This document shows positions 1-38,648 of a stretch of 38,648 nt of DNA, one piece after another. How positions within the stretch are numbered: the stretch's first letter is position 1; each line of letters opens with the position of its first letter. The DNA comes from Flavobacteriales bacterium. GTDB lineage: Bacteria; Bacteroidota; Bacteroidia; NS11-12g; UBA955. The position numbers were made by a program, and so were the translations under genes. The DNA lies in the NCBI GenBank assembly GCA_947487175.1, contig CANKVM010000017.1, forward strand, positions 1-38,648, in the 5' to 3' direction. The notes under the pieces are model-generated. The model did no database searches. It was not told the DNA's origin and saw nothing but the letters and a program-made list of their open reading frames with translations.

Positions 1-288
1 GTGAATTGCAGATAAAATACCACAGCTATTCGAATCAAACATATATTCGCTCTTGGTATATCCAATTTTGGCAATTACACCACGCGCAATGCTTTGAACA
101 TCTAAATAGGCTTCAGATTTAACCTCACCAGCTAAAACAACTTGACCTGTAGTTACCAACGTTTCGCATGCAACTTTACTGCTTGGATCGTAGGCTAAGA
201 AATTATCGATAAGCGCGTCGGAGATCTGATCTGCAACTTTATCTGGGTGCCCTTCAGACACCGATTCGGAAGTAAAAAAATACGGCAT
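1..288 (-). CDS. metK: S-adenosylmethionine synthetase, N-terminal part (cut by window edge)
   Basis: The enzyme makes S-adenosylmethionine from methionine and ATP in the cytoplasm. Only the first 96 codons are present; the reading frame is open through base 1. The N-terminus reads [20 protein letters not shown], the family hallmark: the [10 protein letters not shown] segment carries the ATP-binding His and Asp. It is followed by the conserved QISDALID and, further on, a [10 protein letters not shown] segment. The ATG at 286-288 is the natural start, because the protein begins about where other MetK proteins begin. A -7 box (TATATTTG) lies 15 nt upstream. The gene is divergent from ffh, and the two share a 108-bp intergenic region. 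Confidence 0.96.
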
Positions 289-303
289 TTTTTTATATTT
301 TCA

Positions 304-311
304 CAAATATA
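304..311 (-). promoter_or_regulatory. -7 promoter box for metK
   Basis: TATATTTG on the minus strand matches the Bacteroidota TAnnTTTG element, 15 nt before the metK ATG. No exact -33 TTG is visible at the usual distance. Confidence 0.55.
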
Positions 312-383
312 CAATCTTAAAAGTAATTTTTAACAGCGCCTTTGTGAATGGCTCATTTTATTAGTTTGTTATTGAATTTTTGG

Positions 384-391
384 TATCTTTG
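384..391 (+). promoter_or_regulatory. -7 promoter box for ffh-pdxH
   Basis: TATCTTTG matches TAnnTTTG and ends 5 nt before the ffh ATG. A TTTG at 365-368 is upstream but only 15 nt away, shorter than the usual -33 spacing. Transcription would begin at or next to the start codon. Confidence 0.6.
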
Positions 392-396
392 TATCT

Positions 397-1710
397 ATGT
401 TTGAAAACCTGCAATCCCGGTTAGAAAAAGCGTTCAAATCATTGAAAGGCCAAAGCAATATCAATGAATTAAACGTAGCTGAAACTGTTAAAGAAATCCG
501 AAGAGCCTTAATTGCGGCCGACGTTAACTTTAAGGTTGCAAAAACATTTACTGATGATGTTTTAGAAAAGGCCCGCGGAGAGAATGTGATAAAATCAATT
601 TCTCCAGGCCAATTATTAACGAAAATTGTAAACGATGAACTGGTTAAATTACTCGGCGGTACAACCCAAGAATTATCTACAAAAGGTTCTCCAGCAATTA
701 TTTTAATTGCGGGTTTACAAGGTTCAGGTAAAACCACTTTTACAGGAAAACTAAGTAAATATCTGAAAGCGCAAGGCAAAAACCCATTGGTGGTTGCCGG
801 CGACGTATATCGACCTGCTGCACGTGAACAACTGCGCGTATTGGCAAGCCAAACAGAAGTAGGTTATTACACTGAAAACGAAAGCAACAATCCCATTTCA
901 ATTGCTGAAAATGCTGTAAAATATGCAAAAACGAATAATCACAACGTTGTAATTGTTGATACCGCGGGTCGTATTGCAATTGACAAACAAATGATGGACG
1001 AAATAGCATCCCTCAAAAAAGCATTAAATCCTACTGAAATATTATTTGTTGTTGACTCAATGACAGGTCAAGACGCCGTAAATACTGCAAAGAATTTTAA
1101 CGACGTTCTTGATTTTACGGGTGTGGTTTTGACAAAATTAGATGGTGATACACGCGGTGGTGCTGCCCTTTCTATTAAATCTGTTGTAAACAAACCAATT
1201 AAATTTGTTTCTAACGGCGAAAAAATGGATGCCCTTGATGTCTTCCATCCAGATCGTATGGCTGGTCGTATTTTGGGTATGGGTGACGTTATTTCATTGG
1301 TTGAAAGAGCGCAGGCTACTTTCGATGAGGATGAAGCACAGCGTTTATCTAAGAAAATTGCCAAAAACAAATTCGATTTTGAAGATTTCTTGAGCCAACT
1401 TCAACAAATCAAGAAAATGGGTAACATGAAAGATTTGTTGGGCATGTTGCCAGGTGTGGGTAGTAAAATCAAAGATTTGGATATTGACGACAATGCCTTT
1501 AAAGGAATTGAAGCGCTAATTCAATCAATGACTCCACAGGAAAGAGAAAAACCAGAATTATTAAATGCTAGCCGCAAACAAAGAATTGCCATAGGCAGTG
1601 GTCGGTCGGTGCAAGAACTCAATAAACTACTCACCCAATTTACCCAAATGCGCCAAATGATGAAGTCTATGAATAATAATAAAGGCAAAATGAAGGGTTT
1701 AATGCGCTAA
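397..1710 (+). CDS. ffh: Signal recognition particle protein Ffh (SRP54)
   Basis: Ffh is the GTPase that binds SRP RNA and signal sequences and takes ribosomes to FtsY at the membrane. The 437 residues match the usual length. The N domain occupies about residues 1-95. The G domain shows the P-loop GLQGSGKTT (about residue 108), DTAGR (about 190), and TKLDGDTRGGAALS (about 246). The methionine-rich M domain follows, with GNMKDLLGMLPG and the RNA-binding RKQRIAIGSGRS near residue 400, ending in a Met/Asn/Lys-rich tail. pdxH follows after 6 nt, so the two are probably co-transcribed. The start codon sits 5 nt behind a -7 box. Confidence 0.97.
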   Translation: MFENLQSRLEKAFKSLKGQSNINELNVAETVKEIRRALIAADVNFKVAKTFTDDVLEKARGENVIKSISPGQLLTKIVNDELVKLLGGTTQELSTKGSPAIILIAGLQGSGKTTFTGKLSKYLKAQGKNPLVVAGDVYRPAAREQLRVLASQTEVGYYTENESNNPISIAENAVKYAKTNNHNVVIVDTAGRIAIDKQMMDEIASLKKALNPTEILFVVDSMTGQDAVNTAKNFNDVLDFTGVVLTKLDGDTRGGAALSIKSVVNKPIKFVSNGEKMDALDVFHPDRMAGRILGMGDVISLVERAQATFDEDEAQRLSKKIAKNKFDFEDFLSQLQQIKKMGNMKDLLGMLPGVGSKIKDLDIDDNAFKGIEALIQSMTPQEREKPELLNASRKQRIAIGSGRSVQELNKLLTQFTQMRQMMKSMNNNKGKMKGLMR

Positions 1711-1716
1711 AGGCAA

Positions 1717-2352
1717 ATGAAAAACCACTTAGCAGATATTCGCAAAGAATATTTAAAGGGACATATTTCGGTAGAAATGATGCCTGAAAACCCATTAGAT
1801 GCCTTGAAAACTTGGGTTGCCCAAGCCATAGAAGCAGAGGTGGAAGAACCTACTGCCATGAGTATTTGTACTGTTTCTAAAGATAATAATCCATCGTCTC
1901 GACAAGTTTTATTGAAGGAAATCCAATCGGAGGGACTTGTTTTTTATACAAATTACAGCAGCCGAAAAGGACAAGAAATAGAAAACAACCCAAATGTTGC
2001 TTTAAACTTTTTCTGGCCTGCTTTGGAACGTCAAGTGAGGGTGCAATGTATTGCTTCTAAAGTTTCGGCAGAAGAAAGTGACACATACTTTTATTCTAGA
2101 CCTAAAACTTCTCAAGTTGGTGCCATTGTAAGTAATCAAAGTTCAATCATTACCAGTGATTTAGATTTAGAAGCAGAAATTGAACGTATTTTAGAGGGCA
2201 GTATTGAAATCAAACGTCCTGAAAATTGGGGTGGATATATTTTAAAACCCAATTACTTCGAATTTTGGCATGGAAGGGCAAGCCGTGTCCACGATAGGGT
2301 ATCGTATAATTTGGAGAATGGCAATTGGATCAAAAATAGGTTATCACCTTAA
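1717..2352 (+). CDS. pdxH: Pyridoxamine/pyridoxine 5'-phosphate oxidase
   Basis: This FMN enzyme oxidises pyridoxine or pyridoxamine 5'-phosphate to pyridoxal 5'-phosphate in vitamin B6 metabolism. At 211 residues it has the family length. Visible hallmarks are SSRQVLLKE and FYTNYSSRKGQEIENNP (FMN-binding half), FFWPALERQVRVQG-like FFWPALERQVRV, SRPKTSQVGAIVSNQSS, and the C-terminal FEFWHGRASRVHDR with the terminal RLSP. It starts 6 nt after ffh on the same strand, with no promoter visible between them, so it probably depends on the ffh promoter. Confidence 0.96.
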   Translation: MKNHLADIRKEYLKGHISVEMMPENPLDALKTWVAQAIEAEVEEPTAMSICTVSKDNNPSSRQVLLKEIQSEGLVFYTNYSSRKGQEIENNPNVALNFFWPALERQVRVQCIASKVSAEESDTYFYSRPKTSQVGAIVSNQSSIITSDLDLEAEIERILEGSIEIKRPENWGGYILKPNYFEFWHGRASRVHDRVSYNLENGNWIKNRLSP

Positions 2353-2380
2353 ATTGCTGGTTCAACAATTATAAATAGTC

Positions 2381-2409
2381 AAAAAAAAAGACTACCCTGA
2401 AGTAGCCTT
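2381..2409 (-). terminator. Intrinsic terminator after fabI-THX
   Basis: Read on the minus strand, an 8-bp stem (AAGGCTAC / GTAGTCTT, with one G-T pair) with a 6-nt loop runs into nine T. It sits about 20 nt after the THX stop and lacks a T tract in the plus direction. Confidence 0.75.
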
Positions 2410-2429
2410 GAAATTGGATGAACCAAAAG

Positions 2430-2549
2430 TTATTTCTTTTTAGCTTTGGCTTTTACTTCTACTTTTTTAGCTTCGCGATATGGACGTACTTTTCCATATG
2501 AACCCATAAAAATTTTCCCTTTTTTTGTTTTTTTGTCGCCTTTTCCCAT
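2430..2549 (-). CDS. 30S ribosomal protein THX (39 residues)
   Basis: This is a short basic ribosomal protein. It begins MGKGDKKTKKGKIFMGSYGK, followed by VRPYREAKK and a Lys/Ala tail. The MGKGDKKTxxGK..xGSYGxxRP pattern is that of THX, a small-subunit protein found in Thermus and many Bacteroidota, where it binds at the top of the 30S head. About 40% of residues are Lys or Arg, as expected for rRNA binding. It lies 34 bp downstream of fabI on the same strand with no -7 box between them, and a terminator follows. It is therefore probably translated from the fabI message. It is short enough to be missed by ordinary length cut-offs. Confidence 0.9.
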   Translation of the reverse strand: MGKGDKKTKKGKIFMGSYGKVRPYREAKKVEVKAKAKKK

Positions 2550-2583
2550 GATAGTTTCTTTTATATATTGTTATTTTAAATTT

Positions 2584-3411
2584 TTATTTTCCTTGAGCTT
2601 TATCTGAAAAGCCTTGCATTAAATCAGTTGAGATACCTGTGAAACTAAAACCACCATCGTGGAAAAGGTTTTGCATGGTAACCATTCTGGTATAATCGCT
2701 AAACAAACTTACGCAATATTGCGCACATTGATCCGCAGAAGCATTTCCTAAAGGACTCATTTGATCTGCGTAATTGTAAAATGCATCAAATCCACCTACT
2801 CCGCTACCTGCAGTTGTTTTGGTTGGGCTTTGCGAAATTGTATTCACACGCACTTTTTTAGCCTTGCCATAATGGTATCCAAAACTACGCGCGTAGCTTT
2901 CTAGCAACGCTTTCGCATCTGCCATTTCACCATAGTCTGGGAACGTACGTTGCGCTGCAATGTAACTCAATGCTAAAATGCTACCCCAATCATTCATGGC
3001 ATCAGATTTCATTAATGTTTGCATCAAACGATGAAATGACATTGATGAAATATCTAATGTAGTGTGCATGTAATCATAATTCGAATCGGTATAAGGGTTT
3101 TTCTTTCGAACGTTCAAGCTCATACCCACACTATGTAAAACAAAATCAATTTTGCCATTAAAAGCTTTCAACGCGCCGTCAACTAAATTTTGCATATCTT
3201 CCATTTTGGTAACATCAGCATAAATCAAAGGGGCGTTTAATTTGGTTGCCAACTCATCAGTTTGCCCAATTTTAGCAGCCACCGGGGCATTGGTTAACAC
3301 AATATTAGCACCTTCGGCATGACATTGCTCAGCAACTTTCCACGCAATTGAAGCCTCGTTTAATGCTCCGAAAATAATTCCGTTTTTACCTTTTAAAATT
3401 TGATTTGACAT
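2584..3411 (-). CDS. fabI: Enoyl-[acyl-carrier-protein] reductase (NADH), FabI type
   Basis: FabI reduces the trans-2-enoyl-ACP double bond in the last step of each fatty-acid elongation cycle. The 275-residue protein is a divergent short-chain dehydrogenase. It starts with the FabI-type nucleotide site GKNGIIFGALNEASIAWKVA, where ordinary SDR enzymes have GxxxGxG. The LHSVGMS segment follows, and the catalytic Tyr160-x6-Lys167 pair sits in FPDYGEMADAK. TISQSPTKTTAGSGVGGF and the NLFHDGGFSFTG C-terminus complete the FabI pattern. The ATG gives the usual FabI N-terminus. A -7 box lies 16 nt upstream, and THX follows 34 bp downstream. Triclosan-type inhibitors act on this family in general. Confidence 0.94.
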   Translation of the reverse strand: MSNQILKGKNGIIFGALNEASIAWKVAEQCHAEGANIVLTNAPVAAKIGQTDELATKLNAPLIYADVTKMEDMQNLVDGALKAFNGKIDFVLHSVGMSLNVRKKNPYTDSNYDYMHTTLDISSMSFHRLMQTLMKSDAMNDWGSILALSYIAAQRTFPDYGEMADAKALLESYARSFGYHYGKAKKVRVNTISQSPTKTTAGSGVGGFDAFYNYADQMSPLGNASADQCAQYCVSLFSDYTRMVTMQNLFHDGGFSFTGISTDLMQGFSDKAQGK

Positions 3412-3427
3412 AATTAAATGATGACTA

Positions 3428-3435
3428 CAAAAATA
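3428..3435 (-). promoter_or_regulatory. -7 promoter box for fabI-THX
   Basis: TATTTTTG on the minus strand matches TAnnTTTG, 16 nt upstream of the fabI ATG. No clear -33 TTG is seen. Confidence 0.5.
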
Positions 3436-3677
3436 CTCCTATTTACATGAAAATGAAAATGAATTAATGGTATTTGAAAAATACACGCAAAACGGCGTGA
3501 TTCAAAATTACATACTACTGATATATAACATTTTAAATTCAAATATAAAAATTAATATTTTCAATTATTCTAATTAACATTTTTTACATGGGCTTATTCA
3601 AAATCACTGATTATCCATTATTTATCACAATTTTAGTTCTATTTCAAGTTCTGAAAGTTCAATAAAATGTCATTATT

Positions 3678-3696
3678 AATTAGATTTTATCTAATT
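3678..3696. repeat. 19-bp inverted repeat upstream of the T9SS cargo gene
   Basis: The arms AATTAGAT and ATCTAATT are perfect complements around a TTT centre, 64 bp before the ATG at 3760. The half-site recurs at 3742-3750. It is a possible operator, but AT-rich DNA makes such palindromes less rare. Confidence 0.35.
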
Positions 3697-3759
3697 CATT
3701 GAGTACAATTTGAAAATGTGAAAATTTAGTCTTTTATTTACATCTAATTTAAAATTAAC

Positions 3760-6495
3760 ATGAAGAAACATATACTATCAATTTGTCTCACACTGTTTAT
3801 AAGTGTTAATCTTTTTGGTCAATTGGTTCAAATAAATCAACCAATTATTAATGATTTACCCGTTAAAAATACTTACGGTAAAATTACTAGTAGGTCCGCT
3901 ACAAATCCGAAAAGTTGTAAAGGCGACACGAGTTATTTTCCTAATTTTGGTTCAACCCAGTATCAAACCTTATCTATTGGAACCGGTCAAAGTTTGGGTC
4001 AGTTTTATGGTGCTCCAACAGAAATTACCGTATCAGGATTTAGATTTTATGGTTTCTTTCAGTACGATACAGCTAGAAAAGTAACCAGTACCACAATTAA
4101 ATGTAGAATTTACAAAGCGGGTGCCGATTCTTTACCTACAGGTTCACCGTTGGCAACTACGGTGATTCAAATTGACACCATTCAAGGTGCATTGTATTTG
4201 AGCAGAATGACCAGAAACATCGTTTTCTCATCTCCAGTAGCTTGTAATTTTCCTTATATCATTACCGTTGAATCTGATAGCACAAATTCAAGACCGGGTA
4301 TAGTTTCTAACTCCTGGGCAAATGGAGATGGTGATTACCGAAACTTAGCAGTTGGGTCTGTAAGTGGCAAATGGTACCGTTGTCTGCAATTGAATATCGG
4401 TGGAATTTCATTCAATGCACATATGCAATTGTATCCTTTTGTTAAGTACAAGTTTGGAACTGATTTTACTCCAAATTTAAATTGCTATAACGCTACGGAT
4501 ACCATTCGTTTAACAAACCTCTATAAAGGGAGTGTAAACGGAAGTGTATTCTATAATTACTACCACTACTATGAAGAATTGGGTTATGGTTATGATAGAT
4601 ATTGCCATAATTGGGTAATCAACAATTCAAACTACTTTTATAACACAGTAGATTTAAAATACAAGCCAGCTACAAAAACCAATTTGAACATCGAACTGCG
4701 TTCTATGGTTGTCAGTTATACAAGTGGAGTATGTTGGGATACAACTATCAAAACAGTTGAATTTAGGCCGGTTACCCCTTCTCTATTAAAGCCCGCTAAT
4801 GGCTGTATTGGCGATACACTAAAAATTGGTATTTCTGGCGATGCGGGTTCTACATTAAACTGGTATAACAAAGTGACCGATACAAAACCATTTAATTTAG
4901 GCAATTCTTACGTTGTAAACAATTTACAAAAAGCTGATACATTTGTTGTTTTGGCAACTAACGGTACCTGCACTTCAGGATACTTAACCATTAATTTGGC
5001 CGCAAACAAATACCCAACAAAAATTACAACCCGCAATGATTCTTTGTGCTCAAGTGCTACTGCCAATTTAATTGCAAGCACCGATAATGGCCAAATTGAT
5101 TGGTATAACTCTTTAACAGGAGGCACCAAAGTATTCACTGGAAATACATTAACAACTTCTAAATTATTTAACGATACTTCCTTTTATGTAACCGCGATCA
5201 ATAATGGTTGCGCTTATAAAGGAACCCGAATTTTGGTTAAAGCTTTTGTTGGAAGTTCATTCGCACCACCGCTACCAACAGTAGTAACCGATACAACAGT
5301 CTGTTTTACATCTACAAAAAATCATACATTGAGCGCAACTACTACAGGTAGCAACACCTGTCGTTGGTACGACGTGGCATTGGGTGGAACTCCAATAAGT
5401 ACAGGAAACACCTATTCCGTAAGCATTAATAATAGAGGTACTTCAACTTACTATGTTGAATCATGGAATGGAAACTGTGGAAGTGGTAGAACACCTGTTA
5501 ATATTTTAGCAGCTAAATATCCCCCAACATTTGTTAAAAAGAATGCTACCATTTGTTCTGGTGATTCAGCGAAAATTTCAGCTTCAACCATGTGGGGTAA
5601 TATTGATTGGTATATGGATAAAAAAACCAGTACTTCTTTCTCTAATGAAAAATTCCTGACATTGGGTGGCTTAACAAATCCAAAAAACTACATTTATTTT
5701 AAAACCAAGGATACCGTTTGCGTTAATCCTAATTTTGATAGTGTTTTGGTAACAGTAAATACATTCCCTAAAGTAACTAAACAAATTAACAAAGATGTTT
5801 GTCAGAAATCACTGGGTGAATTGGGTGTTGAAATTCCATCTGGCAATGTCTATTGGTATGAAGACGATCAAACAGTAACCGTTTATGCTACAGGAAAAAC
5901 AGTTTCTTTGGGTCAAATGTGGTCTAACATCACTTTGTATTACCAAACAGAAGCAAATGGCTGTTACAGTCCAAAAACGCCTTTAACAATAAACGCATTG
6001 CCTCGACCAACCGCAGGATTCACATGGACATTGGCTTGGCCTAGAAAAGTATCTTGTGTTCCTATTACAAACACTGGTATGACATTCAAATGGTATTGGG
6101 GTGACGGTGCAAATACAACAGGTTTAGGTGTTAACGCAAAGCATCAATATACAGATGAGGGAGATTATGTTATCAAATTAGTTACAACAAGCACAACCAA
6201 TGGTTGCACAGACACCGCAGACATTCCAGTTTCAGTAAGTCATTTGAGTACAAAAATTATTTCAAACCCAGCGGTTAAAATTTATCCTAATCCTGCACAA
6301 ATTGGATATATGCTCACCATTTCTGGCATCAATGTTACAGAAATCAAATGGTTTGATATTAGTGGAAGAGAAATTGCAAATGAAAAAGTATTTGAAAACA
6401 ATACAATTATTCCATCAAAATTGAGCCAAGGATTGTATTTCATTCAAGGCAGAAACAAAGACCAGGCATTTAAAGCAACGATTCAAATTCTATAA
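3760..6495 (+). CDS. Secreted multi-domain protein with Ig-like repeats, PKD domain and T9SS type A sorting domain
   Basis: This is a cell-surface or secreted protein of unknown specific role. A Sec signal peptide (MKKHILSICLTLFISVNLFG, then Q) opens the 911 residues. Roughly residues 60-240 form a beta-rich N-terminal region. From about residue 340 come five divergent modules of about 85 residues. Each has a Cys pair and a core Trp-Tyr (LNWYN, IDWYN, CRWYD, IDWYM, VYWYE), resembling Ig-like modules of gliding-bacteria adhesins. A PKD domain follows (about 748-827; FKWYWGDGANTTG ... HQYTDEGDYVIKLV). The final 75 residues (VKIYPNPAQ ... GLYFIQGR) are a T9SS type A sorting domain. A strong terminator follows the stop. 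Adhesion or substrate binding is an inference; no catalytic domain was recognised. Confidence 0.9.
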   Translation: MKKHILSICLTLFISVNLFGQLVQINQPIINDLPVKNTYGKITSRSATNPKSCKGDTSYFPNFGSTQYQTLSIGTGQSLGQFYGAPTEITVSGFRFYGFFQYDTARKVTSTTIKCRIYKAGADSLPTGSPLATTVIQIDTIQGALYLSRMTRNIVFSSPVACNFPYIITVESDSTNSRPGIVSNSWANGDGDYRNLAVGSVSGKWYRCLQLNIGGISFNAHMQLYPFVKYKFGTDFTPNLNCYNATDTIRLTNLYKGSVNGSVFYNYYHYYEELGYGYDRYCHNWVINNSNYFYNTVDLKYKPATKTNLNIELRSMVVSYTSGVCWDTTIKTVEFRPVTPSLLKPANGCIGDTLKIGISGDAGSTLNWYNKVTDTKPFNLGNSYVVNNLQKADTFVVLATNGTCTSGYLTINLAANKYPTKITTRNDSLCSSATANLIASTDNGQIDWYNSLTGGTKVFTGNTLTTSKLFNDTSFYVTAINNGCAYKGTRILVKAFVGSSFAPPLPTVVTDTTVCFTSTKNHTLSATTTGSNTCRWYDVALGGTPISTGNTYSVSINNRGTSTYYVESWNGNCGSGRTPVNILAAKYPPTFVKKNATICSGDSAKISASTMWGNIDWYMDKKTSTSFSNEKFLTLGGLTNPKNYIYFKTKDTVCVNPNFDSVLVTVNTFPKVTKQINKDVCQKSLGELGVEIPSGNVYWYEDDQTVTVYATGKTVSLGQMWSNITLYYQTEANGCYSPKTPLTINALPRPTAGFTWTLAWPRKVSCVPITNTGMTFKWYWGDGANTTGLGVNAKHQYTDEGDYVIKLVTTSTTNGCTDTADIPVSVSHLSTKIISNPAVKIYPNPAQIGYMLTISGINVTEIKWFDISGREIANEKVFENNTIIPSKLSQGLYFIQGRNKDQAFKATIQIL

Positions 6496-6517
6496 AATTA
6501 ATAGAAAAACTAAATAG

Positions 6518-6549
6518 AAAAAAGGACGCAATAAAATGCGTCCTTTTTT
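6518..6549. terminator. Bidirectional intrinsic terminator
   Basis: A perfect 13-bp stem (AAAAAAGGACGCA / TGCGTCCTTTTTT) with a 6-nt loop lies between convergent genes. A or T tracts on both sides let it serve the cargo gene (+) and the permease operon (-). Confidence 0.9.
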
Positions 6550-6559
6550 ATTGTATACG

Positions 6560-7588
6560 TTACGATTCAACATCTTTGAATCCCATCGACATTAAATTAA
6601 ATGCCATTACAAGAATCATAATCGCCAAGCCAGGGATGATTGCCAAATAAGCCTGATCCAATACCAAATAACCTAGATTTTCCTTTACCATAATTCCCCA
6701 ACTTGGCGTTGGTGGAGCAACTCCCAATCCTAAAAATCCCAATCCTGCTTCCAACAATATTGCGGCAGCAAAATTTGTAGTTGCAAGAACAGAAAGTGAA
6801 CCTTTTAGGTTAGGCAAAATATGTTTAAACATGATATAAAACGATGAAAATCCGGTAATCTTCGCTGATAAAATAAATTCTCTGTTTTTCATCTGCATGG
6901 TTTGTCCTCTTACAACCCTAGCAACTTCTACCCAACTGCTTAATCCTGTGGCAAGCAATACTTGAAAATAGCCTTTCCCCAAGAAAAAACTCAAACCAAG
7001 CGCAATAAGAAGCGTAGGCACAGACCAAAAAACGGTAATCAGCCATGTAAGTACCAAATCTATTTTCCCACCAAAATAACCCGAAATCAATCCTATAAAT
7101 ACACCAATAATCAATGAGATCATCATTGATAAAAAGCCAATACTCAGCGAAACCCGGGTACCAATAACCAATCGGCTATAAATATCCCTACCAAATCGGT
7201 CAGTACCAAGTATGAAATTTCTTGACTGTATTTTGCGTCCTTCAATAGAATCTAAAAACAAGGAATTAACCAAACCAGTTTTGTCATTAAAAAAGGTAAT
7301 TTTATTGTTTTTGAGGGACGCTTTATCTCTGTCTGAAACAGAAACCAACTCGCCCAAACCATCATCACCGGTTAACCAGTAAAAGAAAGATCTAGGAGCA
7401 ATTCTATTTTTTTCAACATAGTTAACTTTGGTTCCTGGAGACAAACTCGCCCACTCGGGCATAATTTGATTCGCATCTACTGAAGAATCAGGAGTGATTG
7501 AATAACCCAAAACACCCAATACAAAAAAGAAGGCACAAACTGAAAATCCAGTTAAAAATAACGATTGCTTAAACAGTTTTCTTAACAT
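6560..7588 (-). CDS. ABC transporter permease, OppC/DppC type
   Basis: This is an inner-membrane permease subunit of a peptide/nickel-type ABC importer. It is 342 residues long, with one N-terminal membrane helix (about 10-32). A soluble insert of about 80 residues follows. The family signature GTDRFGRDIYSRLVIGTRVS is near residue 128, and then come five more hydrophobic segments. The cytoplasmic EAA-like loop that contacts the ATPase is visible as REFILSAKITGFSSFYIMFKHILPN, and GLGFLGLGVAPPTPSWG is the usual OppC C-terminal motif. It overlaps the O-antigen ligase gene by 20 bp, so it is translated from the same message. No OppB, ATPase or binding protein is in the window, so partners must be encoded elsewhere. 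The substrate is unknown. Confidence 0.88.
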   Translation of the reverse strand: MLRKLFKQSLFLTGFSVCAFFFVLGVLGYSITPDSSVDANQIMPEWASLSPGTKVNYVEKNRIAPRSFFYWLTGDDGLGELVSVSDRDKASLKNNKITFFNDKTGLVNSLFLDSIEGRKIQSRNFILGTDRFGRDIYSRLVIGTRVSLSIGFLSMMISLIIGVFIGLISGYFGGKIDLVLTWLITVFWSVPTLLIALGLSFFLGKGYFQVLLATGLSSWVEVARVVRGQTMQMKNREFILSAKITGFSSFYIMFKHILPNLKGSLSVLATTNFAAAILLEAGLGFLGLGVAPPTPSWGIMVKENLGYLVLDQAYLAIIPGLAIMILVMAFNLMSMGFKDVES

Positions 7589-9035
7589 GATTTATGCCAT
7601 TTTTATGATACAAATCAAGCGCAGCAATGATGGCAGTAAATGCCCACAATGGAACAGCCACTTTATCATATTGGCTATAATTGTTCAACACCGCATGGGT
7701 GTAATATGTCATCAAACTGAGCAATGCGATATAAGCTGTTAGTTTCACTTTTAACTCCGATGTATTGTATATTACCTTAAAGCCATAAGAGATTGTAGTC
7801 AAAACTATGACAACAAAAATTGCCAAACCAATATATCCCATTTCGCTCATTGCCGATAAAAATTCGCTATGAGCATCACCCAAATCACCTGAGCTAGTGC
7901 TTATTAATGTGAGTTCAGAACTCTTTTGAAAAGGACCATATTTAAAAACGTATGTTCCAGGTCCAAATCCAAAAAGGGGACGTTCCGAAACCATACGTCC
8001 AGCGCAATTCCATCTATTAATTCTTTCTAAATTACTTGGATCTGTGGTGATATTACTTACCGACTTTACGTGTCCCTCCAATTCATCACTACTGCCTTGC
8101 TTATTAGATTCTAATGAGTACAATATATCATCTTGTTTCACTACTGCAATTGTAGAAACAGTAAATAAAACAATAAGTATCCAAGAGAATCGGATTTTCA
8201 TTCTTAAGATTGTCCAAAGTCCTCCAGAAACAATTAAACTTAACCAAGTTGCCCTGGTGAAACTCACAATAATGCCAAATAATAAAACCAAGAGTAAGAA
8301 AACAAATACAGGACTAAAAAAGACGTGCACATTGAATTGACGGATATAAAACGTATAAAATACGAGTATGAAAAAAGCAAAAGCAATGGCAGCCGCATAC
8401 ATTCCGTGATCAGGAAAAAAGGGCCATGAAATTCCATAGCTCGAGCTTCTAGAGAATCCATCCGCAGAATGCATTACCAGCGTGTACATAACCAAAACAA
8501 GTGTGAAAATTGTAAATGCTCTTAAAAACCAATGAATTCGGGAGTAATCTTTAAATATTTTAACCGCAAAAAAGAAGAATAAGGTTATATACCAAGTTCG
8601 GGCAAGGGCAAATTTAAAACTCACCATGGGCATTGAGCTAAATACACTTGATATCCAAAGCCAAATTACATATGCAAAAACAACGAGAACTAGCGGATGT
8701 TTAAAAATTGTTTTATCAACTGATCCATTTTTAAAAACATAAAATAACAACAGTAGAAACAAAAGGATATATACGGGCTCGGTAGGTAACGACATACCCA
8801 TTCCACCTCCAAGATTATCGAAATTAATAGAAAGGGGAGCCAAGGCGCCAAAAAACAGCAATGCTTTTTCAGTGTGTAGAATGCATGCTAAAAAAACCAA
8901 TATCGCTACAGGTATTAAAAACATCCAGTACCATTGGAAAACAGCCGCCGCTGCAAATAGAAATGCCAATAGCACACTGCCAATAATTAGCAGGATTTTA
9001 TGTTTCAATAGAAACTGTGCAGGCAATACCTTCAT
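7569..9035 (-). CDS. O-antigen ligase / Wzy-like polysaccharide polymerase family membrane protein
   Basis: This polytopic inner-membrane protein of 488 residues has about 11-12 hydrophobic helices. Between helices there is a large periplasmic loop (about residues 290-390) with the Wzy_C/WaaL pattern: INRWNCAGRMVSERPLFGFGPGTYVFKYG, then HSEFLSAMSEMGYIGLAIFV. Such proteins either polymerise O-antigen or exopolysaccharide repeat units or ligate glycan to a lipid core; the sequence alone does not separate the two. It lies 3 bp downstream of a Wzz-like chain-length gene and overlaps the OppC-type permease. That context supports a role in surface or exported polysaccharide. Confidence 0.82.
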   Translation of the reverse strand: MKVLPAQFLLKHKILLIIGSVLLAFLFAAAAVFQWYWMFLIPVAILVFLACILHTEKALLFFGALAPLSINFDNLGGGMGMSLPTEPVYILLFLLLLFYVFKNGSVDKTIFKHPLVLVVFAYVIWLWISSVFSSMPMVSFKFALARTWYITLFFFFAVKIFKDYSRIHWFLRAFTIFTLVLVMYTLVMHSADGFSRSSSYGISWPFFPDHGMYAAAIAFAFFILVFYTFYIRQFNVHVFFSPVFVFLLLVLLFGIIVSFTRATWLSLIVSGGLWTILRMKIRFSWILIVLFTVSTIAVVKQDDILYSLESNKQGSSDELEGHVKSVSNITTDPSNLERINRWNCAGRMVSERPLFGFGPGTYVFKYGPFQKSSELTLISTSSGDLGDAHSEFLSAMSEMGYIGLAIFVVIVLTTISYGFKVIYNTSELKVKLTAYIALLSLMTYYTHAVLNNYSQYDKVAVPLWAFTAIIAALDLYHKNGINHVKKTV

Positions 9036-9038
9036 GGA

Positions 9039-10088
9039 TTATTTTCTGCGGAATAATTCAAAGCAAGCCAAGAAAATTGCGGTTGCAATAAATGTTCCTA
9101 TCAATGAAATAATAATGATAAATGTTCTTTTAGGCCAAGCTTTGATTTCCGGAACTGTAGCAGATTCAACTGTGAATTTATGAGACATTGTTTCACCAAC
9201 GTCAACTTTGCGTTTTTCGAATTGCGTAATCAAATCACTCTCCTTTACTTCTTCAAGCTTGATTAATTCATTTAAAGCAATGTAATCACCGCCACTTGCA
9301 ACCAAAGTTTTTTGTTCTTCGAGTAATTTCTTCATTTCTGAAACTTTACCACTTGATTGGGCTTTGTAAATTTCCTCAGCCAATGCCCTACTTTGCTCTT
9401 CATAGTTCGTAACTCCTTGTTGACCCAATTTCCTCAACTCATCTTTGATGTTTTGAATTTTACCTTGTTTATCTTTCAAAGCCCTCTCAACAATTTGCAA
9501 CGCAGGTGTAGCAACTTGGTTTTGTATTTCAGTGGTAATACTGTCATACAAAATTGCTATACCATTGGCTAAATCTGCTGCCATTTTAGGGTCTTCATCT
9601 AATACCAAAATTTCAATACTCAAATAACGTGTTCTGTTAAAACTAAAATTTTCTTTGATTTTGTTATCAAGGGCATATTTTGGAAATTGTTCTGTTTTAG
9701 GATCAATACCATAATGCTTAAAAAGTTGAAAATTTCGAACCAAACGACCCAATAAAGTTCCTGACTGTAAAACTTGCAACGCTTTTTCTGCTTCTATTTC
9801 TTCCCCAAATTCTAGAGGATCTGATTGACGCTGATTTAACTCAGTAAGTAATGCATTAGAAATAGAGTTGTTTTTTGTAGGATAAAAAATATGACGCGCA
9901 GAATATTTAGGTTTTGTAATTGCAGGATGCGTTAACACCACCGAAAAAACTATTGCACAAATTGCACTAATTAAAAATACTTTTCTCCATCGCCAAAAGA
10001 AATTAACTACACCAACTAATGTAATTGGCTTTACTTCACTTTCATTAATTAAATTATTTTCAGAGTTGGATAGATTATCTTGATTCAT
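9039..10088 (-). CDS. Wzz/GumC-like polysaccharide chain-length determinant protein
   Basis: This polysaccharide co-polymerase-like inner-membrane protein of 349 residues has one transmembrane helix near the N-terminus (about 35-57: VFLISAICAIVFSVVL) and one at the C-terminus (about 322-344). Between them is a periplasmic part with a long heptad-rich coiled coil (about 185-270). The pre-TM2 segment ATVPEIKAWPKR carries the Pro-rich Wzz motif. It lacks the C-terminal BY-kinase domain of Wzc-type fusions. It is the first gene of a three-gene operon with the O-antigen ligase and the permease, and a -7 box lies 20 nt upstream. It probably sets glycan chain length together with the neighbouring polymerase. 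Confidence 0.85.
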   Translation of the reverse strand: MNQDNLSNSENNLINESEVKPITLVGVVNFFWRWRKVFLISAICAIVFSVVLTHPAITKPKYSARHIFYPTKNNSISNALLTELNQRQSDPLEFGEEIEAEKALQVLQSGTLLGRLVRNFQLFKHYGIDPKTEQFPKYALDNKIKENFSFNRTRYLSIEILVLDEDPKMAADLANGIAILYDSITTEIQNQVATPALQIVERALKDKQGKIQNIKDELRKLGQQGVTNYEEQSRALAEEIYKAQSSGKVSEMKKLLEEQKTLVASGGDYIALNELIKLEEVKESDLITQFEKRKVDVGETMSHKFTVESATVPEIKAWPKRTFIIIISLIGTFIATAIFLACFELFRRK

Positions 10089-10108
10089 GTTTTTTAATTA
10101 TACGTTTT

Positions 10109-10116
10109 CAAAAATA
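10109..10116 (-). promoter_or_regulatory. -7 promoter box for the Wzz-ligase-permease operon
   Basis: TATTTTTG on the minus strand matches TAnnTTTG, 20 nt before the ATG at 10088. Confidence 0.5.
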
Positions 10117-10188
10117 TCTAAACGGAACGACTATCTAATCTATTTCCTAAGAAATATTAAGATTATCCACAATTTTTTTTAGTTTTTG

Positions 10189-10851
10189 TTACAAATCGAA
10201 GAATTTGAGTGCCAAATCTATGGCTCTATCGTCGGTTTTATTGAAATCTTCAGCCAAATACACTTGCTCAATTCTGTAATTTTGACGTTGAAAAGTTGCA
10301 ATAATATTTTTAACCATGGTGGTGTTTAATTTCAAATTCACCAAAAGTTCACCATCGTTGGTAATATTAACCATCATGCCAATAATTTTTGCGCCGTTTT
10401 CTTCTGTCCATCGAGCCAAAATAGAAGGTGCAAAATCTTTATCACTCAATCTAAGCACAATTACAGCACCAATACCTCTATAAGTTAATGATTCAGTAAT
10501 GAGTTTATTGATCTGTTTTTGATCAACAACACCTACAAAATTATCTTCTACATCAACCACCGTTAAGACGCTCAATTCGTTGGCCGCCAAAATTGGAACG
10601 ATTTCATAAATGTGTTGATTTTCGTTTACTTTTGGGGCAAAAGGATTAGCCATTATTACTTCCTGCAACGACAAATGTTTGTCTTGAACAGTATGTAAAG
10701 TTGATAATCGGGCATAATTATAAAGCTTCTTTTTGTCAATAATTGGCAACTCAGATACACCTTGGCTTACCATAAAATCAATGGCTCCCTCAATGGTATC
10801 AGTAATTCTTAACCCATCTAAATGGTCGCTGATAAGTTCTTGCGCAATCAT
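10189..10851 (-). CDS. CBS-domain protein (AcuB-like)
   Basis: This 220-residue soluble protein has two CBS motifs (about residues 1-60 and 66-130: VSELPIIDKKKLYNYA and LSVLTVVDVEDNFVGVVD). A C-terminal ACT-like region follows (about 140-215). The CBS pair usually binds adenine nucleotides and acts as an energy or nucleotide sensor. The overall plan resembles AcuB-like proteins of Bacteroidota, whose exact role is not settled. No catalytic domain is attached. A -7 box ends 7 nt before the ATG, and a TAGGGA/TCCCTA palindrome overlaps that box, so it may have its own promoter although it lies 45 bp after kdsC. Confidence 0.8.
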   Translation of the reverse strand: MIAQELISDHLDGLRITDTIEGAIDFMVSQGVSELPIIDKKKLYNYARLSTLHTVQDKHLSLQEVIMANPFAPKVNENQHIYEIVPILAANELSVLTVVDVEDNFVGVVDQKQINKLITESLTYRGIGAVIVLRLSDKDFAPSILARWTEENGAKIIGMMVNITNDGELLVNLKLNTTMVKNIIATFQRQNYRIEQVYLAEDFNKTDDRAIDLALKFFDL

Positions 10852-10858
10852 AATAACA

Positions 10859-10866
10859 CAAATATA
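10859..10866 (-). promoter_or_regulatory. -7 promoter box for the CBS protein
   Basis: TATATTTG on the minus strand, 7 nt before the ATG. Its upstream edge abuts the palindrome at 10865-10883. Confidence 0.55.
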
Positions 10867-10883
10867 GGGAATTAAAATCCCTA
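10865..10883. repeat. Inverted repeat TAGGGA-N7-TCCCTA in the kdsC/CBS gap
   Basis: Six-bp perfect arms with a 7-nt A/T centre, overlapping the start of the -7 box of the CBS gene. It is either an operator or a weak hairpin after kdsC; no T tract follows, so it is a poor terminator. Confidence 0.35.
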
Positions 10884-10896
10884 ATATTTGAAAAAT

Positions 10897-11418
10897 CTAC
10901 CAAGAATGGGAATCTTCGTTAAACCACGTATTTTGAATTTTCATGGTGCGTTCTATGAGTTCACGAACACAAGCTTCTCCCCCATTTAATGGTGAAATAT
11001 ATATGCAAACTTCTTTCACATCAACAGCTGCATCTTTGGGGCAACAACTTAATTCCACTTGTTTTAACAAAGGAATATCTGGCATGTCATCACCCATATA
11101 AGCAACATCGTTTGCTGTTAAATTGGTTTTGGCTAAAAAATCGGCAAACGCTCCTTCCTTATGTTCTTGACCCAAATAAATATGAGAAACCCCAAGTCCC
11201 TCAAAACGCTTACGCATTCCTTCAGATTTGCCACCTGAAATAACGGCAATTGCATATCCTTGTTTCGCAGCATGCTGCAAGGCATAACCATCTTTTATAT
11301 TTACACTGCGCAACATTTGGCCCTCTTCATTAACCAAAACATCGCCTTGCGTTAAAACACCGTCAATATCAAAAGCAAACGCCTTAATATTCTTGAACAT
11401 TGGAATTAAATTTGTCAT
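10897..11418 (-). CDS. kdsC: 3-deoxy-D-manno-octulosonate 8-phosphate phosphatase (KdsC-type HAD)
   Basis: KdsC removes phosphate from KDO-8-phosphate to give KDO for lipopolysaccharide core synthesis. The 173 residues are a capless C0 HAD phosphatase. Motif I is FDIDGVLTQG (nucleophile Asp17, acid/base Asp19), followed by the KdsC-typical RSVNIKDGYAL. Motif II is the Ser of VISGGKSEGM, and motif III is YMGDDMPDIPLL. The length fits the tetrameric KdsC family. It overlaps the globin stop by one base (TAATG), which supports the start used. A later Met at residue 7 (MFKNIKAFAFD) is an alternative start. Other KDO genes are not in the window. Confidence 0.9.
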   Translation of the reverse strand: MTNLIPMFKNIKAFAFDIDGVLTQGDVLVNEEGQMLRSVNIKDGYALQHAAKQGYAIAVISGGKSEGMRKRFEGLGVSHIYLGQEHKEGAFADFLAKTNLTANDVAYMGDDMPDIPLLKQVELSCCPKDAAVDVKEVCIYISPLNGGEACVRELIERTMKIQNTWFNEDSHSW

Positions 11419-11792
11419 TACTCTTCTTTTATATCTAGTAAACCAAGTTTGTACTGAAACATCATACCCAATTGCGTAGCCTTATCAATCATTAAATTAG
11501 CTTTTTCACCGGCAAATTGCGTAGTTACCGCAATTTTTAAGCACTCTTGCCAAACTTCAAAATCTAGATTCTGCAAACCTAGCTTTGAATGAACCCCATA
11601 GGCACTGCCTTGATAGGGATGATTCACTGCGTCTATGTCAAGTATAAACGTCCAAAAAGTATAAATTCTTGGCAAGTGTTCAGATAAGTTCAGATGTTCA
11701 AAATGTTTTCTCGTTAAATCGTTTTCCAATAACTTTTTATATTGAAAATCAACCACTTTAATTACATCTTCAAACGATGAAATATCTGTCAT
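11418..11792 (-). CDS. Group III truncated hemoglobin
   Basis: This small haem globin of 124 residues most resembles group III truncated hemoglobins. It has HLPRIYTFWTFIL, with the group III-typical Trp47 at helix E; then HPYQGSAYGVHSKL, with His68 in the expected proximal (F8) position; and GEKANLMIDKATQLGMMF at the C-terminus. Tyr18 is a plausible B10 distal residue. The His-Phe pair that often precedes the G helix reads Asp-Phe here. Members of this group bind O2, NO or CO, and the role in this organism is unknown. It starts 9 bp after the deoxyhypusine-synthase-like gene and overlaps kdsC by one base, so the three form one transcript. Confidence 0.82.
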   Translation of the reverse strand: MTDISSFEDVIKVVDFQYKKLLENDLTRKHFEHLNLSEHLPRIYTFWTFILDIDAVNHPYQGSAYGVHSKLGLQNLDFEVWQECLKIAVTTQFAGEKANLMIDKATQLGMMFQYKLGLLDIKEE

Positions 11793-11801
11793 ATAGGATT
11801 C

Positions 11802-12773
11802 TTACCAACCCAATACCCAAGAAAAAATCAAAGGTGCTACAATGGTTGCATCACTTTCAACAATAAACTTAGGCGTATCAATATCTAATTTACCCCAAGT
11901 TATTTTTTCATTAGGCACGGCACCAGAATAACTTCCGTAACTCGTTGTACTATCTGAAATTTGGCAGAAATAAGACCAGAAAGGAATGTTTTCCATTTCC
12001 ATATCTTGGTACAACATAGGCACTACACAAATTGGGAAATCACCAGCTATACCGCCGCCAATTTGGAAAAATCCAATACCTTTTCCTTCGCTATTTTTAA
12101 CATACCAATCGGCCAACCACACCATATATTCAATACCACTTTTCATGGTAGAAGCTTTGATTTGATTTTTGATTACATAACTCGAAAAAATATTACCCAT
12201 GGTAGAATCTTCCCAACCTGGAACAACAATTGGTAAATTGCGCTCTGCTGCAGCCAACATCCAACTGTCTTTTGGATCAATTTCGTAGTACTGCTCTAGT
12301 TCGCCACTTAACAAAATTTGATACATATATTCATGAGGGAAATAACGCTCACCTTTATCTTCGGCACCCTTCCAAATTCCCCAAATATGTTTTTGCAATC
12401 TTCTGAAAGCTTCTTCTTCAGGGATACAAGTATCTGTAACACGGTTGTAATGATTTTCAAGCAAATCCCACTCGTCTTGAGGACTTAAATCTCTGTAGTT
12501 AGGAACACGTTTGTAATGTTTATGAGCAACGAGGTTCATGATATCTTCTTCAAGGTTTGCACCTGTGCAAGATATGATGTCAATTTTACCTTGGCGAATC
12601 ATTTCTGCAAGGCTTTTGCCTAATTCAGCAGTTGACATGGCACCAGCCAAAGTAACCATCATTTTACCACCCTCAGTTAGGTGCGTTTCATACCCTTTAG
12701 CAGCATCAACCAATGCAGCCGCATTGAAATGCAAATAATGTTTCTCGATAAATTGAGAGATAGGACCTTTCAT
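11802..12773 (-). CDS. Deoxyhypusine synthase-like protein
   Basis: This 323-residue NAD-dependent aminobutyl-transferase-like enzyme belongs to the deoxyhypusine synthase family. Visible features are LAGAMSTAELGKSLAEMI and ISCTGANLEEDIMNLV (NAD site), GFFQIGGGIAGDFPICVVPML, and SGAVPNEKITWGK. The Lys of that WGK (residue 295 from this start) aligns with the catalytic Lys of the eukaryotic enzyme. Bacteria have no eIF5A, so the acceptor is probably a polyamine such as putrescine or agmatine (homospermidine-type chemistry); that is inference. I start at MKGPISQF rather than the upstream ATG at 12803, because a TATCTTTG promoter box lies only 5 nt before this ATG and the extra ten residues fall across it. 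A globin and kdsC follow. Confidence 0.85.
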   Translation of the reverse strand: MKGPISQFIEKHYLHFNAAALVDAAKGYETHLTEGGKMMVTLAGAMSTAELGKSLAEMIRQGKIDIISCTGANLEEDIMNLVAHKHYKRVPNYRDLSPQDEWDLLENHYNRVTDTCIPEEEAFRRLQKHIWGIWKGAEDKGERYFPHEYMYQILLSGELEQYYEIDPKDSWMLAAAERNLPIVVPGWEDSTMGNIFSSYVIKNQIKASTMKSGIEYMVWLADWYVKNSEGKGIGFFQIGGGIAGDFPICVVPMLYQDMEMENIPFWSYFCQISDSTTSYGSYSGAVPNEKITWGKLDIDTPKFIVESDATIVAPLIFSWVLGW

Positions 12774-12778
12774 TGGTG

Positions 12779-12786
12779 CAAAGATA
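12779..12786 (-). promoter_or_regulatory. -7 promoter box for the DHS-like/globin/kdsC operon
   Basis: TATCTTTG on the minus strand, ending 5 nt before the ATG at 12773; it decides the choice of start. No exact -33 TTG is seen at 17-23 nt. Confidence 0.6.
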
Positions 12787-12850
12787 CAATAAGCATTGCA
12801 CACCTAAAAACGTTAATAAATTGGTAATAGCGTAATGTTTTTGAGGGACA

Positions 12851-13588
12851 TTATTCGCCCAACCACCATTTTCTCTTGAACACCTTCTTTTCAGGAATGT
12901 GGTGCACCAATTTTTCTTGAATGTATCTTATAGCTTCATCTAAATCGTCTGTTACCAAAAATAGATTTTCATCCTCCGGCGAAATGGTATTTTGAAGATT
13001 CATCACATGAATTTGCTCTTTCAATTTTTCCCAGTATTCAACGCCCACAATTACTACCGGAAACCAAGGCATTTTCTTGGTTTGAATGAGGGTTAATGCC
13101 TCAAACATTTCATCGAAAGTCCCAAATCCCCCAGGAAAAACAACAAAACCAAAAGAATATTTAAAAAGCAATACTTTTCTAACAAAGAAATATTTTATGT
13201 CAACCCAAACATCCAAATAAGGATTCTGTTTTTGCTCAAACGGCAATTCAATATTCACACCTACACTTTTGCCACCTGCTTCTTTTGCTCCTTGGTTTGC
13301 AGCCATCATAATTCCGGGGCCACCACCGGTTAAAACAGTAAACCCGACTTTGCTTACCAAAGCACCCATTTTTTTTGCTTGTTGGTAATACGGATGACTT
13401 TCTTCAAAACGGGCAGAACCGAAAATACTGATACAAGGCCCAACAAAATGGAGTTTCCTGAAACCTTTAATAAATTCGAACAATACTTTTACTGCAAATT
13501 TCAACTCTGTGAAACGGGTATGGGGTCCTTCCAACATTTTAATGTCGGCAATACCAACCAATCGAGAATTCTGGTGTTTTTTAGGCAT
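12851..13588 (-). CDS. LOG-family protein (TIGR00730, cytokinin riboside phosphoribohydrolase-like)
   Basis: This 245-residue Rossmann-fold protein has both LOG signatures: TGGGPGIMMAANQGAKEAGG (about residue 92), with the conserved Arg/Gly surroundings, and FPGGFGTFDEMFEALTLIQ (about 150). LOG enzymes split N6-modified AMP into the free base and ribose 5-phosphate; bacterial members often act on AMP-like nucleotides. An N-terminal extension of about 50 residues precedes the core (CISIFGSAR), as in the longer LOG subclass. The ATG at 13586-13588 directly follows the T tract of the ndk terminator, so ribosome access looks poor. The Met at residue 18 is an alternative start. No separate promoter box was seen. 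Confidence 0.85.
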   Translation of the reverse strand: MPKKHQNSRLVGIADIKMLEGPHTRFTELKFAVKVLFEFIKGFRKLHFVGPCISIFGSARFEESHPYYQQAKKMGALVSKVGFTVLTGGGPGIMMAANQGAKEAGGKSVGVNIELPFEQKQNPYLDVWVDIKYFFVRKVLLFKYSFGFVVFPGGFGTFDEMFEALTLIQTKKMPWFPVVIVGVEYWEKLKEQIHVMNLQNTISPEDENLFLVTDDLDEAIRYIQEKLVHHIPEKKVFKRKWWLGE

Positions 13589-13614
13589 AAAAAAAGGGCC
13601 GATTAACGGCCCTT
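13589..13614 (-). terminator. Intrinsic terminator after ndk, abutting the LOG start codon
   Basis: On the minus strand a perfect 8-bp stem (AAGGGCCG / CGGCCCTT) with a 5-nt loop is followed by seven T. The T tract runs straight into the ATG of the next gene. Confidence 0.85.
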
Positions 13615-13633
13615 CAATATTCGTTAAAAAGAA

Positions 13634-14053
13634 TTAGAATCTTTCGTTTTCAGCAAAGAAAAAGTTTCCTTCAATTGCTGCATTTTCATCGCTATCACTT
13701 CCGTGAATTGCATTTGCATCAATACTTTTAGCAAACAAATTGCGAATTGTACCCGCTTCAGCTTCAGAAGGATTAGTAGCGCCAATCACTTTTCTAAAAT
13801 CTTCTACAGCATTGTCTTTTTCTAAAATTGCAGCATAAATAGGTCCGCTAATCATAAATTCAACTAAATCTTTGTAAAAAGGTCTTTCGCTGTGAACAGC
13901 GTAAAACTCACCTGCTTTTTCAGCAGATAAATGCGTGTATTTCAAAGCAACTACTTTGTAGCCAGCTTGAATAATGTGATCTAAAATTTTTCCTGCATGT
14001 CCGTTTGCAACAGCATCAGGCTTAATCATTGTAAAAGTACGGTTGGTTGTCAT
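13634..14053 (-). CDS. ndk: Nucleoside diphosphate kinase
   Basis: Ndk transfers the gamma phosphate between nucleoside tri- and diphosphates through a phospho-histidine. The 139 residues match the family. Visible are [11 protein letters not shown] with Lys11, [40 protein letters not shown], and the active-site His117 in NAIHGSDS. The ATG gives the normal N-terminus. Upstream there is only an imperfect -7 box (GAAATTTG). A clear terminator follows, so ndk is probably monocistronic. Confidence 0.97.
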
Positions 14054-14098
14054 TTGATTTTAAAATTTCGGTGCAAATTTCGTGATTTAAAAGGACAA

Positions 14099-15304
14099 TT
14101 ATGCTATATAATCGCTTAAATACTCAAAGTTGTCGGTTAAATTTCCATTAACACAAATTGTAGCCTTTTCTATTAAAGTTGATTTCTCAGCAAAAAGTGC
14201 AGGCAATACATGTTGCAACATCAATTCTCCAAACTCTTCAGATGCATCTTTTGGCAATTCATTTGGCAAGTTGCCTACAGCCATCACATCTATGCTATTT
14301 TCAGAAAATGGTTTACAAACTTTCTGATTTATTTTATCCCACCCTATTACAGGATTTTGAATTGTAGTTGCTTCATAAGTTATTGGCACCGAACCTTCAA
14401 CATCACAACTAATGTCGGCAATTACTTGAATTTTGAAATCTTCTCTACCCGTATCCTCTTTCGAAAATAAAGCAGGCAAATCTTCGGTCCAAAAAATGCC
14501 ATTCATCAAAATATCTGTGACCCTCGTAAATGAATCAAAAGCACTTTGATATTCATTATGGTGGTCATAGAAAAAGTGTGTATCCCAATGGGTTTTTTCG
14601 GGATGGCAATACAAATCAGGGCTATTTAAATGCACAAAAACGGGTTGTGTGTATTGAACACTTAAAAATTGTTGAGGCGTAACTTCTTTGATTCGCATAC
14701 TGCGTAAAAAGTCCAAGGCTCCTTGTGCAACCCTGCCACCTCCAGTTAATGCAATTTTGATTGGTGGTAGTTTTATTGACAACGCATTCGACAAAATTTC
14801 AGAATAATCAATACTCTGCCATGCGGGATTTAAATGAAACAAACCTGTTTTTTTGCCAAAGGTTAAAAATCCATTGTAAGCACCCACTATTCCTGCAAAA
14901 CGGCCAAAACCAAGCACCCTTTGACCAGTTTCCCATTTCAATACTTCGTAATCAATCAACCGAATTTGCTTTTTAATAATTTCCTTCAATAACAATTGAT
15001 TGTAAGGTTGTTTTTTGATGGTATGAGAGAAAAATAAATATGTTTTTTGAGGGATAAGGAATTCTTTAGGAACCTCTTTAATGCCCAACATAATATCGGC
15101 CTTTGAAACATCCGTTCTCACTTCTATTCCAACTTCTTCATAGGCTTCGTCAGAAAAACATCGGGTTGCGCATGATTCAATCACAACTTGAACCATTGGA
15201 AATCTGTTTTTTAATGCAACACATTGAACTGGGGTAAGGGCCACACGGTTATCCGGTGGGTTTTTTCGTTCTCTAATAAGCGCAATTAATATTGGTTGTT
15301 GCAT
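14099..15304 (-). CDS. Alanine dehydrogenase / saccharopine dehydrogenase (lysine-forming)-like oxidoreductase
   Basis: This 401-residue NAD(P)-dependent oxidoreductase has the AlaDH/PNT fold. The N-terminal half shows RERKNPPDNRVALTPVQC, ADIMLGIKEVP, and FFSHTIKKQPYNQLLLKE ... RLIDYEVL, then FGRFAGIVGAYNG. This set is closest to the lysine-ketoglutarate reductase branch rather than true alanine dehydrogenase. A Rossmann motif IALTGGGRVAQGA follows at about residue 185, and ADISCDVEGSVPITYEATT closes the active-site region. The physiological substrate cannot be fixed from sequence; reductive linkage of lysine and 2-oxoglutarate is a guess. It is divergent from the SRAP gene with only 29 bp between the start codons. 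Confidence 0.78.
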   Translation of the reverse strand: MQQPILIALIRERKNPPDNRVALTPVQCVALKNRFPMVQVVIESCATRCFSDEAYEEVGIEVRTDVSKADIMLGIKEVPKEFLIPQKTYLFFSHTIKKQPYNQLLLKEIIKKQIRLIDYEVLKWETGQRVLGFGRFAGIVGAYNGFLTFGKKTGLFHLNPAWQSIDYSEILSNALSIKLPPIKIALTGGGRVAQGALDFLRSMRIKEVTPQQFLSVQYTQPVFVHLNSPDLYCHPEKTHWDTHFFYDHHNEYQSAFDSFTRVTDILMNGIFWTEDLPALFSKEDTGREDFKIQVIADISCDVEGSVPITYEATTIQNPVIGWDKINQKVCKPFSENSIDVMAVGNLPNELPKDASEEFGELMLQHVLPALFAEKSTLIEKATICVNGNLTDNFEYLSDYIA

Positions 15305-15308
15305 TAGA

Positions 15309-15316
15309 CAAATGTA
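15309..15316 (-). promoter_or_regulatory. -7 promoter box for the AlaDH/SDH-like gene
   Basis: TACATTTG on the minus strand, ending 4 nt before the ATG at 15304. It lies in the same 29-bp gap as the divergent SRAP box. Confidence 0.55.
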
Positions 15317-15322
15317 AAAAAC

Positions 15323-15330
15323 TATCTTTG
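15323..15330 (+). promoter_or_regulatory. -7 promoter box for the SRAP gene
   Basis: TATCTTTG, 3 nt before the ATG at 15334. A TTG at 15299-15301 with 21-nt spacing fits the -33 element and overlaps the divergent start codon region. Confidence 0.65.
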
Positions 15331-15333
15331 AAT

Positions 15334-16050
15334 ATGTGCTTTTCTTATGCTATTAATTTTTCGCCTGAATCATTGAAATCTAAATTTGGAATTAAAGATG
15401 TGTCATTGCCAACACAGGGATTCTTCTTTAGTGGTTTTGACCATCCAGAAATGCCGATACTTAGTTTAAGTGAAAATGAAGTTGTAGCCACAAATATGCA
15501 GTGGGGACTAATTCCCAATTGGGTAAAGTCTATAGATCAAGCCATCGATCTGCGAAAAAACTCATTGAATGCACGTTCTGAAACTGCCTTTGAAAAGCCT
15601 ATGTTTTATGGGGCTTGGGAAAGCCATCCCTGCATTGTTTTGGCAAGCGGTTTCTTTGAATGGAAACAAGTTAATAAAGAAAAAATCCCTCATTACATTT
15701 ATGCTGCGAATGGCGAAATTCTAACAATGGCAGGCATTTACGATATTTGGACCAACAACATAACAGGTGAAAATATCAAGAGCTTTTCAATTTTGACAAC
15801 GCATGCAAATCAAATGATGTCAGAAATTCATAATGTAAAACATAGAATGCCAATTATTATTGATCCAAATCAGTCAAAATCTTGGCTCAATTCAACGGCA
15901 TCTGAAAGACATGATTTCTGCAAACCTTGCAGCAATGATTATTTAACAGCGCATTTGGTATCTCCAAAACTCAATAGCAACAAAATTAACCGCAACGAAT
16001 CTTGGGCTATAGAACCCGCGAAAACTGCAAATCAAACAACGCTTTTCTAA
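15334..16050 (+). CDS. SOS response-associated peptidase family protein (SRAP; HMCES/YedK-like)
   Basis: SRAP proteins shield abasic sites in single-stranded DNA by forming a thiazolidine crosslink through the N-terminal Cys. The protein must start Met-Cys, and MCFSYAIN does so at 15334. An upstream in-frame start at 15292 would bury the Cys and would lie across the promoter box. The remaining active-site residues are in place: Asn79 in SLNARSET, Glu109 in ASGFFEWK and His170 in NVKHRMPI. The 238 residues match the family length. The start codon is 3 nt behind a -7 box, so the transcript is probably leaderless. The gene is divergent from an AlaDH/SDH-like gene. Confidence 0.93.
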   Translation: MCFSYAINFSPESLKSKFGIKDVSLPTQGFFFSGFDHPEMPILSLSENEVVATNMQWGLIPNWVKSIDQAIDLRKNSLNARSETAFEKPMFYGAWESHPCIVLASGFFEWKQVNKEKIPHYIYAANGEILTMAGIYDIWTNNITGENIKSFSILTTHANQMMSEIHNVKHRMPIIIDPNQSKSWLNSTASERHDFCKPCSNDYLTAHLVSPKLNSNKINRNESWAIEPAKTANQTTLF

Positions 16051-16082
16051 GAGTTAAAAAGGTGAACACAAACAAAAAAGTG

Positions 16083-16090
16083 TACATTTG
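16083..16090 (+). promoter_or_regulatory. -7 promoter box for the lipoprotein-prmA unit
   Basis: TACATTTG, 10 nt before the ATG at 16101 and just after the SRAP stop. No clear -33 TTG. Confidence 0.5.
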
Positions 16091-16100
16091 CAGATATTTT

Positions 16101-17306
16101 ATGCGTATCTCATTTACTGTAATTTTCAGCGTTGCAATCATGTCTTGTCAAGGAAATCAGGCACAAAGCAACAAGAATCATGCAGATTCTACCAAAAAAG
16201 AAGTCAATTCACAGAAAGAATCTAATTTAACAAAAGACAAAATCACACCGCCAACGGAAGTGACGCCTTTTAAATATGGTAAATTCACTGGATTGCTTTC
16301 AGGTGACACCCAACAATTAAATTCTGGCTTAAAAAATCGCAAAATTTGGTTGAACTATGCCCGTCATACCAACACCAAATGGTCAGTTTTGTCGAATAGG
16401 ATGAGCAAACCTATCACTGACTGGGTTAACGCAGCAAAAATCGAAAAGGAAAATGAACCTAAAACCCTTATCTATCCATTTGCAGGCGGTGATTTTTATT
16501 ATTCGCATTTGTTTTTCCCTAAACAAGATACCATTATTATGGTTGGATTAGAGCCAGCCGGATATTTATTTGATGTTGAAAATTCAGATTCATTGAAACT
16601 ATCAAAATATCTAAACAATTTAGAGCAATCTCTTTATTTCCCCCACAAGCTTGGTTTCTTTAGAACATTGAGTATGGAAGTAGATTTCACAAAGGGATAT
16701 TTGAATGGAACCATTCACACTTGCCTTTATTACATGTCGAAATTCGGATATCAAATTACATACATTAAAGCATTTGATATTGACGAAAATGGCAATCCAA
16801 CCAAAGAAATTGAAGTTGGAACTACTGCGCATAAACGCCAAGCCATTCGCATTGGTTTTCAAGATAAAAATGGAACAGGTATGGTAAAAGAATTGATTTA
16901 TATTTCTGGTGACTTAAGCGACAAAGGTTTGTCGGCTAGCGCTACCAAAAATGGCAATGGCTTATATACTTTTTTAAACAACCGCAAACAGATCGTTTCT
17001 TTCTTTAAAGCTGCAAGTTATTTGATGCACAATGATTATTTCTCAAAAATCAGAGGTATTATGACAAGAAATAGCAAACGTATTTTACAAGATGACAGTG
17101 GTGTGCCATTTTCTATTTTAAAATCTACAGGATTTAATGTTTCGGTTTTTGGAGAATATACCAGAACCATTCAATTATTTAGAACCAGGGTTCAGCCTGA
17201 TATGAAAGCAGAATACGCCGCAAAGAAACCTGCAAAATTGCCGTATAACATCGGTTATAATGCAGAATTTAAACAATGTAACATGCAATCTGCAGTAAAA
17301 AATTAA
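16101..17306 (+). CDS. Conserved-looking lipoprotein of unknown function
   Basis: I do not recognise a family. The start at 16101 gives a lipoprotein signal (MRISFTVIFSVAIMSC, with IMSC as the lipobox). A longer in-frame start at 16002 would overlap the SRAP gene and hide the signal. A Ser/Lys/Asn-rich linker follows (about residues 19-60), and then a globular region to residue 401. That region contains IYPFAGGDFYYSHLFFPKQDTIIMVGLEPAG, LGFFRTLSMEVDF and a basic C-terminal part with YTRTIQLF. No catalytic motif stands out. prmA begins immediately after the stop codon with no gap, so the two genes are translationally linked. A -7 box lies 10 nt upstream. Confidence 0.75.
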   Translation: MRISFTVIFSVAIMSCQGNQAQSNKNHADSTKKEVNSQKESNLTKDKITPPTEVTPFKYGKFTGLLSGDTQQLNSGLKNRKIWLNYARHTNTKWSVLSNRMSKPITDWVNAAKIEKENEPKTLIYPFAGGDFYYSHLFFPKQDTIIMVGLEPAGYLFDVENSDSLKLSKYLNNLEQSLYFPHKLGFFRTLSMEVDFTKGYLNGTIHTCLYYMSKFGYQITYIKAFDIDENGNPTKEIEVGTTAHKRQAIRIGFQDKNGTGMVKELIYISGDLSDKGLSASATKNGNGLYTFLNNRKQIVSFFKAASYLMHNDYFSKIRGIMTRNSKRILQDDSGVPFSILKSTGFNVSVFGEYTRTIQLFRTRVQPDMKAEYAAKKPAKLPYNIGYNAEFKQCNMQSAVKN

Positions 17307-18155
17307 ATGTCAGATTTTGTTTCATTAACCATCCAACCTAATTCAACGGAAGAAGAATTTAAGGAAATTATTGTTGCTTTAATTAGTGAATATCCATTCA
17401 ACTATTTCAATACGGAAAATGATATTGTCATTGCCCATGCAAAAGGTTCAGATATCTCCGAATCTGATAAAGTTGAAATTGAAGATATTTTATCAGATTT
17501 CTCAACCAATTTAACTTGGGAATACCAAGAAAAAGAGAATTGGAACGAACTTTGGGAAAAGAATTTCTTTAATCCACTTCAAATTGAAAATGTGCATATT
17601 CGTGCAACTTTCCACCCTGAAGTAACAGAAGGAATTGTCATTACCATTGAACCCCGAATGAGCTTTGGAACTGGCCACCATTCCACCACGCATTTAATGA
17701 TTTTGGAAATGTTGAAGAACATAGACAAAATAAATAATGCAACAGTGTTAGACATGGGTGCTGGAACAGGTATTTTGGGCATTGTTGCCGAAAAGCTAGG
17801 TGCGAAAAAAGTTACAGGAATTGAAATTGATGATTGGGTAGTTGATAATGCCAATGATAATGTTGCAATCAATCATTGCGGAGTAACAGAAATGCTTATT
17901 GGTACAGCCGAAACTTTAGACAATTATACCAACGAATATTTTGATGTTATTTTGGCAAATATTCATAGAGAAGTGATTTTAAATGACTTAGATGCCTATT
18001 TAAGGGTATTAAAACCAAATGGTTTGATATTAATTAGTGGATTACAAATTGTAGACTTACAATTGGTTAACGATGTTTGTTTAGAAAAATCATTAGAAAA
18101 AATTGCAGAAAACACCCGTACTGAATGGGGTGTGTTGGGTTATCTGAAAAAGTGA
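17307..18155 (+). CDS. prmA: Ribosomal protein L11 methyltransferase
   Basis: PrmA trimethylates ribosomal protein L11 using S-adenosylmethionine. The 282 residues contain the N-terminal substrate-recognition domain (about 1-75). NWNELWEKNFFNPLQIENVHIRATFHP comes next, then IEPRMSFGTGHHSTTHLML-like IEPRMSFGTGHHSTT, which is characteristic of PrmA. The SAM motif I is VLDMGAGTGILGIVAEKLGA (about residue 148), followed by TGIEIDDWVVDNANDN and the DVILANIHREVI motif (the NPPY-equivalent). The ATG directly follows the stop of the upstream lipoprotein gene. Confidence 0.95.
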   Translation: MSDFVSLTIQPNSTEEEFKEIIVALISEYPFNYFNTENDIVIAHAKGSDISESDKVEIEDILSDFSTNLTWEYQEKENWNELWEKNFFNPLQIENVHIRATFHPEVTEGIVITIEPRMSFGTGHHSTTHLMILEMLKNIDKINNATVLDMGAGTGILGIVAEKLGAKKVTGIEIDDWVVDNANDNVAINHCGVTEMLIGTAETLDNYTNEYFDVILANIHREVILNDLDAYLRVLKPNGLILISGLQIVDLQLVNDVCLEKSLEKIAENTRTEWGVLGYLKK

Positions 18156-18178
18156 TTGTAAATTTGGGAATATTGCTG

Positions 18179-18186
18179 AAGGAGGT
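18179..18186 (+). promoter_or_regulatory. Strong Shine-Dalgarno for mutL (decides a TTG start)
   Basis: AAGGAGGT is fully complementary to the canonical anti-SD and lies 6 nt before the TTG at 18193. Other starts in this window do not show such a site. Confidence 0.7.
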
Positions 18187-18192
18187 AAAAGC

Positions 18193-20055
18193 TTGTCTGA
18201 TATCATAAAATTATTAACCGATGCCGTGGCAAATCAAATTGCCGCTGGAGAAGTTGTTCAACGACCTGCAAGTGCAGTAAAAGAACTTCTTGAAAACAGC
18301 ATCGATGCAGGAGCCACACAAATCAAGCTTTTGATAAAAGATGGTGGCAGTACCCTCATGCAAGTTATTGACAATGGCAAAGGAATGAGTGAAACCGATG
18401 CACGAATGTGCTGGGAACGCCATGCCACTTCTAAAATTAGAAAAGCAGAAGATTTGTTTTCATTGCATACTTATGGCTTCAGAGGTGAAGCTTTGGCTTC
18501 AATTGCGGCGGTTGCCCAAGTAGAAATGAAAACCAAACGCAAAGAAGATGAAGTTGCAACGTTTATAAGAATTGAAGCGAGTGAAGTCATAGAACAACGC
18601 ATAGAAACTGCTCCTGATGGAACTTCTATTGCTATAAAAAACTTGTTCTACAACATTCCTGCACGCCGAAATTTTTTAAAATCCATTTCCGTTGAAACAA
18701 AACATATTTTTGAGGAGTTTCAACGCCAAGCAATGGCAAACCCGCATATCCACTTTATTATTTATAACAATAATTCTGAAGTTTATAATTGGGCTCCAAA
18801 ATCTTACCTTGAACGCTTAGCCGATACCTTAACCAAAAAAAATACAACTGAATTTTTACCCCTTGAAGAAATAACAGAAATTGTTGAAATCACTGGTTTT
18901 GTAGGAACTCCCAATATTTCTAAGAAAACCCGTGGTGATCAATATTTCTTTATGAATGATAGGTTTATTAAAAGTGCCTACTTTCATCATGCGGTAATGG
19001 CAGCCTATGAAGGATTAATTGATACCGATAGTTTTCCAACCTATACGCTTTTCTTGAAAGTTGCGCCGAGCAAAGTCGACGTAAACGTACATCCAACAAA
19101 AACAGAAGTGAAATTCGAGGATGAAAAACACATTTACAATTTAATAAAGGCGGCTGTAAGAAAAGCTCTGGGAACATTTGTTGTTCAACCGAACTCTGAA
19201 ATACTGGGAATGGAAAACATCAATCAATGGTTATCAAAACCAAATAATTTGCAGCAATCTCATGATTGGAATCGAATAGAACAGCCTTACACAGAAAAAG
19301 TTGATTCGAGATATAATCCTTTTACACAAGATCGCAAACCATACGATAGAAATTCAAACCAAGATTGGCAAAAAATATTGGGGTCAGTTGAACCCCATTT
19401 TAATCAACAAACCATTCAATCTTCAGTTGGCAATTTTCAGCAACAAGATGCATTTCCAGCAACTGAAAATGACATTGCCATATTGGGTTGGTTTAACCTC
19501 GCTGAACGTTATGTAGTTGCAAATGTGGAGGGAAATTTGTATATTATAGATAAAAGATTGGGACATCAGCACATCCTTTTCCAACAGTATTTTAAACAAT
19601 TGGAACAATTAAAAGGTACAACCCAGCAATTGCTATTTCCAAGAAATGTTGAGTTATCGCCAAGCCATTTGGCTGTGGCCTTAGAAATAATTGACGACTT
19701 GAAACATCTAGGTTTTGATTTAGGTCATTTTGGGGGAAATTCAATTCTGGTAAATGGATTGCCAGCTCAAATTTCTTCTGCTGATGAACAAAAACTGATA
19801 GAACACATTCTAGAGGATTATATAAATACCCAAGGTGATTTAAAATTAACCAAACACCAAAGCTTGGCATTAAGTATGTCGAGGCAAGGTGTCAACTATT
19901 CTCAAAATTTCACATCTAGCGATGAAGTTAAGTTTTTAATCAAAGAAATCTTTGCTTTATCCAATCCACAATTTACATTTGATGGCAAGTTGGTTTTCGT
20001 AAAACTAACTGCCGAAACAATTTTCGACTTATTTAAAAAACAACGCGTACTATGA
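18193..20055 (+). CDS. mutL: DNA mismatch repair protein MutL (C-terminal endonuclease motif degenerate)
   Basis: MutL couples mismatch recognition by MutS to strand processing. The N-terminal GHKL ATPase is intact: ANQIAAGEVVQRPASAVKELLENSIDAG, DNGKGM, and YGFRGEALASIAAV, plus PARRNFLKS and a KVDVNVHPTKTEVKF segment. A low-complexity Gln/Asn linker spans about 345-425. The C-terminal domain (425-620) keeps QQLLFPRNVEL. The DQHAxxExxxxE site reads D453-KRLGHQHILFQ, with both Glu replaced by Gln. The CPHGRP-like site near the end reads TFDGKL. Endonuclease activity is therefore doubtful. The start is TTG, chosen because MSDIIKLL is the normal N-terminus and a strong SD precedes it. A rhomboid gene overlaps the stop by 4 nt. 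Confidence 0.93.
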   Translation: MSDIIKLLTDAVANQIAAGEVVQRPASAVKELLENSIDAGATQIKLLIKDGGSTLMQVIDNGKGMSETDARMCWERHATSKIRKAEDLFSLHTYGFRGEALASIAAVAQVEMKTKRKEDEVATFIRIEASEVIEQRIETAPDGTSIAIKNLFYNIPARRNFLKSISVETKHIFEEFQRQAMANPHIHFIIYNNNSEVYNWAPKSYLERLADTLTKKNTTEFLPLEEITEIVEITGFVGTPNISKKTRGDQYFFMNDRFIKSAYFHHAVMAAYEGLIDTDSFPTYTLFLKVAPSKVDVNVHPTKTEVKFEDEKHIYNLIKAAVRKALGTFVVQPNSEILGMENINQWLSKPNNLQQSHDWNRIEQPYTEKVDSRYNPFTQDRKPYDRNSNQDWQKILGSVEPHFNQQTIQSSVGNFQQQDAFPATENDIAILGWFNLAERYVVANVEGNLYIIDKRLGHQHILFQQYFKQLEQLKGTTQQLLFPRNVELSPSHLAVALEIIDDLKHLGFDLGHFGGNSILVNGLPAQISSADEQKLIEHILEDYINTQGDLKLTKHQSLALSMSRQGVNYSQNFTSSDEVKFLIKEIFALSNPQFTFDGKLVFVKLTAETIFDLFKKQRVL

Positions 20056-20699
20056 TTCAAAACATGCCCCCGGGATTGAAAAACATCCTAATCATTATGG
20101 GTTTAGGTTCAATGGCACAATTGGCTTTGCCAAGACTTGGTATTGACCCATCAGAATGGTTTTTATATTATCCAGATAGTTCGCAATTTCGAATTTGGCA
20201 ATTGGTAACACATATTTTTTGTCACGGTGGAATTGGCCATATCCTCTTTAATGCATTGGCACTGTTCTCATTTGGAATGGTGGTAGAAATGCGATTGGGA
20301 ACCCCAAGGTTTTTAAAGTTGTTTTTTATTAGCGGATTGGGTGCTGTTTTATTACATTTTATTTGGTTTGGATTTTTTATATACAGCCAAACTGGATATT
20401 TCTTTCCGAACCATGCCGTAGGGTCAGAAATCCCATACCCAGCTATGCTTGGAGCAAGTGGCGCATTGTATGGAGTTATGACAGCCTTCGCTGTTTTATA
20501 TCCAAACGAAACCATGATTTTCTTGTTTATTCCCTATCCCATAAAAGCCAAATACCTGGTTCCCGTAATTGTTGGAATTGATGTAATTTTCGGTGTCTTA
20601 GATTTACAATCAGATTCTATTGCACACTTTGCACATATTGGCGGCGCATTATCTGGATTTATCATCATCAAAATTTGGCAAAAATATAGAAAAGTATAA
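20052..20699 (+). CDS. Rhomboid family intramembrane serine protease (first of a tandem pair)
   Basis: This 215-residue membrane protein has six hydrophobic helices. It carries the rhomboid catalytic dyad: Ser in GASGALYG (about residue 136) and His in AHFAHIGGALSG (about residue 195). The conserved HxxxN of helix 2 is seen as CHGGIGHILFNALAL. Rhomboids cut transmembrane substrates within the membrane; the substrate here is unknown. The ATG overlaps the mutL stop by 4 nt (ATGA), indicating translational coupling. The second rhomboid starts 3 nt after its stop. Confidence 0.92.
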   Translation: MIQNMPPGLKNILIIMGLGSMAQLALPRLGIDPSEWFLYYPDSSQFRIWQLVTHIFCHGGIGHILFNALALFSFGMVVEMRLGTPRFLKLFFISGLGAVLLHFIWFGFFIYSQTGYFFPNHAVGSEIPYPAMLGASGALYGVMTAFAVLYPNETMIFLFIPYPIKAKYLVPVIVGIDVIFGVLDLQSDSIAHFAHIGGALSGFIIIKIWQKYRKV

Positions 20700-20702
20700 A
20701 TC

Positions 20703-21515
20703 ATGAATAACAAACCATTTACATTGTTGAACAAGCCATTGAGTCCGCTGAATGGTGTTGTCGTGAATTTGATTTGGGTAAATGTATTGTTGTATTTAAT
20801 TCTGAAAATTATTGGGTTTTTCCCTGGTGGAATAATAGCCACGGAAAGTCTGGTTTTTGACCCTGCAAAATCTTATTTGCTTTATTTCTATACATTTATT
20901 ACGAATATCTTTGTTCATGAAGGATTTATGCACCTTCTCGGAAATATGCTTTGGCTGTATTTTATTGGCACAATCATAGAAAATTTAATTGGTGAAAAAC
21001 ATATACTGCGGTTGTTTCTCTTGGGGGGTCTTTCGGGTACAATTTTATATGCATTGGTACTCCAAATTTCTGGCGATTCAAACATGTTGCTAGGCGCATC
21101 TGGTGGCGTTGCTGCTCTCTTAATTAGTTCGGCCATAATTGCACCAACATACAGCGTTTTTTTATTTGGGATAGTTCAAATTGAATTAAGATGGATTGTG
21201 ATAGTGAAAATTGCCTACGATATCATTGCGCTTTTATTACATGCAAATTTTGGAGGAAATTTGGCCCATTTGGGTGGCTATTTATTTGGTTTGGCTTATA
21301 TCACCGAAGTTCAGGGGAAATGGAATTTTCCAAACATAAAATTTCCCTCGAAATCAAATAAACCAAAACGCTCTGCGAAAGTCAATATCAATTCAACCTC
21401 ATCTCCGAGCCAACAAGAAATTGATGCAATTTTAGACAAAATTAGCAGCGGCGGTTATGATAGCCTTACTCAAAAAGAAAAAGAAAAGTTATTTTCGGCA
21501 AGTAAAAATAAATAG
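20703..21515 (+). CDS. Rhomboid family intramembrane serine protease (second of a tandem pair)
   Basis: This 270-residue rhomboid has the HxxxN motif in VHEGFMHLLGNMLWLYF, the catalytic Ser in GASGGVAALL and the catalytic His in NLAHLGGYLFGL. A soluble C-terminal tail of about 65 residues (Lys/Ser-rich, then EIDAILDKISSGGYDSLTQKEKEKLF) extends beyond the last helix. That tail motif (ILDKIxxxGxxSLTxxEKxxL) is common at the end of Bacteroidota rhomboids. The protein differs clearly from its neighbour, so the pair is not a recent duplication. The EEP gene starts on the last base of its stop codon. Confidence 0.92.
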   Translation: MNNKPFTLLNKPLSPLNGVVVNLIWVNVLLYLILKIIGFFPGGIIATESLVFDPAKSYLLYFYTFITNIFVHEGFMHLLGNMLWLYFIGTIIENLIGEKHILRLFLLGGLSGTILYALVLQISGDSNMLLGASGGVAALLISSAIIAPTYSVFLFGIVQIELRWIVIVKIAYDIIALLLHANFGGNLAHLGGYLFGLAYITEVQGKWNFPNIKFPSKSNKPKRSAKVNINSTSSPSQQEIDAILDKISSGGYDSLTQKEKEKLFSASKNK

Positions 21516-22627
21516 TGAAACTGCTCATTAAAATATTCAACTTTGTTATTTTCCCTGTGACGATAGTTATAGGTTTGTTGCTTATGGCATCAGGACAAGT
21601 TGCATCTTTTTCGCCAAAAATCAATAGTTTCTTGCCTTTAATTGGTCTTGCTTTTCCAGTATTATTTGCGTTGAATTTATGTTTTCTTATTTATTGGTTG
21701 ATTCAATTAAAATGGAAAAGCCTTATTCCAGCTGCCTTTTTCCTATTTAATTTGGGGCAAATGAGCCTCTACTTTCAGTGGAATTCCAAACCAGATTTTC
21801 AATCTAGGCCACAAGATTTGTGCAAGGTAATTACTTACAATGCAAATTTATTCGGTGCGTTTTCGGAAAGTTGGCAACAAGATTCCGTATTTCAAATTAT
21901 ACAAACTGAAAATGCAGATGTTGTTTGTTTACAAGAAGTTTATGCAAAAAATGAAACAATGATATCGTTGTTTCAAAGAATGAAAAAACGCTGTAATTAT
22001 CCATACGGGGTCGTTTATAAACTCACTGAAAACAGACCGTATGGCATGATGATTCTGTCTAAACACCCTATTCATAAATGGAAACGCATTTCCTTAGGTG
22101 AAAATACAGGAAATATGGCCATGTGGGTAGATGTTAAAATGCATTCCAATGAATTTACAGTTGACAAAACTATCCGAATTTATAATGTTCACCTACAATC
22201 ATTTAGATTCAATAAATCCGATTACAAAACCATCGAGAACGTCAATTCAAACAAAGAACTTGACAAAGAACGTACCGACGGTTTAATTACCAGAATGAAA
22301 CTTGCTTACTCAAAAAGAGCCAATCAAACCGAAATTTTAACCAATAATCTTGCTGAATGCAAAATTCCTAAAATTGTAGTCGGTGATTTCAATGATGTAC
22401 CAGCAAGTCATACTTACAGAAAAGTTTGTAATGGCTTGGGAGATGCATTTGTGAAATGTGGAAGAGGATTGGAACGAACTTATAAAGGACCCTTTCCAAG
22501 TTTCAGAATTGATTACATCCTATTTTCAGACCCAATGACCTGCATAGATTATAACAGCAGGGCAAATGTTCCTGGAGATCACAAACTCGTTTCGTCTATT
22601 TTCAAAATAGACCAATTGTTTTATTAA
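21515..22627 (+). CDS. Membrane-anchored endonuclease/exonuclease/phosphatase (EEP) family protein
   Basis: This 370-residue protein begins with a GTG codon that overlaps the preceding TAG by one base. Two to three N-terminal hydrophobic helices (about residues 5-85) precede an EEP domain. That domain shows ITYNANLFG, DVVCLQEVY (metal-binding Glu), YGMMILSKHPI, IRIYNVHLQSF, VVGDFNDVP (catalytic Asp/Asn), FRIDYILFS and PGDHKLVSSIF (catalytic His). The family includes nucleases, lipid and inositol phosphatases, so the substrate is open. It ends the mutL-rhomboid-rhomboid-EEP unit and overlaps the convergent lipoprotein gene by 4 bp. Confidence 0.88.
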   Translation: MKLLIKIFNFVIFPVTIVIGLLLMASGQVASFSPKINSFLPLIGLAFPVLFALNLCFLIYWLIQLKWKSLIPAAFFLFNLGQMSLYFQWNSKPDFQSRPQDLCKVITYNANLFGAFSESWQQDSVFQIIQTENADVVCLQEVYAKNETMISLFQRMKKRCNYPYGVVYKLTENRPYGMMILSKHPIHKWKRISLGENTGNMAMWVDVKMHSNEFTVDKTIRIYNVHLQSFRFNKSDYKTIENVNSNKELDKERTDGLITRMKLAYSKRANQTEILTNNLAECKIPKIVVGDFNDVPASHTYRKVCNGLGDAFVKCGRGLERTYKGPFPSFRIDYILFSDPMTCIDYNSRANVPGDHKLVSSIFKIDQLFY

Positions 22628-23352
22628 CGGCGTTGCATATTGCGCTGGGCTTCTGCTCTTTGCAATTCAACAATTGTTCTTTGCGCTGCATAGAATTTTG
22701 GCGATATTTTCAAAGCTTCTTGCAATGATTGCGCAGCACCCAAAACATCATGACGGCTATTTTGCAACAGAGAATTCAAATACAAAAACGCTGCCTTCGC
22801 TGGAACTTCTTCTTGAATTTGCGCTTCCAAATGTGCCAATCTAACCTTCTTTTCCATGTTATCTGAAGCTTTCATGATTTGTTGAATCATTGAATCAACC
22901 ACAGCAATTTTTCCCCTCGCTGTTTCAATAAACGCCATATCCCAGTAGTAAGTATAGTTCTGTGTGTTTTTCCAAAGATCAAAAAACATGTTGTACGACA
23001 ATGTATCCTTACCCTGTTCAAGCAACAACTTTCCTTTGATTTCTTTCAAATATTCGTTGTTGTTATTGAGGGACAATCCTTTGTCTACAAAAAACATTGC
23101 AGTGTAAGGATTTCTAACTGCTGAAGGATTTACCGCATAGAAATAGTGATACAATGCCAAACTATCGTAAGCCCATTTACCTATGGTAGAATCATTTGCC
23201 AACCATTGGGTTAAAATTTGGGCACTAGTTGCATGATCTAACGCTTTTTGCGAAAATTCATAAGACTTTTTAAATGATGACTCATTTTGTTTATTGCCAC
23301 AAGCAGCAAATAGAACTCCGATAACCAAGAAAACTAATAAATATTTTTTCAT
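22624..23352 (-). CDS. TPR-like lipoprotein of unknown function
   Basis: A lipoprotein signal (MKKYLLVFLVIGVLFAAC, lipobox FAAC) opens this 242-residue protein. The rest is helical, with about five tetratricopeptide-like helix pairs: for example NPYTAMFFVDKGLSLNNNNEYLKEIKG, LSYNMFFDLWKNTQNYTYYWDMA, and a final AAQSLQEALKISPKFYAAQRTIVEL. Such proteins are usually scaffolds at the inner face of the outer membrane; no specific partner can be named. It follows the YbjN-like gene by 24 bp on the same strand. Its 3' end overlaps the convergent EEP gene by 4 bp, with no terminator between. Confidence 0.75.
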   Translation of the reverse strand: MKKYLLVFLVIGVLFAACGNKQNESSFKKSYEFSQKALDHATSAQILTQWLANDSTIGKWAYDSLALYHYFYAVNPSAVRNPYTAMFFVDKGLSLNNNNEYLKEIKGKLLLEQGKDTLSYNMFFDLWKNTQNYTYYWDMAFIETARGKIAVVDSMIQQIMKASDNMEKKVRLAHLEAQIQEEVPAKAAFLYLNSLLQNSRHDVLGAAQSLQEALKISPKFYAAQRTIVELQRAEAQRNMQRR

Positions 23353-23376
23353 TTTTACAATATTACAAAGATTGGA

Positions 23377-23844
23377 TTAATTGCCTTCAACAACACGTTT
23401 TAAATTAAATTCATCTTTCAAAACATGGTAGGCCATTTCGGCATAATAGGCCAACGCATCGATGGTAGGTCCTAAGCTATCTGGTTTAAATGCAGAACCA
23501 GGTACTCGGTAACTTAAAACCACAACATTGTCGCGGGTATTGTAAGAAAACTTGCCCAAGTGTAGATTCAAATTTACAACCAATAATTCTTCCAAAAATT
23601 CAGCACGTTTTACCGTCGGACCGTAACAAAATGGAACAGTAATTTGAAAAACAGTTTTGTCTTGTTCAAAAATAAAGTAATTCCATGGGGTTGATTGTTT
23701 ATCATCCCAAGCGTCAATATAAATTGGAGTTTCGTTTTTTAATAAAATCCACTGACCCTGTTCATCCGCTTGAGATTCCTCTTTGCTCAATCCCATCTCA
23801 ACAATTGCCAATTCAACTGTTTTTACCAAATCATTAATTTCCAC
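23377..23844 (-). CDS. YbjN-like (CesT/YbjN chaperone-fold) protein
   Basis: This 155-residue cytoplasmic protein has an alternating helix-strand pattern: an N-terminal helix (EINDLVKTVELAIVEMG), a central sheet (WNYFIFEQDKTVFQITVPF), then LEELLVVNLNLHLGKFSYNTRDNVVVLSYRVP and two C-terminal helices. This suits the YbjN/type III chaperone-like fold, a weak call because the family is poorly conserved. The start is GTG; no in-frame ATG is available nearby, and a TATCTTTG box ends 4 nt before the GTG. It is divergent from the GH13 gene. Confidence 0.6.
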   Translation of the reverse strand: MEINDLVKTVELAIVEMGLSKEESQADEQGQWILLKNETPIYIDAWDDKQSTPWNYFIFEQDKTVFQITVPFCYGPTVKRAEFLEELLVVNLNLHLGKFSYNTRDNVVVLSYRVPGSAFKPDSLGPTIDALAYYAEMAYHVLKDEFNLKRVVEGN

Positions 23845-23848
23845 GAAA

Positions 23849-23856
23849 CAAAGATA
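23849..23856 (-). promoter_or_regulatory. -7 promoter box for the YbjN-like gene
   Basis: TATCTTTG on the minus strand, 4 nt before the GTG start. A TTTTG about 16 nt further upstream is a possible -33 element. Confidence 0.6.
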
Positions 23857-24000
23857 CTTTTTAAATTTTACTCAAAATAATTCTATCGTGAAAAATACCG
23901 TCAAACCGAAAGATTAATACAAACCTAAAAATCAAATAATTTGGCTTATAATGAGGAAAATACTATCTTGCACATCAATACTTAGTGTAAAACTGACACC

Positions 24001-25395
24001 ATGAAAATTTTCAAAACTATTCAACTTATTTTATTAAGTGCAATCATTGCAATTGGTGGATGCAGATCAACCAATGAATCTACATCTAAAACAAATTTAA
24101 ATGCCCCAGAATGGAGCAAACAATCAGTTATTTACGAAGTAAATGTACGTCAACATACTTCTGAGGGAACATTCAAAGCATTCACAAAAGATATTCCCCG
24201 AATTAAAGAATTGGGCGCTGATATTCTTTGGATCATGCCAATTAATCCAATTGGTATTAAAAACCGTAAAGGAACTTTGGGCAGTTACTATAGTGTTAAA
24301 AATTATACTGCCATTAATCCTGAATTCGGAAATCTAGATGATTTCAAGGCAATGGTTAAAGAAGCGCATAACCATGGTCAAAAAGTAATAATTGATTGGG
24401 TAGCAAACCATACATCTTGGGACCATGCTTGGATTACCGATCACTCTGATTGGTATGAAAAAGATAGCACTGGAAAAATTATTACCCAATACGATTGGTC
24501 TGATGTTGCAAAATTAAATTATTCAAATATTGATTTAAGAAAAGCGATGATTGAATCAATGAAGTTTTGGGTAAAAGAATGCGACATTGATGGATTTAGA
24601 TGCGACGTTGCATTTTTGGTTCCTGCAGATTTTTGGGTAGATGCAAGAACAGAGTTAGAAGCATTAAAACCAGTTTTTATGTTGGCGGAAATGGAAACCC
24701 AAACAGATATCAATCCCAATCCAAAAGAATATTATACGAATGCATTTAACGCAAATTACTCATGGAGCTTTCACGGATTAAGCTCTGAAATTGCATTAGG
24801 CAAAAAAACCTACAAAGATTTCCAAAATCATATTAAGAAAACCTACACAGAAACTCCTTCAGATGTTTACCGCATGCATTTCCTAACCAACCATGATGAA
24901 AATTCTTGGAATGGAACAGTTGATGAAAAATACGGCGATAAATGGCAGTTATTTAGTGTATTAAATTATACATTGCCTCAATCTTTACCATTGATTTACA
25001 GCGGTGAAGAAGCAAACAATAAAAAAAGATTGCAATTTTTCGAAAAAGATCTAATTAGTTGGGGCGATACTTCACTTTACGGTTGGTACAGAAAAATGAA
25101 TGCACTCAAGCACAATCAACCTGCACTTGCAAATGGAAAATATGGCGCTCCTACCAAATTCATTAATTTGAACAATTCAGAAGACTTGAGTTCATTGGTT
25201 GTTTTTGAAAGAACGATGGATGGAAAATCTATTTACGTAGTTGCAAATATGTCTAACGGAACCCAATCCTTCAAAAATCTTGGAGGTTATGTTCCCAATG
25301 AAAAAGACATTTATGTATCAAGTAAATTTGAGAATAAAAACGGAGAGTTTATTCTGCCTAGTTTCGGATTTGTTTTATTTACAGTAAATAACTAA
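24001..25395 (+). CDS. GH13 alpha-amylase family lipoprotein
   Basis: This lipoprotein (signal ending IAIGGC) has 464 residues and a GH13 (beta/alpha)8 barrel. Region I is DWVANHTS (about residue 132), region II GFRCDVAF with the nucleophile Asp202, region III LAEME with the acid/base Glu230, and region IV LTNHDENS with the transition-state Asp at about 299. All catalytic residues are present. A C-terminal beta domain follows. A lipid anchor and the SLC45-like transporter 3 bp downstream suggest it releases small sugars from alpha-glucans at the cell envelope. No exact -7 box was found; TATCTTGC at 23963-23970 is a near match. Confidence 0.93.
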   Translation: MKIFKTIQLILLSAIIAIGGCRSTNESTSKTNLNAPEWSKQSVIYEVNVRQHTSEGTFKAFTKDIPRIKELGADILWIMPINPIGIKNRKGTLGSYYSVKNYTAINPEFGNLDDFKAMVKEAHNHGQKVIIDWVANHTSWDHAWITDHSDWYEKDSTGKIITQYDWSDVAKLNYSNIDLRKAMIESMKFWVKECDIDGFRCDVAFLVPADFWVDARTELEALKPVFMLAEMETQTDINPNPKEYYTNAFNANYSWSFHGLSSEIALGKKTYKDFQNHIKKTYTETPSDVYRMHFLTNHDENSWNGTVDEKYGDKWQLFSVLNYTLPQSLPLIYSGEEANNKKRLQFFEKDLISWGDTSLYGWYRKMNALKHNQPALANGKYGAPTKFINLNNSEDLSSLVVFERTMDGKSIYVVANMSNGTQSFKNLGGYVPNEKDIYVSSKFENKNGEFILPSFGFVLFTVNN

Positions 25396-25398
25396 AAA

Positions 25399-26238
25399 AT
25401 GAAGCCACGTTTATCAATAATTCAAATAGTAAATATGAGCATTGGATTCATGGGAATCCAATTCGGTTGGGCATTGCAAATGGCCAACATGAGTTCTATT
25501 TACGAATATTTAGGTGCAGAGCCAGATAAATTGCCATTTCTGTGGTTAGCGGCTCCCCTAACTGGATTATTGGTACAACCCATAATTGGTTATTTAAGCG
25601 ATAAAACTTGGCATCCCTTTTTAGGCAGACGAAGACCCTATTTTTTATTTGGTGCAATATTAAGTTCTATCGCACTGGTAATCATGCCAAATTCACCACA
25701 ATTATGGATGGCAGCAGGTTTGTTATGGATACTCGATTCTTCCATTAATATATCAATGGAACCATTTAGGGCGTTTGTGGCTGACAAATTACCTGAAGAA
25801 CAAAGAACCCTTGGATTTTCTATGCAAAGTTTATTCATTGGATTGGGTAGCGTAGTTGCTAGTTCTTTGCCTTGGATCTTGTCTCATTGGTTTGGAGTTA
25901 CAAATGTTTCAGACAAAGGTCAAATTCCTCATAACGTAAAAATTAGCTTTTATATTGGAGCTGTCGCATTCATTACATTTGTATTATATACCGTTTTTAC
26001 AACGAAAGAATATCCCCCAACAGAAGAAGAAATTAAAGAATTAAAAAGCAAGAAAGGTGGCTTTGTAAATGGATTCAATGAGATTTTAGATGCCATTTTG
26101 AAAATGCCTAAACGCATGAAGCAACTTGCGTTGGTGCAATTCTTAACTTGGCCGGGATTGTTTCTAATGTGGTTTTATTACACCCCAGCCGTGGGTAACT
26201 TCATTTATGGAGGCTCTGCCGATGGTTCATCAACTTAG
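25399..26238 (+). CDS. SLC45-like MFS sugar transporter, N-terminal part (gene interrupted)
   Basis: The start is normal for the glycoside-pentoside-hexuronide/SLC45 branch: GIQFGWALQMANMSSIYEYLGA, then LWLAAPLTGLLVQPIIGYLSDKTW and GRRRPYF. The frame stops after 279 codons at the TAG created by a head-to-tail 458-bp repeat (copy 1 at 25778-26235, copy 2 at 26236-26693). Removing one copy joins this part to the downstream open frame and gives one 449-residue transporter, the usual length. It follows the GH13 lipoprotein by 3 bp, which suggests import of maltose-like sugars. Whether the break is real or an assembly fault cannot be decided here. Confidence 0.85.
   Translation: MKPRLSIIQIVNMSIGFMGIQFGWALQMANMSSIYEYLGAEPDKLPFLWLAAPLTGLLVQPIIGYLSDKTWHPFLGRRRPYFLFGAILSSIALVIMPNSPQLWMAAGLLWILDSSINISMEPFRAFVADKLPEEQRTLGFSMQSLFIGLGSVVASSLPWILSHWFGVTNVSDKGQIPHNVKISFYIGAVAFITFVLYTVFTTKEYPPTEEEIKELKSKKGGFVNGFNEILDAILKMPKRMKQLALVQFLTWPGLFLMWFYYTPAVGNFIYGGSADGSST
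25778..26235 (+). repeat. 458-bp tandem direct repeat, copy 1
   Basis: This copy abuts copy 2 (26236-26693) with no spacer. I count 21 differences in 458 bp; 20 are synonymous and one changes Asn to Lys (GFNEILD versus GFKEILD). The last ~110 bp are identical in both. Confidence 0.93.
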
Positions 26239-26693
26239 CTGATAAATTACCAGAAGAACAGAGAACACTTGGCTTTTCTATGCAGAGTTTATTCATTGGA
26301 TTGGGCAGCGTTGTTGCTAGTTCATTGCCTTGGATCTTGTCTCATTGGTTTGGAGTTACAAATGTTTCAGACAAAGGTCAAATTCCTCATAACGTAAAAA
26401 TTAGCTTTTATATTGGTGCGGTTGCTTTCATTACATTTGTTTTATATACCGTATTTACAACGAAAGAATATCCCCCAACAGAAGAAGAAATAAAAGAATT
26501 AAAAAGCAAGAAAGGTGGATTTGTAAATGGATTCAAAGAGATTTTAGATGCCATTTTAAAAATGCCAAAACGCATGAAGCAACTTGCGTTGGTGCAATTC
26601 TTAACTTGGCCGGGATTGTTTCTAATGTGGTTTTATTACACCCCAGCCGTGGGTAACTTCATTTATGGAGGCTCTGCCGATGGTTCATCAACT
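26236..26693 (+). repeat. 458-bp tandem direct repeat, copy 2
   Basis: Second copy of 25778-26235, shifted by 458 bp (2 mod 3) and so out of frame with the first part. Its own coding frame is open throughout and continues into the transporter C-terminus. Confidence 0.93.
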
Positions 26694-27206
26694 GTAATAG
26701 TAAAAGATTGGATTTCGATAGTTGATCAAAACAAACTCATGTACACCAGAGGTACAGAATTCGCAGGATTAACCTATTCATTCCAAAACATAATTACATT
26801 TTTATTCGCATTTTTAATACCATTTTTGGCCTCTAAATTATCAAACAAGTATACCCACATGTTGTGCTTGCTAGTTGGTGGAATTGGTTTGCTCTCTATT
26901 AATTTTATTGATAAAGACAGTATTTTGGGACTTTATGGCGTTATGGCATGTGTTGGAATTGCATGGAGCAGTATTTTATCCATGCCGTACAGTATGCTAA
27001 GCGGATGTTTGCCAGAAAACAAGATTGGAATTTACATGGGTATTTTTAATTTCTTCATTGTTTTGCCTGAAATAATTGCAGCACTGTTCTTTGGAGCTTT
27101 TATGAAAAATATCCTTCATAACAATCAAATTTATGGGGTAATGTGCGGAGGCGTTTTACTTATAGTTGCTGCAATGTTAACCACCAGAATTACTTCTGAT
27201 AATTAA
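26280..27206 (+). CDS. SLC45-like MFS sugar transporter, C-terminal part (gene interrupted)
   Basis: This continues the transporter. The first 138 residues (MQSLFIGLGSVVASS to ADGSST) repeat the end of the N-terminal part almost exactly, and the remaining 170 carry the C-terminal helices (AGLTYSFQNIITFLFAFLIPFL, GVMACVGIAWSSILSMPYSMLSGCLPENKIG). The ATG at 26280 is simply the first internal Met after the repeat junction; no promoter or SD precedes it, so independent expression is unlikely. The SMPYSMLSG segment is typical of SLC45/sucrose-type carriers. Confidence 0.8.
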   Translation: MQSLFIGLGSVVASSLPWILSHWFGVTNVSDKGQIPHNVKISFYIGAVAFITFVLYTVFTTKEYPPTEEEIKELKSKKGGFVNGFKEILDAILKMPKRMKQLALVQFLTWPGLFLMWFYYTPAVGNFIYGGSADGSSTVIVKDWISIVDQNKLMYTRGTEFAGLTYSFQNIITFLFAFLIPFLASKLSNKYTHMLCLLVGGIGLLSINFIDKDSILGLYGVMACVGIAWSSILSMPYSMLSGCLPENKIGIYMGIFNFFIVLPEIIAALFFGAFMKNILHNNQIYGVMCGGVLLIVAAMLTTRITSDN

Positions 27207-27210
27207 TTCA

Positions 27211-28524
27211 TCAATTCAATGGGGTTGATTGTTTTCTTGCAAAAAGAAAATAAAATATCAATCCCAATACTGAAGTACTCAATCCCAATATGCTTTCAAT
27301 TGGCCTGTCTTTAATGAAATAATAAGCCACTCCAGTTGTCATTACAAGAAAAATAATTGGTGTGAATGGATAACCCCAAGCCTTGTATCCCGATGGTTTC
27401 CCCTGTTTATAGCGCAAAACAAATAATCCGAAAACGGTTAATAGGGTAAACAATGATAGAGTAAACGCCACATAATAAATGAGCGATTCAAAATTCATTG
27501 TGTACATCAAAACCAAACTCAAAATACTTTGGGTAATAATTGCAATTCTAGGTGTTCCATCGTGAGCAGATTTCCCTAAGAACGCTAATTTGGGAATACT
27601 TGAAAACATTGACTTCATTACTCTTGGACCAGTAAAAATCATTGAACTGATGGTAGAAATTAACAACAAACTTATCATTCCACCCATTACATTTCCAAGT
27701 GAATTTCCTAATAAAGATTTTGCTGCAATTAATCCAATTTCTTTATTGCCCACCAATTCATTCATTGGTGTTGAAAGTAAAAAAACAGAGTTTAAAAGAA
27801 CATACATCACAATTACAATGGATGTTCCCAAAAGTATACTTTTAGATAAGTTTTTCTCAGGATTTTTAATACTTCCAGCAATATAAGAACTTGCATTCCA
27901 CCCGCTGTAAGCAAATGAGACCCAAACCAAACTGATTGCAAATGCAGGTGTTATTATACCGCCGTGGAACATTTCACTCCACGCTGTATTTGTTGGTGCA
28001 AATGAAATAGCTACTGGTGAAAGATAAAATCCAAAGGCAACAAAAATAAGTATAATAAGCACCTTGGCCAAGGTTGAAATTTTCTGAAACAGTAATCCCA
28101 ATTTCATGCTATAAATATGAATAAGAGAAATAATTACTACTACGCAAACCGCCAATAATTTTTCATTTACTGCGCCATAAAATCCGTGAACATATGCACC
28201 AAGCGCCAAAGAAGCTCCCGCAATTGGTGCGGCAAAACCGACAGTGCTGCTTACAAATCCTGCCATATACCCAATTGAAGGATGATAAATTTTGGTTAGA
28301 AAATAAAATTCACCCCCATCTTCAGGCAACCTGCTCGAAACCTCGGCATAACAAAACGCACCCAATAATGCCAATATCCCTCCAATGAGCCAAATCATAA
28401 TGATTGAAAATCCAGAGTGGATATCAAATAATTGAAAGCCCAAACTTGTAAAAACACCAGTGCCCACCATATTGGCAACAACCATACTTGTTGCTCCCCA
28501 GAAATCGATTTTGCGTATCGCCAT
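27211..28524 (-). CDS. APC superfamily amino acid permease
   Basis: This 437-residue, 12-helix permease carries the APC helix 1 motif TSMVVANMVGTGVFTSLGFQ, and GGILALLGAFCYAEVSSRLPEDGGEFYFL around helix 2-3. SFAYSGWNASSYIAGSIKNPEKNLSKSI is the conserved APC intracellular loop. Substrate specificity cannot be read from sequence. It is divergent from the ACMSD gene, with 96 bp between them that contain a 19-bp palindrome. Shared control, and so a tryptophan-pathway substrate, is possible but unproven. The gene converges on the MFS transporter with 4 bp between the stops. No exact -7 box precedes it; a GAAGGA purine stretch is 8 nt upstream. Confidence 0.9.
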   Translation of the reverse strand: MAIRKIDFWGATSMVVANMVGTGVFTSLGFQLFDIHSGFSIIMIWLIGGILALLGAFCYAEVSSRLPEDGGEFYFLTKIYHPSIGYMAGFVSSTVGFAAPIAGASLALGAYVHGFYGAVNEKLLAVCVVVIISLIHIYSMKLGLLFQKISTLAKVLIILIFVAFGFYLSPVAISFAPTNTAWSEMFHGGIITPAFAISLVWVSFAYSGWNASSYIAGSIKNPEKNLSKSILLGTSIVIVMYVLLNSVFLLSTPMNELVGNKEIGLIAAKSLLGNSLGNVMGGMISLLLISTISSMIFTGPRVMKSMFSSIPKLAFLGKSAHDGTPRIAIITQSILSLVLMYTMNFESLIYYVAFTLSLFTLLTVFGLFVLRYKQGKPSGYKAWGYPFTPIIFLVMTTGVAYYFIKDRPIESILGLSTSVLGLIFYFLFARKQSTPLN

Positions 28525-28559
28525 AAAATTCCTTCAAAAAAACACCATTTAATGCATTG

Positions 28560-28578
28560 TTTTTCCAACTTGGAAAAA
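28560..28578. promoter_or_regulatory. 19-bp palindrome between the APC permease and ACMSD genes (candidate operator)
   Basis: TTTTTCCAA-C-TTGGAAAAA has perfect 9-bp arms around one base. It lies 7 bp upstream of the ACMSD -33 element and 36-54 bp upstream of the permease start. Confidence 0.55.
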
Positions 28579-28585
28579 TATTTCA

Positions 28586-28616
28586 TTGTTCCAAACTTTT
28601 ATTGACGTTATTTTTG
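28586..28616 (+). promoter_or_regulatory. Promoter of the ACMSD gene
   Basis: TTG (28586-28588), 20 nt, then TATTTTTG (28609-28616). Both elements and the spacing fit the Bacteroidota -33/-7 consensus. The ATG begins 4 nt after the -7 box. Confidence 0.7.
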
Positions 28617-28620
28617 CTGA

Positions 28621-29661
28621 ATGCAATTGTCTGAAAATCGTTTTTTTACTATAGATATCCATACCCATATTATTCCATCTGATTTGCCTCAATGGAAAAA
28701 GAAATTTGGTTATGGAGAATTTATTACCCTAGAACATCATAAGCCTTGTTGTGCTAACATGATGATGGATGGTGAGTTTTTCAGAGAAATTGAAAGCAAT
28801 TGTTGGGACCCTGAAGCACGCTTAAAAGACTGTGGTCACCACCATGTTGATGTGCAAGTTATTAGTACCATTCCGGTAATGTTTAGCTATTGGGCTGAAC
28901 CAAAACATACGCTTGAAATATCTAAATATTTAAATGACCATATTGCAGAAGTATGCAATTTGTTCCCAAAGCGCTTTGTTGGACTAGGCACATTGCCAAT
29001 GCAACACGCCGATATGGCAATCAAAGAGCTCCGCCGTTGCAAAGAAATTGGATTAAAAGGCATTCAAATTGGATCACACATCAATGATTGGAACTTAAAT
29101 GAACCTGCCTTGTTCCCAATATTTGAGGCCATGCAAGATTTAGATATGGCACTATTCGTTCACCCGTGGTGGTGGAGTGCAAAAACCAAAATGCCAAAAT
29201 ACTGGTTGCCATGGTTGGTTGGAATGCCAGCAGAAACATCGTTGGCTATATGTAGTATGATTTTTGGAGGGATATTCGAACGATTGCCACAGCTGCGAGT
29301 TGCTTTTGCACATGGTGGTGGTGCATTTCCAGCAACTATTGGTAGGATTGAACACGGATGGCAAGCCCGTCCCGCTTTACGTCCCGATTTGGTTGCGGTT
29401 GACAATATCCATAACCCGAAAAAGTATTTGGGGCAATTTTGGCTTGATAGCTTGGTTCATGATCCTAAAATGTTAGAAATTGTTGTTGATTTGGTGGGTG
29501 CCAATAGAGTTACCTTAGGCACTGATTATCCATTCCCTCTTGGAGAGGACAAACCAGGAGAATTGATAAAAACTAGCAAATTTGATCATAGAACCAAAGA
29601 AATTCTACTCGGTGATTCAGCACTTGAATGGTTAAACATGGATAAAAAATTCTTTATTTAA
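28621..29661 (+). CDS. 2-amino-3-carboxymuconate-6-semialdehyde decarboxylase (ACMSD)
   Basis: ACMSD decarboxylates the unstable kynurenine-pathway product of 3-hydroxyanthranilate oxidation and so diverts it from quinolinate and NAD. The 346 residues match the metal-dependent amidohydrolase fold closely: IDIHTHIIP (metal His14, His16), LEHHKPC, STIPVMFSYWAEP, RFVGLGTLPMQ, VHPWWW (metal His), YWLPWLVGMPAETSLAICSMI, FAHGGGAFPATIGRIEHG (metal His) and LGTDYPFPLGE (catalytic Asp). Where many ACMSDs have HPWDM, this one has HPWWW. No other kynurenine gene is in the window. The start codon sits 4 nt after a good promoter. Confidence 0.94.
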   Translation: MQLSENRFFTIDIHTHIIPSDLPQWKKKFGYGEFITLEHHKPCCANMMMDGEFFREIESNCWDPEARLKDCGHHHVDVQVISTIPVMFSYWAEPKHTLEISKYLNDHIAEVCNLFPKRFVGLGTLPMQHADMAIKELRRCKEIGLKGIQIGSHINDWNLNEPALFPIFEAMQDLDMALFVHPWWWSAKTKMPKYWLPWLVGMPAETSLAICSMIFGGIFERLPQLRVAFAHGGGAFPATIGRIEHGWQARPALRPDLVAVDNIHNPKKYLGQFWLDSLVHDPKMLEIVVDLVGANRVTLGTDYPFPLGEDKPGELIKTSKFDHRTKEILLGDSALEWLNMDKKFFI

Positions 29662-29728
29662 GGAGTTTCACTTAATCAATTAATTTTAGTGATTAACCGA
29701 TATCCCTAATGATAAATTATCAATTCGT

Positions 29729-29736
29729 TATATTTG
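29729..29736 (+). promoter_or_regulatory. -7 promoter box for the secreted protein at 29743
   Basis: TATATTTG, 6 nt before the ATG. A TTAATCA/TGATTAA inverted repeat (29672-29696) lies about 33 bp further upstream. Confidence 0.55.
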
Positions 29737-29742
29737 TAGTAA

Positions 29743-30531
29743 ATGAAAAAGTCGATTTTTAGTTTTTTAGCATTTGTTTTGGTTAGCAGTTGTGCATTTG
29801 GACAAAATTTAAGTCCTCAAAAAGGATTCTACCCTATTCAAAAAACGCAACGAAAAATGACCCAACTTGCCAAAAACAAGATGTTGATGCAAGGGCAAGA
29901 AATGAACATGGTAACGAATATGAATATGTATTCAACCATTAATATTCAAAGCCCTGTTTCTGATAGTCAGAAGATCACAATTACATTCAATAAAATTGAA
30001 GGCGATATTGAAGTAATGGGTAAAAAACAAAATATTCCTGATGCTGCAAAAACTTTCAAACCTATTGTTCTAACTACAAATAATGATGGTATCATAAATT
30101 CCATCACTGGCAGTCCTGAACTACTCAAGCAAATGGAACAATCTTACAGTGGGAGTTTCCAAGTAAACAAAACTTTTACGCAGTTTTTAAATATAAAATC
30201 AATTAAAACTATCGGCGATATTTGGTTAGATAGTAATATTGATGGAGGCAATTCCATGATCACACAATATACTTTTAATAGAAATGAAAATGGAAATGCA
30301 ATTTTAAGCTTTACTACTTCTATGACTGTTCAAAGTGACATGAATCAAAATGGCATTATCATCCACAACGACTTACTCGGTAAAATGAATGGTTCTATGA
30401 CCGTTGACACCAAATCAAACTATATCATTTCTACAACTGGAAATATAAATTTAGAAGGTCGAATGGAAATGAATACCCAAGACATTCCGGTAAATATTAG
30501 TTCAACATTTAACGATTCAATTATAAAATAA
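29743..30531 (+). CDS. Exported protein of unknown function
   Basis: This 262-residue protein begins with a signal sequence (MKKSIFSFLAFVLVSSCAFG). Cleavage could be by signal peptidase I after AFG or by lipoprotein processing at VSSC. The mature part is polar, rich in Met, Asn, Thr and Ile, and beta-strand prone, with repeated alternating segments such as INIQSPVSDSQKITITFNKI and NAILSFTTSMTVQSD. I do not recognise the family with confidence; its layout resembles small outer-membrane-associated beta proteins of Bacteroidota. It converges on recX with 5 bp between the stops. Confidence 0.7.
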   Translation: MKKSIFSFLAFVLVSSCAFGQNLSPQKGFYPIQKTQRKMTQLAKNKMLMQGQEMNMVTNMNMYSTINIQSPVSDSQKITITFNKIEGDIEVMGKKQNIPDAAKTFKPIVLTTNNDGIINSITGSPELLKQMEQSYSGSFQVNKTFTQFLNIKSIKTIGDIWLDSNIDGGNSMITQYTFNRNENGNAILSFTTSMTVQSDMNQNGIIIHNDLLGKMNGSMTVDTKSNYIISTTGNINLEGRMEMNTQDIPVNISSTFNDSIIK

Positions 30532-30536
30532 ATAAT

Positions 30537-31016
30537 TCAATCCTGAAGCTTTAACGCTTCAGCAATTTCATCGTACTTATATCCTTTTGATAGAAGATAC
30601 CTCTGAATTTTAATGGTTTTTTCAAATTCAGTACCGATTTTTAAAGTGGCACGTTTTTTTTCGGCCAATGAAATTAACGTTTGCAAATACACTTTGGGAT
30701 CAATTTTCTCCATGCTATTTTCTATCAATTTCTTACTTACTCCTGCATTATTCAATCCATGGACAATTTTTTGTTTGCCCCATGATTTAATTTTAAATTT
30801 CCCTTTCACATAGGCTTCTGCAAATCGCTGTTCATTTAAAAAATTGCTTGATATAAGCTCTATTAAAATTTGATTGGCTTCATCTTCGGTTAATCCGTAG
30901 TCTCTGCATTTTTGATAAACTTGCTTATGACTTCTTTCTTGATAGGCACAATATTTCTCAAGCTTTTTAAGCGCTTCCGTCATAGAACTAACTTTATTAG
31001 GCTTTTGAAAACTCAT
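30537..31016 (-). CDS. recX: RecX family regulatory protein
   Basis: RecX binds RecA filaments and limits their activity. The 159 residues form three-helix repeats of the RecX type: CAYQERSHKQVYQKCRDYGLTEDEANQILIELISSNFLNEQRFAEAYVKGKFKIKSWGKQKI is the core pattern, ending in KTIKIQRYLLSKGYKYDEIAEAL. The length is usual. A -7 box (TAATTTTG) is 9 nt upstream. recA is not in the window. It is divergent from htpG with 166 bp between the starts. Confidence 0.9.
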   Translation of the reverse strand: MSFQKPNKVSSMTEALKKLEKYCAYQERSHKQVYQKCRDYGLTEDEANQILIELISSNFLNEQRFAEAYVKGKFKIKSWGKQKIVHGLNNAGVSKKLIENSMEKIDPKVYLQTLISLAEKKRATLKIGTEFEKTIKIQRYLLSKGYKYDEIAEALKLQD

Positions 31017-31025
31017 GCTTTATCA

Positions 31026-31033
31026 CAAAATTA
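31026..31033 (-). promoter_or_regulatory. -7 promoter box for recX
   Basis: TAATTTTG on the minus strand matches TAnnTTTG, 9 nt before the ATG. Confidence 0.5.
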
Positions 31034-31122
31034 AGAATGAAATAATTGACTTACGCCTTAAATAGCAATAAATGCAAAAAAAAATCATGGAATATGACAA
31101 AAAATGCAAAATTAGCGATATC

Positions 31123-31166
31123 AAACTGACACTTTTTCAGCCTATTCAGTTTGGAATACCGATTGA
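31123..31166 (+). promoter_or_regulatory. Inverted repeat and possible sigma-54-like site upstream of htpG
   Basis: AAACTGA (31123-31129) and TCAGTTT (31146-31152) are perfect 7-bp inverted arms 16 nt apart. They run into TTGG-N8-TTGA (31151-31166), which has the GG-N10-G(C) layout of a sigma-54 -24/-12 site except for A in place of the last C. No TAnnTTTG box precedes htpG. The assignment is tentative. Confidence 0.3.
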
Positions 31167-31182
31167 TAGATGATAGTTAGTT

Positions 31183-32991
31183 ATGAAAACCGGACAAATA
31201 TCAGTACAATCAGAAAACATTTTTCCTATTATTAAAAAGTTTCTTTATACCGATCAAGAAATATTTTTAAGAGAATTGGTAAGTAATGCAGTTGATGCTA
31301 CCAAAAAACTTTCTACGCTTTCTAGGGTTGGTGAATTTGAAGACAATATCGACAATTGTAAAGTTGAGGTTAAAATTGACGAAAAGAAAAAAACCATTAC
31401 CATTTCCGATAGCGGTATAGGAATGACCGAAGAAGAAGTTGAAAAGTATATTACTCAGTTGGCTTTTTCTGGTGCAACAGAATTCGTTGAAAAATGGAAA
31501 GACAAAGAACCAGATCAAATGATTGGTCATTTTGGTTTGGGATTTTATTCAGCATTCATGGTTGCAAAAAATGTAACCATTCAGACCAAATCATTTCAAA
31601 AAGGTTCAGAAGCAGTTGAATGGAATTGCGATGGTTCCACTACTTATACTTTAGATAAAGGAAAACGTAAAAAACGCGGTACCGATATCATTTTACATTT
31701 AACAGACGAAGATGCAGAAGCATATTTATCTCAATGGAAAGTAAAAGAATTATTGCGTAAATATTGCCGCTTTCTTCCAATTCCCGTTGAATTTGAGGGA
31801 GAAGTAATTAATAATACAAATCCTATTTGGACAAAAAAACCAGGTGAATTAACTGACGAAGATTATAAAAAGTTCTACCAAGAACTTTATCCTATGCAGG
31901 AAGCGCCATTGTTTCAAATACACATCAATACAGATTATCCTTTTAATTTAACAGGTGTATTGTATTTTCCAAAAATCAATCAAGCTTTAGATAATAGAAA
32001 AGACAGGGTTCAACTTTATTGCAACCAAGTATTTGTTACTGAAGACGTAAAAGATGTGTTGCCTGAATATTTGGTGTTGTTACAAGGTGTAATTGACTCT
32101 CCAGATATCCCTTTAAACGTAAGTAGAAGCGCGTTGCAAAGTGATCTTAACGTAAAGAAAATCACTTCGCATATTTCTAAAAAAGTAAGTGACAAACTTC
32201 AAGAAATTTTCAATTTAGACAGAGCCGATTATGAAAGTAAATGGGAATATTTAGACCTCATTACTAAATATGGTATGCTTTCAGATGAAAAATTCGCTGA
32301 AAGAATGAAAGATTTCTGTTTGGTTAAAACAACCGAAGGGAAATTACATACAATTCAAGAATGGATTGACCATTGTAAACTAAATCAAACCGATAAGAAT
32401 GGCGAAACCGTTGTTTTGTATGCAACTGATTTAAGTGCTCAACATATGAGTGTGAAAAATGCAAAAGATATGGGCTACGAAGTAGTTGTTCTTGATGGAC
32501 AATTGGATGTTCACTTTGCAGGTTTTGCTGAAGGTAAATTTGAAAAAACCAAATTTAGATGTGTTGATGGAGGTCCAATGGATCAGCTTATTGAAAAAGA
32601 TGTTACCATCGAATCTGTATTAACCAAAGAACAACAAGAAGAGATTGAAAAACAAGTAAAATCAATCATCAACGAAGTTGCATTTGACGTTAAAATGGAA
32701 TCAATGCCACCGCAACAAGAGTTCATTTCAATTCATAGAAGTGAATGGGAACGCAGAATGGATGAATATGCCAAAATGGGACAATCAATGCCATTTGGTG
32801 ACCTAGGATTAAAAAAACAAACCATGGTAATCAATTCTAATAACCCAATTGCTAGCAAGATATTGCAAAAGAGTGAATTGGAGCAAAAAGAATCAATTCA
32901 ATATTGCATTGATTTGGCTTTACTAGAAAAGCAACAATTAAAAGGGGAAGCACTTGAGCGTTTTATTCTTAAAGCAAAACAATTATTATAA
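31183..32991 (+). CDS. htpG: Molecular chaperone HtpG (Hsp90)
   Basis: HtpG is the bacterial Hsp90, an ATP-driven dimeric chaperone in the cytoplasm. The 602 residues include the N-terminal GHKL ATPase, with FLRELVSNAVDATKKL (ATP-binding Asn), ISDSGIGMTEEEV and GHFGLGFYSAFMVA. The middle domain follows, with LYCNQVFVTEDVKDVLPEYLVLLQGVIDSPDIPLNVSRSALQ, which carries the conserved Arg that contacts the ATP phosphate. The C-terminal dimerisation domain ends without the eukaryotic MEEVD. A bidirectional terminator follows, and the gene is monocistronic. It is divergent from recX. Confidence 0.97.
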   Translation: MKTGQISVQSENIFPIIKKFLYTDQEIFLRELVSNAVDATKKLSTLSRVGEFEDNIDNCKVEVKIDEKKKTITISDSGIGMTEEEVEKYITQLAFSGATEFVEKWKDKEPDQMIGHFGLGFYSAFMVAKNVTIQTKSFQKGSEAVEWNCDGSTTYTLDKGKRKKRGTDIILHLTDEDAEAYLSQWKVKELLRKYCRFLPIPVEFEGEVINNTNPIWTKKPGELTDEDYKKFYQELYPMQEAPLFQIHINTDYPFNLTGVLYFPKINQALDNRKDRVQLYCNQVFVTEDVKDVLPEYLVLLQGVIDSPDIPLNVSRSALQSDLNVKKITSHISKKVSDKLQEIFNLDRADYESKWEYLDLITKYGMLSDEKFAERMKDFCLVKTTEGKLHTIQEWIDHCKLNQTDKNGETVVLYATDLSAQHMSVKNAKDMGYEVVVLDGQLDVHFAGFAEGKFEKTKFRCVDGGPMDQLIEKDVTIESVLTKEQQEEIEKQVKSIINEVAFDVKMESMPPQQEFISIHRSEWERRMDEYAKMGQSMPFGDLGLKKQTMVINSNNPIASKILQKSELEQKESIQYCIDLALLEKQQLKGEALERFILKAKQLL

Positions 32992-33008
32992 ACTCGTTTA
33001 GTTACACA

Positions 33009-33040
33009 AAAAAAGGGTTGGTATACACCAACCCTTTTTT
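33009..33040. terminator. Bidirectional intrinsic terminator
   Basis: A 14-bp perfect stem (AAAAAAGGGTTGGT / ACCAACCCTTTTTT) with a 4-nt loop lies between the convergent htpG and metallophosphoesterase genes. Confidence 0.9.
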
Positions 33041-33053
33041 GTTTCTATGTATT

Positions 33054-34301
33054 TTAAACCAACGTAAAAACAGAAATTTCAGGATAAATTCCCATTCTTC
33101 CTGGGTAACCTAAATATCCAAATCCCCTATTTACATATAAATGCTGGTTGTTTTCTGTATACAAATCCATCCATTCGTTGTAAATATACTTAGCAGGACT
33201 CCATCTATAAAATGCAGTATCCACCCCAAATTGTAAACCATGTGTATGACCAGCAAAACTCGCTTTAATATCGGGTTTGAAATTCAAAACCTGTTGACGC
33301 CAATGTGTTGGATCATGGCTCAATAATAATTTCACCGGAATATCTTCAGAACCTTTATATGCTTTTTCTAAACTACCATATTTCGGGAACTTACCCAAAT
33401 TACTCCAATTTTGAATACCTAAAATGGCAATTTTATCACCGTCTTTTTCTATGACGCGGTGTTCATCCATCAATAAATCCCAACCCATAGATTTATGATG
33501 TTGCAAGATATCTAAGAAATTCTGTTGCTTGGCTTCAGGTGTTTCCCATTGAACATAATCACCATAATCGTGATTCCCAAGTGTTGAATAAACACCCATT
33601 GGTGCTTTAATTTCTTTGAACACATCTATCCAAGCTTCAGCCTCTTTTGATGTGTCATTCACCAAATCACCAGTAAAGAAAATCAAATCGGCCTTTTCAT
33701 TCATAATTAAACTTACACCTCGCTTTACCGCTTCCTTATCCCAAAAACTACCTGAATGAATATCTGAAATTTGCACAATTTTCAATCCTTTGAATGCTTC
33801 TGGCAAGCCATCAATTTTTAAAGTTCTCCGTCTCACAATATAATTATGAGCTCCTTTGAAAATCCCCCAAACTGCAGAACTGATAAATAAAGAACCAATT
33901 CCTAAAGCCATGTAATTCAAAAATTTCAAACGTGAAATCCCATCGTTGGTTGTGTTCTGAATGATATCCTTTTTCGTAGCATATTGAATAGCCCAACGAA
34001 ATAGTCTTATCAAATCGTCAATCAACAAGAAAATTACCCAAATCAATTTTACAATAAATATGATAAGTACAAATGCCCCAAAGATCTTCATAAATAACGA
34101 TGGTTGTAAGTGAATGAGCCTTACACAAACGAAAACTAAATACATCAATATTGAATATCCCCAATAAATGATTTTAGCCTTTTTTATTTTGGAGGGACTT
34201 GCGTTTCGCATCAGAAATTTAATTCCTTGCCAAACGTATAAGTCTATTCCAATGAAAATTAAGAAGAAAGTTATAGGACCGAATAATTTGCTCTTTAACA
34301 T
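33054..34301 (-). CDS. Membrane-bound metallophosphoesterase
   Basis: This 415-residue protein has three N-terminal membrane helices (about residues 8-100) and a fourth near residue 145. A calcineurin-like phosphoesterase domain follows (about 180-415). Metal-site motifs are clear: ISDIHSGSFW, FFTGDLVND, STLGNHDYGD, LLLSHDP and FAGHTHGLQ. This is the YaeI/YkuE-like class of membrane phosphoesterases; candidate substrates are lipid or sugar-nucleotide phosphates, but none is shown by the sequence. I start at MLKSKLFG (34299-34301), 6 nt behind a -7 box, rather than at the upstream TTG (34325), which would lie beyond that box. Confidence 0.88.
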   Translation of the reverse strand: MLKSKLFGPITFFLIFIGIDLYVWQGIKFLMRNASPSKIKKAKIIYWGYSILMYLVFVCVRLIHLQPSLFMKIFGAFVLIIFIVKLIWVIFLLIDDLIRLFRWAIQYATKKDIIQNTTNDGISRLKFLNYMALGIGSLFISSAVWGIFKGAHNYIVRRRTLKIDGLPEAFKGLKIVQISDIHSGSFWDKEAVKRGVSLIMNEKADLIFFTGDLVNDTSKEAEAWIDVFKEIKAPMGVYSTLGNHDYGDYVQWETPEAKQQNFLDILQHHKSMGWDLLMDEHRVIEKDGDKIAILGIQNWSNLGKFPKYGSLEKAYKGSEDIPVKLLLSHDPTHWRQQVLNFKPDIKASFAGHTHGLQFGVDTAFYRWSPAKYIYNEWMDLYTENNQHLYVNRGFGYLGYPGRMGIYPEISVFTLV

Positions 34302-34307
34302 TGCATG

Positions 34308-34315
34308 CAAAATTA
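34308..34315 (-). promoter_or_regulatory. -7 promoter box for the metallophosphoesterase
   Basis: TAATTTTG on the minus strand, 6 nt before the chosen ATG. Confidence 0.5.
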
Positions 34316-34397
34316 CATGAATCAACTTTGAATAATGATGTTCATCGTCAAAAAATGAAAAATGTTAGTTAAAATCAAATCCTTGAGATTTTTTCAA

Positions 34398-34405
34398 TAT
34401 TTTTG
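34398..34405 (+). promoter_or_regulatory. -7 promoter box for the VPS10-like gene
   Basis: TATTTTTG, 5 nt before the ATG at 34411. No TTG at the usual -33 spacing. Confidence 0.55.
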
Positions 34406-34410
34406 AAGTT

Positions 34411-35496
34411 ATGCAACGAATATTCGGATTTGTATTTGCACTTTTCGCAACGCTTACATTATCAGCTCAAATTGATAAAATTATAGATAACTATCCAATT
34501 AGAAATATTGGACCTGCTGCAATGAGTGGCAGAATTACCGCAATTGCGGTGCCAAGAAATACCGCCACAATCAATTTTAAAAACACAATTTATATTGGTG
34601 CAGCAAGCGGCGGAGTTTGGAAAAGCACTAACGCGGGTATTTCATGGAATCCAATTTTTGATGAACAAGATATTCAAAGTATAGGTTCAATTGCCATTGA
34701 TCCAAACAATGCCAATATCATTTATGTGGGCACTGGAGAAGGAAATCCTAGAAATAGCCACAACAGTGGAAAGGGCATTTATAAAAGTTTAGATGCTGGT
34801 AAAACCTGGAAATGCATAGGATTAGAAGCAACAAAAACAATTCATAGAATTGTAATTAATCCTTTAAACTCAAATCAAATTTATGTGGCTGCAATGGGTA
34901 GTGTTTGGGGCCCAAATGAAGATCGTGGAGTTTTCAAAAGCAATGACGGCGGACAAACTTGGCAAAAGGTTCTTTATACAAATTCAACAACAGGATGCGC
35001 AGAATTGATTCTCGACATAAATAATCCAAATAAAATCATTGCCAATATGTATGATTTTCAAAGAAAACCATATACATATAGAAGTGGTGGCAATGGTGGT
35101 GGACTTTATGTTTCAAATGATGGTGGAAGTAATTGGACAAAATTATCATCTAAAAATGGACTGCCTGAAGGCAATTTAGGTAGAATAGGAATTGCAATGT
35201 CATCGTCTAATCCAGATAGGATATATGCCTTGATTGAATCAAAAAATACAGCCTTTTATCGTAGCAATGATGGAGGTACAAATTGGTTTAAAACTTCACA
35301 AAATCCAAATATTGGAAACAGACCATTTTATTACTCAGAAATATATGTGGATCCTAAAAATGAAAACCGTGTATTTAGTATTTGGAGTCAAATTTCAAAA
35401 AGTGAAGACGGAGGGAAAAACTGGGAAATATTGGCAGACTGGGGACATATCCATCCAGATCACCACGCATTTTTTGTTCACCAATATATGCCTTAA
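34411..35496 (+). CDS. VPS10/sortilin-like BNR-repeat secreted protein, N-terminal part (gene interrupted)
   Basis: A signal peptide (MQRIFGFVFALFATLTLSAQ) precedes IRNIGPAAMSGRITAIAV. This is the usual start of the roughly 1000-residue beta-propeller proteins of Bacteroidota that are often annotated glycosyl hydrolase or sortilin-like. Six Asp-box/BNR units are visible here: STNAGISW, SLDAGKTW, SNDGGQTW, SNDGGSNW, SNDGGTNW and SEDGGKNW. The frame ends after 361 codons just past a 263-bp tandem repeat junction (copy 1 at 35220-35482, copy 2 at 35483-35745). Deleting one copy restores a single frame of about 1034 residues. Enzymatic activity is unproven for this family. Confidence 0.82.
   Translation: MQRIFGFVFALFATLTLSAQIDKIIDNYPIRNIGPAAMSGRITAIAVPRNTATINFKNTIYIGAASGGVWKSTNAGISWNPIFDEQDIQSIGSIAIDPNNANIIYVGTGEGNPRNSHNSGKGIYKSLDAGKTWKCIGLEATKTIHRIVINPLNSNQIYVAAMGSVWGPNEDRGVFKSNDGGQTWQKVLYTNSTTGCAELILDINNPNKIIANMYDFQRKPYTYRSGGNGGGLYVSNDGGSNWTKLSSKNGLPEGNLGRIGIAMSSSNPDRIYALIESKNTAFYRSNDGGTNWFKTSQNPNIGNRPFYYSEIYVDPKNENRVFSIWSQISKSEDGGKNWEILADWGHIHPDHHAFFVHQYMP
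35220..35482 (+). repeat. 263-bp tandem direct repeat, copy 1
   Basis: This copy abuts copy 2 (35483-35745) with no spacer. I count 11 differences in 263 bp and all are synonymous in the gene's frame. The first difference is AGG versus AGA at the repeat boundary itself. Confidence 0.93.
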
Positions 35497-35745
35497 TAGA
35501 ATCAAAAAATACAGCCTTTTATCGTAGCAATGATGGAGGTACAAATTGGTTTAAAACTTCACAAAATCCAAATATTGGAAACAGACCGTTTTATTATTCA
35601 GAAATATATGTAGATCCTAAAAATGAAAATCGTGTTTTCAGTATTTGGAGTCAAATTTCAAAAAGTGAAGACGGAGGGAAAAACTGGGAAATATTGGCAG
35701 ATTGGGGACATATTCATCCAGATCACCACGCATTTTTTGTTCACC
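35483..35745 (+). repeat. 263-bp tandem direct repeat, copy 2
   Basis: Second copy of 35220-35482, shifted by 263 bp (2 mod 3). Its frame is open and continues into the C-terminal part of the gene. Confidence 0.93.
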
Positions 35746-37778
35746 CCGACGATCCTAATTTCATGATTAATGGCAACGATGGAGGCTTAAATATTTCTTA
35801 TGATGGAGGACAAACTTGGCGATTTGCAGAAAACATTCCTGTAGGTCAATTTTATCATGTCAATGTAGACAATCAGATTCCTTACAATGTTTATGGAGGT
35901 TTACAAGATAATGGAAGTTGGATTGGTCCTGGGTTTTTATTCAAAAATGGGGGAATTCAAAATCATGATTGGCAAGAATTACTCTATGGAGATGGATTTG
36001 ATGTTGCCCCAATTGAAAATAACTCCAATGAGGGTTATGCTATGTATCAGAGTGGCAATTTCTTTCATTATAATTTGAAAACTCAAAAAACTTCGTTTAT
36101 AAAACCTGTTCACCCGAATGGCATTAACCTAAGATTCAATTGGAATGCGGCGCTGAGTCTTATCCCTCAAAAACCAAATTCACTTTATTATGGAAGTCAA
36201 TTTTTACATGTAAGTCATAATAAAGGTGCAACTTGGGAAATCATTTCTCCAGATTTAACAACCAACGATACTGCCAAATTGCACCAGGCCCAAAGCGGGG
36301 GATTAACGATTGACGCTACTGGTGCTGAAAATTATTGCACAATTATTAGTATCGCACCAAATCCAGTAAATCCTGAAAAAGAAATTATTGTAGGTACTGA
36401 TGACGGACAAGTTCAACAAACAATTGATGGTGGCAAGAGCTGGTCGAATTTAACTGGAAATATTAAAGGATTACCAAAAAATGCGTGGATCCCAGTTATC
36501 TTTCTTGATACAAAAATCAATATTTGGGTAGTAGCAAATAATTACCGCCAAAACGATTGGAACCCTTATTTATTTAGGTCAAATGATGGTGGCACAACTT
36601 GGCAGTCTATGATTACCCCAGTTGTAAAAGGCCATTGTTTATCAATAGTAGTTGATCCTAAAAACCATCAATTGGTATTTTTGGGCACCGACCAAGGGCT
36701 TTATGTTAGCTTTAATGGAGGAACCTCATGGAAAAAATGGAAGAAATTCCCTTCATGCCCTGTTCAAGATTTAAAAATCCAAACAATAGAAAATGATCTG
36801 GTTATTGGAACATTTGGAAGAGGGATTTGGATTATGGATGATATTTCGGCGTTAAGGAAATTAACAAATGAAATCACTTACAATAAAAACATTCAAATTT
36901 TAGGTACTAGTCATGGATATATCTTTGATTACAACCAACCCAATGGAATGCGTTTTGGAGCCGATGCAGTTTGGAGTGCACCAAATAAACCCTATGGTTG
37001 CAACGTAAATATGTATTTGAACAAGAAAACGGACGATAAAAAAATTGAATTAACAGGAACGGTGTATAACTCAAAAAATCAATTAATAAGAACCCATAAA
37101 TTCAGTTTTGACAGTACGGGATTCTATAGAATTTCATGGAGAATGATTGAGGATGGATTTTATTTCCCTACAAATCAAACTCCCAAAGCGGATGAAACTT
37201 TGCCTTCTGGCAGAACTGTTGAACCTGGTAAATACAAATTGGTTATATCTGATAAGAGCAATAATAAAGACAGTGCGTTTGTGGAAGTGATTTACCCTAA
37301 TTACGAATTTGATACAAAGTTAAATGCGCAGCAAACTACTGCCTTTAATGAATTTAAGCCTATCGTAAAAAGAGCCTATGATGCCTTTGAAGGAATCAAA
37401 CAAATTGAAAAAACTTTGAATTCTTTAAACGATTACAAATGGGAAAATGACAGCATCAAAAAATATATTGAGAAAATGAAAAAACCACTTTCTGATAGTA
37501 TTTCAGTTTTGAAAAATTTATTCATGATGCCCGATGAAATTACCTATTACGAGGAATCAACGGTTAGGCTAAATGACCTATTGAGCAATGCAAATAGCCT
37601 TATAAGTCAGGGATTAAGCGTTGATCAAAATGCATTCAATGCAATTAAAAATGCCAAGAATGAAACAGAAAAAGTTTGTCAAAGAATCAATGCGTTTTCG
37701 AATTCAAATTGGATGCCATTTGCTGAAAAATTGAAAAAAGAGACGATTCAGATTATTCCAAAAGAAAATAGATACTAA
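35694..37778 (+). CDS. VPS10/sortilin-like BNR-repeat secreted protein, C-terminal part (gene interrupted)
   Basis: This continues the propeller protein. The frame is in fact open from copy 2 of the repeat (35483); the TTG at 35694 is only the first start-like codon and has no promoter. Further Asp-box units are SYDGGQTW, HNKGATW, TIDGGKSW, SNDGGTTW and SFNGGTSW, giving about eleven in the joined protein. After residue 380 comes a non-propeller part with FGADAVWSAPNKPYG, a beta-sandwich-like stretch (SGRTVEPGKYKLVISD) and a helical C-terminus (residues about 530-690). No T9SS sorting domain is present. The gene converges on the GH13 gene, 19 bp away. Confidence 0.8.
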   Translation: MADWGHIHPDHHAFFVHPDDPNFMINGNDGGLNISYDGGQTWRFAENIPVGQFYHVNVDNQIPYNVYGGLQDNGSWIGPGFLFKNGGIQNHDWQELLYGDGFDVAPIENNSNEGYAMYQSGNFFHYNLKTQKTSFIKPVHPNGINLRFNWNAALSLIPQKPNSLYYGSQFLHVSHNKGATWEIISPDLTTNDTAKLHQAQSGGLTIDATGAENYCTIISIAPNPVNPEKEIIVGTDDGQVQQTIDGGKSWSNLTGNIKGLPKNAWIPVIFLDTKINIWVVANNYRQNDWNPYLFRSNDGGTTWQSMITPVVKGHCLSIVVDPKNHQLVFLGTDQGLYVSFNGGTSWKKWKKFPSCPVQDLKIQTIENDLVIGTFGRGIWIMDDISALRKLTNEITYNKNIQILGTSHGYIFDYNQPNGMRFGADAVWSAPNKPYGCNVNMYLNKKTDDKKIELTGTVYNSKNQLIRTHKFSFDSTGFYRISWRMIEDGFYFPTNQTPKADETLPSGRTVEPGKYKLVISDKSNNKDSAFVEVIYPNYEFDTKLNAQQTTAFNEFKPIVKRAYDAFEGIKQIEKTLNSLNDYKWENDSIKKYIEKMKKPLSDSISVLKNLFMMPDEITYYEESTVRLNDLLSNANSLISQGLSVDQNAFNAIKNAKNETEKVCQRINAFSNSNWMPFAEKLKKETIQIIPKENRY

Positions 37779-37797
37779 AACAAACGGAGGAAATTAA

Positions 37798-38648
37798 TTA
37801 TTCCTGAGCCAGAATTACAAAATGCTCTTTTTTTACCAAAAGCTTTTTTGATATTAAGTTGCCATTGGTTTGATAGATATTTAATTTTAAAGGATAAAGA
37901 CTATTATTATTTAAATCTACCCCATCCAATTTGCTGTTATTACCAACCAAATTTGTTAAATCAAATTCAGTATCTGTGGATGAGGTATTAAACAGAAATA
38001 TTACTTTCTTACCGAAATAATTTCTTTCTACAATCAATTGATTTTCAGAAAGTGCTGCTACTTTGCAATCTCCATACAACAACGGCATTGATCCAGAACG
38101 AAATTTAAGCAAAAGCGCTACAGTCAATTTGTTGTTTAATTCCTGTAAAGAAATACTGTCGCCATCCTCCTTAAATCTCATCATTCTACGGCTATCCGGA
38201 TCATTGGCTCCGGCCATTCCAATTTCATCTCCATAATAAACTACTGGAATACCTGGAATTGCTACCATAAACGCCATCAAATTTTGCAATCTGTTATATC
38301 CAGTAATTTGCGCTACAATATTTCTATCCCAACCAGCCTGCTTCATATTCTCCCCTTCTTTCAAACTTCCATCAGCCAACGAAATGAACCTAGGTCTATC
38401 TTGATTCCCAGTAATATTTCCCATCGTATGGTGTGAACCATACGTCTTTTTGCTATCGTTTAAAACCTGTGCCAGGTTAACACAACCACCTTTGGTGTCT
38501 TTAAATACAGAAACAGCTGCATCGTACAAGTTAAAATCAAATTGAGCATCCAAAAGTCCAGACCCCAAATATGATCCAATTAATTCCGGACTTCCATACG
38601 TTTCACCAATTTGATACAAACTTCTATTTTGAGGGATAATGACCTTGG
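37798..38648 (-). CDS. GH13 alpha-amylase family protein, C-terminal part (cut by window edge)
   Basis: The frame is open to the right edge of the window; the TTG at 38617-38619 is an internal Leu codon, not a start. The visible part begins near region III (IGETYGSPELIGSYLGSG, catalytic Glu) and continues with LLDAQFDFNLYDAAVSVF. Region IV reads MGNITGNQDRPRF, where Gln stands in the place of the usual His of NHD. YYGDEIGMAGANDPDSRRMMRF and a C-terminal beta domain follow. It probably degrades or rearranges alpha-glucans or maltodextrins like the GH13 lipoprotein at 24001; the two differ in sequence. Regions I and II lie outside the window. Confidence 0.88.
   Translation of the reverse strand, partial: KVIIPQNRSLYQIGETYGSPELIGSYLGSGLLDAQFDFNLYDAAVSVFKDTKGGCVNLAQVLNDSKKTYGSHHTMGNITGNQDRPRFISLADGSLKEGENMKQAGWDRNIVAQITGYNRLQNLMAFMVAIPGIPVVYYGDEIGMAGANDPDSRRMMRFKEDGDSISLQELNNKLTVALLLKFRSGSMPLLYGDCKVAALSENQLIVERNYFGKKVIFLFNTSSTDTEFDLTNLVGNNSKLDGVDLNNNSLYPLKLNIYQTNGNLISKKLLVKKEHFVILAQE

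Follow-up and report, generated by a model that had tools for sequence, protein, structure and literature searches.

Passages of Chen et al. 2020 (PMC7111523) describe scaffold joins at which an overlap between the two flanking contigs goes unused, so that it is written out twice with Ns in between; they also name coexisting related strains as a main trouble for de Bruijn assemblers. A related kind of error, the heterotype false duplication, is set out in a passage of PMC9516828: a haploid sequence contains two diverged versions of one locus as if they were separate copies, and one scaffold may carry both. The titles listed in the search on this kind of error include none about bacteria. In living cells, tandem duplication in natural transformation is documented in Streptococcus pneumoniae (PMC3784515), where the units are about 100–900 kb long.

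The repeat described here resembles the joints in those passages of Chen et al. in that an overlap would have been kept twice; it differs in having no Ns, and the copies in this genome are 94–96% identical. Where the versions treated in the passage of PMC9516828 are alleles of a diploid animal, ours would be, by inference, those of two bacterial strains, and the gap between copies that is characteristic there is absent here. With the merodiploids made by transformation (PMC3784515), our repeat shares head-to-tail copies of a chromosomal segment; its units and those like it are only 193–458 bp long, occur several times per genome and lie beside matching contig overlaps that were left unjoined.

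Structure of the repeat and of the interrupted gene

The window, that is, the whole stretch of 38,648 nucleotides that was analysed, is the entire contig C17 of genome G000, which comprises 2.42 Mb on 156 contigs and is rated 100% complete and 1.01% contaminated. Behind an alpha-amylase-like gene lies a gene for an MFS transporter, which is arranged as follows.

25399..26238, plus strand: 5' fragment of the MFS transporter gene, ORF of 279 aa (Pfam MFS_1, 6.9e-21)
25778..26235, plus strand: copy 1 of the repeat (version A; unit D1), aligning to a segment of the gene in congener G012 that ends at C2:160928
26235..26236, no strand: blunt joint, without a base common to the copy 1 or copy 2 flank and without N
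26236..26693, plus strand: copy 2 of the repeat (version B; unit D1), aligning to the same G012 segment as copy 1, from C2:160473
26280..27206, plus strand: 3' fragment of the same MFS transporter gene, ORF of 308 aa (Pfam MFS_1, 1.1e-13)

The first-pass annotation had reported a 458-bp head-to-tail repeat with 21 differences that breaks the transporter frame, and we found it again in every one of these respects. The two copies adjoin directly; the unit length is 2 mod 3, and a TAG arises at 26236–26238, which is the stop of the 279-aa ORF. Joining 25399–26235 to 26694–27206 restores a frame of 449 residues, as had been proposed, and the path via copy 2 likewise gives 449; the orthologue in G012 is intact and also has 449 aa.

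The copies are 95.4% identical, and their differing sites are all at third codon positions (21/21; P 9.6e-11 if the positions were equally likely). Twenty whole codons differ, 19 of them synonymously and one, at 26077, from N to K; G012, like copy 2, has Lys there. The earlier count of 20 synonymous changes and one Asn-to-Lys thus holds for the replacement and for 19 of the synonymous codons, while the twentieth lies in the first codon, which is cut by the repeat boundary (25779 G versus 26237 A): reading it as GTG/GTA assumes a G before copy 2, and the assembled sequence has T there. At its tail, copy 1 is identical to copy 2 over 126 bp. The repeat is far beyond chance (E 2.5e-212 for copy 2 in a search of the own genome), and in that search the two window copies alone matched, with no third copy of the unit.

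Comparison with congeners

We searched 14 genomes including the own one, and 11 matched, so that 10 of the 13 congeners are represented. The five closest were used for copy number; the five other matching congeners gave partial or low-identity matches and were left out of the copy number of D1. In the five closest genomes, the left part of the query, up to the end of copy 1, and its right part, beginning with copy 2, matched overlapping stretches of the target. The overlap is 456 bp in G012, 456 bp in G004, 455 bp in G013, 454 bp in G006 and 446 bp in G010, which means that one segment of the congener serves both copies. The comparison with close relatives that the first-pass annotation had suggested therefore yields a segment carried once in each of these five. 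In G008 both copies also coincide at one place, but the gene runs off the contig.

The window aligns over its full length with G012:C2 134695–173573. Smaller gaps occur inside the aligned blocks; the alignment steps back only twice, by 456 bp between 26235 and 26238 and by 263 bp between 35482 and 35483. Of the 21 differing sites of D1, G012 has the base of copy 1 at 14, that of copy 2 at 6 and another base at 1, and the corresponding numbers for G004 are 5, 11 and 5, so part of the variation between the copies is common to other species. Between copy 1 and G012, 13 of the 15 differences in D1 are at third positions, as expected of orthologous versions under selection. Phasing of the flanks by their identity to G012 was uninformative.

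Further head-to-tail units in the same genome

Duplications were scanned for in the window and in 40 stretches (728,287 bases) of G000, and, in each of four congeners, over 10 stretches that add up to 200 kb, the G004 set containing 6,090 N. The offset scans were ungapped; when the search was run again with gapped blastn, the D4 boundaries shifted by a few bases. Besides D1, the following units were found.

35220..35482, plus strand: D2 copy 1, 263-bp unit, 11/11 differences at third positions
35483..35745, plus strand: D2 copy 2, 263-bp unit; the gene falls into ORFs 34411–35496 and 35694–37778
C25 13031–13262 and 13263–13494: D3, 232 bp, 94.4% identity, disturbs a small ORF
C35 about 6304–6496 and 6497–6689: D4, 193 bp, 94.3% identity, splits a minus-strand ORF
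C85 2049–2122 and 2123–2196: D5, 74 bp doubled exactly, present once in G012 and in G004

The joint of D2 splits a sortilin/BNR-repeat gene and is probably an artefact like that of D1; the small ORF at D3 is presumably acetyltransferase-like. The segments of D2 and D3 are single in G012, G004 and G013, and that of D4 in G012, G004 and G006. D5 is either a place where two identical contig ends were joined or a small duplication that is real. The unit length is not a multiple of three in any of D1–D5. Over D1–D4 together, third positions account for 52 of the 56 differences (P 1.2e-20 with all positions equally likely).

The window and the 728 kb of G000 thus hold four diverged head-to-tail units, and no diverged pair of abutting copies was found in 800 kb of G012, G004, G010 and G008. 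With the window left out, the excess over the congeners is 2 versus 0, which alone is not significant.

The numbers of bases shared at the joints of D1–D4 are 0, 0, 0 and 1, as counted with the copy 1 flank in place of version B's own left flank. No N was seen at the window joint or in the sampled 728 kb of G000. Illegitimate joining commonly leaves a short stretch shared at the joint, and blunt joints do occur in cells. Blunt joints are what the laying of contigs end to end predicts; they are compatible with blunt joining in a cell too.

Overlapping contig ends left unjoined

Among the 93 of 312 contig ends of G000 that were sampled, five pairs overlap end to end, three of them diverged and two identical over exactly 127 bp; on the congener side, the comparison covered 40 stretches compared mutually within each genome. 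One of the diverged pairs involves the window itself.

1..255, no strand: start of the window (C17), end-to-end overlap with the end of C30, 95.3% identity; both map to G012:C2 134695–134949

The ends of C30 and C17 are in joining orientation, with 12/12 differences in one codon phase; on G012:C2, C17 runs from 134695 upward and C30 from 134949 downward. C36 and C14 overlap by 1110 bp at 96.0% identity, with 43/44 differences in one codon phase, and they adjoin in G012 and G004 with the same 1110-bp overlap. Both pairs are thus neighbours in G012, where the lengths of the overlaps match exactly. The ends of C38 and C33 overlap by 909 bp at 92.5% identity, and a single codon phase holds only 43 of their 68 differences; this overlap opens with exactly 127 identical bases. 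The two further pairs, C12/C23 and C65/C43, share exactly 127 identical bases each. Such identities suggest a de Bruijn word of 127. A rule that would tie the tails at the joints to the word length of the assembler was dropped, the tails of D2–D4 being 31, 58 and 37. Not counted as end-to-end overlaps were the start of C1 and the end of C8 (131 bp, 93.9%), the ends of C6 and C16 (82 bp), and short repeat matches near the ends of C1, C5, C7, C18 and C41.

The unmerged overlaps in G000 point to a mixture of strains, and diverged contig ends of this kind, laid side by side, would give exactly the picture seen between 26235 and 26236.

Origin of the repeat

As judged from the sequence, the 458-bp repeat is almost certainly an assembly artefact made from the contigs of two strains. 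This reading is based on the single-copy congeners, the third-position pattern, the additional joints in G000 and the diverged contig-end overlaps that were left unjoined. Two or more strains of this species, differing by about 4–6% at these places, would have been present in the sample; the left contig would have ended in the version of strain A (to 26235) and the right one begun in that of strain B (from 26236). The two contigs, overlapping by 458 bp, would have been too diverged to merge, and a later joining step may have placed them end to end without Ns. It is this combination of a strain mixture and a joining step that we infer, and the transporter gene is probably single-copy and unbroken in living cells. 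Some points count against the artefact: the joint has no Ns, although both of the papers on assembly errors cited above describe Ns or gaps; outside the window the excess of such units over the congeners is by itself not significant; and the differences in the C38/C33 overlap keep to one codon phase in only the 43 of 68 cases given above.

The only rival of note, itself unlikely and in our estimate very much so, is a real and recent mosaic tandem duplication, in which DNA of another strain was taken in with homology at one end and a non-homologous join at the other, so that the two versions came to lie head to tail and the gene was broken. It too would yield diverged copies that had each evolved as working sequence, and the duplications documented in pneumococcal transformation speak in its favour. 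However, it requires no fewer than four independent events within the third of the genome that was sampled, and every one of them would have broken or disturbed a gene; overlapping contig ends left unjoined are not among its predictions. Slightly less probable again is a reading in which the cells themselves carry the joints, in a species that often takes up DNA of sister strains and is left with short mosaic head-to-tail duplications that break genes; if this were true, recombination with homology at just one end would be a frequent event.

The first-pass annotation had already argued that the repeat is no true in-place duplication and that two working versions, probably from two strains or from two recombined loci, stand side by side. 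The single-copy congeners, the further joints and the overlapping contig ends support the first of these statements and the two strains. An old duplication in place within one genome, whose copies have since drifted apart, would account for two similar copies that adjoin; we reject it as having next to no chance, since all 21 differences are at third positions despite the broken frame, part of the variation is common to other species, as the G012 and G004 sites indicate, and the five congeners are single-copy. The two recombined loci fare no better: an exchange between paralogues within the same genome is just as improbable and was rejected, because the own genome has no third copy and each of the five closest congeners offers a single place to which the two copies align, and nothing was found in its favour.

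The divergence under protein-level selection expected of heterotype duplications is found here (21/21 in D1, 52/56 in D1–D4), and the locus is single in relatives for each of D1–D4; a gap, which we take as a usual sign of the type and not as its definition, is absent from the window joint. Overlapping, unmerged contig ends, as at scaffold joins that keep an overlap twice, occur in G000, and Ns between the flanks do not separate the copies; a joint without Ns makes this a likeness to the type of Chen et al. and not a member of that exact type.

As biology, the repeat is most likely without importance; as a caution, it is relevant. Even with its ratings for completeness and contamination, the genome would still carry several false gene breaks, and such breaks could pass into annotations as pseudogenes or split genes. 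A scan for their sign is easy: abutting copies of about 92–97% identity, with nearly all differences at third positions and no N. The unit length of such an artefact need not be a multiple of three.

Other repeats and alignment breaks

The alignment of the window with G012 has one other break, at 30530–30534, where G012 has about 880 bp more, holding an ORF of 294 aa; this is either gene gain or loss between the species or a further assembly joint. At C25 about 12681–12709, close to D3, G012, G004 and G013 are each about 800–850 bp longer, and here either a gene was lost in G000 or another stretch was skipped.

Short arrays of more than two copies are also present in the stretches of G000, with units of 63/42 nt in C105 and of 40/47 nt near the start of C5. 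The congeners have repeats as well: a 66-nt array of about 2.5 copies in G012, a long 33/66-nt array together with spaced repeats at 604 in G004, and, in G010, two 640-bp copies separated by 15.5 kb. The 40- and 47-nt tandem repeats of C5 lie at 411–707, and similar sequence is found near the starts of C1 and C7; this is possibly a dispersed repeat at which contigs break.
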